DNA from: Chitinophagaceae bacterium
GTDB lineage: Bacteria; Bacteroidota; Bacteroidia; Chitinophagales; Chitinophagaceae
DNA length: 64,000 nucleotides
Direction of reading: 5' to 3'
NCBI GenBank assembly: GCA_947488765.1
Contig: CANLAE010000007.1
Span: forward strand, 62,001-126,000
The translations under genes and the position numbers were made by a program. Of this stretch, positions 1-64,000 are shown piece by piece. Numbering within the stretch: the stretch's first letter is position 1; every line of letters begins with the position of its first letter. Under the pieces are notes generated by a model. That model saw only the letters and a program-made list of their open reading frames with translations. It was not told the origin of the DNA and made no database searches.

Positions 1-1
1 C

Positions 2-391
2 TACAATGAAGCACTGAGTCATACCATGTATGCAGGTGCAGATTTTTTATTAATGCCAAGTAGGGTAGAACCTTGTGGTTTGAATCAATTATATGCTTTG
101 CGATATGGTACAATACCAATGGTAAGAAGCACAGGCGGACTGCAGGATACGGTAAAAGACATGGGCGAAGAGGAAGGTTTTGGAATTAGATTCAATAATG
201 CATCGGTCAGAGATATTTACCATAGTGTTGAAAGAGCCATTGAAGTTTATCAAAATCCAAAACAAATTTTATGGATGAGAAAATACATGATGGCAATTAA
301 CCATAGTTGGGAATCAGTGATTGATAATTATGAAAATGTTTATCGGCAAATTGTATCAATCCCGAAAAATAGTAAAATTAAGAAAAAATAA
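2..391 (+). CDS. glgA: Glycogen synthase, 3' end (partial)
   Basis: This is the C-terminal 129 residues of a GT5 glycogen/starch synthase, which adds glucose from ADP-glucose to alpha-1,4-glucan in the cytoplasm. The reading frame is open to the left edge, so the 5' end lies outside the window. The visible block GADFLLMPSRVEPCGLNQLYALRYGT, here broken as GADFLLMPSRVEPCG then LNQLYALRYGT, is the GT-B C-terminal nucleotide-sugar site, followed by the TGGLQDTV loop. The C-terminus is lysine-rich. glgC follows 132 bases downstream on the same strand and glgB lies 5 kb further on, which supports a glycogen role. The family assignment is firm; operon membership with glgC is inferred. Confidence 0.93.
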   Translation, partial: YNEALSHTMYAGADFLLMPSRVEPCGLNQLYALRYGTIPMVRSTGGLQDTVKDMGEEEGFGIRFNNASVRDIYHSVERAIEVYQNPKQILWMRKYMMAINHSWESVIDNYENVYRQIVSIPKNSKIKKK

Positions 392-523
392 AAATCAAAT
401 TCTTGTATTTATGTATACTATTTTTTATTAAATTGCTGAAGTTGATTCGTGTTATCATTATTTCACTTTTATGAAATCAGGGTTTGTTGGATTTTTTGGA
501 TCTAATTAATATCAATTTACATT

Positions 524-1810
524 ATGCAAAGTATATCAAAGTCAGTTGTTTCTGTGATTTTAGGCGGAGGTGCAGGTTCTCGTTTGTATCCATTAACGGC
601 ATCAAGAAGTAAACCGGCAGTTCCAATTGCTGGAAAATATCGTTTGGTTGATATTCCTATCAGCAATTGCATTAACAGCTCCATCAACAGAATGTTTGTA
701 TTAACGCAATTTAACAGTGCTTCATTAAATAAACACATTAAAAATACGTATCATTTTAGTGCATTCAGTACTGGCTTCGTAGATATTTTGGCAGCAGAAC
801 AAACACCAGATAATCCGGGTTGGTTTCAAGGAACAGCTGATGCTGTGAGGCAATCGCTAAGACATATTGGTAATATGGATTTTGAATATGTGCTAATATT
901 AAGTGGAGATCAATTGTATCAAATGGATTTTACACAAATGCTTGCAGAACATAAGGCTAAGAATGCAGACATTACTATTGCTACAATTCCCGTTGCTGAA
1001 AGAGAAGCTACAGAGTTTGGAATATTGAAATCTAACGAAGAGAATTTAATTACTTCATTTGTAGAAAAACCGCAAAAAGATATTTTATCAGATTGGAAAA
1101 GTGATACAGGTACATCAATGCAACAACAAGGAAGGCACTATCTGGCTTCAATGGGTATTTATATTTTCAATAGAAAAGTGTTGTTTGATTTATTGCAAAA
1201 TGTTCATCCAAAAGCAACAGATTTTGGCAAAGAAATAATGCCGGATTCTATTTCTAATTATACTGTTGCCAGTTATCAATATGATGGGTATTGGACAGAC
1301 ATTGGAAATATTTATTCTTTCTATGAAGCCAATCTTGCTTTAACGCATGAAGTCCCTGCATTTAATTTATTTGATAACACAAAAACAGTTTATAGTCGCC
1401 CGAGGATGTTGCCACCTGCAAAAATTAGTGGTACAACTCTCGAGAAAACAGTAATTGCAGAAGGATGTATTATTCATGCAAGCCGAATAGAATCGAGTGT
1501 TGTAGGAATAAGATCGAGAATTGGTTACGGCTCAACGATTGCAAACAGTTATATCATGGGTAATGATTACTACGAAACACTTGAAGAAATGGAATTGAAT
1601 TTAAATAAGGGTATTCCTAAAATTGGAATTGGCGAAGGTTGTTATATTAAAAATGCAATCATTGATAAAAACTGCAGAATTGGTAATGATGTGCGTATTA
1701 ATGGTGCAGATCATAATGAAATAATTGACCACGAATTATATACTATCAAAGATGGGATAGTAGTGGTAAAAAAAGGGGCTATTATTCCTGATGGGTTTAA
1801 AATAAATTAA
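524..1810 (+). CDS. glgC: Glucose-1-phosphate adenylyltransferase (ADP-glucose pyrophosphorylase)
   Basis: Makes ADP-glucose from glucose 1-phosphate and ATP, the committed step of bacterial glycogen synthesis. The 428-residue length is normal for the family. The N-terminal Rossmann-like domain carries the pyrophosphorylase loop GGGAGSRLYPLTASRSKP near residues 14-31, followed by GTADAVRQ and LILSGDQLY. From about residue 300 the chain turns into the left-handed beta-helix typical of GlgC, including the conserved DYYETLEEM stretch. ATG at 524 follows a non-coding gap after glgA and no upstream in-frame extension looks better. It sits between glgA and glgB with the same direction. It is normally allosterically regulated; the effector cannot be told from sequence here. 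Confidence 0.96.
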   Translation: MQSISKSVVSVILGGGAGSRLYPLTASRSKPAVPIAGKYRLVDIPISNCINSSINRMFVLTQFNSASLNKHIKNTYHFSAFSTGFVDILAAEQTPDNPGWFQGTADAVRQSLRHIGNMDFEYVLILSGDQLYQMDFTQMLAEHKAKNADITIATIPVAEREATEFGILKSNEENLITSFVEKPQKDILSDWKSDTGTSMQQQGRHYLASMGIYIFNRKVLFDLLQNVHPKATDFGKEIMPDSISNYTVASYQYDGYWTDIGNIYSFYEANLALTHEVPAFNLFDNTKTVYSRPRMLPPAKISGTTLEKTVIAEGCIIHASRIESSVVGIRSRIGYGSTIANSYIMGNDYYETLEEMELNLNKGIPKIGIGEGCYIKNAIIDKNCRIGNDVRINGADHNEIIDHELYTIKDGIVVVKKGAIIPDGFKIN

Positions 1811-1897
1811 ATCATAATCTAATTATGCAAATTCTTAATTTGGGATATTGTTTGAATTATCCATTTGCTATAATTTAATTTAATTTTGCAAAATATT

Positions 1898-2656
1898 TTA
1901 AAGCATCATTTGCCAAACATTTTTAGCAGCATTTTTACCCCAGCCTTTTGTGCTTTTTGTTACAATCGTTTGTAAATCGGCAAAGTTTGATTTTTTGCCA
2001 TTTTTTGGGATTATGAAATCTGAATCTTTTATTTCAATGAGTTGAATTTTGGTAGCAAACCAGGTAGTATTTAATCTTGGAATTGCAACGCCTAATATCA
2101 TACCGGGCAAGCCTGTAAAGCTTTCCGGACCACCACTGCATTGAACAATATCAGTATAAAATGCAATTACATAAACGCTGTCCATTACTTTTCCAATCGC
2201 TTTTCTGCATTCAATACCGGCAATTGTTCTTGCATCGCTTGTGATTTTCCAATCAATTTTTCTTAAGCTGTCTGTAATTAAATAATTATTGTCAAAAATA
2301 TTTTTTTGAGATACAGTTTTATTTTCTTTCAGGTCGTTGTAGATAATATTTTCTTTGCTTCTGTCTTCCATCCATTCAGGGACTTTTAGAAGGCCTTGAG
2401 TGGCTTCTTTACCACCTTTATATAATGTTTTGTTTTCATTAAAATATAAATCAAAATAAATAGTTTGAATTTTAGGCAAACTTTTTTTATAACTCTGTAT
2501 CCAGATATTATCATCATCCGAACCCCAGCTATCATCTAAATCTTTATGTAGGTTGGTTTGCTTTTCAAATTCTATTTTCCCATTGGTGATAAATATTTGC
2601 TGCGCAGAAATTTGAATTGATGCTAATACAAAAACTATTGGAAGTATATATTTCAT
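1898..2656 (-). CDS. GLPGLI family exported protein
   Basis: A 252-residue exported protein of the Bacteroidota GLPGLI family, whose function is not established. Residues 1-18 form a signal peptide ending ISAQQ. The family-naming motif is present as GLPGM at residues 182-186, preceded by a Cys-Gly-Gly segment and a region like other family members (IAGIECRKA). It starts 10 bases after the end of the broken outer-membrane barrel gene on the same strand; this pairing of GLPGLI protein and TonB-receptor-like barrel recurs across the phylum. If the barrel is truly inactivated, this gene may have lost its partner or its promoter. It converges with glgC across 87 bases without an obvious terminator. 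Confidence 0.85.
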   Translation of the reverse strand: MKYILPIVFVLASIQISAQQIFITNGKIEFEKQTNLHKDLDDSWGSDDDNIWIQSYKKSLPKIQTIYFDLYFNENKTLYKGGKEATQGLLKVPEWMEDRSKENIIYNDLKENKTVSQKNIFDNNYLITDSLRKIDWKITSDARTIAGIECRKAIGKVMDSVYVIAFYTDIVQCSGGPESFTGLPGMILGVAIPRLNTTWFATKIQLIEIKDSDFIIPKNGKKSNFADLQTIVTKSTKGWGKNAAKNVWQMML

Positions 2657-2666
2657 AAATTTATTT

Positions 2667-5445
2667 TTATTGTTTTGAAGCGGCTCCGCCTTTACTGAAA
2701 TTCCAGATAAAACCCAATAAAAAATATTGAGATAATTGCTGGTAATTATTTTCAGTTAATGTGGTGGAGCTGATGTTACGACTGTACCCTCTATTTTGAT
2801 TTAGTATATCAAATGCAGATAATCGGATTTGTCCTTTGTCATTTTTCAATATTTTTTTTGATATATAACTATTCCAAACTGTTACATTATTGTTGCCACT
2901 GAAGAGTTCAGTTTTTTGGCGTATTTGTGATTGAATTGCGTTGTTTAAATCCCATTTTTTATGAATAGTAATTGTAAAATCAATATTAAATTCGGCTGAC
3001 CAATAATTTGTTACAATATCAGGTCTGATTGAAGACTTGGAGCTATTGTAACTGAATTCGTTCCATATTGAAAAATCATATACTTTTTCTTTAGATTTAT
3101 AAAAATTAAAATACCAGGAATAAATATTGTTTTTGGTTTCATTTTTAATGCCGTTCACGTAGTTAATTGAATTACTTACGTTACTTGATAAACCAGAATA
3201 AATTCCTGCATCAATACTTGAAATTTGACTATTATATCCAATATTGATTCTGTAATTGTAATTACCATCTGTGTTTATGTATTGAGTAATATTTTTTCCA
3301 ACAGAATCGGTTTTTTGACTGCTACTGATATAATTATCAATAATGTTGTAGTTGAATCCTACATTATAACCTCTGTTTTTGAGTACCTGATAATTATTCA
3401 TGTTTATACTAAATCTGTGGTTAAATTCTTGTTTTAAATTGGCATTACCGATTTGTACAAATAATGGATTGGTATTGTCAGCTAAAGGTTGAATTTGCTG
3501 AATAGAAGGTTGTTGGGTACTTCCATTGTAATTAAAGTTAATTCGTTTGTTTGGATTAAATTTATAAGTAAAAGTTGCTTTAGGAAATAGATTTGTAAAT
3601 GAATAGTGAGTAGAAGAATCTTTCAGTAAATCTTTTTGTGTAAAATCAGCAAAAGCAATATCTCCACCTATAGAAACAAGTATTTTTTTTAGGGGAGTAT
3701 TTTAATACAGTTCCAACACGATTATTAACTACTTTGAAGTCATAATTATTGCTGTATTTAGTATTCAGTAAATCATATTTCCCTGGTAAACTTTTATCAA
3801 AACTGAGAACTTTGTTTTGGTATTGATTGATGTTAAAAGCATAACTCAATTCCATTGTTATTTTTTTTGTTAAGGACTCTGTAAATGCGATTTTACTATT
3901 TAAAATATTGTTGTTGCTGCCATTGTTCTTTTTTTGATCTGTTGTATCGCTTCTGAAATTAATAGACGATTTATCGTAATAATCATTCAATGAATATAAA
4001 GTACTTTCTGAATTAAATTCATTAACAGATTGGTCAATGTTTAACGAAATTGTTCTGCCAATTTTCTTAAATCTTTTTTTAAATAAAATACTGCTTTTAA
4101 AACTATGGTTATCACCAATTGATGTAGTACTGCGTTTGCTTTTATTTACAAATTGGTTCATTGCATTTAAAGCTTGACTACTATAATTACTGCTTGTATT
4201 TACTGTGCCTTTTGTGGCAACAATATTAACTTTTACGGAGAAAAGGCTATCAATCATCCAGTCATAGCTTCCATTCATAGAGTGCCTATCTTTATTGCCA
4301 TACACATCTCTTTTTTCTGAATTAAAAAATAAAGTATCCGGTAATATTGATTGTGAAAGGGTAGAGCCTCCGCCATTATTTATAATTTTTGAATAACGAT
4401 AGCTTCCATTTAAACTTTGTTTGTCACTGTTGTATTTATTAGAATAATTTATACCGGTACTCCAACTTTTTGGAATTCCCTCACCCCAATAATTGCTATT
4501 GTCAAAATTATCACCACCACTCCAGGTCATATACATGCCACCATCATCAGTCATTTGCATTTCGTTGTTTCCACCATCACCAAATTTTCCCCTTTCATCC
4601 CAATTTAAACCCGTTTTACCGGTGCTGCTTGCAATACCAAAAACTGAAAGTTTTCTTTTCTTTTTAAATGAATTAGCCATAAGGCTGTTGTTCCAAACAT
4701 CTTGCGGACCGCCACTGGCTTCAATTTTACCAAACCAACCTTTCTTTGCATCATCTTTCAATTTCAAATTTATTGTTCGGGTTGTTTGTCCATCATCAAT
4801 ACCTGTAAAGGTTGCCTGATCAGTTTTCTTATCAAACACCTGAACCTCATTTACCATTTTTGCATTTAAGTTTTTAGTAGCAACTGTGGGGTCATCACCA
4901 AAAAATTCTTCTCCATCAACCATTACTTTTTCGACCTTAGTTCCTTGCGCGGTAATATTTCCATTTTTATCAACCTGAATGCCCGGGAATTTTTTAAGTA
5001 AATCCTCAACAGTAGCGCCATCAGACACTTTAAAGCTATCCACCTTATATACAATTGTATCACCTTTCATTCTTACCGCAGCAATTTTTTGACGTACTGT
5101 AACATCTGCTAATAAATGTACTTTGGTAGTAAGCATAATTTTTCCTAAATCAATTTCTGAATTTTCTTTTAAAGAAATTGTATCATAATAGTCGGCATAT
5201 CCGGGATAGGTTACAAGTAAAACATAATTGCCCTGATTTAAATTTGAAAAAGTGAATTTTCCTTACTCATTGCTTCTTGTAAACTTATATAAAACAGAAT
5301 CTTTATTAAATAATATATTTACAACTACATGTTCTAATTGTTGTTTATTAAGTGTATCGGTAATTGTACCTTTTATAGAAACTGTTTGCGAAAATCCGAA
5401 TTGAACTATTGCCCATAAAATTCCTGAGAAGATGTATTTTTTCAT
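2667..5445 (-). pseudogene. Outer-membrane beta-barrel protein (TonB-receptor-like), disrupted by a nonsense codon and a frameshift
   Basis: Three pieces on the minus strand make up one protein of about 925 residues. Piece one (5445-5263) has a signal peptide and the start of a CarboxypepD_reg-like beta-sandwich. An in-frame TAA at 5265-5263 ends it. The same frame then continues through a plug-like domain (VEDLLKKFPGIQVDKNG, VMVDGEEFFGDDP) to a tract of eight A on the coding strand (plus-strand T run 3683-3690). There an extra base shifts the frame to KNTCFYRW and a stop at 3646. Dropping one A restores PKKILVSIGGDIAFADFTQ and continues to 2667 as barrel strands. Barrel proteins of this type usually accompany GLPGLI genes. 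The lesions are visible; whether they are biological or sequencing errors is open. Confidence 0.85.
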
Positions 5446-5568
5446 GTTAAATATAGTAGTATCAATTTTAATAAATTCAATAAAACGAAAATTGCATAAA
5501 TTACATTATTAAAAAAATCATCTTTGTTAATTTAAAGTAAAAATATTTTTTATTTGTAAAATATTTAA

Positions 5569-7578
5569 ATGAAAAAATCAGATAAAAAAAAATCAGAAAT
5601 TGTTCTTTCAGCTGATGATTCAAAATTGCCTCTTGATACAAAGCCTTATGAAACCCTACATTTTATAGATGCGACAAAATCTGTTTGGAATTATTCTTTG
5701 TTTACCGATGAAGATGTTCGTAATTTTCAAAATGGAACACACTATCGATTGTATGAATATTTTGGCAACAAACAATTACAAGTACTGAATACTGCAGGTT
5801 CTTATTTTGCAGTATGGGCACCTAATGCAACATTTGTTTCAGTGATCGGAAATTTTAATGCATGGAATAACACAACACATCCCTTGCTTGTAAGGCATGA
5901 TGGCAGCGGCATTTGGGAAGGATTCATACCTCACGTTAATGCTGGAGAAGCTTATAAATACCACATTAATGGTTATAAAGGATTGAAATTGGATAAAGGT
6001 GATCCTTATGCACATTACTGGGAAAAACGACCACAAACTGCAAGCATTACATGGGGTACGTTTTATGAATGGCATGATACAACATGGATGAAAGAACGTA
6101 AAAAAAAGAATGCATTAAATGCTCCATGGAGTGTATATGAATTGCATTTGGCAAGTTGGATGAGACCTGATAAAAATGATGAAACTTCCTATTTAACTTA
6201 TCAGGAAATGTCTGTAAAATTAGTTTCCTATGTTAAGGAAATGGGTTTCACACATGTAGAGTTAATGCCCGTAATGGAACATCCTTTTGATGGAAGTTGG
6301 GGCTATCAAGGTACTGGATATTTTGCACCAACAAGTCGCTTTGGTTGCCCACAAGATTTTGCAAAATTGATTGATGCATTTCATCAGGCAGGTGTGGGTG
6401 TTATACTAGATTGGGTACCTTCGCACTTTCCGTATGATGCACATGGATTATTTATGTTTGATGGAACACATACTTACGAATATGCAGATATGCGTAAAGG
6501 CTATCATCCAGATTGGAGTAGTTATATTTTTAATTATAAGCGGGGAGAAGTTAAAAGTTTTTTAATCAGTAGTGCACGTTTTTGGTGCGATCGTTTTCAT
6601 ATTGATGGTTTACGTGTTGATGCTGTGAATAGTATGCTGCGACTGGATTACAGCCGAAAGGAAGGTCAGTGGGAACCCAATGAATTTGGTGGAAATGGTA
6701 ACCTTGAGGCTATTGCTTTTATCAAGGATTTGAATGAAACATTGTACAGAGATTTTCCAGATATTCAGACGATTGCAGAAGAAGCATCTGATTGGCCCCA
6801 AATAAGTGCACCAACATCCTTGGGTGGTCTTGGCTTTGGAATGAAATGGATGATGGGCTGGATGCATGATACCTTACGTTACTTTAAAAAAGATCCTTTG
6901 TATCGTCAATTTCATCAGAACGATTTTACATTTAGTATGATGTATTTTTATGATGAAAATTTTATGATGCCACTCAGCCATGATGAAGTAGTTCATGGTA
7001 AAAGTCCGATGATTTATAAAATGCCTGGAGATACTTGGCAGAAGTTTGCAAATCTCAGATTATTATATACATACATGTTCACCCATCCCGGTGCAAAGTT
7101 GTTGTTTATGGGAAATGAATTTGCACAAACAAACGAGTGGAATGATAAAAGTGAACTTCAATGGGGGTTATTAGATTTAGTAAGTCATGGCGGAATGAAA
7201 TATTGTGTGCAGCAATTGAATAAATTGTACAAAAATTATCCTGCATTGTATGCGCTACAGTTTGATACTAAAGGATTTGAATGGATAGATTTAAACCACC
7301 CACAAGAATCTGTGATAGTGTATAAAAGAAAAGGATTGGCAGCCAGACAAGATATACTAGTAATATTAAACATGACACCAACTGTACACCATAACTGGAC
7401 GATTGAAGTAAAAGGTAAAAGTGATTGGAAAGAAATTTTTAATAGTGATGCAAAAGAATTTTGGGGAACAGGAGATGTGTACAATCCATTGATTAAAGTA
7501 ATTTTAATTGATAAAAAAACCAAAACCTATCAGTTGAAAATTGACTTGCCGCCTTTGGCAGGAATTGTTTTGGGGTAA
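5569..7578 (+). CDS. glgB: 1,4-alpha-glucan branching enzyme
   Basis: Introduces alpha-1,6 branches into glycogen. The 669 residues comprise a poorly conserved N-terminal stretch, a CBM48 beta-sandwich (YFAVWAPNATFVSVIGNFNAW, about residues 84-105), a GH13 TIM barrel and a C-terminal all-beta domain. The GH13 signature regions are present: the nucleophile region GLRVDAVNSML, the acid/base region AEEASDW, and the third acidic residue in LSHDEVVHGK. ATG at 5569 follows an AT-rich gap after the divergent barrel pseudogene. A 17-bp perfect inverted repeat directly after the stop serves as terminator. Together with glgA and glgC it completes the ADP-glucose glycogen route, although the intervening minus-strand genes mean it probably has its own promoter. 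Confidence 0.96.
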   Translation: MKKSDKKKSEIVLSADDSKLPLDTKPYETLHFIDATKSVWNYSLFTDEDVRNFQNGTHYRLYEYFGNKQLQVLNTAGSYFAVWAPNATFVSVIGNFNAWNNTTHPLLVRHDGSGIWEGFIPHVNAGEAYKYHINGYKGLKLDKGDPYAHYWEKRPQTASITWGTFYEWHDTTWMKERKKKNALNAPWSVYELHLASWMRPDKNDETSYLTYQEMSVKLVSYVKEMGFTHVELMPVMEHPFDGSWGYQGTGYFAPTSRFGCPQDFAKLIDAFHQAGVGVILDWVPSHFPYDAHGLFMFDGTHTYEYADMRKGYHPDWSSYIFNYKRGEVKSFLISSARFWCDRFHIDGLRVDAVNSMLRLDYSRKEGQWEPNEFGGNGNLEAIAFIKDLNETLYRDFPDIQTIAEEASDWPQISAPTSLGGLGFGMKWMMGWMHDTLRYFKKDPLYRQFHQNDFTFSMMYFYDENFMMPLSHDEVVHGKSPMIYKMPGDTWQKFANLRLLYTYMFTHPGAKLLFMGNEFAQTNEWNDKSELQWGLLDLVSHGGMKYCVQQLNKLYKNYPALYALQFDTKGFEWIDLNHPQESVIVYKRKGLAARQDILVILNMTPTVHHNWTIEVKGKSDWKEIFNSDAKEFWGTGDVYNPLIKVILIDKKTKTYQLKIDLPPLAGIVLG

Positions 7579-7580
7579 AA

Positions 7581-7616
7581 AAAAAATCCTGTTTGAATGT
7601 TCAAACAGGATTTTTT
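7581..7616. terminator. Bidirectional intrinsic terminator between glgB and lpdA
   Basis: A perfect 17-bp inverted repeat (left arm 7581-7597, right arm 7600-7616) with core ATCCTGTTTGAA / TTCAAACAGGAT, flanked by an A6 tract on one side and a T6 tract on the other. It lies between the convergent genes glgB and lpdA and can terminate transcription from both directions. Confidence 0.9.
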
Positions 7617-7638
7617 AAATATGCTATTAAAATAAATA

Positions 7639-9045
7639 TTACACATCAATTGCTTCGCCATAAGCAACTGCCACAGCTTCTTTCAAGCCTTCACTCATAG
7701 TAGGATGTGGATGAACTGCATTTGATATTTCATGTGCAGTAGTTTCTAATTTTCTTGCAACAACGGCTTCAGCAATCATTTCAGTAACATTGTTACCAAT
7801 CATATGACAACCTAAGAATTCACCGTATTTAGCATCGAAAATTACTTTTACAAAACCTTCTGTAGCACCTGCTGCACTTGCTTTTCCGCTTGCAACGAAT
7901 GGAAATTTACCAACTTTAATTTCAAAGCCGGCTTCTTTTGCAGCTTTCTCTGTATAACCCACACTGCTAATTTCTGGAGTACAATAAGTACAGCCAGGAA
8001 TGTTGTTATAATCCATTGCTTCCGGTAAATGATGATGCTTTTTTTCTAAGTATGCAGCATGTTCAGCAGCATTAATTCCTTCTTTTGCTGCAACGTGTGC
8101 CAAAGCTTGTCCAGGGCTGCAATCACCAATTGCATAAATACCTGCAACACTTGTTTGTTGGTATTTGTCTACAATGATTCTTCCTTTTTCTGCTTTAATC
8201 CCATTTTCTTCTAATCCAATATTTTCAATATTACTTACAACACCAACAGCACTCAAAACAATATCAGCTTCTAATGTAATAGTGCTACCATCTTGTTTTT
8301 TTACTAAAGCTTTAACACCAGCACCTGAAGTATCAACTGATTCAACAGAAGCATTTGTCATGATTTCAATACCTTGTTTTTTGTATTGTTTTTCTAATTC
8401 TTTACTGATGTCTTCATCTTCAACAGGAACAATTCTTGGCATAAATTCAACAATGGTAACTTTTGTTCCCATGCTGTTATATACATAAGCAAACTCAACA
8501 CCAATTGCTCCACTACCAACAATAATCATGCTTTTAGGCTGTGTTGGTAAAACCATTGCTTCACGATAACCAATTACTTTTTGACCATCTTGTTTTAAGT
8601 TTGGTAATTCACGGCTTCTACCACCAGTAGCAATTACAATATATTTACATTCAACAACTTGTTTTGTACCGTCTGCTGCTGTAACCTCAACTTGACCTTT
8701 AGCTTTAATTTTACCATAGCCCATGATTACATCAATCTTATTTTTCTTCATTAGAAACTGAACCCCTTTGCTCATTTTATCAGCAACACCACGACTGCGT
8801 TTGATTACAGCACCAAAATCATGTGTTCCAGTTGCATTAATTCCATAATCACTACTGTGTTTTAAATATTCATATACCTGAGCACTTTTCAATAATGCTT
8901 TTGTAGGAATACAACCCCAATTTAAGCAAACCCCACCTAAACTTTCTTTCTCGATAACAGCTACTTTAAAACCCAATTGAGAAGCTCTGATTGCAGCAGG
9001 ATAACCGCCGGGACCACTTCCGATTACAACTAAATCGTATGCCAT
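7639..9045 (-). CDS. lpdA: Dihydrolipoyl dehydrogenase (E3)
   Basis: FAD-dependent disulfide oxidoreductase that reoxidises dihydrolipoamide in 2-oxoacid dehydrogenase complexes and the glycine cleavage system. At 468 residues it is standard length. Visible are the FAD-binding GSGPGG at 9-14, the redox disulfide C40-LNWG-C45, the NAD-binding GSGAIGVEFA block near residue 180, the FAD site YAIGDC, and the C-terminal catalytic pair H447...E452 in HPHPTMSE. No other subunit of an E3-dependent complex is adjacent, so it probably serves several complexes. It shares a terminator with glgB at its 3' end. Upstream there is a possible weak -7 element (TATTTTCG on the minus strand, plus-strand 9071-9078) without a clear -33 partner. 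Confidence 0.96.
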   Translation of the reverse strand: MAYDLVVIGSGPGGYPAAIRASQLGFKVAVIEKESLGGVCLNWGCIPTKALLKSAQVYEYLKHSSDYGINATGTHDFGAVIKRSRGVADKMSKGVQFLMKKNKIDVIMGYGKIKAKGQVEVTAADGTKQVVECKYIVIATGGRSRELPNLKQDGQKVIGYREAMVLPTQPKSMIIVGSGAIGVEFAYVYNSMGTKVTIVEFMPRIVPVEDEDISKELEKQYKKQGIEIMTNASVESVDTSGAGVKALVKKQDGSTITLEADIVLSAVGVVSNIENIGLEENGIKAEKGRIIVDKYQQTSVAGIYAIGDCSPGQALAHVAAKEGINAAEHAAYLEKKHHHLPEAMDYNNIPGCTYCTPEISSVGYTEKAAKEAGFEIKVGKFPFVASGKASAAGATEGFVKVIFDAKYGEFLGCHMIGNNVTEMIAEAVVARKLETTAHEISNAVHPHPTMSEGLKEAVAVAYGEAIDV

Positions 9046-9168
9046 AATATTTGTTTTTAAAATTGTGTTGCGAAAATACTTGCTTAATGTGAAATAATTG
9101 AAAGAGAATTGCAGAAAATTGAATTTTGTGCGAAATCGATTTTATAAGGAATCCTAGTTTATGCGTTG

Positions 9169-9987
9169 TTAGAGACTTACGTCGAAAATTGTACATTCAT
9201 CTGGCAATTGAAATTTAGGAGTTGTTGATTTTTTAAAAATACCAAATAAGGTACTTCCACTTCCTGTCATACTTGCATAAACCGCACCTTGCTCATATAA
9301 TTGATCTTTGATATTTTCAACAATTGGAAATTCATTTATTGCAGGTGCTTCAAAGTCATTGACTAATTGATTTTTCCAGTTTTCAATAGGTTGTTTTATA
9401 ATTTCACGAATTGAATTATTTGGTAGAGTAGGAGTGATATTTGAAAATGCCCATGTAGTTGAAATATGAATACCTGGGTTAATTACAATAATCTTATAGT
9501 TACTCAAATCTAAATCAATCAATTCGATGACTTCGCCCCTTGAAGAAGCAAAACAAGGTTTGTTATGAATAAAAAAAGGACAATCACTTCCCAATTGCAA
9601 CGAATATTGCATCAGCTTGTCTTCATGTATATTTAAATTGAAAAGATCATTCAATAATTGCAAAGCAAAAGTTCCATCTGCACTTCCACCCCCAAGTCCT
9701 GCACCCATCGGAATTATTTTATGCAAATGCATTTGAATTGAAGGAAGGGTGGGGAAGTTGTTACGCAATAAATGATATGCTTTGATACAAATATTATTAC
9801 CTAATGCACCTTCAACAGTTAAACCGGATTGTGTAAAAGTAATATCAGCATTTGTAGAAGGAAGAATTTCTAATATATCATTGATTTGTATGGGAAAGAA
9901 AATTGTTTCCAAGTCATGGTACCCATCGTTTCTTTTATTAACGATGTTTAAACCTAAATTGATTTTGCAATTGGGGAATACAATCAT
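9169..9987 (-). CDS. ispE: 4-diphosphocytidyl-2-C-methyl-D-erythritol kinase
   Basis: GHMP-family kinase of the methylerythritol phosphate pathway of isoprenoid synthesis, phosphorylating CDP-methylerythritol on the 2-hydroxyl. The 272-residue chain has Lys8 in FPNCKINLGL, the glycine-rich ATP loop PMGAGLGGGSAD at residues 93-104, the conserved LGSDCPFFIHN segment, and the C-terminal GHMP motif MTGSGSTLFGIF. It starts with ATG at 9987 and stands between lpdA and the nuclease gene on the same strand, with gaps of about 120 and 60 bases. The presence of ispE shows the organism uses the MEP route. The assignment is firm. Confidence 0.95.
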   Translation of the reverse strand: MIVFPNCKINLGLNIVNKRNDGYHDLETIFFPIQINDILEILPSTNADITFTQSGLTVEGALGNNICIKAYHLLRNNFPTLPSIQMHLHKIIPMGAGLGGGSADGTFALQLLNDLFNLNIHEDKLMQYSLQLGSDCPFFIHNKPCFASSRGEVIELIDLDLSNYKIIVINPGIHISTTWAFSNITPTLPNNSIREIIKQPIENWKNQLVNDFEAPAINEFPIVENIKDQLYEQGAVYASMTGSGSTLFGIFKKSTTPKFQLPDECTIFDVSL

Positions 9988-10050
9988 GCAGTTAGTTGAT
10001 TAGTCTGTTAAATGAAAATGATTGTATTGTTTTTATAAGAAAATTACTAA

Positions 10051-10641
10051 TTATTTACGCTTATTAATTTCATCTCTGATAGTAATTGCTTTCATGTAGT
10101 CCTCATGTTCTAGTACATCATTTAATAATTCCTGCAATTCTTCTAAAGTTTTGGTTTTTAAATCGTGTCCGTTGCCTGCATTTTCTTCAATGCCAATAGC
10201 ATCAGTATTTTTCTTTTTCTCAGAAGTATCTTCTTCTTTTAAAATACCTGCACTTTCAATAATGTGTTCATAAGTATAAATTGGGCATCCAAACCGAACA
10301 GCAAGTGCTAGCGCATCACTCGTTCTGCTGTCTATTTCTACTGTATCATTTTCTGTATAACATAATAATTTACTGAAAAAAATACCTTCCTGTAAATCGC
10401 TGATAATAATTTCTTGAAGGTTAATATTGAACGCATTCATGAAATTTTTCATCAAATCATGTGTTAATGGGCGGCTAGGTTGCATTCTTTCCAATGCTAC
10501 TGCAATAGCCTGTGCTTCAAATCCACCAATAACTATGGGTAATCTTCTCAATCCATTTGTTTCTACCAATACTACCGCATATGAATGCGTTTGAGTAATA
10601 CTGTGACTTAGGGCTAATATTTCTAATTCAATTTTCTTCAT
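10051..10641 (-). CDS. Bifunctional nuclease family protein with C-terminal UVR motif
   Basis: A 196-residue cytosolic protein. Residues 1 to about 130 match the bifunctional nuclease (DUF151, BFN) fold: opening KKIELEILALSHS, PIVIGGFEAQAIA, the RPLTHDLM segment, and EIDSRTSDALALAVRFGCPIY. A polar linker (about 135-160) precedes a UvrB/UvrC-type coiled pair, LQELLNDVLEHEDYMKAITIRDEI, at the C-terminus. The combination of BFN and UVR domains is common in Bacteroidota. DNase and RNase activity is described for plant relatives; the bacterial role is not settled. It is transcribed away from the type IX cargo gene across a 312-base AT-rich gap. Confidence 0.88.
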   Translation of the reverse strand: MKKIELEILALSHSITQTHSYAVVLVETNGLRRLPIVIGGFEAQAIAVALERMQPSRPLTHDLMKNFMNAFNINLQEIIISDLQEGIFFSKLLCYTENDTVEIDSRTSDALALAVRFGCPIYTYEHIIESAGILKEEDTSEKKKNTDAIGIEENAGNGHDLKTKTLEELQELLNDVLEHEDYMKAITIRDEINKRK

Positions 10642-10953
10642 AAATTTTTACAAGAAGTATATTTAATAATACTACAACAAAAGTAAGGGCTATTCCTTAT
10701 TTGCTGATAAGCTGAGTATTAATTTTCTATTCAATTAAACACCAACTACTTTTTAAGTCTTTTATTTATTAGATTTTAAGTCTAATTATAAAATGAAACT
10801 TCAAGTTAGTAATACTGATTCAATGATTTTTTTATTTTAATTAAAAAAGTATCAGCCAGTATTCTGATAGTTGTCATTTTATTATCAAACTTAATTCAAT
10901 CAAATCATTTAAATAATAAAATATAATTACTATTTTTGACGAAATCAAACATC
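10642..10953. other. Divergent intergenic region, AT-rich
   Basis: This 312-base stretch separates the minus-strand nuclease gene from the plus-strand type IX cargo gene. It has no convincing coding frame, tRNA or strong hairpin. Short near-repeats built on TTTTAAGTCT occur at about 10753-10783. The only recognisable signal is a promoter-like element next to the plus-strand gene, listed separately. Confidence 0.6.
10908..10938 (+). promoter_or_regulatory. Bacteroidota-type promoter for the type IX cargo gene
   Basis: TTTA (10908-10911), a 19-base spacer, then TATTTTTG (10931-10938) fits the Bacteroidota primary-sigma consensus TTTG-N19-21-TAnnTTTG with one mismatch in the -33 box. Transcription would begin about 10 bases before the ATG at 10954. 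The TTG within the -7 box is in frame with the gene and could be mistaken for a start codon. Confidence 0.5.
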
Positions 10954-12246
10954 ATGAAATCATTTTCGACATTAGTTTTCTTTGTTTTTTTATCCTTATC
11001 AACATTCGCACAAGGCTTATTTTTTGAAACTTTTAATTATGGCACTAACCCAGGTTCAATCATTTCTTTGTCTGGTGGAAAATGGTTAGAAAATACGAAT
11101 GCATCAACTACAAATATTATTCAATACAATCCGGCTGGCAGTTTGTTGTTTCCAAATTGTAATGCTGCAGGTGGCAGGTTAAGTATTCTTAATAACGGAC
11201 AGGATATTACCGCTGCCTTATCAAGAAGTGTGACATCAAATAATGTTTATGCAGCATTTTTAGTCAATTTTTCTGCTGCCCAAGTTACTACTACTGGAGG
11301 TGGGGATTATTTTTTTCATTTTATGCCTACTACAACAACAAATACTTTTATAGGCAGAGTGTTTGTAAAACTAAATGGTAGTAGTATCAATTTTGGATTG
11401 ATGAAAAATAATGGTGGTACAACCCCCTATTCAACAAATGGATATCTATTAAATACTACTTATTGTCTAGTATTAAAATATACATTCAACCCAGAATTAT
11501 CAAACAATGATGTTGTCACTTTATATGTGTTTGACTCTACAAATGGAATACCTGCGTCTGAACCACTTAGCAACGAATTATCTATAAATGCAAATACTGA
11601 TGCAACTGCAATCGGTGCAATTGCAGTTCGTCAAGGTAGTGCAACAGCAGCTCCTACAGCTGATATTGATAATATTATTGTAGATACCACTTGGCCCAAT
11701 ATGGTTTCACTACTTCCAATAAAATTAAAGTCATTTAATAGCTCATATAAAAACAATACAGTTACATTAAATTGGCATTCTATTTATGAAAACAACTTTG
11801 ATTTCTATCAATTAGAAAAAAGTTCAGATGCCAATCAGTTTACTACAATTGCCACAATCAAAGGAAAATCAATGAATGGAAATGCTGCTGATTATAGTTT
11901 TACTGATGTTTCAGTGCTAAAAGACAAACAATACTATCGTTTAAAAATGGTGAATAAAGATGGCAGTTTTACTTATAGCCAAGTAATAACTTCAAGCTCA
12001 AAGTCTTCATTAGAAATAAGTTTATATCCAAACCCTGTAAATAACTTATTGATAGTTACACACCCACAACTTTCCGAAACAGGAACTCTACAAATATTTA
12101 ACCAAGAAGGTAAATTGGTAAAATCTGCAAGTACTCAAAAAGGTACTGCACAAACTACTGTTGATGTTGAATCACTTAACAAAGGGGCTTATGCATTATA
12201 CTTTTTAGTAAACGGAAATTCGAGTGTATTGAAGTTTGTGAAATAA
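10954..12246 (+). CDS. Secreted protein with type IX secretion C-terminal sorting domain
   Basis: A 430-residue secreted protein. I chose ATG at 10954 because it places a clean signal peptide (MKSFSTLVFFVFLSLSTFAQ) at the N-terminus; an upstream in-frame TTG belongs to a promoter-like element. Residues about 20-245 are beta-rich and resemble a lectin/LamG-like jelly roll without a named catalytic motif. A fibronectin-like segment follows (LPIKLKSFNSSYKNNTVTLNW). The last 75 residues form a type A sorting domain: SLYPNPVNNLLIV, then LNKGAYALYF, ending VLKFVK. Such domains direct cargo through the Por secretion system to the cell surface or medium. The ligand or substrate cannot be told. Confidence 0.85.
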   Translation: MKSFSTLVFFVFLSLSTFAQGLFFETFNYGTNPGSIISLSGGKWLENTNASTTNIIQYNPAGSLLFPNCNAAGGRLSILNNGQDITAALSRSVTSNNVYAAFLVNFSAAQVTTTGGGDYFFHFMPTTTTNTFIGRVFVKLNGSSINFGLMKNNGGTTPYSTNGYLLNTTYCLVLKYTFNPELSNNDVVTLYVFDSTNGIPASEPLSNELSINANTDATAIGAIAVRQGSATAAPTADIDNIIVDTTWPNMVSLLPIKLKSFNSSYKNNTVTLNWHSIYENNFDFYQLEKSSDANQFTTIATIKGKSMNGNAADYSFTDVSVLKDKQYYRLKMVNKDGSFTYSQVITSSSKSSLEISLYPNPVNNLLIVTHPQLSETGTLQIFNQEGKLVKSASTQKGTAQTTVDVESLNKGAYALYFLVNGNSSVLKFVK

Positions 12247-12256
12247 GCAAACACAA

Positions 12257-12631
12257 CTAAGCACTTTGGTTATTTAATTTGTTTTGGTATATGTATGAAA
12301 CAATTAAAATTGCAAATACAACTAATGGAAAAAATGTTTGTCCGTTGTTGATGCCATCAACTGCTGCATGACTGATTGCAGCGAATAAAAAATCAAATGC
12401 GAAGCCTGCATAGGCCCATTCTTTAACTTTTTTAGGAACTTGTGGAAATACTAATGCCAAAGCACCTAAAACCTTAAAAACAACCAATGCATTTCCAAAA
12501 TACAAAGGATAACCCAAATGTCTAATTCCTTCTTTAGCCAACTCTGTTTGTGAAGTTAAAGCTGGCATTACTCCTTCCATTAAAGCGATGATAATTGTTG
12601 CTGTCCAAAAAATTATTGTATCTTTTTTCAT
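12257..12631 (-). CDS. DoxX-like small membrane protein
   Basis: A 124-residue integral membrane protein with about four hydrophobic helices. It carries the DoxX-family pattern ALTSQTELAKEGIRHLGYPLYFGNALVVFKVLGALAL in the first half, shown here as ALTSQTELAKEG then IRHLGYPLYFG, followed by EWAYAGFAFDFLFAAISH and a last helix ending KLNNQSA. The DoxX superfamily is linked to membrane redox and quinone chemistry in some organisms, but most members, including this subgroup, have no assigned reaction. It is convergent with the type IX cargo gene (10 bases apart) and lies downstream of hutU on the same strand. Confidence 0.8.
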   Translation of the reverse strand: MKKDTIIFWTATIIIALMEGVMPALTSQTELAKEGIRHLGYPLYFGNALVVFKVLGALALVFPQVPKKVKEWAYAGFAFDFLFAAISHAAVDGINNGQTFFPLVVFAILIVSYIYQNKLNNQSA

Positions 12632-12755
12632 TTTTTAAAAATTACAATTTTTCCAACTTAATATTTATACAGTTTGATTGTGCCTTACTAAACTATTGTT
12701 TGTATTTATCATTGAATTGCAAAATAGGAATCTTTTTTTTCATAACAAATCATTC

Positions 12756-14426
12756 CTAACCCAATCTTTCTTTAATATCCAATCCATTCTTGCGCAAAGT
12801 ATCCAATGCCGTATCATAACCTGCATCTGCATGTCGTATTACTCCCATTCCAGGGTCGTTGCGTAATACACGGCTCAATCTTTTTGCTGCAGCTTCTGTT
12901 CCATCTGCAACAATCACCATACCTGCATGTATGCTATAACCCATACCAACGCCTCCTCCATGGTGTAGGCTAACCCAACTTGCGCCACCTGCCGTATTCA
13001 CCAATGCATTTAATACAGGCCAATCAGCTACTGCATCGCTGCCATCTTTCATCGCTTCTGTTTCTCTGTTAGGACTTGCAACACTTCCGGTATCCAAATG
13101 GTCTCTACCTATTACAATTGGTGCTTTTACTTTTCCTTGTTTTACCAGTTCATTAAATGCCAACCCTGCTTTTTCTCTTTCGCCTTGTCCCAACCAACAA
13201 ATACGTGCCGGTAAACCTTGAAATGCAATTTTTTCTTTTGCCATTTTCATCCATCGAATCATGCCTTTGTTTTCGGGAAATAAATTCACAATCACTTCAT
13301 CTGTAACAGCAATATCATCAGGGTCGCCACTTAAAGCAGCCCATCTAAAAGGGCCTTTGCCTTCACAAAAAAGTGGTCTGATATAAGCCGGCACAAAACC
13401 AGGAAAATCAAACGCATTTGTCAATCCATGTTCCTGTGCCCTTGCTCTTAAATTGTTGCCATAGTCAAATGTTACAGCTCCTTTCTTTTGCAATTCAATC
13501 ATCAATTCTACATGCAAACGCATAGAGTCGTAACTCAATTGTGTATAATGTTCAGGATTTGTTTTTCTTAAAATATTTGCTTCTTCATTACTTAGTTTAT
13601 GTGGTATATAACCAATCAATGGATCGTGTGCTGATGTTTGATCTGTGAGCGTATCAGGAATAATATTTCTTTCCAACAACCTTTCTAATAACTGTACTGC
13701 ATTGCATAAAATACCAATACTTTTTCCAATGCCTTGGCTTTTTAGTTCCAGACTTCTATCAATTGCAGCATCAATCTCTGTGAATTTTTCATCAAGGTAT
13801 TTTGTTTCCAATCGTTTGTCAATACGCCATTCTTCTACCTCAGCAATCAATGCTACGCCACCATTCATGGTAATTGCCAAAGGTTGTGCACCGCCCATAC
13901 CACCTAGTCCTGCGGTAACATTTAATGTTCCTTGTAATGAACCTCCAAAATGTTTATCTGCTGCTGCAGCATAGGTTTCGTAGGTACCTTGCACAATCCC
14001 TTGCGAGCCAATGTAAATCCAACTGCCGGCTGTCATTTGTCCGTACATCATCAAACCTTTCTTTTCCAATTCAGTAAAATGTTCCCATGTAGCCCATTTT
14101 GGAACGAGTTGTGAATTGCTGATTAATACCCTTGGTGCATCAATATGTGTTTGTAAAATACCAACCGGTTTGCCGCTTTGAATTAATAATGTTTCATCAT
14201 CATTCAAATCTTTTAAAGCCTTTATAATTAAATCCAATGCTTCAAAATTTCTTGCAGCTTTTCCTCTGCCACCATATACAATTAAATCATCCGGACGTTC
14301 GGCAACTTCCGGATCGAGGTTGTTTAGTAACATTCTTAATGCAGCTTCCTGAATCCATCCTTTACAATTAAGAGTTGAACCTATTGGCGTTTTGTATTTT
14401 ACAGCATCATATTTTCTTGCAATCAT
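12756..14426 (-). CDS. hutU: Urocanate hydratase
   Basis: NAD-dependent enzyme of histidine breakdown that converts urocanate to 4-imidazolone-5-propanoate. The 556 residues match the family length. Conserved blocks are [10 protein letters not shown] (51-60), [19 protein letters not shown] (132-150), the Gly-rich NAD site [12 protein letters not shown] (171-182) and [11 protein letters not shown], in which Cys410 falls on the number of the catalytic cysteine of the Pseudomonas enzyme. Histidine lyase (hutH), hutI and hutG are not beside it, which is unusual because hut genes often cluster; they may be elsewhere in the genome. Downstream is a DoxX-like gene and upstream a TPR protein gene, both on the same strand. 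Confidence 0.96.
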
Positions 14427-14451
14427 TGTAATATTTTTTATAATTAATGCA

Positions 14452-14769
14452 CTAATATATTAAATCTTCATAAGCCATTTGTAATTCATTGTAAGCATGA
14501 TTGTCTTTCAATTTTTTGGCAACTTCCATTCCTTGTTCATACCATTTGATAGCCGCTTCAATATCCTTTAATCGTTCTAATAATTTTGCCAAATGATAAT
14601 AAGAACCTACATAATCAGGACTTTCATGCAAGATTGCTTCAAATAATTTTCTGGCACCTTCGTCATCACTTGTTTTGATGTATTCTAATGCTAGTGCATG
14701 CCTTAAAAAATTATCATTAGGATTACTCTTCAAAAATTCCTTGATAGTTTCAATTCTTTGCATACGCAA
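14452..14769 (-). CDS. Small tetratricopeptide-repeat protein
   Basis: A 105-residue all-helical protein with no signal peptide. Two to three TPR units are visible: [20 protein letters not shown], then [20 protein letters not shown] followed by [16 protein letters not shown] domains are protein-binding scaffolds, so a partner role is likely, but none is indicated. The gene starts 53 bases before the divergently transcribed tRNA nucleotidyltransferase start and ends 25 bases before hutU on the same strand. It may be co-transcribed with hutU, though a functional link is not expected. Confidence 0.78.
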
Positions 14770-14822
14770 ATGTAATGGCTGAGTGAAAAATAAAGTAAGA
14801 ATGGTGATTATATTTGCAGAAC

Positions 14823-16283
14823 ATGGATATTAATTGCAGCGAAATAGAATTGATGATTTTTGATAAAATAGCTCAATCGGCTAAGAATTTACAATTACCG
14901 GTATTTTTAATTGGTGGTTTTGTGCGTGATAAAATCATTGGACGACCCACGAAAGATGCGGATATTGTTTGTCTTGGTGATGGCATTGCATTGGCTCATT
15001 CGGTGGCAGAAAAATTTACTCCAAAACCGTATGTAGCCTATTTTAAAAATTTTGGAACTGCTCAAATTAAAATAAATCTTTCAACCTTGAAAGGTTTTAA
15101 ATCAATAGATGGAGAAGATGATTTTTTTGAAGTGGAATTTGTAGGTGCAAGAAAAGAAAGCTATAACTATGATAGCCGAAATCCACTTGTAGAACCTGGA
15201 TCAATTGAAGATGATCAAAACAGAAGAGACTTTACTATTAATGCTTTGGCAATTTCGCTCAATGCAAATAATTACGGAAAATTAATTGACCCATTTAATG
15301 GGGTTATAGATATTGAAAATAAAATTATTCAAACGCCATTGGCGCCCGCACAAACTTTTAGTGATGATCCTTTGAGAATGATGCGTGCTATACGTTTTGC
15401 CACACAATTGAATTTTGAAATATCAGAAAATACGTTTCAGGCGATTATTGATAATGCGAAACGAATTAAAATTATTTCGCAAGAAAGAATTACTGATGAG
15501 TTGAACAAAATTATGTTATCTGATAAGCCTTCAATCGGTTGGGATTTGTTAAGCAAAACTGGATTGTTGCAAATTATATTTCCACCTATGATGGCATTAC
15601 ATGGAGCGGAATATGTAGATGGAAAAGGGCATAAAGATAATTTTTACCATACGCTCCAAGTATTGGATAATATTTCTAAAAACACCAATGATTTGTGGTT
15701 GCGTTGGGCTGCTTTATTACATGATATTGGAAAGCCAAATACCAAACGATTTGAAGAAGGTCATGGCTGGACATTTCATGGTCATGAAGTAGTGGGAGCG
15801 AGGATGGTTCCTAAAATTTTCAATCAATTAAAGTTGCCTTTGAATGAGAAAATGAAATTGGTACAAAAATTGGTAGAATTACATTTGCGTCCTATTTCGC
15901 TTACAAAAGAAAATATTACGGATAGTGCGATACGTCGATTATTATTTGATGCCGGAGAAGATATTGATGGACTGATGCTTTTGTGTGAGGCAGATATAAC
16001 CAGTAAAAACAAACAAAAAGTTATCCGATACTTACAAAATTTTGAACTGGTAAGAGAACGCATGAAAGAGGTTGAAGGAAAAGACCATTTGCGCAACTGG
16101 CAACCCCCTATTACCGGTGAATTAATTATGCAAATTTTTGGCTTGACTCCGAGTAAAGAAGTAGGCAAAATTAAAGATGCAATAAGAGAAGCGATATTAG
16201 ATGGTTTAATTGAAAATAATTATGAAGCCGCCTATCAATTCATGTTGATAAAAGGCAAAGAATTAAACTTATCACCATTGTAA
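14823..16283 (+). CDS. cca: CCA tRNA nucleotidyltransferase with HD domain
   Basis: Class II nucleotidyltransferase that builds or repairs the 3' CCA of tRNA; 486 residues. The head domain has GGFVRD (31-36) with the metal-binding pair D45 and D47 in KDADIV, followed by the [11 protein letters not shown] block near residue 135 and the [16 protein letters not shown] neck motif. From about residue 280 there is an HD phosphohydrolase-type domain ([19 protein letters not shown], then FHGHEVVG), as in many bacterial homologues. I start at ATG 14823; the in-frame TTG nine bases earlier lies inside TATATTTG (14809-14816), a perfect -7 promoter box. If that box is used, the transcript is nearly leaderless. 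Confidence 0.93.
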
Positions 16284-16364
16284 TTATTTTGTTACTTTGA
16301 ACTTATTTTAATTGATTAGAACTTTGTTTTCAGATTTATTATAGTAAATATTCAACTAATTTTC

Positions 16365-16931
16365 ATGGCAGTATTAAAATTCAGGGTTTATTTAGAAGAA
16401 GATGATGCAGTATATCGTGATATTGTTATCAAGCACAATCAAATATTTGTAGAGTTTCATCATGCTATTTTAAAGGCATACGAATTTGATAATAAGCATC
16501 AAGCAACTTTTTTTAGAAGCAATGATAATTGGCAAAGAGGTAGAGAAATTAGTTTTGAAGTTTATGAAAAGCAATATGCTGCACCGCCATTATTAATGCA
16601 TGAAACAACCATTGCAAGTGAAATAAAATACACCAATCAGAAATTTATTTATGTATATGATTTTACTAAAAACTGGGTTTTTTTAATAGAACTGATTCAT
16701 GTTAGTAAAGAAGAAAGTGCAAAAATGGACTATCCAATTGTTTCAAGAAAAGAAGGAATTGGACCGCCCCAATATGGAACGAAAAGTTTATTAGGAGATA
16801 AGTTTGCAGACATTGAAGAGAAGTATGACCTGACAGAAGCAACAGATGGTTTTGGAAATGAAGGTGATGATAATGAAGAAAACGAATCTGAAGATAAAGC
16901 CACCGATGAGTTTGGTGAAGCGGAAATTTAA
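16365..16931 (+). CDS. Plasmid pRiA4b ORF-3-like family protein
   Basis: A 188-residue cytosolic protein of the PRiA4_ORF3 (IS1096 TnpR-like) family. Recognisable features are the N-terminal KFRVYLEEDDAVYRDIVI, the central YVYDFTKNWVFLIELI (the family's Y-x-YDF-x-x-x-W motif) and the trailing GIGPPQYG, which corresponds to the usual PPEDxGG. The last 45 residues are strongly acidic (ATDGFGNEGDDNEENESEDK) and probably disordered. Although the family was first seen on a plasmid and as a passenger of an insertion sequence, no transposase or inverted repeats are present here, so it looks like a chromosomal resident. The molecular function is not known. Confidence 0.8.
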   Translation: MAVLKFRVYLEEDDAVYRDIVIKHNQIFVEFHHAILKAYEFDNKHQATFFRSNDNWQRGREISFEVYEKQYAAPPLLMHETTIASEIKYTNQKFIYVYDFTKNWVFLIELIHVSKEESAKMDYPIVSRKEGIGPPQYGTKSLLGDKFADIEEKYDLTEATDGFGNEGDDNEENESEDKATDEFGEAEI

Positions 16932-16978
16932 TTGGTAGGAGACAATTCTTATTTGTCAAACACCTTTAGAATTAGATA

Positions 16979-17010
16979 TCAAGAAGATCTTAAGTTTTAA
17001 GATTTCTTGA
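16979..17010. other. Long hairpin between the pRiA4b ORF-3-like gene and miaA
   Basis: Inverted repeat TCAAGAAGATCTTAA (16979-16993) / TTAAGATTTCTTGA (16997-17010): a 14-bp stem with one bulged G and a 3-base loop. It is followed by AATAAAAAAA rather than a T tract, so as a plus-strand terminator it is atypical. It could equally be a 5' element or protein site for miaA, whose start lies 46 bases downstream. Confidence 0.5.
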
Positions 17011-17055
17011 AATAAAAAAATATTTATAGAACTCGTTTCTTAATTTTCAATCATT

Positions 17056-17970
17056 GTGTCCGACAAAAAAAATACTATTGTCATTGTATGCGGACCTACA
17101 GCTGTAGGTAAAACCGCTATAGCTATTAAGTTGGCAAAATACTTCAATACACAAATAATTTCTGCGGATAGCAGACAATGTTTCAATGAATTAAACATTG
17201 GTGTTGCAAAACCTTCTCTTGATGAATTAAATTCAGCAACCCATCATTTTATTAATTCACATTCCATTTATGAAAATGTAAATGCAGGTTTTTTTGAAAC
17301 CTATGCGTTGAATGCTGCAAATGAAATATTTCTGCACAACAATATTGCTGTAATGGTTGGTGGTACTGGATTGTACATCAAATCTTTTTGTGAAGGAATG
17401 GATGCAATGCCAATAATAGATTCCAACATCAGAGAAAAAATTAAACAACAATACGAATCTAATGGTTTGTTGTGGCTGCAAGAACAACTACAATTAAAAG
17501 ACCCTGTTTTTTGGCAAACTGCCGAACAACAAAATCCTCAACGATTAATGCGTGCATTAGAAATTGTAGAAGCCACAGGGCAATCAAATATTTATTTCAG
17601 AAAAGGAGATAAACAGGAACGGAATTTTGATATTATTAAAATTGGATTAACCTTACCAAGAGAAATATTATACACAAGCATCAACAATAGAGTTGATACA
17701 ATGATGGAGCAAGGATTGTTAAAAGAAGTGGAAAATTTAATTCCACATAAATCATTGAATGCATTACAAACAGTAGGTTACAAAGAGTTTTTTAGTTATT
17801 TCGATGGGAACTGTACTTTAGAAAATGCCGTTGAACAGCTTAAAAAAAACACCCGTCATTATGCTAAAAGACAAATGACTTGGTTTAAAAAAGATGAAGC
17901 TGTACAATGGTTTAAGCCGAACGATGTAGAAATGATCATTGGTGAAATAGTTGCAAAAATGGGTAAGTGA
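17056..17970 (+). CDS. miaA: tRNA dimethylallyltransferase
   Basis: Transfers a dimethylallyl group to adenosine 37 of tRNAs that read UNN codons. The 304 residues start with GTG at 17056, giving MSDKKNTIVIVCGPTAVGKTA with the P-loop at residues 13-21. Further family blocks are SADSRQCFNELNIGVAKPS, MVGGTGLYIKSFCEGMD, QNPQRLMRALEIVEATG and the C-terminal NTRHYAKRQMTWFKKD. It uses isoprenoid from the MEP pathway, of which ispE is present in this window. It ends eight bases before the end of the convergent FadL-like gene, with no terminator between them. Assignment is firm; the GTG start is supported by the normal N-terminal length. Confidence 0.95.
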   Translation: MSDKKNTIVIVCGPTAVGKTAIAIKLAKYFNTQIISADSRQCFNELNIGVAKPSLDELNSATHHFINSHSIYENVNAGFFETYALNAANEIFLHNNIAVMVGGTGLYIKSFCEGMDAMPIIDSNIREKIKQQYESNGLLWLQEQLQLKDPVFWQTAEQQNPQRLMRALEIVEATGQSNIYFRKGDKQERNFDIIKIGLTLPREILYTSINNRVDTMMEQGLLKEVENLIPHKSLNALQTVGYKEFFSYFDGNCTLENAVEQLKKNTRHYAKRQMTWFKKDEAVQWFKPNDVEMIIGEIVAKMGK

Positions 17971-17978
17971 ATTTCAAT

Positions 17979-19508
17979 TTAAAACTTAAAACCAATCGTC
18001 ATCATTGCATTGCCCAATGTCCCTTTTTGTTCTGCAAAAGTATTTGGTTTGTCATTTAAGCGATAAGCAAAAACAGCATCTTTATTCATGCAATGAGCAT
18101 AAGATAAATCAATGAACATTCCTTTATTTCGATAACCAACACCTGCAGTCGCAATAATTTTATTCGCTTGTAATTCGCTTGCTGCATAAGGACTTCCATA
18201 AAATGCACCACCCAATCTGAACATAAAAACATTAAATTTCAATTCACCACCCAACCTAAAATTTAAGTTGCCTTTGTAATAATCTTTTACTTCATCACTC
18301 ACCATTTTTAAATAATTTTTAGATACAACATCTAATTCATCAGCAGTATAAAATTTTGCACCTCGATAATTTACATATTCAATATCAGCACTAATGAATG
18401 CTCTTTGTTTTCTGGTGTCATTTATTTCTCTAAATACATAGCTAGCGCTAGCTATAGCTCGCCATGGAGTTAAAATGCTGTAGTTTCTAATTCCAGCTTT
18501 ACCGCTGTTTAAATTGTCGCTGCTTTCTGTTTTAATTCCGGCATAACCTTCGGTATTTGCAGTTATTGAAGTGCTGATTTGATCAGTCATTGAGATGATT
18601 TGTGGCGTATGCAATGCAAATCCAATTCGCCAGTAATCCTGTGGCTTATAAATCATTCCAAACTTAGCCCCAATACCCCAGCCTTTACTTGAAAAATTTT
18701 CTTGGTAAGTAAAGCTTTTAAAATCGTTGTTGGAATTGGTTGTAGCATCAGTTTCGCTATAAGTTAATGTTCGTTTATATGAAATTATTGGAATCGTCAT
18801 ACTACCTCCAATGTATAATTTATCTTTCATGTTTCCTGCCAATGCCATGGCAATTTCATGATAACCGCCTCGAGTATTTGAATTGTATTCCTGATTTACA
18901 CCTGTTGAAAGAGGCACTAGGCTTTGGTATCCCAAAACTTGTCCTGCAGCTCCTCTAATTGTATCTATTAAAAACGTTCTGATCGCTAGTGAAGAACCAA
19001 AAATGTAATTGTTTAAAACTGCATTCGTATCTGCATTGTCTCTTGTAATTTCTTCCAAATATTGTTCTGTAAAAGAACTTTGATTGTTGAATCCTTTGAA
19101 CTGAGTATTGTTGTTGTAATTAGCCATTTGATTTACAGAAAGAGAAAAAGCACTGCTCGTAAATTTGCTGTTATCTACACTAGAAGTGCCAATTACAAAA
19201 CCTATTGTTCCATAATTAAAATTATTTTTTTGAGATGATGTATCCTTGCCTCTATAATTGAATTGGTTCTTATTAAAATTCATTCCGGGTGATAAAATGA
19301 ATTCCCTTGTTTTAAATAATCCAATTCCTGCAGGGTTTACATGTGCTGCAGTAATGTCTCCTCCAAGACTTCCCATAACGCCACCAGTTGCCATATTTCT
19401 AGCACTTCCATTGAAGTGAAACCACGCTGTACGTAAGGCTTCATCAGGGGTTTGTGCAAAAATTGAAGTTGTGTAAACAATAAAAATTAGTGTATATAAT
19501 TTCTTCAT
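17979..19508 (-). CDS. OmpP1/FadL-like outer-membrane transport protein
   Basis: A 509-residue outer-membrane beta-barrel. The signal peptide is MKKLYTLIFIVYTTSIFAQ. The mature N-terminus, RTAWFHFNGSARNMATGGVMGSLGGDITAAHVNPAGIG, given here as RTAWFHFNGSARNMATGG and LGGDITAAHVNPAGIG, is the FadL/TodX hatch with its NPAG motif, which plugs the pore in channels for hydrophobic substrates. The rest alternates polar and hydrophobic residues and ends in a C-terminal aromatic strand (MMTIGFKF). The substrate cannot be inferred. An Asn-rich lipoprotein gene lies 65 bases upstream in the same direction, so the two may form an outer-membrane unit. Confidence 0.85.
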   Translation of the reverse strand: MKKLYTLIFIVYTTSIFAQTPDEALRTAWFHFNGSARNMATGGVMGSLGGDITAAHVNPAGIGLFKTREFILSPGMNFNKNQFNYRGKDTSSQKNNFNYGTIGFVIGTSSVDNSKFTSSAFSLSVNQMANYNNNTQFKGFNNQSSFTEQYLEEITRDNADTNAVLNNYIFGSSLAIRTFLIDTIRGAAGQVLGYQSLVPLSTGVNQEYNSNTRGGYHEIAMALAGNMKDKLYIGGSMTIPIISYKRTLTYSETDATTNSNNDFKSFTYQENFSSKGWGIGAKFGMIYKPQDYWRIGFALHTPQIISMTDQISTSITANTEGYAGIKTESSDNLNSGKAGIRNYSILTPWRAIASASYVFREINDTRKQRAFISADIEYVNYRGAKFYTADELDVVSKNYLKMVSDEVKDYYKGNLNFRLGGELKFNVFMFRLGGAFYGSPYAASELQANKIIATAGVGYRNKGMFIDLSYAHCMNKDAVFAYRLNDKPNTFAEQKGTLGNAMMTIGFKF

Positions 19509-19573
19509 GCAATTATTATTTATGTAAAGGATTGGCTTTAGTAATTTGCTTTATTATTTCTTTTAAATAAAGT

Positions 19574-20308
19574 TTAGTTTCTTCCACCTCTTCCTGAAGA
19601 AGAACTTGTTCCGGTACTTTTAAAGCCACCACTATTACCTCCGCTTGTACTGCTTGCAGGAGTAGTACTTTCGTTTGTTCTTACAGGTCTTTCCCAAGTG
19701 GTTCCGGAATTGCCATTGTTATTAGAAGAAGTCACTTTTCTCGACAAGTTACTTGAATTATTATTCGTTGTAGCCGATGAGTTGTTTGTTTTGGGGTTGT
19801 AATAAGAATTTGAATTGCTATAATTTTTATTTCTATAAGCTGTGATATTACTAGTGCTTAATGTTCCTTTATAAATTACCGGATTTGTATAATTAATCAC
19901 ATAAAATCCATTGTTCCTGTTTTGCCAACCATTGCCCCAGAAATTGAAAATGTAACCCCAGTAAAAATTATTGTTGCAATTACATTTATTAAAATTGGAA
20001 GTATAGCTATTCCAACCGTAATTTGTTTTTGTGTTGTAACAATTGGTGTATATAAATCTTGTGTCGTACCAATAACTGAAATCATCAATGCTGCTCCAAC
20101 GCTGGCGATTTCTAACTGCCATACGTAAGTAATTATCATCGGGATTATAATATTCAGAAGGTTCGGATGAATTTGCAATTCTTTGTTTTGCAACACCAGT
20201 GGCAGGTGAAAAATAAACATCGTCGGGTGTTTGACCTGTTTGATAAACTGTTGAACAAGATGTAAGTAATAAAAAACTGCACCAACTAATTAAAAAAATT
20301 TTTTTCAT
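19574..20308 (-). CDS. Asn/Ser-rich lipoprotein of unknown function
   Basis: A 244-residue predicted lipoprotein with the lipobox LLTSC at about residues 14-18. After an N-terminal segment with regular composition (TPDDVYFSPATGVAKQ, YLRMAVRNRQRWSSIDDFSYW) the chain becomes rich in Asn, Tyr and Trp (NNFYWGYIFNFWGNGW) and then low-complexity Asn/Ser/Gly/Thr, ending SSSSGRGGRN. I do not recognise a catalytic domain. Similar Asn/Tyr-rich exported proteins occur in many Bacteroidota. Its position upstream of the FadL-like barrel gene suggests an envelope role. Low complexity makes homology searches unreliable here. Confidence 0.7.
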   Translation of the reverse strand: MKKIFLISWCSFLLLTSCSTVYQTGQTPDDVYFSPATGVAKQRIANSSEPSEYYNPDDNYLRMAVRNRQRWSSIDDFSYWYDTRFIYTNCYNTKTNYGWNSYTSNFNKCNCNNNFYWGYIFNFWGNGWQNRNNGFYVINYTNPVIYKGTLSTSNITAYRNKNYSNSNSYYNPKTNNSSATTNNNSSNLSRKVTSSNNNGNSGTTWERPVRTNESTTPASSTSGGNSGGFKSTGTSSSSGRGGRN

Positions 20309-20343
20309 AAAAACAGTTTTAGTAATAACAATGTGAAGTTAAT

Positions 20344-20464
20344 TACATTTGCTAGCAAAGAGGAGGTGAAATGTTAAACTAAAATATTTTAACATTTTTG
20401 TTACTCAAAGTTTTTTATTGCTTGACTGAAATACAAAGATTAAAAAATACTAACGGAAATTTAT
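20344..20464 (+). promoter_or_regulatory. Structured proS leader with SD-like sequence, mini-ORF and hairpin
   Basis: A perfect -7 box TACATTTG (20344-20351) would start transcription near 20358. The transcript would open with GAGGAGGTGAA (20360-20370), an unusually strong match to the anti-Shine-Dalgarno sequence, directly before ATG TTA AAC TAA (20371-20382, peptide MLN). That mini-ORF overlaps the left arm of a 10-bp hairpin (AAATGTTAAA 20369-20378 / TTTAACATTT 20388-20397) followed by a short T-rich tract. proS starts at 20465. The layout resembles an attenuator or translational switch but this is inference. Confidence 0.5.
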
Positions 20465-21943
20465 ATGAGCAAAGAAATTACAAGTAGGGAACAGGATTAC
20501 AGTCAATGGTACAACGACCTAGTATTAAAAGGCGGTTTAGCCGATTATAGTGCTGTTAGAGGTTGTATGGTAATTAAGCCTTATGGTTATGCCTTATGGG
20601 AAAACATGCGTGATGTATTGGATAAAATGTTTAAAGACACAGGTCACGTAAATGCTTATTTCCCATTGTTTGTTCCGAAAAGTTTATTTGAAGCTGAAGA
20701 AAAAAATGCAGAAGGTTTTGCAAAAGAATGTGCTATTGTAACACATTATCGTTTGAAAAATGATCCGGATAAACCGGGTAAATTGATGGTAGATCCGGAA
20801 GCAAAATTGGAAGAAGAATTAATTGTTCGACCTACAAGTGAAGCAATTATTTGGAATACTTACAAAGGTTGGATTCAATCATACAGAGATTTGCCATTAC
20901 TAATTAATCAATGGGCAAATGTGGTTCGCTGGGAAATGCGTACACGTTTGTTTTTGCGAACTGCAGAGTTTTTATGGCAAGAAGGGCACACTGCTCATGC
21001 AACAAAAGAAGAAGCAATTATTGAAACAGAAAAGATGTTGCATGTGTATGCAGACTTTGCAGAAAACTGGATGGCATTGCCTGTTATCAAAGGGGTAAAA
21101 ACAGCAAACGAACGTTTTGCAGGTGCAGAAGATACGTATTGCATTGAAGCGCTGATGCAGGATGGAAAAGCATTACAAGCCGGTACTTCACATTTCTTAG
21201 GACAAAATTTTGCGAAAGCATTTGATGTAAAATTTAGTGATAAAACCAATCAACTTGATTATGTTTGGGCAACAAGTTGGGGTGTTAGTACCAGATTAAT
21301 TGGAGGTTTGGTTATGGCTCACAGCGATGATCAAGGGTTAATTTTACCACCAAAAATTGCACCTACCCAAGTAGTGATTGTACCAATTTATAAAGGTGAT
21401 GCAGAAAAAGAAAACATTGATGCAGTTGTTAACACATTAACTGCAGAATTGAAAAGTTTGGGCATTCGTGTAAAGTATGATGATGGCGAAAATCAACGTC
21501 CGGGTTGGAAGTTTGCAGAATATGAAATGAAAGGTGTTCCAGTGCGTATTGCAGTTGGTACAAGGGATTTGGCCAATCAGGTTGTTGAAGTGGCAAGAAG
21601 AGACACCAAAGAAAAATCAACGATAAGTTTAGATGGTATATCAAATTACATCAACAACTTGTTGACTGAAATTCAACAAAATATGTTTAACAAAGCGAAA
21701 GATTATCGTGATAAACATATTACCAAGGCAAATACTTGGGATGAATTCATGGATATATTAGACAATAAAACAGGGTTTGTTAGTGCACATTGGGATGGTA
21801 CTTCTGAAACGGAAGATGCAATTAAAGAAAAAGCAAAAGCAACCATTCGTTGTATTCCTTTGAATAATGAACAGGAAGCCGGTACATGCATTTTCTCCGG
21901 AAAACCAAGCTCACAAAGGGTTTTATTTGCAAGGGCTTATTAG
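20465..21943 (+). CDS. proS: Prolyl-tRNA synthetase (short, ProS type 3)
   Basis: Charges tRNA-Pro with proline. At 492 residues it is the short form lacking the YbaK-like editing insertion, as is usual in Bacteroidota. Class II motifs are visible: motif 2 in [20 protein letters not shown], the [13 protein letters not shown] segment, and motif 3 in [20 protein letters not shown]. The anticodon-binding domain follows from about residue 305 ([13 protein letters not shown]) and the C-terminal zinc-type domain ends [19 protein letters not shown] at 20465 is preceded by the structured leader described separately and the gene ends just before an intrinsic terminator, so it appears to be a single-gene unit. 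Confidence 0.96.
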
Positions 21944-21975
21944 AATTAATAATTAGTAATTGAAAAGTTCAATGG

Positions 21976-22004
21976 CAGGACTACAAGTATCAACTTTAGT
22001 CCTG
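21976..22004 (+). terminator. Intrinsic terminator downstream of proS
   Basis: Stem CAGGACTA (21976-21983) / TAGTCCTG (21997-22004), 8 bp with a 13-base loop, followed by TTTTTGTTA on the plus strand. It lies 33 bases after the proS stop. Confidence 0.8.
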
Positions 22005-22119
22005 TTTTTGTTACAACTCCTCCACAAACCATTACACAAGCCTTCAGCAGGGTTTTCATTTCAATCAGGTGTAAATAAATCTTTCTAATTTCTAAAGTAA
22101 TAAAAGCAGCAATAATATT

Positions 22120-22959
22120 TTATGCTTGATAGGCTTTGAAAAGCTGCACACATTCTACAGCTTCTTTTACATCATGCACCCGTAAAATATTTGCACCATT
22201 CATCAGTCCAATTGTATGTAATACAGTAGTTCCATTTAGTGCTTCTTCTGTAGTAATACCTAAAGTTTTATAGATTGTAGATTTTCTTGAAACACCTATC
22301 AATATTGGCTTTTGTAATATTTTAAAAACACTCAATTCTCGTAATAATTGAAAATTATGCGCAATTGTTTTGCCAAAACCAAAACCAATATCAATGATCA
22401 TATCTTGAATACCTGCTTGGCTACAAGTATTCGTTCGTTCAATAAAATAATCTAAAACTTCTTTCGTAACATTTTCATATAGCGGGTTTTGTTGCATGTT
22501 TTGTGGGGTACCTTTCATGTGCATACAGATATAAGGAACGTTGAATTGAGCAACTGTTGAAATCATGCCTACATCCATCAACCCACCACTTACGTCATTA
22601 ACAATTGATGCACCGGCTTGAATGGCTTCTGCTGCAACTGTTGCATTAAATGTATCTATCGAAATAATACAATCAGGGAATCGTTTTTTGACAGCTTCAA
22701 TACTTGGAATTACACGTTGTAATTCTTCTACAGTATCAATTTTAAGGCTATTGGGTTTTGTGCTTTGTCCGCCAATATCAATAATTGCAGCCCCTTGCTG
22801 CAACATCTTTTCAGCCTGCATTAAACTTGCTTCAACCGTATTTTTTCTGCTGTCGGCATAAAAAGAATCGGGTGTTGTATTGATAATTCCCATTACAATT
22901 GGATGATTGATGGTAATGAGTTTCCCGTTGCAGTTGAGTGTGAATATGGAAGTTTGCAT
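22120..22959 (-). CDS. folP: Dihydropteroate synthase
   Basis: Condenses p-aminobenzoate with 6-hydroxymethyl-7,8-dihydropterin pyrophosphate in folate synthesis. The 279-residue TIM barrel shows all family blocks: MGIINTTPDSFYADSRK near residue 23, IDIGGQSTKPNS, SIVNDVSGG, the MHMKGTPQNMQQNP loop, DIGFGFGKT and the C-terminal RVHDVKEAVE with the phosphate-binding Arg. It is convergent with proS and divergent from the DUF1599 gene. The 236-base gap upstream contains one copy of the dispersed GC-rich motif, which is oriented toward the DUF1599 gene rather than toward folP. Confidence 0.96.
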   Translation of the reverse strand: MQTSIFTLNCNGKLITINHPIVMGIINTTPDSFYADSRKNTVEASLMQAEKMLQQGAAIIDIGGQSTKPNSLKIDTVEELQRVIPSIEAVKKRFPDCIISIDTFNATVAAEAIQAGASIVNDVSGGLMDVGMISTVAQFNVPYICMHMKGTPQNMQQNPLYENVTKEVLDYFIERTNTCSQAGIQDMIIDIGFGFGKTIAHNFQLLRELSVFKILQKPILIGVSRKSTIYKTLGITTEEALNGTTVLHTIGLMNGANILRVHDVKEAVECVQLFKAYQA

Positions 22960-23134
22960 AATTATTTTGTCTGATTAAAAATACCGTTTCAACATGATTT
23001 GCTGCTATTTTTTTTTAACATTAACGATGATAATAAAATTGTATCTATTTTAGGGAATTAAAATTGCTTTTTTATGCTTCATATTATATCTTGCAGAAAC
23101 TAAATTATATAGTTCATCAAGGTAATAAATGTTG

Positions 23135-23172
23135 AAGTGTGCGACGCAACAGGTGTTGAATTATGTACTTTT
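23135..23172 (+). repeat. Dispersed motif copy 1 (upstream of the DUF1599 gene)
   Basis: AAGTGTGCGACGCAAC (23135-23150) continues with AGGTGTTGAATTATG and ends in TACTTTTG (23165-23172), a perfect -7 promoter box 23 bases before the DUF1599 start. The core and nine flanking bases are shared exactly with the copy before rnhA (25 identical bases including TGA... at the left edge). The same 16-base core occurs before the carboxylase gene at 41.3 kb. It contains the odd palindrome TGCG-A-CGCA and is much more GC-rich than its surroundings. Confidence 0.8.
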
Positions 23173-23195
23173 GACCGCCTCATAAAAATAAAAAA

Positions 23196-23726
23196 ATGAC
23201 AACAACTAATACTGAATACGACGAAGTAATTAAACAATGTAAAGATATTTTTATTAAAAAAACAAAGGATTACGGCACTGCCTGGCGAGTATTGCGCATG
23301 ATAAGTGTAGTAGATCAGATTTTTATTAAAGCCATACGTATTCGCACTATTCAGGAGAAAAAAACACAATTGGTAGGTGATGATATATCGAGTGAATTTA
23401 AAGGCATAATTAACTATGCAATTATTGGAATGATACAATTACAAATTGGTGATGCTAGGGTAGATGAACTTTCTGTAGATGAGGTTAATACATGGTACGA
23501 TAAATATGTGGCTTTTGCAAAAGAGACTATGGAGAATAAAAATCATGATTATGGTGAAGCTTGGCGAGATATGAGTCAGGAAAGTTTTGCTGATTTAATA
23601 ATAATGAAGCTGCAACGCATCAAGCAAATTCTGGCTAATGATGGCAAAACAATCATGAGTGAAGGCATCGATGCTAATTATGTAGATATTTTAAATTACA
23701 GTGTGTTTGCATTGATTTTGATGTAA
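23196..23726 (+). CDS. DUF1599 domain protein
   Basis: A 176-residue cytosolic helical protein of the DUF1599 family, found almost only in Bacteroidota. It consists of two internally similar halves: TKDYGTAWRVLRMISVVDQIF with IKAIRIRTIQ, and NHDYGEAWRDMSQESFADLI with IMKLQRIKQIL. Each half carries a D-Y-G-x-A-W-R motif and a charged helix, a layout reminiscent of all-alpha NTP pyrophosphohydrolase-like folds; that comparison is my inference, not an established function. A BT_3928-family membrane protein gene follows 78 bases downstream on the same strand, a neighbourhood repeatedly seen in the phylum. A dispersed GC-rich motif and a -7 box lie just upstream. Confidence 0.88.
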   Translation: MTTTNTEYDEVIKQCKDIFIKKTKDYGTAWRVLRMISVVDQIFIKAIRIRTIQEKKTQLVGDDISSEFKGIINYAIIGMIQLQIGDARVDELSVDEVNTWYDKYVAFAKETMENKNHDYGEAWRDMSQESFADLIIMKLQRIKQILANDGKTIMSEGIDANYVDILNYSVFALILM

Positions 23727-23804
23727 CAGGGTGTTTGGTTTTGGAGAGTTTTAAATTTTAAAGTGGTTAATGGATTGTTTGAATGTTCTTTTAATTTTTG
23801 AAGT

Positions 23805-24911
23805 ATGAAAAAGTGGCTAATCGCTATTCGTTGGTTTGTTGGATTGTTGTTTATTTTTTCAGGATTAATCAAAGCCAATGATCCGTTGGGTTTGAGCTAT
23901 AAGATGCAGGAATTTTTTGAAGCTTGGCATTTGAATGGGTTTCATAATTATACTTTATTTGCTTCTATTGGCATGAATATTTTAGAAGTGGTTGCCGGAG
24001 TATCTGTAATTGTTGGCTGGCAAATGAAACGCTTCAGTTTGTTGCTATTATCATTAATTGTTTTCTTTACTTTTCTTACCGGCTATGTTTTATTCTCCGG
24101 TAAAATCCATGCCTGTGGCTGTTTTGGTGATTGTTTGCCATTGACCCCAATTCAAACATTTGTGAAAGATTTGACGCTTCTTTTTCTAATATTATTACTA
24201 GTATTTAAATCTGCCGATGTTAACAGTTATTTCAAATCTTCTGTATCAGTTTTTATCATTTCATTTGCTTTATTGGGTACACTTGGAATTCAATTATATG
24301 TGCAAAATCATTTGCCTATTTTAGATTGTTTGCCTTATGCAAAAGGAAAAAATATTTTAGAGGGGATGCAATTGCCTCCTAATGCAGTTTCAGATAGTTT
24401 TGCTATTACATTTAAATACAAAAAGAATGGTCAACAAATTGAGTTTGATCAGAATAATTTTCCTGCTGATTTTGATAGCACTTATGAATATGTAAACAGA
24501 TACGATAAATTGGTAAGGAAGGGTACAAGCTTACCAAAAATTGTTGATTTTTCTTTAACTACATTATCCGGTATTGATACTACAAAATCAATCTTAGATA
24601 GATCTGATTATTATTTACTTCTTTTTGTAAAAGACTTTACAGCTGTAAATGAATGGAAAACTGCCTCTTTTGGCAGATTAATTGATGTTTTGAGAACAAA
24701 AAACATTTCATATTTTGTTGTTACAGCAGATGTATTAGGAGCACAAAACTATTTTTTAGATAATCGTATTTTAAAATGTGATGCAACTGTAATTAAAACT
24801 GCTGCAAGAGTAAATCCTACTTATTTTTTAATGAAAGGACCGGTAGTTATAGAAAAATTGAGTAATTCAGAAACGGGTAATATGTTAACTGTTTTATCGA
24901 AGATTAAATAA
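23805..24911 (+). CDS. BT_3928 family DoxX-like membrane protein
   Basis: A 368-residue inner-membrane protein. The first 150 residues form four helices of the DoxX/MauE type (LIAIRWFVGLLFIFSGLIKANDPLG) with the cysteine cluster ACGCFGDCLPL between helices three and four, followed by another helix near residue 150. The remaining 200 residues are predicted to be outside the membrane and include a thioredoxin-fold-like segment (YYLLLFVKDFTAVNEWKTASFGRL) without a CxxC pair. The cysteine cluster and MauE-like helices suggest disulfide or quinone chemistry, but no reaction is established. It follows the DUF1599 gene, its common neighbour, and converges with the DUF721 gene. Confidence 0.85.
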   Translation: MKKWLIAIRWFVGLLFIFSGLIKANDPLGLSYKMQEFFEAWHLNGFHNYTLFASIGMNILEVVAGVSVIVGWQMKRFSLLLLSLIVFFTFLTGYVLFSGKIHACGCFGDCLPLTPIQTFVKDLTLLFLILLLVFKSADVNSYFKSSVSVFIISFALLGTLGIQLYVQNHLPILDCLPYAKGKNILEGMQLPPNAVSDSFAITFKYKKNGQQIEFDQNNFPADFDSTYEYVNRYDKLVRKGTSLPKIVDFSLTTLSGIDTTKSILDRSDYYLLLFVKDFTAVNEWKTASFGRLIDVLRTKNISYFVVTADVLGAQNYFLDNRILKCDATVIKTAARVNPTYFLMKGPVVIEKLSNSETGNMLTVLSKIK

Positions 24912-24952
24912 TTGGTACAAAAAGAAGTTTTAGATAAAAAAAATTTTATAAA

Positions 24953-25234
24953 CTATTGTATCACTACCTGAGTTATTACGCTTTCTCCAAATGCATCATT
25001 TACCCTTTCAATGATTTGTTTTTTTTGAAACATTAATTCATTTTTAAGTGGACCAACATTTGTGTGAATGAACAATGTTTGATTGATGATTTCAATTTTA
25101 TTGGTGTATTTGGAAATAGTTACTCCCATTAAGTTTTCCCACACCTCTTCAATTTGTAATGCCCTGATGCCATTACGTAATTTACTAGTTTTAATGAATC
25201 CTTTCAGTGCATCGCTGAGTGAATATTCTCCCAT
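24953..25234 (-). CDS. DUF721 (DciA-like) protein
   Basis: A 93-residue protein with the DUF721 pattern: SLSDALKGFIKTSKLRNGIR, then IQEVWENLMGVTISKYTNKI in the form LQIEEVWENLMG, and LFIHTNVGPLKNELMFQKKQIIERVN. DUF721 overlaps the DciA family, whose members load the replicative helicase in bacteria lacking DnaC-type loaders. The Bacteroidota versions consist of only the KH-like core seen here, so the DciA role is plausible but not shown. It starts 53 bases beyond a terminator that ends the metalloprotease transcript and probably has its own promoter. Confidence 0.8.
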   Translation of the reverse strand: MGEYSLSDALKGFIKTSKLRNGIRALQIEEVWENLMGVTISKYTNKIEIINQTLFIHTNVGPLKNELMFQKKQIIERVNDAFGESVITQVVIQ

Positions 25235-25287
25235 ATCTCAAAAGTACATATAATGTTGTTATAGTTGTATATAGGTAGATAACATAT

Positions 25288-25321
25288 AAAAAAGGTCTCA
25301 CAAATAAGTGAGACCTTTTTT
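25288..25321 (-). terminator. Intrinsic terminator of the metalloprotease gene
   Basis: Perfect 14-bp inverted repeat AAAAAAGGTCTCAC (25288-25301) / GTGAGACCTTTTTT (25308-25321) with a 6-base loop and A/T tracts on both sides. It lies 20 bases after the end of the minus-strand metalloprotease gene; symmetry means it could also stop readthrough from the plus strand. Confidence 0.88.
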
Positions 25322-25340
25322 ATTAAGATTATTGAAATAG

Positions 25341-28300
25341 TTACAATTTGATTACTCTGTCTGTAACTGTTTTATTGGTGTATTCCATTTTAATAGCATA
25401 AACACCAGCAGGGAATCTTGTTAAATCTATGCTGATATAAGAGTCAGCATTTCCATTAAAAGATTGATAAATAATACGTTGACCAGCAGCATTATATACA
25501 CCTAATCCTCTTAAAGATTTAGGAGCTAAGTAATGTTGTACAGTGAACGTACTAGTTACTGGGTTTGGTGCAATCATGTAACCATTCGTTTTCAATTTAG
25601 CTGCTAATGTTTTGGTTGTTACATTGATATTATCTATGTAAGTATTATTACCTGCATTAGTTATATTTCTAAATCTGAAACGAACTAAATCACCAGAGGT
25701 AACAAAAGCTTTTAAATTCAATAACTCAGTTCTCCATTGTGAATTTGATGTAACAAAGAATGAATCTACATAGGTAGCATTTGGATTACCGGTTGTTTGT
25801 AAATCTGTACCAAATTTTTCATAAATTCTAGTCCATGTTTTACCACAATCCTTAGTCATATCAACTGCCAATGTATCTAAACCTAATGTTGTACTACCAG
25901 GATATAATCTTGTTGCATTAGCAACATCAAATTTCAACATGGCGGTATCAAAACCTGCAGGCATTAATAATACAGGGGTAATTAAATTGTCTGTATTGCC
26001 TCTTGATAATGCAGGTGTTTTAATATTATTTAGCCAAAGTGAATTATTTCCACCACTAGGTAAACTTTTTGCTCTATTTATTACAGACCATTTGATAATA
26101 TCTAATGGGCTAGGAGTTTGTAAAGTATCCCAACCTGTTGATGGGTAACTTCCTTCAAATCCTTCTGTTAATGGCAAACCTTGACTACCTACTAATTTGA
26201 ATGTATTTGCAACAGTGGTATCATTGGTAATATTCTGATCTGTTAAACTATTAGGATCAGAAGTAAATACTCTGAAAGTATTATTGCCAAAAGGAACTGA
26301 TGTGATATTAGGTAATGATACAATAGCTTCTGCATCAGTTGGTAAGCTTAATCCAGTAACTGTTGTAGATACAGTTGCTCCACCATTTACTTGATAACCA
26401 ACTTTCATTGATGTGATTGTAGCAATACCAATATTTTTAACCCTTACCTTAGGAGTAATTGGTAATGAACATTCATCAAATGCCGGGTTAATTACTTGTA
26501 TTGGAGCAACATCATATAATGGTAAACCAGTAATATTTACATCATCTATATATATGTTTTGTCCGTATCTGTTTTTCGTTCTGAAGGCTACTAAAATATT
26601 GCCACTTGCTACATATGCATCTAAAGATACTTTAATTGGAGTTGAAGTCCATTGAGCAGCAGTTGGAGCCCAATTATTGGTTGCATTACCTGCTTCTGTT
26701 GCTAATTGTGTACCACCTCTTTTCCATAGGGAAGTCCAGTTTGTACCACAATCAGTTGAAACAACAACTTCCAATGAATCATGGTCAGCTGCAGTTCCAC
26801 TATATGTTTTGTAGGCATATTGGAAAGATACAGCTCCACCGCCCCAACCAGTAAGGTTGAATAAAGGTGCAACCAAGTAATCTAATTGATTTGCAGCTGG
26901 GGTATAATTCCAGATATTTACTCTAGCTGAAGCTGTTCCTGTTTTAGCAGCTAATGTAGTTCTTGCCCAAGTAACAAGACCATCAGGATTTATTATTCTC
27001 CAACCATTAGGAGGGAAAGTTGCACCCTCAAATCCTTCAGATATAGGAAGAGCTGTTGATGCACCTGCTGTAAATGATACTTGAGATACATTATCTGCTG
27101 AATTAGGGTCAGTTAAATTATTAACACTAGAAATAGTTACCTTAAATGTATTTGCACCAGGTGTAACTGTTGCAACAGGAGATAATGTAACGTTTGTACT
27201 TGCACCCGCTGCAAGTGTTACAGGATATACTACAGGGGTTGTAGGTGCACTTGCATTAATTTGGTAGTTTATTGTTAAGCTTGTTATTGCATTTGTACCA
27301 TTGTTCTTTACTGTAATTACCGGAGTAAATGTAGTAGAGCATAGGTTTAATGGTGGGTTAACAATTGCAGTAACAGCGGCGTCATTTGCAACTGCAGCAA
27401 AACGGAACACGTTAATGTTATCTAAGAAGATATTATTACCATATAAGTTTTTATTACGGAATACAACTATGATTGGGCCACTTGTAATTAAAGAACCACC
27501 AATAGCAATTCTTTGAGCTTTCCAATCGGCTGCAGCTGGTGTGGTATAGCCAGCGGTAGATGCACCTGCAGTAGCTAAGCCTGCACCACCTCTTTTCCAT
27601 ATTTCAGTGAAAGTAACCCCACAATTGTTAGATACTAAAATAGAAAGTGTATCGTTGTAAGTAGTTCCATAGTTTTTATGTGCCAAATCCCAAGTGATTA
27701 CCATTGAATCAAGTGGCAATGAACCCGGATTAATAGGCAATGATCTTAAATCACTTAATTCCCCAACGCTTGCATTGTTAAAATTATCTATAAAAGCAGA
27801 ACCTGCATTGCCATTTCCAGCAGCATTTCTTACCCATTTTGCCCCAAGGTTATTGGTCATATTTGCAGGAGGGAAAGCGGTACCGGTAAAGTCTTGTACA
27901 AAAGGTGCAGCTGTTGAAGTTGAGATGTTTAGAGTTGTTGTAGCAGTATTATTAGTACCCACAGCATCTGTTCCTCCGTTAGGAGCTGATAATGTATATA
28001 AAATAACATTTGCACCAGCAACTAAATTTTGTGCTGCTGTGAATGTTACTACTGCATTTTTATATGTAGGAATATTTAATCCGGTAAATGTTTGTGTAGC
28101 AACAACACTTGCATTAACAGATAATGCAACAGTAATTGAAGTAATTGTAGAACTTCCTCTGTTTTCAATTCTAATTTTTGGTTGGAATGAACCAGGGCAA
28201 ACTGGCGCAGGGTAAGAAACTGCAGTACAACCAACTAATTCACTTCCACCAGGGCTTACAATTGCCATTGCAGCTGCATCTAATGCAGGCATGCCAACAG

Positions 28301-29405
28301 GAGCAATGTGTCCTTGTGTTGTTAAATATCCACCACCGCGGCAAAATTCTAATACATAATGCATTCTATCAACTTGTGCATTTGTGAACATAGAATAACA
28401 TGGATCATCAGTATAATCCATATAATTCTGGTACATTTTTCCGGGAGGATTTGGAACTCCTGCACAAGCACTAGCTACGGAACCTGAGGGGCAACCTGAT
28501 GTTGCTGTACCTAAAGTTGGTGTATCATCTGAACCACCTAAAAGGCTTGATGGCAATGTACAACCACCAGAAGTCAATTGTCCAAAATCTGCTCCTGCTG
28601 TACATCCTGAAAAAGTATGAAATAAACCAAAGTTGTGTCCAATTTCATGAACCGCTGTTCTTCCCAAATTGAATGCAGGAATGGTATATCCACAACCACT
28701 ATTTGAGAAAGCTTGGTAATTTACACAAACACCATCACTTGCAGCTGTACCAACACCAATTGCAGGAGCGATACCCAAAAGGCCACCTGAACCACCTACC
28801 CATAAATTATAGTATTGTTGAAAAGGCCATGGATTTAACCCTCCTGTTGCAGTTGCAGCATTTTTTATTGCTTGTGGTTCTCCATTTCCAATTTGAGTAG
28901 TTCCAGCTAATCTTTCGATACCCGTTGTATAATTACCACTTGGGTCTCTTCTTGCTAACTGAAAACGTAGTAATGAATGACCTCTTACATTGTAAAAAGG
29001 TGCACCGTTTGTACTATCTGGATTCAATCCTGAAAAATCAAGATTTAATCTGTTAATAAAATATTCAACATCAGCATCTGTAATAATATTAGGGTTTGGC
29101 AATACAATGTGAACTACCACCGGTATTGTAACCGGACCAGTTAGTGCTGTTGTTTTTGCAGTAAATGCAGACGGATTGTTGAGATTTGCTTTCACGTAAT
29201 TCTGATAGTCTCTTTCTCTTTTTTCCATCATTGCCCTGAATTCAGGGTCAGTTTCCATTTGGCGTTGAATCGCTTCGTCAGTACCACAACGTTGAAATGT
29301 ACGTTGCTTGTTGTCTCCATTTGAAGCCACTGGCTTTTGTGCAATTGCATTGAAAACAAACAGCATTAAAAGTAACGCAAATGATGAGCGTGTAAATTTT
29401 TTCAA
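25341..29405 (-). CDS. Secreted M43-type zinc metalloprotease, multidomain, with type IX sorting domain
   Basis: A 1354-residue secreted protease. A signal peptide (to about A22) and a short propeptide precede an M43 (cytophagalysin/pappalysin-like) domain. The zinc site is HEIGHNFGLFH at 253-263, and the Met-turn is QNYMDYTDDPCYSMF with Met329. Beyond residue 370 come three repeated units pairing a CARDB-like sandwich (NDAAVTAIVNPPLNLCSTTF; similar starts near residues 378 and 940) with a choice-of-anchor J-like jelly roll (GFEGATFPPNGWRIINPDG; GFEGSYPSTGWDTL). The last 80 residues are a type A sorting domain (YMIAPNPVTSTFTV ... PAGVYAIKM). It probably degrades extracellular protein or polymer-bound peptides. 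It stands alone, with terminators on both sides. Confidence 0.92.
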   Translation of the reverse strand: MKKFTRSSFALLLMLFVFNAIAQKPVASNGDNKQRTFQRCGTDEAIQRQMETDPEFRAMMEKRERDYQNYVKANLNNPSAFTAKTTALTGPVTIPVVVHIVLPNPNIITDADVEYFINRLNLDFSGLNPDSTNGAPFYNVRGHSLLRFQLARRDPSGNYTTGIERLAGTTQIGNGEPQAIKNAATATGGLNPWPFQQYYNLWVGGSGGLLGIAPAIGVGTAASDGVCVNYQAFSNSGCGYTIPAFNLGRTAVHEIGHNFGLFHTFSGCTAGADFGQLTSGGCTLPSSLLGGSDDTPTLGTATSGCPSGSVASACAGVPNPPGKMYQNYMDYTDDPCYSMFTNAQVDRMHYVLEFCRGGGYLTTQGHIAPVGMPALDAAAMAIVSPGGSELVGCTAVSYPAPVCPGSFQPKIRIENRGSSTITSITVALSVNASVVATQTFTGLNIPTYKNAVVTFTAAQNLVAGANVILYTLSAPNGGTDAVGTNNTATTTLNISTSTAAPFVQDFTGTAFPPANMTNNLGAKWVRNAAGNGNAGSAFIDNFNNASVGELSDLRSLPINPGSLPLDSMVITWDLAHKNYGTTYNDTLSILVSNNCGVTFTEIWKRGGAGLATAGASTAGYTTPAAADWKAQRIAIGGSLITSGPIIVVFRNKNLYGNNIFLDNINVFRFAAVANDAAVTAIVNPPLNLCSTTFTPVITVKNNGTNAITSLTINYQINASAPTTPVVYPVTLAAGASTNVTLSPVATVTPGANTFKVTISSVNNLTDPNSADNVSQVSFTAGASTALPISEGFEGATFPPNGWRIINPDGLVTWARTTLAAKTGTASARVNIWNYTPAANQLDYLVAPLFNLTGWGGGAVSFQYAYKTYSGTAADHDSLEVVVSTDCGTNWTSLWKRGGTQLATEAGNATNNWAPTAAQWTSTPIKVSLDAYVASGNILVAFRTKNRYGQNIYIDDVNITGLPLYDVAPIQVINPAFDECSLPITPKVRVKNIGIATITSMKVGYQVNGGATVSTTVTGLSLPTDAEAIVSLPNITSVPFGNNTFRVFTSDPNSLTDQNITNDTTVANTFKLVGSQGLPLTEGFEGSYPSTGWDTLQTPSPLDIIKWSVINRAKSLPSGGNNSLWLNNIKTPALSRGNTDNLITPVLLMPAGFDTAMLKFDVANATRLYPGSTTLGLDTLAVDMTKDCGKTWTRIYEKFGTDLQTTGNPNATYVDSFFVTSNSQWRTELLNLKAFVTSGDLVRFRFRNITNAGNNTYIDNINVTTKTLAAKLKTNGYMIAPNPVTSTFTVQHYLAPKSLRGLGVYNAAGQRIIYQSFNGNADSYISIDLTRFPAGVYAIKMEYTNKTVTDRVIKL

Positions 29406-29505
29406 AGCAGTAAGATTTAAGTTTAGAATGATTTTAAGCTATAAAAATAGGGAAATTATTATTAGAAAAAAATTTTCGTAGAATCTTTGATGAGATTAAT
29501 AAAAA

Positions 29506-29531
29506 AATGGGCATTTTTTTATTTGCCCATT
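29506..29531 (-). terminator. Intrinsic terminator downstream of the nucleoside transporter gene
   Basis: Stem AATGGGCA (29506-29513) / TGCCCATT (29524-29531) with a 10-base loop. On the minus strand the right-to-left reading ends in TTTTTTATTAA, a good T tract. It lies 42 bases after the end of the minus-strand transporter gene. Confidence 0.75.
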
Positions 29532-29572
29532 AATAATTTCAATGATTATTTCCTTATTGGAAGTAAAACCAT

Positions 29573-30829
29573 TTATGATAATAATTTTTCAGATTTTTCG
29601 TGTTTATACTTGAATACAAAAGGGAAAATAATTCCTAAAACCAATGCATATGCTGCAAAAATAAACCAGATACTTTGCCAATCTCTTGAGATTATTTCTT
29701 TTGTTAATTCATTTGTTTTTGTATAAAAATCAACCACCAATCCGCTACAATAGCCACCAATAATAGCCCCTAAGCCGTTGGTCATAAACATAAAAAGACC
29801 TTGTGCACTTGCTCTGATATTAGTTGGTGCTTCTTTTTCTACAAACAATGAACCAGATATGTTAAAAAAGTCAAATGCCATGCCATAAACTATCATAGAC
29901 AAAAGCAACATACCAATACCACTTCCGGGATTTCCTATTCCGAATAATCCAAACCGGAGAACCCAGGCAAAAATGCTCATTAACATTACTTGTTTGATGC
30001 CATACCTTTTCAAAAAGAAAGGAATTGCAAGAATGAATAATGTTTCAGAAATCTGTGAAATAGATAAAGTAAGAATCTCGTGTTTTACAACAAATGAATC
30101 AGGATAAGTTGCTGCAAAGCTTCCTAAAAATGAACCTCCAAAAGCATTGGTAATTTGTAATGCAGCACCTAATAGCATTGCGAAAAGAAAAAACACCACC
30201 ATTTTTCTTTGCTTAAATAAAACAAATGCATCTAACCCTAATTGCGAAATAATAGAACTTGATTTTTGTGTTTTATTTGGAGGACAAGCAGGCATACTAA
30301 ATGCATATAACCCCATACATATCGCACATCCGGCACTAAATAATAATTGCATGTTACTTGCTTTCCAACTTGTTAAATCTACAATCCACATTGCAAGAAT
30401 AAATCCTACAGTTCCCCATGAACGAATAGGAGGGAATACTTTAACAACATCAAAACCTTTTTGAGACAGCACATTATAAGACACTGTATTGGTAAGTGCA
30501 ATTGTTGGCATGTAAAAAATAGAGTTTACCAACATTACCCAAAAGAATAAATTCGGATCTTTAATTGTTGAAGCCCATATTAAAGTAGTTGCTCCAATTA
30601 AATGACAAAGCCCCAAAACCTTTTCTGCGTTTAAATATTTATCGGCAATAATGCCCATGATAGCAGGACTGATTAATGAAGCAATTCCTAAAGTAGAAAA
30701 TACAGCCCCAATTTCAGAACCTTTAAAGTGTAAAACGCCACCGAGATATCCACCAATAGATATCAGCCATGCACCCCAAACAAAAAATTGTAAAAAACTT
30801 AAAATGGTTAAACGAAACTTAATAGACAT
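29573..30829 (-). CDS. Nucleoside:proton symporter family MFS transporter
   Basis: A 418-residue twelve-helix inner-membrane transporter of the Nuc_H_symport (NupG-like) branch of the major facilitator superfamily. The N-terminal helix FLQFFVWGAWLISIGGYLG and the segment NSIFYMPTIALTNTVSYNVL followed by RSWGTVGFILAMWIVDL are characteristic. There is a central loop near residue 190 and a second helical half with GMAFDFFNISGSLFVEKEAP, also a family mark. It likely imports nucleosides by proton symport; substrate range is not visible. It follows the fucosyltransferase gene by 82 bases on the same strand but is probably unrelated to glycan synthesis. Confidence 0.88.
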   Translation of the reverse strand: MSIKFRLTILSFLQFFVWGAWLISIGGYLGGVLHFKGSEIGAVFSTLGIASLISPAIMGIIADKYLNAEKVLGLCHLIGATTLIWASTIKDPNLFFWVMLVNSIFYMPTIALTNTVSYNVLSQKGFDVVKVFPPIRSWGTVGFILAMWIVDLTSWKASNMQLLFSAGCAICMGLYAFSMPACPPNKTQKSSSIISQLGLDAFVLFKQRKMVVFFLFAMLLGAALQITNAFGGSFLGSFAATYPDSFVVKHEILTLSISQISETLFILAIPFFLKRYGIKQVMLMSIFAWVLRFGLFGIGNPGSGIGMLLLSMIVYGMAFDFFNISGSLFVEKEAPTNIRASAQGLFMFMTNGLGAIIGGYCSGLVVDFYTKTNELTKEIISRDWQSIWFIFAAYALVLGIIFPFVFKYKHEKSEKLLS

Positions 30830-30911
30830 GTTAAGTGTTTTGGTTAGTTAATGAAAGCGAAAGTTAAGGATTTGTATTATTCAACAATACCTATCTTTTT
30901 AAAAATAAATT

Positions 30912-31781
30912 TTATAGTTGAATCCATGATGATGGAATTAAATCTTTGGTATCGTAATTGGCTTTGTTAAACCAGCGTTTGGGAGCAATAATTATTTTAT
31001 CGGGATTTGGATTTAAATAAGCAGCCCACCAACTGAAAGTACTATTTGCAATGATGTTGTGCTTGCAACAACTCATTAAATAAAAATCAGTAATTGATGT
31101 GGGACTTTCATCTACGGTAATTAAATGTGCTTCTTCATTTAAATTTAAATTTTCTTGAACCCAATTTATAGTATCTGAAAAAACATAGAATTTAGGATTG
31201 GCTATTTTTTCTTTGATAAAAGAAATTGCCTGATTGTAATATTCAATACCCTGAACACCATGGTATTCAAGCATCGCAGCATTTGTGTAATCTCCTCTTC
31301 GGATATGAATTGAAATACTATTTTCTGATTGTATTGGTAAAGCTACATTTGAAGCATCTTTTATTAATTCCTCTTTAATAGAAAATATCTTTTTTATTTC
31401 GTTGGTAATTGACTCAAAATATTTTTCACTTTGTCTGTAACCTTTTAAATAAATTTTATTTCCAGTTTCCAGAAAATGTTGGTCATAATTAAAAGCAACT
31501 TCTTTGTAAATATTTCTTTTATAATGTGGCAAAAATTTTTGCAGGTATTGCATTAATTTATTTCCTTTTACTGCATTTGTTTCAGCCTTACTCGCAACTT
31601 CAATTGAATGCTGAATGGATAATAAATCAAATGCTCTTGTAGTTCCAATTAAAGCATCGGGAATATTCAATAAAGAAATATCTACTTTCATAGGAACATT
31701 ATGATACTTGCCCAAACTCAGTGCAGCTGCATATTGAAATAGTTGATTGCCAAAACCTCCTTTTAATTGAACAATAATCAT
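30912..31781 (-). CDS. Alpha-1,2-fucosyltransferase (GT11)
   Basis: A 289-residue GT11 enzyme expected to transfer L-fucose from GDP-fucose to a galactose or similar residue of a surface glycan. The N-terminal MIIVQLKGGFGNQLFQYAAAL and the donor-site motif HIRRGDY at 159-165 are diagnostic. Further C-terminal blocks are FYVFSDTINWVQ and IANSTFSWWAAYLN, followed by APKRWF. It is the last gene of a glycan cluster running from 35.7 kb downward, separated from the preceding methyltransferase gene by 140 AT-rich bases without features. GDP-fucose synthesis genes are not in the window. Confidence 0.92.
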   Translation of the reverse strand: MIIVQLKGGFGNQLFQYAAALSLGKYHNVPMKVDISLLNIPDALIGTTRAFDLLSIQHSIEVASKAETNAVKGNKLMQYLQKFLPHYKRNIYKEVAFNYDQHFLETGNKIYLKGYRQSEKYFESITNEIKKIFSIKEELIKDASNVALPIQSENSISIHIRRGDYTNAAMLEYHGVQGIEYYNQAISFIKEKIANPKFYVFSDTINWVQENLNLNEEAHLITVDESPTSITDFYLMSCCKHNIIANSTFSWWAAYLNPNPDKIIIAPKRWFNKANYDTKDLIPSSWIQL

Positions 31782-31921
31782 ATTAAATTCATTAATTTCT
31801 TGTACAAAAAATGTTCAAATGTTGGTCATAATAAGCGTCTTTTTTTCTTGTATAAAAATCATGCTTGATGAAAAAATATGCTTAAATATAAATCTAATAA
31901 CTAAATGTAAATATTGATTAG

Positions 31922-32614
31922 TTACCTTTTTTTTGCAAATACAAAAATATTAAAACACAATAACTCTTCCGATTTTTTACTTCTTTTACTTAGTTTTTCT
32001 AATGATAACAATTGTAAATGTGTGATAATTTTATCAAAAAAATTATAACCTTTACTGTATTGATTTGCTACACGTTTTACACGTCTTACTTCTTGTGCAA
32101 TAAACTCAAAATAATTGCCATTGTATTGCAGGTCGATAATATCATAACCCATGATTCCTAAATGGTGTTCAAAAAAGAATCTGCTCAAACCTGGTGCAAA
32201 ATGATAAGGAGCAAAATGTGTTAGGCTATTAAAAGGAACTGTAATCATTAAGTAGCCATCTTTTCTAAGCACTCTGTTGATTTCTTTTAAAGCAGCAACA
32301 GGGTCTGGTACATGCTCCAAAACTTCTGTACACATAACTGCATCAAAACTTTCATCTGCAACCGGTATTTCTGTAATATCTGAAACAATATCTAACTTAG
32401 AGTTATCCCAACTACCCATTTGTAAACCTACATTTCCATCGCCTTCATATTGTGCAAAATCTTGTGCGGTATAGTTTAAATGGGTACAAAATTTTTTAAA
32501 CTGACATTCTCCGGCACCGGCATCTAAAATTTTATAGCCGGTTGGTATCTTTTTTAAAGTTTCTTCTGTCCACTTGTATCTATTGTTTTCGTTATTAGTT
32601 CCTACTGCAAACAT
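31922..32614 (-). CDS. Class I SAM-dependent methyltransferase
   Basis: A 230-residue cytosolic methyltransferase. Motif I is YKILDAGAGECQFKKF near residue 28, motif II-like acidic residues lie in DIVSDITEIPVADESFDAVM, and the post-motif CTEVLEHVPDPVAALKEINR is typical of Methyltransf_11-type enzymes. The C-terminal 80 residues vary and contain many aromatic and basic residues. It sits 26 bases after the FkbM gene in the glycan cluster, so a sugar or lipid carrier is the likely substrate; this is inferred from context only. Confidence 0.88.
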   Translation of the reverse strand: MFAVGTNNENNRYKWTEETLKKIPTGYKILDAGAGECQFKKFCTHLNYTAQDFAQYEGDGNVGLQMGSWDNSKLDIVSDITEIPVADESFDAVMCTEVLEHVPDPVAALKEINRVLRKDGYLMITVPFNSLTHFAPYHFAPGLSRFFFEHHLGIMGYDIIDLQYNGNYFEFIAQEVRRVKRVANQYSKGYNFFDKIITHLQLLSLEKLSKRSKKSEELLCFNIFVFAKKR

Positions 32615-32640
32615 GATAAATTATATTAAATGAAATGTAT

Positions 32641-33420
32641 TTATATTGACTTAAAATAGATGTCTCCAAAAAGACTGGAAACAAATAAGTTAGAATTTGA
32701 AATAGAAACAAATTCTTCAAAGCTTACCCAATTTGATAATTCTAATTTCATAGTTTCTTCAATGCTATAATTAAATTTACCATTTGGTGAAATTTTAATT
32801 AATTGTACAAGGCATTCATGCATTTTCTCTTGCATTTCGGGTACGCAATATTCGAATGAAATAAATGGAATTTGATGGTTCAATCCCTTTAAAACATTTA
32901 GTTCAAAACCTTCAACATCTATCTTACAAAATTTTGGTATTCCGTATTTCCCAATTAAAGAATCCAATGTGACTACTGGAACTTTAATTTTATGTTCCCA
33001 TAAATAATTACTAAAACGTCCGCTACTTGTTTTATCAATAAATTCAGAACTAAAAGATGAAATAGTTGAATCATTGGCAATAAACATTTCTAATTCACCT
33101 GATTCATTACTTAAACCAACTTGCTCAATAATAATTTTATTATCAAATTTTTGTTTTAAAATTTCAATACAATTTGGCTGTGGTTCAACAGCAACAATAT
33201 TTGCATTCAGATCCAAAAAAACCTGAACTCTATTACCTTCATTAGCACCTACATCAAATACCAAGTCACCGGCATTAATAAATTGCTGATAAAATTTTTT
33301 TCTTTCAGGTATTAATAATTTTTCATTTAGCTCTTGTTCTTTTTTAAAAGATGCTATTTTCTTATCCTGCCATTTTTTGTAAACTGTAGTTTTTCCAAAT
33401 AAATTTTTTACTATTCCCAT
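32641..33420 (-). CDS. FkbM family methyltransferase
   Basis: A 259-residue SAM-dependent methyltransferase of the FkbM family. The SAM-binding block is GDLVFDVGANEGNRVQVFLD near residue 52, followed by VAVEPQPNCIEIL, VTLDSLIGKYGIPKFCKIDVEG and NVLKGL, in the order expected for this family. FkbM enzymes O-methylate hydroxyl groups of polyketides, sugars and glycan ends. The start is separated by two bases from the stop of the upstream DUF268 gene, which indicates co-transcription. The substrate is probably a residue of the surface glycan made by the cluster. Confidence 0.9.
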   Translation of the reverse strand: MGIVKNLFGKTTVYKKWQDKKIASFKKEQELNEKLLIPERKKFYQQFINAGDLVFDVGANEGNRVQVFLDLNANIVAVEPQPNCIEILKQKFDNKIIIEQVGLSNESGELEMFIANDSTISSFSSEFIDKTSSGRFSNYLWEHKIKVPVVTLDSLIGKYGIPKFCKIDVEGFELNVLKGLNHQIPFISFEYCVPEMQEKMHECLVQLIKISPNGKFNYSIEETMKLELSNWVSFEEFVSISNSNLFVSSLFGDIYFKSI

Positions 33421-33422
33421 AT

Positions 33423-34172
33423 TTATATTTTTTTAAACCAAAAACAACCACAGCCATAGTTTTGTTTTTTCACTAATTCTGTCTGTGCATTTTCTATAAA
33501 ATCTCCCTTGTCATCTATTAAAGAGAATTCCATCAATTGGCATTCTTTAAATAAATCTATAACTAATTCAAAACTATAAATTCTGTGTGCATTATATTCT
33601 ATTCTTTGTTTTCCAACAGGTGTAACAAACAAAATATTGCCACCTTGTTTTGTAATGCGTTTTAATTCATTAATTGCTTTTATATCTCCAATTGGATCTA
33701 ATGTATCTCCATAACGACCAAGGCCAATATGCTCTACTGTATGCATACAAGATACAGATTCAAATGAATTGTCGTCAATATCAAGGTTACATAGGTCAGC
33801 AAAATTACCAGTCCAATTATTCAATTTTAAGTGTGCAGGTCTATAATCAAAAAATTTAATGGGTATAAATGCACTGACAACTGAACTGAATGAGAGTATC
33901 GAAGAAAAATCAGCATGTGTTTCAGGTTTTGTTTTAGCTAATATTCTAGCAGCCCATGCAGGATGATAAATATAATGATGATCGAATGGGGTAGTGGCTA
34001 CTCTATCATTTAAGCAAGGGTAAATGTGTTTTGCTGATACAGTAAATCTCTGATCATTCAATGATTTAAAACGATTGAATTCACTAATAAACTTAAACAA
34101 TAAAATAATTTTTTTTGGAAATCGGATTAAAATATCTTTTGTAGTTTGTATGATAAAACTTTTGATATACAT
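33423..34172 (-). CDS. DUF268 methyltransferase-like protein
   Basis: A 249-residue protein matching the DUF268 family. The central ILSFSSVVSAFIPIKFFDYRP, LNNWTGNFADLCNLDIDDNS and ESVSCMHTVEHIGLGRYGD blocks resemble a degenerate class I methyltransferase, with VEHIGLGRYGDTLDPIGD being characteristic of DUF268. The first 50 residues are basic and hydrophobic. The C-terminus QNYGCGCFWFKKI has paired cysteines. No activity is established for the family. It lies 16 bases after the flippase gene and two bases before the FkbM gene, so it belongs to the glycan operon and may act on the glycan. Confidence 0.82.
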   Translation of the reverse strand: MYIKSFIIQTTKDILIRFPKKIILLFKFISEFNRFKSLNDQRFTVSAKHIYPCLNDRVATTPFDHHYIYHPAWAARILAKTKPETHADFSSILSFSSVVSAFIPIKFFDYRPAHLKLNNWTGNFADLCNLDIDDNSFESVSCMHTVEHIGLGRYGDTLDPIGDIKAINELKRITKQGGNILFVTPVGKQRIEYNAHRIYSFELVIDLFKECQLMEFSLIDDKGDFIENAQTELVKKQNYGCGCFWFKKI

Positions 34173-34188
34173 CTCTAATTAAAATAGT

Positions 34189-35688
34189 TTATTTAAAAAT
34201 TGAAATTCCACGCTTTAGTAATTGTTTGTTTAAAATGTCATTTATATCCGTCGAAGTTTTGAATTTTACAATTAAAAAAACATATAAAATAATAAATAAA
34301 ATAGACCTAAAAAAAGCATCTAGTAAATAATTTTGAAAGTTAGGAAGGGAATTGCAAATTATAAAAACAATTGCGCCAAAAAATAATGTTTGTAAATTCT
34401 TACCGGTGTATGGTTGTAGTTTAAATAATTTCCAAATAAAAATAAGTCTTACCAAATTATAAATTAATGTGGCAATTAGATTGGCATAAGCCGATCCTAT
34501 AACTCCCATTTTATTGATTAAATAATAGTTTAATGGTATGGAAAGAAAAACAAAAAACATATTGGTGCCAAAATCTATTTTCCAATATTTAGATGACAAT
34601 AAAATTTGCGAATTAAGGCCTGTACCTAAATCAACCAACTTGGAAATCCCAAGAATTAGTAACAATGTAGGTAGTGCATTATATCTGTGTCCAAAATATT
34701 GTAATAAGTTGTTGGCGTTTAAAAAAATAATTGAGCCAATTGCTAACCCTAAAATGGTTAAATTGAGTGCTGTTTTTTTATACATTTCATCAATTTTTGC
34801 AAGGTTTCTGTCTTTCCAGGCATAAGCAATAATTGATGTTGCAATTCCCATCATTGCTCTCATGGGTACCTCCATTAATGCAATAAGAAATGTAGCAACT
34901 GTAAATACAGCAGTATCTGCAAGTCCATTGGTCGATTGGCTAGAGATGATAATAGTATCTGATGTTCTTGCAATTAATCCCAATAATTGACCCGAGAAAA
35001 TAAACAAACTAAAGGTCAGTAAATGTTTATAAAGACGTCTGGTAACTTTACTTATCGTAAAAGTAAAATGGAAATAGTTTTTCTTATATAAATCAATAAA
35101 TAAAATACATACGGGTAAAATATATAAAGATGAGAACAGCCATATAAAATGATTGAACTTGATTATTTTAAATGCGTACAGCAGAATAAAAATGCTTGTA
35201 AGCAGCCTAAATACAACTTCTTTTAAAAAATTGGTAAGTACTGTATTTTGTAAACTCCATTCAATAGATTCGAGTAAATACCATAATGCAAAAAAAATAG
35301 TTAGGGGGTAAATAAAATAAAAGTATTCTAAAAAGAGGGAAGACCGTTGCCCAAATTTTCTGATGATTAATTCTTTAAATAAAGGTGTTAATACTGCAAA
35401 TAAAAAACATCCAATTAAACAAACTACTATTGTTAAAAAAGGGAGTTCATTTTTTTTAGGAGGTAAGTATGATTGATAAAACGGAAAAAATTTAATTGTT
35501 GCTGGGCAACTCCCCAACGTGCAAAGCATTGCCAATAGAGTAGATACATCAATCAACAAACGTGTTAGCCCAAATTGTTCTGGAGTTAAATATTGTTTAA
35601 AAAGAAAAAGTATGTTTATTGCACCAATTATAAAACCAATATATATGTAGGCAGAAGATTTAATTGATTGCTTTTGAACTATCCCCAT
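34189..35688 (-). CDS. Polysaccharide/lipid-linked oligosaccharide flippase (Wzx-like)
   Basis: A 499-residue integral membrane protein of the MATE/MOP flippase superfamily (Polysacc_synt type). About 14 hydrophobic helices can be read across the whole length, with the opening MGIVQKQSIKSSAYIYIGFIIGAINILFL cut here to KQSIKSSAYIYIGFIIGAIN being typical. Charged residues are sparse and lie in loops. Such proteins move undecaprenyl-linked oligosaccharides across the inner membrane. It is the first gene of the five-gene glycan cluster; the 243 bases upstream are very AT-rich and I see no clear promoter consensus there. Confidence 0.88.
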   Translation of the reverse strand: MGIVQKQSIKSSAYIYIGFIIGAINILFLFKQYLTPEQFGLTRLLIDVSTLLAMLCTLGSCPATIKFFPFYQSYLPPKKNELPFLTIVVCLIGCFLFAVLTPLFKELIIRKFGQRSSLFLEYFYFIYPLTIFFALWYLLESIEWSLQNTVLTNFLKEVVFRLLTSIFILLYAFKIIKFNHFIWLFSSLYILPVCILFIDLYKKNYFHFTFTISKVTRRLYKHLLTFSLFIFSGQLLGLIARTSDTIIISSQSTNGLADTAVFTVATFLIALMEVPMRAMMGIATSIIAYAWKDRNLAKIDEMYKKTALNLTILGLAIGSIIFLNANNLLQYFGHRYNALPTLLLILGISKLVDLGTGLNSQILLSSKYWKIDFGTNMFFVFLSIPLNYYLINKMGVIGSAYANLIATLIYNLVRLIFIWKLFKLQPYTGKNLQTLFFGAIVFIICNSLPNFQNYLLDAFFRSILFIILYVFLIVKFKTSTDINDILNKQLLKRGISIFK

Positions 35689-35931
35689 TAATTTAAGTTA
35701 GTATTGAAATAAAATTACTTAATATTTTTTTCTTAGTTTATAACTTCTAGTTTTACTAGTCCCCTTTCACTTAATATCAAAGTACAATTATAATGTAATT
35801 TTTTTATGAAGTTAAAGTCAATTCAATTCTTGTAAATGTCATTCTTAAGCATTTTTTTAATTAATAAAATTCTTAGATTCAAATTAAAAAATTTATTATA
35901 TGTAAATTATGTAAAAAAATTACTACTATTT

Positions 35932-36582
35932 TCACTTCAGCACAACAAACCAATAATTTTCATGTTTCACTTTTTCAACAATGGAAACATCAATCCTTTT
36001 TGAAAACAACGGACAATTTAATACCAAGGTATGAAATTCTCCATTCTCGCCACAGGCATCTACACCAATTGATTCAATCTCCTCAATCACAGCAGGAGTA
36101 AGGGTTTTGCCCAAAAAATGTTCTCCCATCGTTTCATTACAACTTACAATAATCGTTTCAATTCCTGCATGCAACATTTCGGTAACCAATAGTTTTCTGT
36201 CTTGTTGCCACAATGGTAAAACAGCTTCAATACCTACTTTATTACACACTTTTTCTTCCCAATCACGGTGCGGTTGTAAATCAATATCTCCAAAAACTGC
36301 ATAACTAATTGAATGTTCTTTTTTCAATGTTTCCAATGCTTCTACAAAATTATTTTCATAATCTTGCCAACTGCTGCTGATTGTTTTTATAGGTAAACCA
36401 ATTGCAGCCGATTGCTGATCTAAAATATGTTTAGGTATTCCATGACTCCTTGATATTTTTCCTGCTTCATTCAAAACATTCAACAATACTTTAGCAGTAT
36501 AACCTTCTTCAATGGCTTGCATCAATGCATAACAACTGTCTTTACCGCCACTCCAACTGCATAAAATATTTCCCTTGCTCAT
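35932..36582 (-). CDS. Dph6-related ATP pyrophosphatase
   Basis: A 216-residue adenine-nucleotide alpha-hydrolase. The PP-loop SWSGGKDS is at residues 9-16, and YAVFGDIDLQPHRDWEEKVC plus the C-terminal GVDACGENGEFHTLVLNCP are the hallmarks of the Dph6/MJ0570 family. In eukaryotes and archaea Dph6 amidates diphthine on EF-2; bacteria lack diphthamide, so here the substrate must be different and is unknown. The gene starts five bases after rnhA on the same strand, so the two are probably co-transcribed. Confidence 0.88.
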   Translation of the reverse strand: MSKGNILCSWSGGKDSCYALMQAIEEGYTAKVLLNVLNEAGKISRSHGIPKHILDQQSAAIGLPIKTISSSWQDYENNFVEALETLKKEHSISYAVFGDIDLQPHRDWEEKVCNKVGIEAVLPLWQQDRKLLVTEMLHAGIETIIVSCNETMGEHFLGKTLTPAVIEEIESIGVDACGENGEFHTLVLNCPLFSKRIDVSIVEKVKHENYWFVVLK

Positions 36583-36587
36583 TCTGT

Positions 36588-37079
36588 TTATTTTAATAAG
36601 TCAACTTCATTTTCATAAAAGTAATCAATGTGTAAATGTGCTTTATTGTCTGCAGCAGCAGTTGCCAATTCATCGCAGCGATTGTTGTAAGGATTATCTG
36701 CATGACCTTTTACCCATTGAAATTTTATTTTAAAATCTTTGCTCAATGCATAAAATTCTAACCATAAATCTTTGTTTTTTTTACCACCTTTAAAATCATT
36801 TTTAATCCAACCGTTTAACCATTTTTTTTCTACACTATCTACCACATATTTACTGTCTGTATAAATAGTAAGTGGAATATCTTTTTTTGTCAAACTTTTC
36901 AAAGCAACAATTACCGCCATCAATTCCATTCGGTTGTTCGTAGTTAACCTAAATCCACCTGATATTTCTTTTTTCTTATCGCCCCAAAGTAAAACAATCC
37001 CATAACCACCATTGCCGGGGTTTCCTCTGCTTGCACCGTCTGTATAAATGTGTAAAGGATGTAATTTTTTTTCTGTCAT
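36588..37079 (-). CDS. rnhA: Ribonuclease HI
   Basis: Cleaves the RNA strand of RNA-DNA hybrids. The 163-residue sequence contains all catalytic residues of the family: D14 in YTDGASRGNPG, E52 in NNRMELMAV, D75 in YTDSKYVVDS and D136 in NNRCDELA, with H126 in KGHADNP. The basic handle region is WLNGWIKNDFKGGKKNKDLW. The ATG at 37079 is immediately preceded by a copy of the dispersed GC-rich motif element. Downstream, the Dph6-like gene follows after five bases. Confidence 0.95.
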   Translation of the reverse strand: MTEKKLHPLHIYTDGASRGNPGNGGYGIVLLWGDKKKEISGGFRLTTNNRMELMAVIVALKSLTKKDIPLTIYTDSKYVVDSVEKKWLNGWIKNDFKGGKKNKDLWLEFYALSKDFKIKFQWVKGHADNPYNNRCDELATAAADNKAHLHIDYFYENEVDLLK

Positions 37080-37136
37080 AAATTATGTACTTAGCTGCAT
37101 CAATGCTACTGAACACCTGTTGCGTCGCACACTTCA
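37080..37136 (-). repeat. Dispersed motif copy 2 (upstream of rnhA)
   Basis: Read on the minus strand, the core AAGTGTGCGACGCAAC (37134-37119) is followed by AGGTGTTCAGTAGCATTGATG, split as AGGTGTTC and AGTAGCATTGATG, then CAGCTAAGTACATAATTT, which abuts the rnhA ATG. The core plus flanks share 25 identical bases with copy 1. The CAGCT and AGTACATAATTT parts are shared with copy 3. Confidence 0.8.
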
Positions 37137-37168
37137 GGGTTTTATACTTTAATCAACATACTTTAAAA

Positions 37169-37900
37169 TCAACGCGTTGGTTTTGGATAGCCAATATTAT
37201 AATCAACCTTTTTAATAGAATCACAAAAAGGATTCAAAAATAAATTATCCAATGCGATGTATTCAAAACGCTTGCCCTCCAGTTGTTCGTAACCCTTTGT
37301 TTTTACATGAAAATTATCTCTGATAGTTGTTGGAATAATAATTCTGTTGTAAGTACATTTTTTCAATGCTTTTGCAATAGCTTCCGAGCAATATTGTTTG
37401 TCATCATCCTTAAGATTAAACATCTTATCAAACTTAACTTTGCGTCTTTCCAAATCTTTAAATGCCAATCCCAAATCAATTACTTCCTGAGGAGTTAATT
37501 TATACCTGAAAATGCCAAAACATTTTTTTCTTGCAGGGTTTACAAAACTATCCAATGGTTCTTTTCTAAAAGTTTCATCTGGGTTTTCATCCATACCAGC
37601 TATAGAATGGTATACCATAATTTGACCATTTTCAATAAATGCCAAACCACTGTGAGAATAGGTTTTGTCGGTTACACTGAAATTTTGTAATGACTGACTT
37701 ACAAAATCAAAACCGGTTCTGCAAATTAAATCTCCATCATGAATGTATTTCTTTGCAGATGCAATAGAATCAAGGGCTTCCTGATAAGCAATGTTGTATT
37801 TTTCAATTACAATTGTAGAAATATCTTTGGGTTGAGCTGAAGGATTATTACAACTAGAGATTGTTGTTGCAAAAATAAATATCCATACACAATACTTCAT
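37169..37900 (-). CDS. YiiX/YebB-like permuted papain-fold lipoprotein
   Basis: A 243-residue predicted lipoprotein related to the permuted NlpC/P60-like (YiiX, C92) hydrolases. I start at ATG 37900 because it gives MKYCVWIFIFATTISSCNN with lipobox TISSC; a longer in-frame start at 37942 would run into the upstream terminator hairpin. Conserved blocks are IHDGDLICRTG, the His in TYSHSGLAFIENGQIMVYHSI, and the Cys in KQYCSEAIAKAL, which in permuted papain folds form the catalytic Cys-His set. Family members cleave peptide or amide bonds in the envelope; the target here is unknown. The first gene upstream is the frameshifted anchor-J lipoprotein. Confidence 0.8.
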   Translation of the reverse strand: MKYCVWIFIFATTISSCNNPSAQPKDISTIVIEKYNIAYQEALDSIASAKKYIHDGDLICRTGFDFVSQSLQNFSVTDKTYSHSGLAFIENGQIMVYHSIAGMDENPDETFRKEPLDSFVNPARKKCFGIFRYKLTPQEVIDLGLAFKDLERRKVKFDKMFNLKDDDKQYCSEAIAKALKKCTYNRIIIPTTIRDNFHVKTKGYEQLEGKRFEYIALDNLFLNPFCDSIKKVDYNIGYPKPTR

Positions 37901-37924
37901 AAAATCACAAATTAAATTCAAATA

Positions 37925-37960
37925 AAAAAGGGTTAAATGCAAATGCTTTTAACCCTTTTT
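37925..37960 (-). terminator. Intrinsic terminator downstream of the tandem lipoprotein genes
   Basis: Perfect 13-bp inverted repeat AAAAAGGGTTAAA (37925-37937) / TTTAACCCTTTTT (37948-37960) with a 10-base loop. It lies 17 bases after the end of the frameshifted lipoprotein gene on the minus strand. Confidence 0.85.
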
Positions 37961-37977
37961 CTAAAGCGATGAAAATA

Positions 37978-38689
37978 TTATTTACTGATAAAAGTTACAT
38001 TATCTATACCTGCACAAAATCCTCTGCCACCTGTTGCTCCGCCATTCTCTAATAAATATCTGAATGCAAATCTTCTTAATTGTATTGTAGGAGGTAAGCC
38101 TGAAATAGTTAAAGTATATTTCTGCCAATTTCTAGGAAAAGCTGTTGTTCCGTTCACTGCATAAGTTGGATTGATGTCTAACATTAAGGTTGTAAAATCA
38201 CCTACACTTGTTGCACTATTTCCAACATCACCGTTGCTTGAATTTGGAGACAAACGAACCTGCATTCTTTCAGGCACATCTGTTGTACTGAATCCTGCAG
38301 GAACAGTTCTTGTATAAAAAGTAATTTGATCCCCATTTTTCATCATTGTAGCTGGTGATAATAACCAATTGCTGATTGTACCGGCATCATCAACTGAGTT
38401 TTGATCAACCATAATAAAATCTTTTCCAGAATAAACAGCAGATTGTGCTGAAAACGGATAAGAAGGAATGATTGCTTTTCCTTTAGAATCTAATCCTACA
38501 ACAGAAGCTTGAATTATTTTTTGCTACCCATCCTTTTGCAAATGAGTTGGCAATTGTATCAAACTCTTCATTCCAAGTGTAATTTGGCGCAGCTGCAGGG
38601 GGTGCTGCATCTTTGGAACATGCAGTTATAACAACTGCCGAGAAAATTGAAGCAATGATTAATGATGATGTTAAATATGTTTTTTTCAT
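37978..38689 (-). pseudogene. Choice-of-anchor J-like lipoprotein, frameshifted
   Basis: Two minus-strand pieces form one lipoprotein of about 236 residues. The first piece has a signal peptide with lipobox VITAC and continues TWNEEFDTIANSFAKGWVAK before going out of frame to a stop. A one-base shift near the A6 tract on the coding strand (plus 38517-38522) restores a frame reading IIQASVVGLDSKGKAIIPS, then PFSAQSAVYSGKDFIMVDQNS and on to the end. The restored protein aligns along its length with the next gene upstream (38727-39479): EEFDTA/GWK, LPFSAYS, MKNGDKIMFYTR, DINP, SGL and RFAFRYFVEGAG. Ligand unknown. It may be a true pseudogene or a sequencing error. Confidence 0.82.
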
Positions 38690-38726
38690 TTTTATTTTAT
38701 TTGAAATCTATAAAATTATTTTGGAA

Positions 38727-39479
38727 TTATTGACCAATATATGCAACGCTATCAATACCAATAGCACTTGCATTGCCGTTACTTCCAGCACCTTCAACAA
38801 AATATCTAAAAGCAAATCTTCCCCATGTTGGTTTGTCTAAACCAGAAACAGTTGCAACAAATTTTGTCCATCTGTGAGGATAAGCACCTTTTCTTTGTGC
38901 AACACCTGAGTTAAACTCAGATAATTTGAATGCCTGTAAAAAAGGATTGATATCCAAAATTGAGTTGTCAAAGTCGCCAAATTCTAATCCATGACCAACA
39001 TTGTAGCCTGTATTTTTGGAGTTCACCAATACTTGCAGTCTATTGATAAAATCAGTAGAGTCTCCAGACGATGAATACAATTGAGCTCTTGTATAGAACA
39101 TAATTTTATCTCCATTTTTCATATAAACTTTTGGAGAAACTGCAAATGAACTGATGATACCTTGGTCTGAAGTATCGGAGGTTGATAAATAATCGGCCCA
39201 TAAATAACCATTGTTTCTTGCTTTAGATGAATAAGCAGAAAAAGGTAAGTTTAATAAATCAGCAGGATTGCTCAAGTCAGTAATTCCTACTGGTTCGCTA
39301 CGATTAAAAAACTTCCAACCTCTATCATACGCAGCTGATGCTGTGTCGAATTCTTCAACAAAAGATTGGTTTGGAACTACTGGAGCATTTGATAAATAAG
39401 AATCATTTACACATGAAGTAAAAGTTGCAGTGGCAAAAATTACACACATTAATGAATTAGAGAGTGAACATTTTCTCAT
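38727..39479 (-). CDS. Choice-of-anchor J-like lipoprotein
   Basis: A 250-residue predicted lipoprotein, lipobox TFTSC near residue 22, followed by a linker and a single jelly-roll domain. The blocks SFVEEFDTASAAYDRGWKFFN, YMKNGDKIMFYTRAQL, RLQVLVNSKNTGYNVG, DFDNSILDINPFLQ and SGLDKPTWGRFAFRYFVEG fit the choice-of-anchor J family, which is found on secreted Bacteroidota proteins and is thought to bind surfaces or polymers. The adjacent downstream gene is a frameshifted paralogue, so the locus is a tandem duplication. There is no enzyme nearby to suggest a substrate. Confidence 0.75.
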   Translation of the reverse strand: MRKCSLSNSLMCVIFATATFTSCVNDSYLSNAPVVPNQSFVEEFDTASAAYDRGWKFFNRSEPVGITDLSNPADLLNLPFSAYSSKARNNGYLWADYLSTSDTSDQGIISSFAVSPKVYMKNGDKIMFYTRAQLYSSSGDSTDFINRLQVLVNSKNTGYNVGHGLEFGDFDNSILDINPFLQAFKLSEFNSGVAQRKGAYPHRWTKFVATVSGLDKPTWGRFAFRYFVEGAGSNGNASAIGIDSVAYIGQ

Positions 39480-39584
39480 ACTAAATTTTTCAGGTTAGTC
39501 AGTTTAAGTATTTCTTAACAGACGTGAAAATAAGTGAATTTTACATAATCAGAAAAAAAAATACAAAAAATAATAAAAAACTTC

Positions 39585-41213
39585 CTAAACCTGGATTATT
39601 CCTGTATTGTAACTTTCGATTATTGGGTTGTTATTTGCAGCACTAATTCCTTCTGAAATTAGAGTTCTTGTATTTAAAGGGTCTATGATTTCGTCTACCC
39701 ATAGCCTTGCTGCGGCATAATATGGTGATGTCTGTTTTTCATATTTTTCTTTTAACTCAGAAAGTAATTTTTGTTCATCTATTTCCTGTATTACTTCTCC
39801 TTTTGCCTTTAAAGTTGCTACTTGTATTTGTAACATTGTTTTGGCAGCTTGTTCGCCACCCATCACAGCTATTTTTGCACATGGCCAGGAATATATGAAT
39901 CTAGGGTCATAAGCTTTGCCACACATGGCATAATTACCGGCACCATAACTGTTACCAATGATGATAGTAAATTTTGGAACAACAGAATTACTTACTGCAT
40001 TCACCAATTTAGCACCATCTTTAATAATACCACTATGTTCACTTCTGCTGCCAACCATAAATCCCGTTACGTCTTGTAAAAAAACCAATGGAATTTTTTT
40101 CTGGTTGCAGTTCATAATAAATCTTGCTGCTTTATCTGCGCTATCATTATATATTACACCGCCCATTTGAATTTCACCTTTTTTATTTTTGGTATTGAGA
40201 CGCTGATTGGCAACAATTCCAACAGCCCAACCATCTATTCTTGCATAACCACATAAAATGGTTTTACCATAATCTTTTTTAAATTCATCAAATTCACTGC
40301 TATCAACAATGCGTTCGATAACAGCTCTCATATCATAAGGCTTTGAATTTCCCTCAGATATAATATTATATAACTCATTTGGATTTTTTGTAGGAAGCGT
40401 AGATATTATTCTATTAAAACCCGCTTTGGTATTGGATCCTAGCTTGCTAACTATTTTTTTGATGTGATCCAAACATTCCTGTTCATTTGGAAACTTATAA
40501 TCAGCAATACCACTAATTTCAGTATGTGTAACTGCTCCACCCAATGTTTCATTGTCAATTTCTTCGCCAATTGCTGCTTTCACCAAATAACTTCCGGCTA
40601 AAAAAATACTTCCATTTCCTTCTACCATTAATGTTTCATCACTCATAATGGGTAAATATGCACCACCGGCAACACATGCACCCATCACAGCTGCAATTTG
40701 TGTAATGCCCATTCCACTCATCTTAGCATTGTTTCTGAATATTCTTCCAAAATGTTCTTTATCAGGAAAAATTTCATCTTGCATTGGTAAGTAAACCCCC
40801 GCACTATCCACTAAATAAATTATAGGCAAATGATTCTCCATTGCAATTTCTTGCATACGTAAGTTTTTCTTTCCTGTTATCGGAAACCAAGCACCGGCTT
40901 TTACAGTTTGATCATTGGCTACAATTACACATTGCCTGCCGCTAATATATCCAAGCCCTGCAACTGTTCCTCCTGCCGGACAACCACCTTCTGATGCGTA
41001 CATTTCAAATCCTGCAAATGAACCAATTTCAACAAATGGTTTATCCTTGTCTAATAAGTAATCAATTCGCTCCCGAGGGGTTAATTTATTTTTATCGTGT
41101 TGTTTTTCTATAGCCTTTTTACCACCGCCAAGTTTAATCGTATTAAAATGTTGTTTCACTTCACTACACTTTAATTTCATCCAGTCTTCGTTTCTATTTG
41201 CTTCAATATTCAT
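39585..41213 (-). CDS. Biotin-dependent acyl-CoA carboxylase, carboxyltransferase subunit (methylcrotonyl-CoA type)
   Basis: A 542-residue carboxyltransferase. Crotonase-fold halves are visible: N-half GTVAGLGYISGRQCVIVAND and GAYLPIMSDETLMVEGNGSIF with LAGSYLVKAAIGEEI; C-half PLVFLQDVTGFMVGSRSEHS and IIGNSYGAGNYAMCGKAYDPRF. The GSIFLAGSYLVKAA block and length point to the beta subunit of methylcrotonyl-CoA carboxylase (leucine breakdown), though propionyl- or geranyl-CoA specificity cannot be excluded. No biotin carboxylase subunit is adjacent. Upstream lies a copy of the dispersed GC-rich motif within 55-126 bases of the start. Confidence 0.9.
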   Translation of the reverse strand: MNIEANRNEDWMKLKCSEVKQHFNTIKLGGGKKAIEKQHDKNKLTPRERIDYLLDKDKPFVEIGSFAGFEMYASEGGCPAGGTVAGLGYISGRQCVIVANDQTVKAGAWFPITGKKNLRMQEIAMENHLPIIYLVDSAGVYLPMQDEIFPDKEHFGRIFRNNAKMSGMGITQIAAVMGACVAGGAYLPIMSDETLMVEGNGSIFLAGSYLVKAAIGEEIDNETLGGAVTHTEISGIADYKFPNEQECLDHIKKIVSKLGSNTKAGFNRIISTLPTKNPNELYNIISEGNSKPYDMRAVIERIVDSSEFDEFKKDYGKTILCGYARIDGWAVGIVANQRLNTKNKKGEIQMGGVIYNDSADKAARFIMNCNQKKIPLVFLQDVTGFMVGSRSEHSGIIKDGAKLVNAVSNSVVPKFTIIIGNSYGAGNYAMCGKAYDPRFIYSWPCAKIAVMGGEQAAKTMLQIQVATLKAKGEVIQEIDEQKLLSELKEKYEKQTSPYYAAARLWVDEIIDPLNTRTLISEGISAANNNPIIESYNTGIIQV

Positions 41214-41267
41214 ATACTTACAGTTGTTAGTTTATCAAAGATAGGAAGTTGGAAAATTAGTAATAGA

Positions 41268-41339
41268 AATTATGTACTAAGAATTTTATTAGGGAAGGAG
41301 CTGTATATCAAAACTCAACTTTCGTTGCGTCGCACACTT
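41268..41339 (-). repeat. Dispersed motif copy 3 (upstream of the acyl-CoA carboxylase gene)
   Basis: On the minus strand the core AAGTGTGCGACGCAAC (41339-41324) is followed, after GAAAGTTGAGTTTTGATATA, by CAGCT and, 16 bases further on, TTAGTACATAATTT (ending at about 41267). This repeats the order core - CAGCT - AGTACATAAT of copy 2 with a longer spacer. Orientation toward the downstream gene is the same as in the other two copies. Confidence 0.7.
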
Positions 41340-41365
41340 GTACGCCTGAAATAAAACTCAGCAAT

Positions 41366-42547
41366 TTATACAATTAAATCCTGGTACTTTTTATTGAAGA
41401 TATCAATACCAAAATGCTCCCTTGCATATTCAATATTGTTTTTGCTCATTACTTCCAATTGGAGTTTGTCATTTGCTAATTGAAGTATGTATTGTGTCAT
41501 TTCATCAACCACTTTTTCTGCATCAATAGTTGAAGTAATAAACCCGTTTTCTTGTTGTACATGCACGGGTAAATCGCCAACTGGTGTTGCAACAATTGCA
41601 CAGCAATAAGCCATTGCTTCCATCACAACCAAAGGAAATCCTTCTGTGTTTGAAGTAATTAATAAAATATGCGATTCTTGGTATAACCTCGCCAATTCAT
41701 TTTCGTTAGTAATGTTTCCTTTTATAATACAATATTCTTTTAAATGATTGGGTATTACGCCTTCCACATCTCCTACAATAGTGAATGTAATTTGTGTATT
41801 TTTATTTTGAACAGCTGCGGCAATTGCAGCAACAAGATGAACCCTTTTTTCAGATGTTCCTCTTCCTACATATAACACTCTTAATGGGTCATTGAAACTC
41901 TTTGTAACTGTTTGTCTTGGTAATTGAATGCCATTGCAGATGTAGGTGATTCTATAATTATATGTAGCAGGCACTTGGATATTTTTATATTGATCCAAAT
42001 GGTTGCCTATTCTAACTTTACTAATCATTACAGTTTTATAGATAAAGGGAATAAAAGGAATTCTAATCCACGAGAAAGTATTGAATGAATGTATCAATTC
42101 TATTTGCTTGATATGCTTATTTACCCAAGGACTAATTTTATAAGCAAAATTGCATTGACCATTAAATACAACAGGTTTATGGGTTTGGTTGTTGATATAT
42201 CCTGTAATAATTCCTCTATAAATTAAATTGAAAAAATAGAGCCATTTATTGTCGGTAAATGCAGAAATATCCTTTATGTCACAACCACTTTTTTCAAAAT
42301 CATTTTTAAAATTATCATCTACTGATTTTCTTGTAAAATAAATGATACAATTTTTATTTCTGGTTGCTTGTGTTATCAATGCATGGACCTTTTCTGCTCC
42401 GCCCGTATGATAAAAAGGGAAGAAGAAAAATATATGATACTCTTTCTTCAATGGGCTAAAGAAAGCAATCAATCTTCCAATAATGATGAATGGGAAAATG
42501 AAAATATTTTCAATCTTTCTTTTTAATATGTAGTGCCAAAATTTCAA
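41366..42547 (-). CDS. GT4-type glycosyltransferase
   Basis: A 393-residue GT-B glycosyltransferase. The N-terminal part begins with a basic hydrophobic segment and the donor-proximal loop FPFYHTGGAEKVHALI near residue 50. The C-terminal GT4 domain has LRVLYVGRGTSEKRVHLVAA, FTIVGDVEGV and the E-x7-E type motif SNTEGFPLVVMEAMAYC. It is the last gene of a three-gene glycosyltransferase group; its ATG overlaps the stop of the GT2 gene by four bases, implying translational coupling. Acceptor and sugar are unknown; outer-membrane polysaccharide is likely from context. Confidence 0.9.
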   Translation of the reverse strand: MKFWHYILKRKIENIFIFPFIIIGRLIAFFSPLKKEYHIFFFFPFYHTGGAEKVHALITQATRNKNCIIYFTRKSVDDNFKNDFEKSGCDIKDISAFTDNKWLYFFNLIYRGIITGYINNQTHKPVVFNGQCNFAYKISPWVNKHIKQIELIHSFNTFSWIRIPFIPFIYKTVMISKVRIGNHLDQYKNIQVPATYNYRITYICNGIQLPRQTVTKSFNDPLRVLYVGRGTSEKRVHLVAAIAAAVQNKNTQITFTIVGDVEGVIPNHLKEYCIIKGNITNENELARLYQESHILLITSNTEGFPLVVMEAMAYCCAIVATPVGDLPVHVQQENGFITSTIDAEKVVDEMTQYILQLANDKLQLEVMSKNNIEYAREHFGIDIFNKKYQDLIV

Positions 42548-43368
42548 AGTTTGAATATTTTTTTTATTTCTTTTCCAATACCCATCAGCATATCATGAAT
42601 CATGGTGCAAACAATAGCCAACTCAAAAGATGTAAATTTTTTCTTCTGGATTTGGTGTATCAAAAATTTTCTTTTGGTATTTGCAACAGTAAAGAATGGG
42701 TTTTTTTTACGATGAAAAGAACCGGTTACAGATTGCGTGTGCACACGGTATTGCAATAGTTGCTCCGGAATTTTTTCTATACAATATCCATCAGATAATA
42801 TTTGTAACCAAAGGTCAAAATCTTCAGTATGTTTTTGCAAGGATGAATACTGATATTGTCTAATAATTTCTGCTCGTATCATTACACTTGGATGAGCGAT
42901 ACAACATTCCCATAACATGGCTTTTCTAATTTCTTTGGCGGTGTTTGTTTGCATATCCAATTGCCAGTTACCAATTGTTTCATCATCTTCATTAATGAAA
43001 ATAATTTGTGTTGCAACGACACCCGATTTCTGATTTTTTTCTAACCAATCTACTTGTTTTTCTATCCTTTTAGGTAAGCAAATATCATCTCCATCTAACC
43101 TTGCAATATATTTCCCTTTTGCAATTTTAATTCCATGGTTTAAGACCTCAATTAAACCTTTGTTTTTTTCAAATTGAATTACTTGTATTCTGTTGTCAAT
43201 AAAACTTTGTACTATTTTTAAAGTAGTATCTGTTGAACCATCATCAATAACCAACAACTCAAAATTTGAGTAGGTTTGATTGAATACGCTGTCTATTGTT
43301 TTGCGAATGTATTTTTCACAATTGTATACAGGTAAAATGATGCTTACTAATGTACTCATGAATTGCAA
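42544..43368 (-). CDS. GT2-type glycosyltransferase
   Basis: A 274-residue GT-A glycosyltransferase. The family-2 N-terminus SIILPVYNCEKYIRKTIDSVF with QTYSNFELLVIDDGSTDTT is followed by the DxD motif ARLDGDDICLPKR near residue 95 and the acceptor-side block HPSVMIRAEIIR. The last 60 residues are hydrophobic and basic and may contact the membrane. It lies 45 bases after a GT4 gene and overlaps the next GT4 gene by four bases. It likely adds one sugar of the glycan assembled by this locus; sugar unknown. Confidence 0.92.
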   Translation of the reverse strand: MQFMSTLVSIILPVYNCEKYIRKTIDSVFNQTYSNFELLVIDDGSTDTTLKIVQSFIDNRIQVIQFEKNKGLIEVLNHGIKIAKGKYIARLDGDDICLPKRIEKQVDWLEKNQKSGVVATQIIFINEDDETIGNWQLDMQTNTAKEIRKAMLWECCIAHPSVMIRAEIIRQYQYSSLQKHTEDFDLWLQILSDGYCIEKIPEQLLQYRVHTQSVTGSFHRKKNPFFTVANTKRKFLIHQIQKKKFTSFELAIVCTMIHDMLMGIGKEIKKIFKL

Positions 43369-43413
43369 GATAAGTATTGCTTTGCTTTAATTGACATTCA
43401 ACAGATACAGAAT

Positions 43414-44538
43414 TCAATTTTGTCGAATTAGGTCTAATAATTTAGGCAAATGATTGTCATAGTTTTGATACTTAAAAAAAGCAGTTGGGGTAGTATTTTT
43501 ATGCAATTGAGCCTTTATAATTTCTTCTGCAAATTGTTTCCAGTTCTGATTTTTAACAGCAAAAATTTTATCCTTTACCAAATCAACTTCAATGCCATTG
43601 AGCATATTTTCAAAACAAACTACATTCAAATGATAACTCAATGCTTCTAATGTTTTTGTTTGAACGCCACCACCGATATTTACAGGGTTTACATATACAT
43701 CACAAGCCAAAAAATAATCTTCAATATTCGTTACTCTTCCAGTAAAAATGAGTTGCTTATTGGCTAATTGAAGTAAGTAATCAAATGATTTTTTTTCAAT
43801 TCTGCCGGTAACAATAAAAATAAATTTTGGATTGATTTTATTGAGTTCCGGAATCAAAAAGTTGGCAATTGATTCAACGGCATTTGCATTAGGTTCATAA
43901 TCTAGTGTACCATTGAATAAGAAAATACTATAATCGTTTGCAATATTGTATTCAGCTTTTAATTGCTCGGTAGATTGTGCTTTTTTACTGATATTTTTTT
44001 CTTTGATTTCGTGGGGAAGCAAAAAGCATTTTGATGGTTCAATTGAAAATTGTTTGATTGCTTTTAACGCATCTTCTTTTGTAATAAACAAGTTCACTTT
44101 TGCAAGTTCACAAATCGATTTTTCAGCATAAAAAATCATTCGCCAATATTTTTTTCTTAACAACTTAAATCTTTCAAATTCAATATTGTGTGATCGATGA
44201 ATGATTGAAACATTCAATTTCATTTTGATTATCCATGCTGCAATTACATGATACGGATGTTCAACAATCACATGAGTAGATTTTTCTTTTTTACAAAATG
44301 AATAGATGAGCCACCAAGTAATAGGATTAATAAATTGCCATTTACTATTTGGTAAAATTGGATAAGTTGTAAAACTTTCATCACCGCTTGGTTGATTGTT
44401 TTTACTGCATAAACAAATTAAGTTTTCTTGTTTACCCAATGCTTCATTCAATCCAACAATAGCTTGCTGTCCACCAAATTGAGCAGGTAGAGTTTTATAC
44501 CAAACAAGAGATACTATTTTTATGTTTTGATTCGCCAA
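43414..44538 (-). CDS. GT4-type glycosyltransferase
   Basis: A 374-residue GT-B glycosyltransferase. The N-terminal half carries KTLPAQFGGQQAIVGLNEAL, an acceptor-domain opening, and IIHRSHNIEFERFKLLR. The C-terminal half has YSIFLFNGTLDYEPNANAVE, FIFIVTGRIEKKSFDYL and NPVNIGGGVQTKTLEALSY, the donor-phosphate-binding helix of the GT4 type. It is the first gene of the glycosyltransferase group and begins 18 bases from the end of the terminator that follows the YfhO gene, so a separate promoter is implied. Substrate unknown. Confidence 0.88.
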   Translation of the reverse strand: MANQNIKIVSLVWYKTLPAQFGGQQAIVGLNEALGKQENLICLCSKNNQPSGDESFTTYPILPNSKWQFINPITWWLIYSFCKKEKSTHVIVEHPYHVIAAWIIKMKLNVSIIHRSHNIEFERFKLLRKKYWRMIFYAEKSICELAKVNLFITKEDALKAIKQFSIEPSKCFLLPHEIKEKNISKKAQSTEQLKAEYNIANDYSIFLFNGTLDYEPNANAVESIANFLIPELNKINPKFIFIVTGRIEKKSFDYLLQLANKQLIFTGRVTNIEDYFLACDVYVNPVNIGGGVQTKTLEALSYHLNVVCFENMLNGIEVDLVKDKIFAVKNQNWKQFAEEIIKAQLHKNTTPTAFFKYQNYDNHLPKLLDLIRQN

Positions 44539-44556
44539 TCGGATGATAGTATAAAC

Positions 44557-44588
44557 AATAAACGGAGGTAATTGCCCCTCCGTTTATT
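44557..44588 (-). terminator. Intrinsic terminator downstream of the YfhO-family gene
   Basis: Perfect 12-bp inverted repeat AATAAACGGAGG (44557-44568) / CCTCCGTTTATT (44577-44588) with an 8-base loop, ten bases inside the end region of the YfhO-gene transcript. The following minus-strand sequence GTTTATACTATC is only moderately T-rich. Confidence 0.7.
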
Positions 44589-44594
44589 TAAATT

Positions 44595-47078
44595 TTACGC
44601 CTCTGTTTTTTTATAATTTTTCCATTGTGTAAATGCAGCAAGTGCTAGTAAAACCAGCATCAGCCAATTTCCAATTCCGGATAATGTCCACCCCAAAATA
44701 TGCGTTTTTGGTTCAAATTTGAAAACAATTTCATGTTGTCCTGTAGGAACTGGCATGCCTCTTAAAACATAATTTACTTTTGCATAAGGCGTCAATTGCC
44801 CGTCTATATAAGCATTCCAGCCTTTGTTGTAATATACTTCGCTGAACACTGCAAATTGCTGACTCTTCGTATTGCTTTTATAAGTAACAATATCGTTTTC
44901 ATTTTTTACCAATTCAATTTTTGCAGTTGAATCAAATTTGAAATTCGTATTTGCAATACTTTCAAATGATTTTTGAATAACAGCCGTGTCTTTTACATTT
45001 AATGTTGATAATGCATCCATCTCTTCATTAGGAGAATTTACTTTCTGTAATCCTTTAATCAACCAAACGCTGCCACATGCATTGGGATTGGGTTCTACCT
45101 GATCGGCACGATCCGGACTATGAATAATATATTTTGTATTCAACATATTTAGTACCGGCTGACAATTTGGATACTTGTATAATTGATGCTCTGCAAGATC
45201 CTGATAAATGCTCAGTTTTGCAGGATGATACCCACCAATAGATTTATGGAAGTAAGCACTTTTAGCACCATAGTTAATTGCTGCCTGAGGACCATTACTT
45301 ACATCAAAAATTCGGTAATCAGATTTATCTTGTAATATATAAGTATCAGCAGGTGTTTGTTTAAAACCAACTTCATTTTCTTCTTTGTCCTGAAAGTTAT
45401 CACTGCTTAAATATTTTATGTCAACAACAATAATATCAACAAATGCAAATACACCAATAATTGCAATAACAAGCAGTTCATTTAATTTTTTAGTTATGGC
45501 AAACCATAATACACCAGCAGCAACCACTATAAAAAATAAACTGCGCAAAATATCACTCATGAATAATGCCTTTCGATCTTCCTTTAATCCGTTGATTAAT
45601 TTATTGCCACCTTCCATAAATACCGCTTTAGTATTTTCGTCAGGAATAGTTGCAATTTGTTTTAATAAGTTTGTATCACCTTCGCTTTTATAATCAAAAT
45701 TGAAATACAATAATAACAGCATTACAAATAATCCACTGGTAATGAATAAAGCTTTTTTATATTGACTAAATAGTAATTTTTTGTCTTCAACATCCAATAC
45801 TTTTTGCAATGCTAAAATTGCCATCACATTTAATAAAAATGTAGGAACAACCAATATCATACTTGGTGCTCTGAACTTATTGTATAACGGCAAATTATTG
45901 AATAAGAAATTATTAAATCCTTCAAAATAGCTGCCCCAGCTCATCATGATAGTGATAACACAAATTGATAAGATCCACCATTTATGTTTGGAATCTAAAA
46001 TTACAAAACCTAGTAAAGCTAAAAAACAAACAATTGCACCAACGTATGGCGGACCACTTGTTCCTCCAATGCCGCCCCAGTAAAATCCAAGATTTCCTTG
46101 TAATTGTTGCGCTACTTGTTGGTTCATACTTTGTAATGCTTCAACTGCTTTGGATTTATCTTCAGCCACTTCCATTTTGTTGCTACCGCCATATATTCTT
46201 GGTATCAACATTACCAAAGGTTCTGTTTTATAAACACTGTAACTTGATGCATATTCTTTACTTAATCCTTCTTTCGTATTTTTAGTTGTTGAATCGGCTA
46301 ACAAAGAACCACCTCTGATAGATTCTTTTGTATATTCATTATCGGGTAACAACTCTACCGCATTTGAAATTGCACCGATGGTAACTCCCAATAATGAAAA
46401 TAATGTAGCAAATCCAAGATGTTTAAAATCTTTCTGCATAATCCATCTTATGCCAAATGAAATACTCATTCCTGCTACAACAATCATTGCATAATAAATG
46501 ATTTGATAGTGCTTCTGGCAAATGAGTGATGCGGTGAATAATGCAGTTAATGCAAGCCCAACCCAATATTTTTTGTTAAATATTAAAAGCATTGAACCAA
46601 TTAAACCGGGCAATAATGCTAGTGAAATCATTTTTGTTTCATGTCCCTCTGCAACAATTACTGCGTTGTATGTTGCATAAGCATAACACAATGCACCTGC
46701 AACTCCAATCCAATTTCTTACTGACAATACTTGCGATAAAAAATAAAAACAAACACAAGCCAAAAAGAAAAATTGTATTGGTCTTGGTAAATGCAATGAA
46801 ATAATATCTATAAAATACCAAGGTGCAAGATTGTTACTGTTACCCTTAATCATGTATGCCGGCATTCCACTAAACATTCCGTTTGTCCACAAAGGAATTT
46901 TTCCTGTTTTTTGAACTGCTACTTCTTGATTTTGCACCATTGCTTTCCATTGTGTAACATCATTTTGTTGCAATACTTTTCCCTCTAAAGCAGGTTTGCA
47001 ATAAATAACTGCTACCACTAAAAAGATGACAACAGCAATAACATGAGGCAGGATTTTTTTCCAGTTGATATTCTTCAT
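44595..47078 (-). CDS. YfhO family large membrane protein
   Basis: An 827-residue inner-membrane protein of the YfhO family. A cytosolic start (MKNINWKKILPH) is followed by a helix and the periplasmic loop VLQQNDVTQWKAMVQNQEVAV, then about a dozen helices, a long C-terminal periplasmic region (YRIFDVSNGPQAAINYGAKS, VLNMLNTKYIIH, VYYNKGWNAYIDG) and a last helix before a basic tail. The fold resembles GT-C lipid-sugar transferases; in Firmicutes YfhO glycosylates lipoteichoic acid, a polymer absent here, so the acceptor must be different. It neighbours three glycosyltransferase genes and probably contributes to envelope glycans. Confidence 0.87.
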   Translation of the reverse strand: MKNINWKKILPHVIAVVIFLVVAVIYCKPALEGKVLQQNDVTQWKAMVQNQEVAVQKTGKIPLWTNGMFSGMPAYMIKGNSNNLAPWYFIDIISLHLPRPIQFFFLACVCFYFLSQVLSVRNWIGVAGALCYAYATYNAVIVAEGHETKMISLALLPGLIGSMLLIFNKKYWVGLALTALFTASLICQKHYQIIYYAMIVVAGMSISFGIRWIMQKDFKHLGFATLFSLLGVTIGAISNAVELLPDNEYTKESIRGGSLLADSTTKNTKEGLSKEYASSYSVYKTEPLVMLIPRIYGGSNKMEVAEDKSKAVEALQSMNQQVAQQLQGNLGFYWGGIGGTSGPPYVGAIVCFLALLGFVILDSKHKWWILSICVITIMMSWGSYFEGFNNFLFNNLPLYNKFRAPSMILVVPTFLLNVMAILALQKVLDVEDKKLLFSQYKKALFITSGLFVMLLLLYFNFDYKSEGDTNLLKQIATIPDENTKAVFMEGGNKLINGLKEDRKALFMSDILRSLFFIVVAAGVLWFAITKKLNELLVIAIIGVFAFVDIIVVDIKYLSSDNFQDKEENEVGFKQTPADTYILQDKSDYRIFDVSNGPQAAINYGAKSAYFHKSIGGYHPAKLSIYQDLAEHQLYKYPNCQPVLNMLNTKYIIHSPDRADQVEPNPNACGSVWLIKGLQKVNSPNEEMDALSTLNVKDTAVIQKSFESIANTNFKFDSTAKIELVKNENDIVTYKSNTKSQQFAVFSEVYYNKGWNAYIDGQLTPYAKVNYVLRGMPVPTGQHEIVFKFEPKTHILGWTLSGIGNWLMLVLLALAAFTQWKNYKKTEA

Positions 47079-47137
47079 AAATGATTTTTTTAATCAGGTT
47101 GGCAAATTAATGCTATTTTTCACACCAAAATCAAACT

Positions 47138-47419
47138 ATGCGTTGGCTTTTATTAATCAGCAGAATTGGATTCCTCTGCAACATTTGTTATGCTTTTAGT
47201 GTTATTGCAAGATATATCAATTTAAAATCGTTAAATCAAGATGTAGTTGCAACAATAGTTGTACTAGGCGTTGTATCTATTTTATTGAATACTATTGTTA
47301 ATGTTCTTTGGCTATATACTTTAATCAGACAACAAAAAGTAGTGCCAGTTTTTTTAGGGATTTCAAATTTTCTTTTTTTAATACTTCAATTTTTTAATAT
47401 TTTATTGTTTCAATTATGA
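47138..47419 (+). CDS. Small membrane protein, unknown
   Basis: A 93-residue protein with three hydrophobic helices (ISRIGFLCNICYAFSVIARY, VVATIVVLGVVSILLNTIVN, FLGISNFLFLILQFFNILLF) and short polar loops. I recognise no family motif beyond similarity in layout to small Bacteroidota membrane proteins. It overlaps the following VUT-transporter gene by four bases (ATGA), indicating co-transcription and translational coupling. A start at ATG 47138 lies 60 bases from the divergent YfhO gene. It may be a helper of the transporter, but there is no direct evidence. Confidence 0.7.
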   Translation: MRWLLLISRIGFLCNICYAFSVIARYINLKSLNQDVVATIVVLGVVSILLNTIVNVLWLYTLIRQQKVVPVFLGISNFLFLILQFFNILLFQL

Positions 47420-48213
47420 TACACAACATTATGAATAGTAAGGGCACCAAACTCTTTATTATATTGGGTGGCTTTTTTATTGCAAATGCTTTGATTGCAG
47501 AAGTTATTGGCGTTAAAATATTTTCTTTTGAGCAAACATTCGGTTTTCAGCCTTTACATATCCGATTTTTTGGGGAAGATTTAAGCCTCAATTTAACTGC
47601 GGGTGTTTTGTTGTGGCCTGTGGTATTTATTATGACGGATATTATCAATGAATATTACGGTATGAAAGGTGTTCGTTTTCTTTCGTATTTAGCAGCGGCT
47701 TTAATTACTTATGCATTTATTATGTTTTATGGATCAATGAGTTTGAAGCCTGCCGGTTTTTTTATTACAAGTAAACAGGGTAGTGGGGTGCCTGATATGC
47801 AAATGGCTTATGGCGCTGTTTTAGGACAAGGCGGAAAAATTATTATAGGTTCATTAGTTGCTTTTATCATTGGTCAGTTGGTAGATGTTGTTGCATTTCA
47901 TAAAATAAAAAAGATAACAGGCGAAAAGAAAATCTGGCTACGTTCTACAGGTTCTACATTAATATCTCAGTTCATTGATAGCTATGTGGTACTTTTTATT
48001 GCGTTTTATATAGGCACAAGAGTGGGTAACAACCCCGGTGATTATGTTTGGAGTTTTAAATTATTTGTAGCCGTTGGTACTATTAATTATTTATACAAAA
48101 GTGGTGTTGCCATTATTTTAACGCCAGTTATTTATCTAATTCATGACAGAATTGAAAAATATTTAGGACATGAAATAGCTAAAGAAATGAAGGATGCTGC
48201 ATTATCAGATTAA
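47416..48213 (+). CDS. VUT family queuosine-precursor transporter
   Basis: A 265-residue six-helix inner-membrane protein of the VUT (YhhQ) family, which imports queuine precursors such as preQ0 or preQ1 for tRNA modification. Family blocks are KLFIILGGFFIANALIAEV, LSLNLTAGVLLWPVVFIMTD, DIINEYYGMKGVRFLSY and FIDSYVVLFIAFYIG. ATG 47416 overlaps the upstream gene's stop; an alternative ATG at 47431 gives MNSKGTKLF, and either may be used. The C-terminus is basic. rpmI follows 170 bases downstream with its own promoter and leader. Confidence 0.87.
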   Translation: MIHNIMNSKGTKLFIILGGFFIANALIAEVIGVKIFSFEQTFGFQPLHIRFFGEDLSLNLTAGVLLWPVVFIMTDIINEYYGMKGVRFLSYLAAALITYAFIMFYGSMSLKPAGFFITSKQGSGVPDMQMAYGAVLGQGGKIIIGSLVAFIIGQLVDVVAFHKIKKITGEKKIWLRSTGSTLISQFIDSYVVLFIAFYIGTRVGNNPGDYVWSFKLFVAVGTINYLYKSGVAIILTPVIYLIHDRIEKYLGHEIAKEMKDAALSD

Positions 48214-48251
48214 TACCCTGATACTAAATAATTCCGAATTTTCTCAAAACT

Positions 48252-48282
48252 TTTGTTGTAAAGTTCGTTCTCCTTATCTTCG
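48252..48282 (+). promoter_or_regulatory. Promoter of rpmI-rplT
   Basis: TTTG (48252-48255), a 19-base spacer, and TATCTTCG (48275-48282) match the Bacteroidota primary promoter TTTG-N19-TAnnTTTG with one mismatch in the -7 box. Transcription would start near 48289, giving a leader of about 95 bases before rpmI. Confidence 0.65.
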
Positions 48283-48285
48283 CAG

Positions 48286-48382
48286 CCCGAAAAACTAATT
48301 TTCGGATTTTTCCCACATGGCTCAACAAGTTTACTCCTGTGAGTAACGCCAGTAGGGTGTAATCTTTAATAAAGATTATTTT
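48286..48382 (+). promoter_or_regulatory. Structured 5' leader of rpmI-rplT (candidate ribosomal-protein autoregulatory leader)
   Basis: Three hairpins follow one another: CCGAAAA/TTTTCGG (48288-48306, 5-base loop, followed by ATTTTT), TTACTC/GAGTAA (48331-48346, loop CTGT), and TAATCTTT/AAAGATTA (48360-48378, 3-base loop) ending four bases before the rpmI ATG. The last one could hide the start site. In Firmicutes and gammaproteobacteria L20 binds the leader of this operon and represses it; that the same holds here is inferred. Confidence 0.55.
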
Positions 48383-48580
48383 ATGCCAAAAGTAAAAACA
48401 AACTCCAGTGCTAAAAAACGCTTCAAAGTAACTGGAACAGGCGAAATCACATTTCAAAAGCCTTTTAAACGTCACATCTTAACTAAAAAATCAAAGAAAC
48501 GCAAACGTGGTATGAGAAAGCCGGGTATTGTTGGTTCTACAAACAAAGACTTTGTTCAAAGATTATTGGGTTTAAAATAA
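48383..48580 (+). CDS. rpmI: 50S ribosomal protein L35
   Basis: A 65-residue basic ribosomal protein. The sequence [20 protein letters not shown], followed by the [18 protein letters not shown] segment, is a clear L35. It lies 62 bases before rplT, the usual partner. infC, which precedes rpmI in most bacteria, is not present upstream; instead there is a transporter gene. A promoter and structured leader precede the gene and suggest autoregulation by L20. Confidence 0.97.
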
Positions 48581-48642
48581 ACCTTCTAATTACCTAAACA
48601 GTAAACAAAATCATTTTTTAATTTTTTTAAACTTATTAAGAT

Positions 48643-48987
48643 ATGCCACGTTCAAAAAATGCAGTAGCTTCAAGAGCTCGCAGAAAAAGAATTTTAAAAC
48701 AAGCTAAAGGCTTTTATGGTAAACGTAAAAACGTATATACCGTTGCCAAAAATATTGTAGAAAAAGGGATGACTTACAGTTATGTAGGTCGTAAATTAAA
48801 GAAAAGAGAATACCGTCAATTATGGATTGCGCGTATTAATGCAGCTGTAAGACAAGAAGGTATGACTTACAGCCAATTCATCAATAAACTTTCTGTAAAG
48901 GGTATTGAAATGAATAGAAAAATTTTGGCTGATTTAGCAATGAACAATCCTGAAAGCTTTACAGCTTTAGTAAATTCTGTTAAATAA
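48643..48987 (+). CDS. rplT: 50S ribosomal protein L20
   Basis: A 114-residue basic ribosomal protein needed early in 50S assembly and a known translational repressor of its own operon in several phyla. The N-terminal [20 protein letters not shown] and the block [20 protein letters not shown], followed by [20 protein letters not shown], are diagnostic. It is the second gene of the rpmI-rplT unit and ends 22 bases before a strong terminator. Confidence 0.97.
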
Positions 48988-49009
48988 TTATTCTTTTTAA
49001 AACATTTTC

Positions 49010-49038
49010 AAAGTCAGAGATACATTGTCTCTGACTTT
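49010..49038 (+). terminator. Intrinsic terminator of the rpmI-rplT operon
   Basis: Perfect 11-bp stem AAAGTCAGAGA (49010-49020) / TCTCTGACTTT (49028-49038), 7-base loop, followed by TTTATTTT on the plus strand. Confidence 0.9.
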
Positions 49039-49146
49039 TTTATTTTACCATTGTACAAACTATTATTTTTGCTCAAAATTTAAAATGCCTGAACCCATTT
49101 TAATTTCAAAATTTTTTTATTCATTTTTAAAAAAGTAGGTTCATCA

Positions 49147-50574
49147 ATGACAAATAGCTATACCTCGCTAGTGCATCAAACTTTTCACTTTCCGCAAGAA
49201 GGTTTTGATGTAAATGATAATGACTATTTATCTTTCAACGGAATTGATTTAAAGCCAATAATTGAAAAATATGGAACTCCCCTAAAGTTAACATATTTGC
49301 CAAAGATTGGCATGCAGATTAATAAGGCAAAAAAAATGTTTGAAGTTGCTTTTAAAAAGCACAAATACGAAGGCACATACAATTATTGCTATTGTACCAA
49401 AAGTTCACATTTTTCTTTTGTTGTTGAAGAAGCATTGAAACACAATATTAATCTAGAAACTTCTTTTGCATACGACATTGAAATCATCAATCAATTATAC
49501 AAGCGGAGAAAAATCACAAAAGATATTTTCATTGTTTGTAATGGTTTTAAACAAAAAAGTTACACGAGCCGTATTGCAAAATTGATAAAAAGTGGATTTA
49601 AAAATGTAATTCCTGTTTTAGATAATGTTGATGAATTGAAAGCGTATAAAAAAAGTGTGAAACAACCTTTTAAATTAGGTATTCGTGTAGCTGCAGAAGA
49701 GGAACCTAACTTTCCTTTTTATACTTCAAGATTAGGCATTAGAGCAAAAGATATTTTAGAATTTTATGTTGATGAAATTGAAGGAAATGAAGATAAGTTC
49801 CAGCTAAAAATGCTGCATATCTTTCTAAATAAAGGGATTAAAGACGATATTTATTATTGGAGTGAACTAAACAAAATCATCAATTTATATTGTCAATTAA
49901 AAAAGATTTGTCCTGAATTAGATTCTATCAATATTGGTGGCGGATTTCCTATCAAACATTCTTTGGGCTTTGATTATGACTATCAATTTATGATCAATGA
50001 AATTGTAAGCAATATTAAAAAAGCTTGTAAGAAAGCAAAAGTTCCAATGCCACATATTTTCACAGAATTTGGTAGTTACACCGTTGGTGAAAGTATGGCT
50101 CATATATACAGTGTAATTGCAGAGAAGCAACAGAATGATAGAGAAACTTGGTATATGATTGATTCATCTTTTATTACCACATTGCCCGATACATGGGGTA
50201 TTGGCGAAAAGTTTTTAATGTTGCCCATTAATAAATGGGACAATGAATACCATCGAGTTGTTTTGGGAGGAATTACTTGCGACAGTCATGATTATTATGA
50301 TAGCGAAGAGCATATCAATGAAGTGTTTTTACCAAAAATAAAAAGTGAAAAAGCAGCCGTTAAAGAAAATTCTCAACCATTATATGTTGGCTTTTTTCAT
50401 ACAGGTGCTTATCAGGATCAAATCAGCGGATATGGTGGTATTAAACACTGCTTGATTCCTTCTCCAAAGCATATTATCATTGAGTATGATAAAAATGGTA
50501 ATTTGGAAGATTGGGTTTATGCCAAAGAACAAACCGCAGCTAGTATGCTTAAAATTTTAGGTTATTTACGATAA
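49147..50574 (+). CDS. Arginine decarboxylase-like PLP enzyme (alanine-racemase fold)
   Basis: A 475-residue PLP enzyme of fold type III, resembling the short biosynthetic arginine decarboxylases of Bacteroidota that begin the agmatine route to polyamines. The PLP lysine is K85 in YCYCTKSSHF, the barrel has LDSINIGGGFPIKHS (phosphate-binding glycine loop) and FTEFGSYTVGESMAH, and GGITCDSHDYYD holds the Cys-Asp pair used in substrate binding across the dimer. Compared with E. coli SpeA it lacks the long inserted domain. Lysine or ornithine specificity cannot be excluded without structure-based comparison. A TATTTTTG box (49064-49071) lies 75 bases upstream. Confidence 0.8.
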   Translation: MTNSYTSLVHQTFHFPQEGFDVNDNDYLSFNGIDLKPIIEKYGTPLKLTYLPKIGMQINKAKKMFEVAFKKHKYEGTYNYCYCTKSSHFSFVVEEALKHNINLETSFAYDIEIINQLYKRRKITKDIFIVCNGFKQKSYTSRIAKLIKSGFKNVIPVLDNVDELKAYKKSVKQPFKLGIRVAAEEEPNFPFYTSRLGIRAKDILEFYVDEIEGNEDKFQLKMLHIFLNKGIKDDIYYWSELNKIINLYCQLKKICPELDSINIGGGFPIKHSLGFDYDYQFMINEIVSNIKKACKKAKVPMPHIFTEFGSYTVGESMAHIYSVIAEKQQNDRETWYMIDSSFITTLPDTWGIGEKFLMLPINKWDNEYHRVVLGGITCDSHDYYDSEEHINEVFLPKIKSEKAAVKENSQPLYVGFFHTGAYQDQISGYGGIKHCLIPSPKHIIIEYDKNGNLEDWVYAKEQTAASMLKILGYLR

Positions 50575-50604
50575 ACTATTTCTAATTTAAAAATTAAAAT
50601 TCAA

Positions 50605-51318
50605 ATGAAAAAAATCTTCATCCTTGCATTTGTATTGCCAAGCATTGCATTTGCACAATCAAAAAAAGTAACTCCAAAACCAGTTGTTAAAACTACAACT
50701 CCAAAGCCTTTCTTAAAAACTGGGCTTGATTCATTAAGCTATGCATTGGGAACAAGAATTGCCCCAAATTTCAAAAACAGCAATATCGATACAATCAATT
50801 ATGATGCTTTTGTTCAAGGTATCAAAGATGTTTTGAGAAAAAATAAATTGAAGTTTGATGACAATACTTGTAACTCAATTATTCAAACCAAGTTGCAAGA
50901 ATTAGCTACTAAAGGTTCTGAAAAAGAAAAAGCTGCAGGTCAAAAATTTCTTTCTGCTAATAAATCCAAACCAGGTGTAATTACTACGGCAAGCGGATTA
51001 CAGTATGAAGTTGTTACAATGGGAGCAGGTGCAAAACCTACTGCAGAAGATACCGTTGTTTGTCATTACAAAGGCACATTAGTAGATGGAAAAGAATTTG
51101 ATAATAGCTATACAAGAGGAGAACCAATTAGCTTTCCTGTAGGTGGTGTTATTAAAGGTTGGACAGAAGCTTTGCAATTAATGCCTAAAGGAAGCAAATG
51201 GAAATTATATATTCCTTCAGAATTAGGTTATGGCGACAGAGGTGCAGGACAAGATATTCCTGGTGGTGCAGTTTTAATATTTGATGTAGAATTGATTGAT
51301 GTAAAAGTTAAGCAATAA
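50605..51318 (+). CDS. FKBP-type peptidyl-prolyl isomerase, exported
   Basis: A 237-residue periplasmic isomerase. A signal peptide (MKKIFILAFVLPSIAFAQ) leads into a Lys/Pro/Thr-rich linker, an FKBP_N dimerisation domain (LDSLSYALGTRIAPNFKN to about residue 120) and a C-terminal FKBP domain with DTVVCHYKGTLVDGKEFDNSY, GVIKGWTEALQLMPKGSKW and IPSELGYGDRGAG, ending PGGAVLIFDVELIDV. This is the Mip/FkpA layout, used for folding outer-membrane and periplasmic proteins. It is 30 bases after the decarboxylase gene and is followed by a hairpin terminator. Confidence 0.93.
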   Translation: MKKIFILAFVLPSIAFAQSKKVTPKPVVKTTTPKPFLKTGLDSLSYALGTRIAPNFKNSNIDTINYDAFVQGIKDVLRKNKLKFDDNTCNSIIQTKLQELATKGSEKEKAAGQKFLSANKSKPGVITTASGLQYEVVTMGAGAKPTAEDTVVCHYKGTLVDGKEFDNSYTRGEPISFPVGGVIKGWTEALQLMPKGSKWKLYIPSELGYGDRGAGQDIPGGAVLIFDVELIDVKVKQ

Positions 51319-51332
51319 ATTTTCAACTAAAC

Positions 51333-51385
51333 AAGCCATACTTCAAACTAATATCTGCACAGATACTTATCAAGAGGTATGGCTT
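51333..51385 (+). terminator. Two-stem terminator downstream of the FKBP gene
   Basis: Outer stem AAGCCATAC (51333-51341) / GTATGGCTT (51377-51385) encloses a second small stem ATCTG/CAGAT, and the outer stem is followed by TTTTATTTT. It lies between the FKBP stop and pyrR. Confidence 0.7.
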
Positions 51386-51432
51386 TTTATTTTACATTTC
51401 CAATCAATATTTCATACTTTTAAAAGAAAATT

Positions 51433-51957
51433 TTGAAAACAATACTTTCCGAACAACAAGTAGCATTAACGGTGAAAAGGTTGGCTCATCAAGTGTTGGA
51501 GCAACATTTGAAATTAGACAATACCGTTATTATTGGTCTACAACCAAGAGGTATTTTTTTAAGTGATAGAATGGTGCATGAACTTTCTGCTTTGGTTGAA
51601 CCAGCATCTATTAGCTATGGCAAATTGGATATTACTTTTTACAGAGATGATGTGCGAACTGAATTACATGTTGCTAATAAAACAGACATCCCATTTAGTA
51701 TTGAAGGAAAGCAAGTGGTATTAATTGATGATGTTTTGTGGACTGGAAGAACAATTCGTGCTGCTTTAGATGCTTTGTTGGATTTTGGCAGACCATCAAA
51801 AGTAGAATTGTGTGTATTGATTGACAGAAGATTTAATAGACAATTGCCCATTCAACCCGATTATACCGGTAGAGCAATAGACACTATTACAACCCAAAAA
51901 GTAAAAGTTTTTTGGAAGGAAAAAGATGGAAATGATTGTGTTGAATTGATATCTTGA
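51433..51957 (+). CDS. pyrR: PyrR-like uracil phosphoribosyltransferase / regulator
   Basis: A 174-residue phosphoribosyltransferase-fold protein. The PRPP loop is VVLIDDVLWTGRT at residues 95-107 and GLQPRGIFLSDRM is the pyrophosphate-loop region. In Firmicutes PyrR binds pyr mRNA to attenuate transcription and also has uracil phosphoribosyltransferase activity; here it precedes pyrB by 92 bases. No ATG fits the conserved N-terminus: the reading starts at TTG 51433 (KTILSEQQVALTVKRLAHQ matches the family start), with an in-frame TAA five codons upstream. A TTG start is therefore the simplest choice. RNA-binding regulation in Bacteroidota is not established. Confidence 0.88.
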   Translation: MKTILSEQQVALTVKRLAHQVLEQHLKLDNTVIIGLQPRGIFLSDRMVHELSALVEPASISYGKLDITFYRDDVRTELHVANKTDIPFSIEGKQVVLIDDVLWTGRTIRAALDALLDFGRPSKVELCVLIDRRFNRQLPIQPDYTGRAIDTITTQKVKVFWKEKDGNDCVELIS

Positions 51958-52049
51958 TGATGATTCTTTTTTATAAAATCAATTAATTTTTAAAAACTAA
52001 CTTTTAGAATGCTATTTCATATGCTCATTTCTATTAACTTCGTTTTTTA

Positions 52050-52970
52050 ATGAAACTCTCTACCAAACATTTACTTGGTATCAAAGACCTCACTACTGAG
52101 GACATCCAACTTATTTTATCTACAGCTACTAATTTCAAAGACGTATTACAAAGACCTGTTAAAAAAGTTCCTTCACTTCGTGATGTAACAATTGTAAATT
52201 TATTTTATGAAAATAGTACACGTACCAGATTCAGTTTTGAGTTAGCCGAAAAAAGATTAAGCGCCGATACTTTGAATTTTGCAGCAAGCAATAGTAGTGC
52301 AGCAAAAGGAGAAACTTTATTGGATACGGTGAATAATATTTTAAGTATGAAAGTGGATATGGTAGTGATGCGACATAGTGCAAGCGGTGCCCCACATTTT
52401 CTTTCGAAACATATTCCTGCGGCAATCATTAATGCAGGAGATGGTATTAATGAACATCCCACTCAAGCTTTGTTAGATGCTTTCAGCATGATCGAAAAAT
52501 TTGGTTCACTAAAAGGACTGAAAGTGGCTATCATTGGTGATATTATGCACAGCAGGGTAGCACTGAGCAATATTTATTTATTGAAAAAAATGGGTGCTGA
52601 AATTATGGTTGCAGGCCCGCCCACATTAATTCCTAAATACATTACAGAAGCCTTGGGTGTAAGAGTAGAATATAACGTGAAGAATGCTTTACAATGGTGT
52701 GATGTTGCTAATGTGTTGCGTATTCAATTGGAGCGCCAAAATCAGCCTTTATTTTCTTCCTTAAGAGAATATAATTTGGCTTATGGAATCAGTAGAAAAC
52801 TATTGGAAAGTATTGGCAAAGAAATCACCATCATGCATCCGGGCCCAATCAACAGAGGTGTAGAACTTGATAGCGATGTTGCTGACGGACCTTCTTCTAT
52901 TGTTTTAAACCAAGTAGAAAATGGTGTTGCAGTAAGAATGGCTGTATTATATTTATTGTCTGGTACCTAA
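52050..52970 (+). CDS. pyrB: Aspartate carbamoyltransferase catalytic subunit
   Basis: Joins carbamoyl phosphate and aspartate in the second step of pyrimidine synthesis. The 306-residue chain has the carbamoyl-phosphate motif STRTR (56-60) in FYENSTRTRFSFELAEKRL, the HPTQALLDA block near residue 135 and the aspartate-domain HPGPINRGVELDSDVAD. ATG at 52050 lies 92 bases after pyrR. A regulatory subunit gene (pyrI) does not follow, so this is probably the PyrR-associated type of enzyme found with no regulatory chain. Confidence 0.96.
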   Translation: MKLSTKHLLGIKDLTTEDIQLILSTATNFKDVLQRPVKKVPSLRDVTIVNLFYENSTRTRFSFELAEKRLSADTLNFAASNSSAAKGETLLDTVNNILSMKVDMVVMRHSASGAPHFLSKHIPAAIINAGDGINEHPTQALLDAFSMIEKFGSLKGLKVAIIGDIMHSRVALSNIYLLKKMGAEIMVAGPPTLIPKYITEALGVRVEYNVKNALQWCDVANVLRIQLERQNQPLFSSLREYNLAYGISRKLLESIGKEITIMHPGPINRGVELDSDVADGPSSIVLNQVENGVAVRMAVLYLLSGT

Positions 52971-53041
52971 TTACTTTGATATTCGTAATAGGGTTTAAAT
53001 ATTCGTTTACTCATTAACTTTAGTAACCCAAAATATAATTT

Positions 53042-53509
53042 ATGTCGAGATTTTGTTTATTCCCTGGCACTTTTGATCCGGTTACTTTAGGTCATGTAGA
53101 TATTATCAACAGAGCACTTCCTTTATTTGATAAAATTGTGGTGGGTATTGGAGAAAATATTTCAAAATCTCCAATGTTTTCTGCTGCGCAAAGAATGGAA
53201 TGGTTCAATGAAATATTTAAAGATGAACCAAAAGTTGAATGTGCAATTTTTGAAGGATTGACCATTAATTTTTGTAAGGAAATTGATGCAAGATTTATTT
53301 TAAGAGGCATTCGTTTTGTAAGCGACTTTGAATATGAAAAAACTATTGCAGATGCAAACAGAACGCTTGACAGAAATATTGAAACTATTTTTTTAACAGG
53401 CGAGCCAAAATATACTTCAGTTGCAAGTACTATTGTTAGAGATATATTGAAACATGGGGGAGATGCCTCACCTTTTTTACCTGATGCGGTAATAAAGAGC
53501 TTGAAATAG
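53042..53509 (+). CDS. coaD: Phosphopantetheine adenylyltransferase
   Basis: Transfers AMP from ATP to 4'-phosphopantetheine, the penultimate step of coenzyme A synthesis. The 155 residues include the nucleotidyltransferase motif T15-LGH18 in PGTFDPVTLGHVDI, the ligand-binding RGIRFVSDFEYEKTIADANR and the ISSTxxR-like block YTSVASTIVRDI. It is shorter than average by only a few residues. It lies 71 bases after pyrB on the same strand and converges with the serine-protease gene after 35 bases. Confidence 0.96.
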   Translation: MSRFCLFPGTFDPVTLGHVDIINRALPLFDKIVVGIGENISKSPMFSAAQRMEWFNEIFKDEPKVECAIFEGLTINFCKEIDARFILRGIRFVSDFEYEKTIADANRTLDRNIETIFLTGEPKYTSVASTIVRDILKHGGDASPFLPDAVIKSLK

Positions 53510-53544
53510 TCTTAAAAAAATACTATCAGAATTAAAGTTCGGAA

Positions 53545-54651
53545 TTACTTCGTGTAGGCTTTCACCATATACACATAATCTTTTACATTCTTAATTTGAT
53601 GAACTCTGTTATCGCCTTTCAATGAATTAGTATTGTTTATCTTGATGCGAACATCCTGATCTTTCTTTTTAATTTCATCAACAACTTTATAAATATTTTT
53701 GCTCTTTATTGCAAAAGTTACACCATCTGCTTTTAATTGTTTGGTACTTAATACGCCAATAACCTCACCATTTTTATTCAATACAGGCCCACCACTGTTG
53801 CCGTGATTTGCATTCATTTGAATCTGACAACTCAATGAATCGCCATTGTAACCCGTTTCACCACTCAAATAACCAATGTTATACACCACTTCATTTCTTG
53901 GAAAATTCGGATATCCTAATGTATAAACTTCTTCACCCAAATCAAGATTGTTTTTTCTAAAAGAGTACGGCAAATTCTTAATAGGTGAATAATCTTCATC
54001 TTCAATTTTCAAAATTGCCAAATCCCTATTAATATCTTTAAAAGCAACTTTAGCTTTAAATTCCTTTCCATCATTATTTGAAATAACTGCAAATGTTGCA
54101 TCTTCTACTACGTGCGCATTCGTAACTAAATAACCATTTCCATCAATTAAAAAAGCACTACCGCCACTTTTAATAACAACATTTTCAGGAATTTTACTGG
54201 TTTTTATTTCATTGTTCAGTGCAGTAATCTTTCTTTCTTGCAGCTCAACTTTAGCACCTAACTGAGAAAGGTATTGTTGGTTTTGAGGAGCAAAATAAGC
54301 AACCAATCCACTAATCATAAAAGCAATAGCACCTCCTACAACAGCTGCAATTGCAGTAACTTTTTTGTATTTATTCCAGAAGAAAATCACTTTGGCATTT
54401 GATGAAGAAACAACGCCTTCATTGATTACAGATTCGGATAATAATTTTGAATGAACTTCATTTAATGTGCGCTTTAGATTCTTATTAGCAGAAAAATCTT
54501 CAATCTGATTTAAGAACATGGTATGTTCAACTACCAATTGGTCAACTTCAGGCACATTTTTTCTGTGTTGTTCAAAGAATGCTCTTTCTTCAGCATCCAT
54601 TTTATTGTGAATGTATCTTTCAATAGTTTGTAAAAGTAAAATATCGTCCAT
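53545..54651 (-). CDS. Membrane protein: putative anti-sigma N-terminus fused to a trypsin-like (S1C) serine protease
   Basis: A 368-residue single-pass membrane protein. Residues 1 to about 75 are cytosolic and helical (IERYIHNKMDAEERAFFEQH ... RTLNEVHSKLLSE) and resemble the N-termini of zinc-free anti-sigma factors. A membrane helix spans about 98-119. After a coiled stretch (LGAKVELQERKITALNNEIK) comes a HtrA-like protease domain with H180 in TNAHVVED, D210 in NRDLAILKI and S286 in GNSGGPV. No PDZ domain follows; the C-terminal 50 residues are basic and unassigned. It begins two bases after the sigma-factor stop, so the two proteins are made together. The anti-sigma assignment is inference from position and layout. 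Confidence 0.85.
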   Translation of the reverse strand: MDDILLLQTIERYIHNKMDAEERAFFEQHRKNVPEVDQLVVEHTMFLNQIEDFSANKNLKRTLNEVHSKLLSESVINEGVVSSSNAKVIFFWNKYKKVTAIAAVVGGAIAFMISGLVAYFAPQNQQYLSQLGAKVELQERKITALNNEIKTSKIPENVVIKSGGSAFLIDGNGYLVTNAHVVEDATFAVISNNDGKEFKAKVAFKDINRDLAILKIEDEDYSPIKNLPYSFRKNNLDLGEEVYTLGYPNFPRNEVVYNIGYLSGETGYNGDSLSCQIQMNANHGNSGGPVLNKNGEVIGVLSTKQLKADGVTFAIKSKNIYKVVDEIKKKDQDVRIKINNTNSLKGDNRVHQIKNVKDYVYMVKAYTK

Positions 54652-54653
54652 GG

Positions 54654-55220
54654 CTATTCTCCTATATTATATTGTGCGAAAAATAATTTTTTTAAACGCA
54701 TTAAGCATTTGTATTTCTGTGTTTTTGCATTGTCTGAGTTGGTATAACCAAATAATTCACTCAACTGTTGCATATCCATCTTCTTAATGTAAAACCCTTC
54801 TAATAAACTTCTGCAAGGCTCACCTAAACTAGATAATGCGTGTTCCATTATTTTAAAATCAGCATCTCTTTTGTAATGAATATCTAAATCATCCTCTACA
54901 GAAATCGTTTCTTCTAAATTATCCAACTGATTGCTATATTTTCCAATTTGTTGAAGCCTTTTCAACCATAATCTTCTGCAAATTGAATAGATGTAGGTAT
55001 TGATTTTGCAAGTCAATACAAAAGAATCAGTTTGAGCTTTTTCGTATAATGCAATCATCGATTCCTGAAAAATATCTCTTGCGTCGTCATAAGAACCATT
55101 GTTATTTAAAATAAATGATTGTATTGAAGCAAAATTATTTTTGTAAATAATTTCAATAATCTTACTATCATTTTCGGCTAACCCTTTTAATAATATTTGT
55201 TCAGACAATTCAGCTTTCAC
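54654..55220 (-). CDS. ECF-type RNA polymerase sigma factor
   Basis: A 188-residue sigma-70 family factor with only regions 2 and 4. Region 2 is near residues 20-85 (NNNGSYDDARDIFQESMIALYEKA), with the DNA-melting part in YIYSICRRLWLKRLQ. Region 4 is near 125-185 (ALSSLGEPCRSLLEGFYIKK, then MQQLSELFGYTNSDNAKTQK and YKCLMRLKKLF). The start is GTG at 55220. The downstream gene, two bases away, encodes the anti-sigma/protease fusion. Upstream, GGGTTAC-N16-GTATAAA on the minus strand looks like its own recognition site, which suggests autoregulation. Confidence 0.92.
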   Translation of the reverse strand: MKAELSEQILLKGLAENDSKIIEIIYKNNFASIQSFILNNNGSYDDARDIFQESMIALYEKAQTDSFVLTCKINTYIYSICRRLWLKRLQQIGKYSNQLDNLEETISVEDDLDIHYKRDADFKIMEHALSSLGEPCRSLLEGFYIKKMDMQQLSELFGYTNSDNAKTQKYKCLMRLKKLFFAQYNIGE

Positions 55221-55232
55221 AGATTATATTAC

Positions 55233-55262
55233 TTTATACATTTTAATCAATAAAAGTAACCC
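55233..55262 (-). promoter_or_regulatory. Candidate ECF promoter of the sigma-factor gene
   Basis: On the minus strand: GGGTTAC (55262-55256), 16 bases, GTATAAA (55239-55233), then the GTG start 12 bases later. The same two boxes with the same spacing precede the divergent lipoprotein gene. The architecture matches a -35/-10 pair and differs from the TTTG/TAnnTTTG consensus of the main sigma factor. Confidence 0.6.
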
Positions 55263-55304
55263 AACTAGCATTAAAAAAAAATTTATAAAATATTTTATCT
55301 TGTA

Positions 55305-55334
55305 GGGTTACCTTTTGTATAGTAATGGTATTAA
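55305..55334 (+). promoter_or_regulatory. Candidate ECF promoter of the small lipoprotein gene
   Basis: GGGTTAC (55305-55311), 16 bases, GTATTAA (55328-55334), with the ATG 31 bases further on. It mirrors the box pair in front of the sigma gene, differing by one base in the second box. A scan by eye of other start regions in the window found no further pair. Confidence 0.6.
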
Positions 55335-55365
55335 CATGAAATTACTAACATAAAAATTTAAAAAA

Positions 55366-55533
55366 ATGAAAAAAGTATTAGCATTAATCGCAATCGTAGG
55401 TTTTGTGGCTTGTAACAATGCAGAAACTAAAACTGAAACTGTAGATTCTACAAAAATTAAAGATTCAATGGCTGCTGCTGCGAAAGTAGATTCAGCTGCT
55501 GTAAAAGTAGATTCAGCTGTAAAAGCTAAGTAA
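55366..55533 (+). CDS. Small lipoprotein with KVDSA repeats
   Basis: A 55-residue predicted lipoprotein. The signal peptide MKKVLALIAIVGFVAC ends in a lipobox (GFVAC, Cys16). The mature 40 residues are charged and repetitive: ETKTETVDSTKIKDSMAAAA, then KVDSAAVKVDSAVKAK, with the unit KVDSA recurring, likely a helical or disordered spacer. I do not recognise a named family. A near-perfect promoter pair shared with the divergent sigma gene lies upstream and a strong terminator downstream, so this is a complete single-gene unit and a likely target of that sigma factor. Role in the envelope stress response is inferred. Confidence 0.8.
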   Translation: MKKVLALIAIVGFVACNNAETKTETVDSTKIKDSMAAAAKVDSAAVKVDSAVKAK

Positions 55534-55590
55534 TTAAAATATTGGATATTATCACAACATCTTATTGTCGTTTTATATCCAAATTTTCTT

Positions 55591-55614
55591 AAGCCCTTTC
55601 AATTGAAAGGGCTT
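55591..55614 (+). terminator. Intrinsic terminator of the small lipoprotein gene
   Basis: Perfect palindrome of 24 bases, AAGCCCTTTCAA / TTGAAAGGGCTT, followed by TTTTATTTA on the plus strand; 57 bases after the lipoprotein stop. Confidence 0.88.
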
Positions 55615-55678
55615 TTTTATTTACATAAACATTAAAACAGTATAAAAAACAATAATATTAAAATATTTCTTTAAATTT

Positions 55679-55710
55679 TTTGTACGAATTGAAGATTTTT
55701 ATTATTTTTC
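55679..55710 (+). promoter_or_regulatory. Promoter of ssb
   Basis: TTTG (55679-55682), 20-base spacer, TATTTTTC (55703-55710): fits the Bacteroidota primary consensus except for the final base. It would give a leader of about 35 bases before the ssb ATG. Confidence 0.5.
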
Positions 55711-55750
55711 CAAATATTCATTATTAAATAACATACCAAATTCAAAAAAA

Positions 55751-56200
55751 ATGATCAAATTACTTGTCATTGGAAACTTAGGAAAAGACGCAGTCGTTAA
55801 CAATGTTAATGGAAAGTCAGTAATTAATTTTAGCGTAGCGCATACTGAAAAGTATAAGGATGCGCAAGGAAATCAAAAAGATAGAACTGTTTGGGTTGAA
55901 TGTGCTTATTGGACCGACAGAACTGCAATTGCGCCTTATTTAAAAAAAGGAACACAGGTTTATGTCGAAGGAAACCCTGATGTACGTACTTACGCAACAC
56001 AAGATGGTAAACAAGGTGCTTCATTGAGTTTACGCATTCAATCTGTACAATTATTAGGCACAAGACAAAATGAAGGAGGATCTAGTAACAACAATTACCA
56101 AAGTGCGCCTTCAAACGAACAACATTCTTTTAGTTCACAAACTTCATCTGCTCCATCTTCTCATGAAGTTGCCGAGCCTTTAGATGATTTACCATTTTAA
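55751..56200 (+). CDS. ssb: Single-stranded DNA-binding protein
   Basis: A 149-residue SSB that coats single-stranded DNA and recruits repair and replication partners. The OB fold spans residues 1-105: LLVIGNLGKDAVVNNVNGKS, INFSVAHTEKY, TVWVECAYWTDRTAIAPYLK, GTQVYVEGNPDVRTY. A Ser/Asn/Gln-rich linker leads to the acidic partner-binding tail EPLDDLPF. Length and tail are typical. It has its own promoter-like element and a terminator, so it is a single-gene unit. A second ssb elsewhere in the genome is possible in this phylum. Confidence 0.95.
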   Translation: MIKLLVIGNLGKDAVVNNVNGKSVINFSVAHTEKYKDAQGNQKDRTVWVECAYWTDRTAIAPYLKKGTQVYVEGNPDVRTYATQDGKQGASLSLRIQSVQLLGTRQNEGGSSNNNYQSAPSNEQHSFSSQTSSAPSSHEVAEPLDDLPF

Positions 56201-56221
56201 ATAAATACATACTTTATTTAC

Positions 56222-56251
56222 AAACGGTTGAATTGAAAAGTTCAACCGTTT
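56222..56251 (+). terminator. Intrinsic terminator of ssb
   Basis: Perfect 11-bp stem AAACGGTTGAA (56222-56232) / TTCAACCGTTT (56241-56251), 8-base loop, followed by TTTATTTAA; 22 bases after the ssb stop. Confidence 0.88.
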
Positions 56252-56310
56252 TTTATTTAAGCAATAAATTAAAAATGATTGCAAGTACTTAACTATTTTT
56301 GAAAATATCA

Positions 56311-57405
56311 ATGAATCACTCAATGGATAATTTTACCTTTTCTTACCAAGAGTTATACCAATTTACCAATACCATATTGCTCAATTTAGGATGCTCGGTA
56401 AATGATGCGTCAATTGCTTCAAAAGTATTGCTGTCAGCTGATTTGAGAGGAATTGACAGTCATGGCGTAGCACGTTTAAGCGGTTATGTAAGACTGTGGC
56501 AAGCAAATAGAATTAATGCAAATCCCAATATTCAAAAAATACACGAAACCCCAAGTACTGCAACGATTGATGGAGATGCAGGTTTGGGATTGGTGGTTGC
56601 ACCATACGCAATGCAAGTTGCCATTGATAAAGCCAAACAAGTAGGAACGGGTTGGGTTGCAGTTCAAAATAGCAATCATTTTGGTATCGCCGGTTTTCAT
56701 GCAATGATGGCTTTAGAACATGATATGATTGGTATTGCCATGACAAATGCAAGTGCCTTAGTTGCACCCACTTTTTCCATAGAAAAAATGTTGGGCACAA
56801 ATCCAATTGCAGTTGCAATTCCTTCAAAAGAGGAACCACCGTTTGTGGCAGACTTTGCTACAACCACAGCTGCTAATGGTAAACTGGAAATTTTACAAAG
56901 AAAAAATGGAGATGCTCCGTTGGGTTGGGTGCAGGATAAAGATGGTCATGCAACTTCAGATGCCAATGCATTAAAAAAAGAAGGTGCTTTACTGCCGTTG
57001 GGTAGCGACAGAGAACATGGTAGCCACAAAGGTTATGCATTAGGAAGTATAGTAGATATTTTCTCAGCAGTATTAAGTGGCGCTAGTTACGGACCCTGGG
57101 CGCCTCCGTTTCCTGCATATATTGCCATGCCTGAAAATATGCCCGGTAAAGGCTTAGGACATTTTTTCGGAGCAATGCGCATTGATGCTTTCAGACCGGC
57201 TGATGACTTTAAACGCAACATGGATCAATGGATAACAAGATTCAGGAATGCCAAACCAATGCATGAAAATCAAAAAGTTTTAATTCCGGGTGATCCCGAA
57301 AGAGAAATGGAAACCCATCGTTTGCAAAATGGTATTCCATTAGTGGCATCTGTTGTGGCAGATTTAGAGCAAGTAGGAAAACAATTTGGTGTTCCATTAA
57401 AATAA
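56311..57405 (+). CDS. Ldh family malate/lactate-type dehydrogenase
   Basis: A 364-residue NAD(P)-dependent oxidoreductase of the Ldh_2 family (malate, L-lactate, sulfolactate and ureidoglycolate dehydrogenases). Key blocks are LLSADLRGIDSHGVARL with the catalytic His, STATIDGDAGLGLVVAPYAM, VAVQNSNHFGIAGFH, ATTTAANGKLEI and GSHKGYALGSIVDIF. The substrate cannot be settled from sequence. I start at ATG 56311; a TTG four codons upstream belongs to TATTTTTG (56294-56301), a perfect -7 box without a clear -33 partner. It follows ssb after a terminator and stands alone. Confidence 0.85.
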   Translation: MNHSMDNFTFSYQELYQFTNTILLNLGCSVNDASIASKVLLSADLRGIDSHGVARLSGYVRLWQANRINANPNIQKIHETPSTATIDGDAGLGLVVAPYAMQVAIDKAKQVGTGWVAVQNSNHFGIAGFHAMMALEHDMIGIAMTNASALVAPTFSIEKMLGTNPIAVAIPSKEEPPFVADFATTTAANGKLEILQRKNGDAPLGWVQDKDGHATSDANALKKEGALLPLGSDREHGSHKGYALGSIVDIFSAVLSGASYGPWAPPFPAYIAMPENMPGKGLGHFFGAMRIDAFRPADDFKRNMDQWITRFRNAKPMHENQKVLIPGDPEREMETHRLQNGIPLVASVVADLEQVGKQFGVPLK

Positions 57406-57712
57406 GATATTGCCGTATTTTTTCTTTTCTTCTCAATCAATTGACCATTGAACGAAGGTCTTTTCTTTTTGTGGCAATCAGCTGTAACGCTTTACTGTGC
57501 TGCATTTGGGGCTTTACGCAAGTAGTCCTCGCAAGGCTGTGGGCTACTTTGCTGCAATCCCCCTGCCTTTGAACATTATTACTTTATTCAACTTTTTTAA
57601 AGAATTATTTTCGGTAGGTGAGGACACCAACCGATAGAGAAAATACCAATTTTGTGCGAAGCATTTTTAATGTCGCATTTGATAGTGATAAGGTATGGGC
57701 TTTTATTTTTTC
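57406..57712. repeat. Non-coding intergenic region with GC-rich inverted repeats
   Basis: This 307-base gap between convergent genes is far more GC-rich than other gaps. It holds an imperfect cruciform: GGGG (57508-57511) and GCAAGTAG (57518-57525) pair with CTACTTTGC (57544-57552) and CCCC (57559-57562), with TGCTGCA recurring on both sides (57500-57504 region and 57549-57556). About 50 bases on is a separate hairpin TCGGTAGGTG (57611-57620) / CACCAACCGA (57625-57634), nine of ten pairs matched, loop AGGA. No coding frame is convincing. The composition suggests one or two dispersed intergenic repeat elements. Confidence 0.6.
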
Positions 57713-58345
57713 CTATTTTTCAGATATAGCAATGTATTTTTTTAATTCAGTTTGGTTTTCTGCTTGTTTTATTAAAAAGTCTGCTACGTCAGCTCTATTA
57801 ATTCCGCTAATATTAATTCCTTTGAATAATTTGTTTTCAACACGATATTTCTCTGTCAATTCCTTGTCTAATAGCCTTCCTGGCCTCACAACTGTCCAAT
57901 TCAAATCTGAATTGGTGATAATTTCTTCCATTTTAGTTTTGTCAGCATAAGCGTCTTTTAATAAGTATTTTAAAAACATCTTTATTAACCAAGAAACATA
58001 ATTTTTACTTTCTCCAGCTCCAAATCCGGTGATAAAAATAAATGGAATAGCTATTTTTTTCTCCCTATGTATTTCCACAATTAATTTGGCAAAATCTGAA
58101 AAAAGGGTAGTAGGTTTCATATTCTTACGAGTCCCTAATGTTACAATTAGCGCATCTGCGTTTTGGATTGAATTTAATAGGTCAGCTTTATTTGTTGCAT
58201 CACCAAGTATCATTGTTAACGATTTTTTCTTTTCTATTTCAATTTCAGATCGAGAAAGGGTCGTTATCGAATGGTTTCTATTTAATCCTCTTTTTACTGT
58301 TTCTAATCCTATTCCAGCTGAGGCTCCAATGATAGTTATATTCAT
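57713..58345 (-). CDS. NAD(P)-binding SDR-like protein (NmrA/YwnB type)
   Basis: A 210-residue Rossmann-fold protein of the atypical short-chain dehydrogenase group (NAD(P)H-binding, flavin reductase-like). The nucleotide loop is MNITIIGASAGIGLETVKRG at the N-terminus, the second strand ends TLSRSEIEIE, and GDATNKADLLNSIQNADALI is the usual D-x-x-N region. The C-terminal NSDLNWTVVRPGRLLDKELT is also typical. It lacks an obvious YxxxK pair, as is common in this group. Function is unknown; relatives act as quinone reductases or redox sensors. It converges with the Ldh gene across the repeat-rich gap. Confidence 0.85.
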   Translation of the reverse strand: MNITIIGASAGIGLETVKRGLNRNHSITTLSRSEIEIEKKKSLTMILGDATNKADLLNSIQNADALIVTLGTRKNMKPTTLFSDFAKLIVEIHREKKIAIPFIFITGFGAGESKNYVSWLIKMFLKYLLKDAYADKTKMEEIITNSDLNWTVVRPGRLLDKELTEKYRVENKLFKGINISGINRADVADFLIKQAENQTELKKYIAISEK

Positions 58346-58509
58346 TTTGCTTTTTTATTCATTTCTTTTTTAGCTGACCGCTAACTTGTAAATATGCGGT
58401 ACTAGTTGGCATATATTTCAAAAATACTATGATTAATAAACTATTAAAATAATTTTACTTTCTAGAAAATATAAATGTAAGAGATGTTACATTTAAAAAA
58501 ATTGAAATC

Positions 58510-60981
58510 TTACTTTTTCTTTTCAACTTCTCTATTCATTTCTTCTAAATCAGTAGTTCTTTCTGTAGTATCACCCAACAACCATCTGCTAAAATAATCG
58601 GCTGTACGCCAAAACCAATGTTCTGTCATATTTCCAAAACCATGTCTTTGTGTTGGTAGTATCAGCATATCAAAACGCTTATTGGCATTGATTAATGCAT
58701 TTACAACACGTATGGTATTTGCAGGATGCACATTGTTGTCAATTTCTCCATGAATCAATAATAATCGGCCTTTCAAGTTTTTAGCAACATCCGGGTTTTT
58801 GTCTATGCTGTAAGTAAAACTTGTGTCTTGTTTATCAGAAATAATTTCTTTTACACCATGGTGTTTTTCACTCCACCAACGGTTGTAAATACTGTTGTCA
58901 TGATTGCCTGCATTGCTTACCGCAACTTTGAAAAAATCGGGATACACCAACATGGCAGCAGTACTCATAAAACCACCACCACTATGTCCATGAATACCAA
59001 CTTTGTTGATGTCTATAAAATTGTATCTGTCTCCCAATTGTTCTGCAGCAGCTTTTTTATCTGCCAAACCATAATCTCTCAAATTGCCATAACCATAATT
59101 ATGATACCATTTACTGCGAGCCGGATGTCCGCCTCTGTTGCCAACTGTTACAACAATAAAACCCAACTGTGCAAGCCTGTCTACACGATCCATTCCTTTA
59201 CTAAAACTTTTATTCACTGCTTCTGTTTGCGGTCCGGGATATACATACTCAATCAATGGATATTTTTTGGTGCTGTCAAAGTCAAATGGCTTGTACATTA
59301 CACCATATAAATCAGTAATTCCATCATCCGCTTTTACTTTAAATGGTTGCGGAAATTTATATCCTGCATTGAATAAAGAAGTAAAATCTGCTGTTTCCAG
59401 TTCCATTGATTTTTTACCATCTGTAGAAACTAACATTGATTTTGGAATGGTATTTACCCTTGAATAATTATTGATGAAATAAGTGCCATTGTCGTTCATA
59501 TTTATCGCATGATCATAATTTCCAGCATTTAATAATTGTAGTCCACTGCCATCGAAATTAATTTTATAAAGATGGTAGTAGTAAGGGTCTTCATTAGTTT
59601 CTTTACCATTTGCAGTAAAAAATAACATTCTTTTTTTCTCATCAATATTTACAATGTCTTCACAATGAAATGAACCTGTTGTAATTTGATTTTTTACTTT
59701 ACCAGTTTCATCATATAAATAAAAATGTGCCCAACCATCACGTTCACTCCATTCAATCATTTCATTGCCATCATTAATTAATCCTAGTCTTTTTATTTCA
59801 ACATAAGTGTTCAGTTGTTCTTGTATCAAAGGTTTTACAGTATGTGTTTTGATATCAATCACACATTGATCAATTTTTTTCAAGTCTCTGCTTGTTCTGC
59901 TGAAATAAAATTTATCATTGTTACCCAACCAAACAGAAGGCTTCCAATCATCATCTCTTGCATTATTCATAGCAGGTTTACTCCATACATTAATATCCTG
60001 ATCTTTAAATGCAGATACCATAATTTCTTTACCTGATTTATTGGTCATATCAAACAACATCACATGATCGGTTGGACTTTCTTTTTCGCCGGGCATCCAG
60101 TATTTATAAGTCTCTAATGTTGGTCGAGGATCTGCAATGCTATTGATTACCCATAAGTCTTTTACTTTTCTTACATCAGATTTTACAATGTTGAAGTATT
60201 TACTGTTGGGGCTCCATAAAATGCTAACCGGTTTTCTTTTGTTTTTATTTTTTTCTTTGTCAACATTTGTTTCGCCACCACCACCAAAAGCGCCGTCTCC
60301 GTGATAGGCATAATTTTCAACACCATCTGTTGTTAATTTATTTTCTACTATCGTAGTATCATCTTCATTCAATAAAGCCTTTTCATAATTAGCTTTATCC
60401 AAATACCAGAGGTTATAATTTTTACCAAAAATAATGGTATTGCCATCGGGTGAAATGTTTGCCCAGCTTGGTTTTCGTTTGGTTTTCTTGAAGTCAATAA
60501 GTTCAACTAATTCGCCAGTTGTAAGGTTGTATTCAAAATAATATGTTTTTTTCTCTTTAGAAGCTTTTGTATCTTTTTTTGTTGTGGTATCTTTTCTCTC
60601 AATTTCTTGTGTACTTTTTACTTCAAATTGTATTTTGGTTTCATCACCAATAAAACGCATACTGTCTAATCCTAGATGCTGAGCATCAAATGGGTCTTTC
60701 ACGATCCGTGAAATTTGCATGGCAAGTTTTTCATGATCAAACAACATTTTTTTTTCTTGTTTTGCAGCATCAACGATGTACCATTTTTTTCCTTCAGTGG
60801 TTTCGTACATATACCAAAAGCGGTCAGTTTTTTTTAACCAATGCGGATCCACATTCGTTGAGAAGATTAATTTTTCTAATTTCTTGGGAGAAAATCTTGC
60901 AGCTAATTGATAATTGGCTTTTTGCTGTGCCAATAAATTTAAAGCACATAATAACGCAAGTAGAGTAAATAATTTACGCAT
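58510..60981 (-). CDS. S9 family prolyl oligopeptidase (dipeptidyl-peptidase IV-like)
   Basis: An 823-residue exported peptidase. A signal peptide (MRKLFTLLALLCALNLLAQ) leads into an eight-bladed propeller (DPP4-type N-terminal region, to about residue 560) and an alpha/beta-hydrolase domain. The catalytic triad is S667 in GHSGGGFMS, D748 in HGEIDNNVH and H780 in PTQRHGFG. It probably trims peptides in the periplasm after extracellular proteolysis, in line with the secreted metalloprotease in this window. The long charged insertion NVDKEKNKNKRKPVSILWSP within the propeller is unusual but intact. Confidence 0.92.
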   Translation of the reverse strand: MRKLFTLLALLCALNLLAQQKANYQLAARFSPKKLEKLIFSTNVDPHWLKKTDRFWYMYETTEGKKWYIVDAAKQEKKMLFDHEKLAMQISRIVKDPFDAQHLGLDSMRFIGDETKIQFEVKSTQEIERKDTTTKKDTKASKEKKTYYFEYNLTTGELVELIDFKKTKRKPSWANISPDGNTIIFGKNYNLWYLDKANYEKALLNEDDTTIVENKLTTDGVENYAYHGDGAFGGGGETNVDKEKNKNKRKPVSILWSPNSKYFNIVKSDVRKVKDLWVINSIADPRPTLETYKYWMPGEKESPTDHVMLFDMTNKSGKEIMVSAFKDQDINVWSKPAMNNARDDDWKPSVWLGNNDKFYFSRTSRDLKKIDQCVIDIKTHTVKPLIQEQLNTYVEIKRLGLINDGNEMIEWSERDGWAHFYLYDETGKVKNQITTGSFHCEDIVNIDEKKRMLFFTANGKETNEDPYYYHLYKINFDGSGLQLLNAGNYDHAINMNDNGTYFINNYSRVNTIPKSMLVSTDGKKSMELETADFTSLFNAGYKFPQPFKVKADDGITDLYGVMYKPFDFDSTKKYPLIEYVYPGPQTEAVNKSFSKGMDRVDRLAQLGFIVVTVGNRGGHPARSKWYHNYGYGNLRDYGLADKKAAAEQLGDRYNFIDINKVGIHGHSGGGFMSTAAMLVYPDFFKVAVSNAGNHDNSIYNRWWSEKHHGVKEIISDKQDTSFTYSIDKNPDVAKNLKGRLLLIHGEIDNNVHPANTIRVVNALINANKRFDMLILPTQRHGFGNMTEHWFWRTADYFSRWLLGDTTERTTDLEEMNREVEKKK

Positions 60982-61035
60982 GAGTAGTTGGTTTTGACAA
61001 GAAAAAAATATAATTCAAATTCTATTTTAAAGAAA

Positions 61036-62238
61036 TTATTTATTGATTGTTCTACCCGGATAAACTTTCAAAGCTGCTTCTAAACAATCCATTGCATGGT
61101 TGATAGCATCCAAATTCAACACATAAGCCAATCGCACTTCATTCATACCCAATCCCTTTGTGCCATAAAATCCGGTTGCAGGTGCAAGCATCACAGTTTG
61201 GTTTTGATAACTAAAATCTTCTAGTAACCACTGACAAAAAACATCTGCATCGTCAATTGGTAATTGTGTCATTGCATAAAATGCACCTCCGGGATTTGGA
61301 CAAAATACGCCTTCCATTGCATTCAATCTTTTTACAATTAAATCTCTGCGTGATTGGTATTCTGCTTTTGTATCATTGAAATAATCGGCAGGTAAATCTA
61401 TTGCAGCTTCGCCAGCTAATTGTTCTAAATAAGGACTACACAATCTCATTTGTGCAAATTTCATAGTAGCGTCTAATAGCTGCTTATTTTTAGTAACAAA
61501 CGCTCCAATCCTTGCACCGCAAGCGCTATAGCGTTTGCTGATGGTATCCATTAATACAATATTATCATCTACATCGGATAAATGCATTGCGCTGAATTGT
61601 TTGCCTTCGTATGTAAATTCACGATAAGCTTCATCAGAAAAAAGAAAAAGATTGTGCTTTAAAATTATCTGTTTTAGTTTTTGCATTTCGGCTTCACTAT
61701 AATTATAACCCGTTGGATTGTTGGGATTACAGATAACAATTGCTTTTGTTTTTGAAGTAATTTTTTGCTCAAAATCTTCAATAGGAGGTAAGGCAAAACC
61801 ATTTTCAATATGTGAGGTAATAGGAACAACATTCACACCTGCTGCAATTGCAAAACCATTGTAGTTGGCATAAAAAGGTTCAGGAATAATTACTTCATCA
61901 CCCGGATCTAAACAAGCCATAAAACCAAACAAAATTGCTTCACTTCCGCCGGTGGTAATAATGATTTCATTATGATCTACATTAATGCCAACTCCCTGAT
62001 AATATTGTGCTAATTTTTTTCTGTAACTCTCCAAACCTGCGCTGTGCGTGTATTCAAGAATTTTGAAATCCGCATTATGAATAGCATCTCTGATTTGTTT
62101 GGGTGTTTCAATATCTGGCTGGCCAATATTTAAATGATACACTGTTAGTCCTCGTTTTTTTGCAGCTTCTGCATAAGGCACTAATTTTCTGATTGGTGAT
62201 GCCGGCATTGCGTTGCCACGATTGCTTATTTGTAACAT
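61036..62238 (-). CDS. Class I/II pyridoxal-phosphate aminotransferase
   Basis: A 400-residue fold type I aminotransferase of the AspC/subgroup I gamma type. The PLP lysine is K235 in DTISKRYSACGARIG, the cofactor-ring motif is NPNNPTG at 171-177, the phosphate-site GGSEA is near 97, and SDEAYREFTYEGKQ precedes the lysine. Homologues act on aspartate, alanine or aromatic amino acids; the exact substrate is not decidable here. The chain is complete and normal in length. It lies between the S9 peptidase and tsaD genes on the same strand, with gaps of about 55 and 90 bases. Confidence 0.9.
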   Translation of the reverse strand: MLQISNRGNAMPASPIRKLVPYAEAAKKRGLTVYHLNIGQPDIETPKQIRDAIHNADFKILEYTHSAGLESYRKKLAQYYQGVGINVDHNEIIITTGGSEAILFGFMACLDPGDEVIIPEPFYANYNGFAIAAGVNVVPITSHIENGFALPPIEDFEQKITSKTKAIVICNPNNPTGYNYSEAEMQKLKQIILKHNLFLFSDEAYREFTYEGKQFSAMHLSDVDDNIVLMDTISKRYSACGARIGAFVTKNKQLLDATMKFAQMRLCSPYLEQLAGEAAIDLPADYFNDTKAEYQSRRDLIVKRLNAMEGVFCPNPGGAFYAMTQLPIDDADVFCQWLLEDFSYQNQTVMLAPATGFYGTKGLGMNEVRLAYVLNLDAINHAMDCLEAALKVYPGRTINK

Positions 62239-62325
62239 AAGGCAAATATAATAGGTAGTTTAATCACACCGATATTTTGAATAACTCAAAAGTAGAATAA
62301 TGATGAGTGACAGCATTTTTTCAAA

Positions 62326-63321
62326 TTACCAACTTGCTCTTGCAGATGGATTGACAGATAACTCACAAAAATCTTTATTCTGATATTTGTAAAATGCAGT
62401 GATAGCAATCATTGCAGCGTTATCGGTACAATATTCAAATTTGGGGATATATACTTTCCAATTGTGTTTTTCACCCATTGCCATCAAAGAGTTTCTCAAT
62501 CCACTATTTGCACTTACGCCACCCGCAATACAAACATTTTTAACTCCAGTTAACTGAACTGCTTTTTTTAATTTTTTCAGTAAAATATTGATGATAGTGT
62601 ATTGTATAGATGCACATAAATCATTAATGTTTGCTTCAATAAAACCTTCAGGTTGTTTTTGCAGAAAATACAAAACGGATGTTTTTAATCCGCTGAAACT
62701 AAAATCAAGTTCGGCAATTTGTGGCTCGGCAAATTTGAATGCCAATGGATTCCCTTCTTTCGCATATTTATCTATCAACGGTCCACCTGGGTAGGGAAGC
62801 CCTAACAACTTAGCAGATTTATCAAATGCTTCTCCTGCTGCATCATCAATTGTTTGGCCAATTACAGTTAAATCCAATGGTGATTTTGCCAAAACAATTT
62901 GCGTATGCCCACCACTAACAGTTAAGCATAAAAAAGGGAATGATGGTTGATTGGTGTCAATTAAATTAGCCAATACATGCGCCTGCATATGATGCACAGC
63001 AATCAAAGGTTTGTTTAATGAAAGTGCCAATGACTTTGCAAACTGAACGCCTACCAATAAACTTCCAATTAAGCCCGGTGCTTGTGTAAATGCAATTGCA
63101 TCAATATTTTGTAACTCAACATTTGCATTTTTTAAAGCTGCATCAACAACCGGAACAATATTTTGCATGTGAGCCCTGCTTGCCAATTCAGGTACTACGC
63201 CACCATATTTTTCATGCACTGTTTGATTGGCAATAAAGTTGGATAAAATTTTTCTATCTACACATACTGATGCAGATGTTTCATCACAGGAAGATTCTAT
63301 TGCAAGTATTATAGTGGACAA
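62326..63321 (-). CDS. tsaD: tRNA N6-threonylcarbamoyladenosine transferase
   Basis: Catalytic subunit of the TsaBDE complex that makes t6A37 on tRNAs reading ANN codons. The 331 residues include ESSCDETSASV at 9-19, the metal-binding H111 and H115 in VHHMQAHVLANL, the ATP-grasp-like VSGGHTQIVL, GLPYPGGPLIDK, FSFSGLKTSVLYF and IAGGVSANSGLR, all typical. It ends ...VNPSARASW. It is divergent from nothing in the window: the next gene upstream, the MacB-type permease, is on the same strand 82 bases away. Assignment firm. Confidence 0.96.
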   Translation of the reverse strand: MSTIILAIESSCDETSASVCVDRKILSNFIANQTVHEKYGGVVPELASRAHMQNIVPVVDAALKNANVELQNIDAIAFTQAPGLIGSLLVGVQFAKSLALSLNKPLIAVHHMQAHVLANLIDTNQPSFPFLCLTVSGGHTQIVLAKSPLDLTVIGQTIDDAAGEAFDKSAKLLGLPYPGGPLIDKYAKEGNPLAFKFAEPQIAELDFSFSGLKTSVLYFLQKQPEGFIEANINDLCASIQYTIINILLKKLKKAVQLTGVKNVCIAGGVSANSGLRNSLMAMGEKHNWKVYIPKFEYCTDNAAMIAITAFYKYQNKDFCELSVNPSARASW

Positions 63322-63403
63322 TTTTCAAAATTATTGATAGTAAATAATGTTGCAAAAGTAAACTCAAAATCTTTATCAATTCTAACTATAAAGTTTACTT
63401 TGT

Positions 63404-64000
63404 TTATTTCGTTCTGATGGCAACAACCGGATTCATTTTAGCTGCAATTGATGCCGGAATTATTCCCGATAAAACACCCATTACAACACAAATACTCAAT
63501 GCCAGCATGATAATATTTGGAGCAATAAAAATAGGAAATGGTAAAATTGTGCCCAATACTTTGGTCAATATCCAAACCAAGGCTAAGCCAATCATTCCTC
63601 CCATAATACACAAGAAAGCACTTTCTAATAAAAACTCTGTAAGTATGGTTCTGCTTTTTGCACCTATGGCTTTTTTTAATCCAATCTGACTCGTTCTTTC
63701 ACGTACAGTAACAAACATAATATTGGCAACTCCAAAAGCTCCTACCACCAAACTTAATCCCGCAATTGCCCATCCGCCAATAGTTACAGATCCAAAGAAA
63801 GATTCTAATTGTTCTGCAAAAGCACTGATGTCATTTAAACTGAAATTTTCTTCACCTGTAGGACTAATTCTTCTTATTTGTCTCATCACAGCAGTCAATT
63901 CATCTTTTAATATTTTAGGATTCACACCTGATTTCCCTTGTACCATAATAACTGGGGAAGATTTATCTGGATTGTGATTGCTAGCAAAACAATTGTAAGA
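63404..64000 (-). CDS. MacB-type ABC transporter permease, 3' end (partial)
   Basis: The C-terminal 198 residues of an ABC permease; the reading frame stays open to the right edge, so the start is outside the window. A periplasmic part (SPVIMVQGKSGVNPKILKDE, FSLNDISAFAEQLESFFGSV) is followed by the FtsX-type three-helix domain: GLSLVVGAFGVANIMFVTVRERTSQIGLKKAIGAK, given here as FGVANIMFVTVRERTSQIGL, with the coupling-helix signature, and a final SGIIPASIAAKMNPVVAIRTK. This is typical of MacB/LolCE-like exporters that act on lipoproteins, peptides or drugs. Substrate unknown. Confidence 0.9.
   Translation of the reverse strand, partial: SYNCFASNHNPDKSSPVIMVQGKSGVNPKILKDELTAVMRQIRRISPTGEENFSLNDISAFAEQLESFFGSVTIGGWAIAGLSLVVGAFGVANIMFVTVRERTSQIGLKKAIGAKSRTILTEFLLESAFLCIMGGMIGLALVWILTKVLGTILPFPIFIAPNIIMLALSICVVMGVLSGIIPASIAAKMNPVVAIRTK

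Follow-up and report, generated by a model that had tools for sequence, protein, structure and literature searches.

An ECF sigma factor paired with a putative anti-sigma factor fused to an HtrA-type protease in Bacteroidota

Why should the gene of an ECF sigma factor be followed at once by a gene whose product joins a membrane helix to a periplasmic serine protease, and how might such a protein hold and release the sigma factor? The question is raised by a locus in the window (the whole stretch of 64,000 nucleotides that was analysed) from a Chitinophagaceae bacterium with a 2.5-Mb genome in 37 contigs. The gene for the sigma factor (188 aa, GTG start; 54654..55220, minus strand) and, after a gap of 2 nt, the gene for a protein of 368 aa (53545..54651, minus strand) are encoded divergently from a small lipoprotein of 55 aa (55366..55533, plus strand), with a region of 145 bp between sigma and lipoprotein genes. 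The ORF coordinates agree with the layout given in a preliminary description of this DNA, which also took the three genes for one unit, a view strengthened by the promoter motif that is common to both divergent directions. Because the next gene downstream of the protease gene, a coaD-like gene, is convergent, the operon consists of two genes.

An old gene pair and its divergent lipoprotein

The protease protein was matched in 294 of the 296 Chitinophagaceae genomes, mostly over residues 1-367, and a search of 395 genomes of the class gave full- or near-full-length matches in nine further family-level groups; the module is present in ten such groups, Chitinophagaceae included. Adjacency was tested in Chitinophagaceae and in families f41, f29, f13, f50, f68, f42, f63, f18 and f24, and the sigma gene lies directly upstream of the protease gene in every locus with a contig long enough for the test, the sigma factors beside the protease being 40-96% identical in all families tested. 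The search was also reversed, the query across the phylum being the C-terminal 53 residues of the sigma factor alone. The protease gene is adjacent and on the same strand for all 29 sigma orthologues found in this way without using the protease (E <= 1e-19), the next matches drop to 3e-13, and one of these that was inspected (L291) is without the protease. Those genomes of the sister family f2 that were sampled gave no copy of the module. The preliminary description would have been undone by a pair confined to close relatives, and what was found is a pair adjacent across ten family groups. Judged by this distribution, the sigma-protease module is an old and specific unit of part of the class and no local accident. 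Three loci of family f68 (L060, L061 and L259) have an N-domain that is seemingly shortened or has an unclear start, together with an unusual sigma-protease spacing, and the sigma factor may be held differently there; in one of them, L259, the script did not resolve the reading frame of the protease.

The sigma factor of the window scores 56.2 bits against TIGR02937 (sigma70-ECF, cut-off 42.9), a model matched by 28 of 28 sigma relatives, and 19.3 bits against Pfam Sigma70_r2, which is under the gathering score of 24; on these profile scores it is a divergent ECF member. Its GTG start is the usual first codon among the relatives.

The divergent lipoprotein has the lipobox FVAC and is rich in Ala, Lys, Asp, Val and Ser. 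It matches the NCBIfam family PG1828_fam_lipo at 1.6e-10 and 41.6 bits, under the curated cut-off of 50, and two of its relatives score 40.1 and 44.6 bits. The divergent lipoproteins end in Lys in 66 of 84 cases, as does Lpp, a peptidoglycan-linked lipoprotein, and a link of the divergent lipoproteins to the cell wall is a guess by analogy. The lipoprotein could be an output of the system or a feedback ligand. PG1827 of Porphyromonas gingivalis W83 is the ECF sigma factor SigH, associated with oxidative stress (PMC4324044, PMC5607195). The window lipoprotein resembles PG1828, whose position beside PG1827 is taken from the locus numbers only, and PG1827-PG1828 may represent this sigma/lipoprotein pairing in a more distant form.

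The protease domain and the route of sigma release

What kind of protein does the second gene encode? An AlphaFold2 model of the window protein (m7f66476bcde3; mean pLDDT 81.7, pTM 0.57) is laid out as a helical N-domain, a long transmembrane helix, a stalk helix and a beta-rich protease. The protease domain (residues 159-330; 53662..54177, minus strand) is of the HtrA/DegS type: it matches Trypsin_2 of Pfam at 2.3e-26, and the top PDB match of its model is DegS delta-PDZ (2qf0, E 7.6e-13, TM 0.69), while its 74.7 bits against the DegS equivalog of NCBIfam, protease_degS, fall below the cut-off of 422.95. The intact catalytic triad announced in the preliminary description is found residue for residue, as H180 (54112..54114) in NAHVV at 178, D210 (54022..54024) in RDLAI at 209 and S286 (53794..53796) in GNSGGP at 284, all on the minus strand. 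All 136 aligned proteins long enough to include the serine have the triad, two rows of the alignment being cut by contig ends, and so do 45 of 45 rows of a diverse set; by this alignment the protease is kept catalytically intact in every complete copy examined. In several relatives (L023, L072, L078, L105 and others) the serine loop reads GYSGAP, GSSGAP or GNSGAP in place of GNSGGP, and the serine itself never changes; the loop variants may shift specificity or activation of the protease. A PDZ domain had been described as absent, and none was matched by Pfam. At the PDZ position the C-terminus is modelled as a helix plus a strand (residues 349-368, with R349 and Q352; 53548..53607, minus strand), which is conserved and of high confidence in the AlphaFold2 model and is a candidate regulatory element. 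Besides this gene, the window genome has a single clear HtrA-type gene, for a PDZ-bearing DegP-like protein of 514 aa (G000:C11:66786-67205; L001).

The one membrane helix of the earlier account corresponds to a single hydropathy peak at residues 98-118, a position shared by all 65 aligned proteins (helix at about residues 97-119; 54295..54363, minus strand). Among 45 diverse homologues, A102-A103 are the only residues outside the protease domain that never vary (45 of 45); the pair sits close to the end of this helix that faces the cytosol, in the context hydrophobic-Ala-Ala-Ser. The E. coli RseA helix has GVAAC at the matching place, and RseP cuts RseA after VAA. DegS, RseP and ClpXP act sequentially, the RseP cut exposing a degron (PMC10202637), and the XAA tails of RsgI transmembrane helices are recognised by ClpXP (PMC12203970). 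The window genome encodes one site-2 protease of family M50 (G000:C17). Because the Ala-Ala pair is invariant, RseA and RsgI offer parallels and the genome holds an M50 protease, we propose that the sigma factor would be released through this motif by regulated intramembrane proteolysis, with I101-A102-A103 (54343..54351, minus strand) as candidate site-2 cleavage site and ClpXP degron. The Ala-Ala pair could instead be kept for helix packing.

Which enzyme would then make the first cut? The candidate site-1 region is the periplasmic helical stalk (residues 126-151; 54199..54276, minus strand), an AlphaFold2 helix with low to moderate pLDDT, in which no conserved site-1 sequence was identified among the aligned homologues. 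Since an active-looking DegS-like domain is fused to the anti-sigma part in every copy, the simplest site-1 enzyme would be the protein itself, working in cis or on a neighbouring subunit. At rest, the N-domain (residues 1-75) would keep the ECF sigma factor at the membrane. On an envelope signal, in which the lipoprotein or misfolded envelope proteins may have a role, the periplasmic protease domain would cut the stalk, either in its own polypeptide or in a copy beside it; an RseP-type protease would cut the transmembrane helix at the invariant hydrophobic-Ala-Ala, and ClpXP would recognise the tail exposed by this cut and degrade the N-domain, so freeing the sigma factor. Free sigma factor would transcribe its own operon, making more of the inhibitor/protease and resetting the circuit, and would also transcribe the divergent lipoprotein gene and a few targets from promoters of the form GGGTTAC-N15/16-GTATTAA. 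On balance, we think it probable that sigma and anti-sigma factor form an autoregulated module at this locus, that the anti-sigma factor carries a periplasmic HtrA-type protease fused to it, and that release occurs by self-initiated regulated intramembrane proteolysis. The fuller reading is held more tentatively, as a real possibility: the ECF anti-sigma factor would serve as site-1 protease to itself, with sensor, inhibitor and initiating protease in one polypeptide, and Bacteroidota would have in it a widespread equivalent of sigmaE-RseA-DegS, to which a dedicated lipoprotein and a small regulon belong.

A stalk without a conserved cleavage site would also suit a protein that combines anti-sigma factor and effector, the protease serving mainly in quality control and the sigma factor being freed, without self-cleavage, by conformational change or by titration on substrate loading. 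HtrA proteases are quality-control enzymes, this one is made from the sigma factor's own promoter, as effectors are, and the protease could act on other substrates. We nevertheless regard such a protein as rather unlikely, for the invariant Ala-Ala of the helix fits proteolytic release better and a conformational signal passed through one transmembrane helix is harder to imagine. The presence of a second HtrA protein in the genome brings in a different division of labour, where proteolysis proceeds in the same way from a site-1 cut by another enzyme (for example the PDZ-bearing DegP-like protein, Prc or signal peptidase) while the fused domain does something else; signal peptidase is reported to cut RsiP of Bacillus thuringiensis at site 1 (PMC8844934). 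It seems quite improbable, because it leaves a catalytically intact DegS-like fusion in every copy unexplained. Self-initiated cleavage of the stalk is the reading that we prefer.

Sigma binding, promoters and regulon

The preferred reading requires a cytosolic domain that binds the sigma factor. The proposed sigma-binding N-domain (residues 1-75; 54427..54651, minus strand) consists in the AlphaFold2 model of helices at residues 3-14, 20-32 and 34-72. Its commonest weak Pfam match is zf-HC2, found for 8 of 38 members (best 7e-4) and below the cut-off for the window protein, so the sequence similarity to known anti-sigma domains is no more than suggestive; hhalign found no similarity to E. coli RseA. 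The sole matches of the N-domain profile against PDB sequences were nuclear-receptor helices (E >= 0.003), judged to be due to chance. A relative, L119, has sigma and protease genes in one frame with one stop codon between them, and for this reason the sigma factor, 7 linker residues and the N-domain could be predicted as one polypeptide. The prediction, made from 104 sequences (12 of them paired) and with the arrangement judged from pTM and pLDDT, reached pTM 0.81 and mean pLDDT 85.5, with the N-domain helices at pLDDT about 92-96 behind the 7-residue tether. A pTM of 0.81 for a chain of three parts that fold separately points to a joint arrangement predicted with confidence. Among the leading PDB matches of the joint model are the AlgU-MucA, sigmaE-RseA and RsbN-BldN complexes, at Foldseek E > 0.01 and TM about 0.28, a superposition so weak that the likeness of domain arrangement to known sigma/anti-sigma complexes is only putative.

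An interaction between the sigma factor and the N-terminus of the membrane protein had been suggested beforehand; the joint prediction and the strict gene pairing both speak for it, and on these two grounds we consider it highly likely that the N-domain binds the sigma factor. As with class I anti-sigma factors, the gene also lies directly beside that of its cognate ECF sigma factor, in 29 of 29 cases. The anti-sigma role of the membrane protein is well supported, the binding itself being predicted from models. The weak similarity to known anti-sigma domains would also suit an N-domain that does not bind sigma at all, the two genes being merely co-transcribed and the protease a member of the regulon; the strict adjacency, the confident joint fold and the combination of a single transmembrane helix with a cytosolic N-terminus, which is the typical anti-sigma layout, make this very improbable.

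Does the sigma factor control the locus that encodes it? Both divergent promoters carry a site of the type GGGTTAC-N15/16-GTATTAA, with N16 in the window: motif searches place GGGTTAC-N16-GTATAAA before the sigma-protease operon (55233..55262, minus strand) and GGGTTAC-N16-GTATTAA before the lipoprotein gene (55305..55334, plus strand), each a proposed sigma-dependent promoter. Of 136 related loci, 133 have the site before the sigma gene. With a relaxed pattern it precedes the sigma gene in 140 of 145 loci and has a divergent copy in at least 90 of the 145, and by script a small lipoprotein ORF follows 90 of 90 divergent sites; the motif is kept in the other families as well. Between the end of the -10 element and the GTG start of the sigma gene (window 55220-55239) there are about 12 nt, and 4-5 nt in some relatives; this would suit a leaderless sigma mRNA or, alternatively, a true start lying further downstream.

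Strict sites occur in 84 of 99 Chitinophagaceae genomes, more than 140 in all, against 14 matches of a reversed control pattern. The window genome has two at the locus and one other, and a search of it with a pattern allowing 2 mismatches gave no more sites than the reversed control. The strict site at C3:103070, before a fumarase-like gene or its neighbour, was not counted as part of the regulon. Distal sites, of which 20 were retrieved after selection by eye, are found repeatedly in front of orthologous genes for CBM48/AMPK-CBM-like proteins, for secreted proteins of ~145 aa and for proteins of ~48 aa. The CBM48/AMPK-CBM-like target protein (96 aa) matches PF16561 at 9.6e-8. When the genes were chosen by protein similarity, which makes the check unbiased, a site scoring >= 22 was found before 10 of 14 CBM48-like homologues, the maximum in 206 background segments being 11.7. 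The CBM48-like gene of the window genome is among the 10, with the site GGGTTACTTTTTTATGAAATGC-GTATATA. Its protein, of 138 aa, has a Lys-rich tail (G000:C1:276432-276773; L226, ORF 1773-1357 on the minus strand), and GGGTTAC...GTATATA stands just upstream. The secreted family of ~145 aa, which has no Pfam or NCBIfam match, lies behind a GGGTTAC promoter in several genera (L175, L178, L182, L185, L188-L190), and the protein of ~48 aa (MKNLKRLFFDKEVVSQIRSAK...), with no family match, does so in two genera (L176, L187). The recurring CBM48-like target hints at a link of envelope state to glycogen or starch.

By co-conservation of the promoters, the sigma factor very probably controls its own gene, its inhibitor and a small regulon, and autoregulation is well supported on these grounds. 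Autoregulation, the wider regulon and the invariant Ala-Ala pair go beyond the preliminary description. Together the two outward copies of GGGTTAC make up an inverted repeat (82%, 30 nt apart), as the operator of some other dimeric regulator might; but each copy is accompanied, at a fixed spacing of 15-16 nt, by a -10-like GTATTAA, and at distant genes the element occurs singly with this spacing. That these elements are such operators and no sigma -35 elements is scarcely credible. Gene pairing, catalytic conservation and promoter autoregulation are, from the sequence comparisons, strongly supported.

Relation to known systems

The closest comparison is the E. coli sigmaE-RseA-DegS-RseP system, which likewise has an ECF sigma factor, a single-pass anti-sigma factor and a DegS-type periplasmic protease, the sigma gene directly upstream of the anti-sigma gene and a hydrophobic-Ala-Ala motif in the transmembrane helix (GVAAC in RseA). 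Here, however, the roles of RseA and DegS would be united in one polypeptide with no PDZ domain, the operon has no RseB gene, a divergent small lipoprotein is present, and the N-domain is not alignable with RseA by hhalign. With DegS and other HtrA proteases the window protein shares protease fold, membrane anchor and catalytic triad, but in place of the PDZ domain it has the conserved C-terminal helix-strand, and it has an additional, predicted cytosolic sigma-binding domain.

The RsgI family of Clostridium thermocellum offers membrane anti-sigma factors with an XAA motif in the transmembrane helix and RseP and ClpXP steps, and RsgI9 has an extracytoplasmic S1C peptidase-like domain (PMC12203970). 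RsgI9 differs in that SigI is not an ECF sigma factor, in being an orphan without its own sigma gene in a Gram-positive host, and in that autocleavage takes place in a separate periplasmic domain, the peptidase-like domain being described as cellulose-binding (PMC12203970). No Pfam or NCBIfam match to an RsgI N-terminal domain was found in the window protein, whose partner sigma factor is of the ECF type. The Dma anti-sigma factors are likewise partners of ECF sigma factors in Bacteroidota, encoded beside the sigma gene and built of an N-terminal anti-sigma domain, a transmembrane helix and an unusual C-terminal part (PMC13088901); in Dma, this part is a disordered tether with an outer-membrane beta-barrel (PMC13088901), whereas here it is a soluble DegS-like protease of the HtrA type.

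In the papers searched, we found no ECF partner with a fused trypsin-like protease, although an earlier mention in ECF classification is possible, and no report of GGGTTAC in connection with sigma factors. The parts are known; what seems to be undescribed is their combination, in which an ECF anti-sigma factor has a catalytic HtrA domain that is fully conserved and comes with a promoter of its own and a lipoprotein dedicated to it. In Bacteroidetes, a recognisable class I anti-sigma domain is encoded close to only about 6% of the ECF sigma factors (PMC7406223), which leaves the control of ECF sigma factors in this group largely open. For one conserved sigma factor, the module provides a concrete and family-wide answer, consisting of a partner, a promoter, a candidate degron and a regulon. 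It would also allow the coupling of a cut outside the membrane to the release of a sigma factor to be tested in one protein, in which sensor, protease and substrate may coincide.
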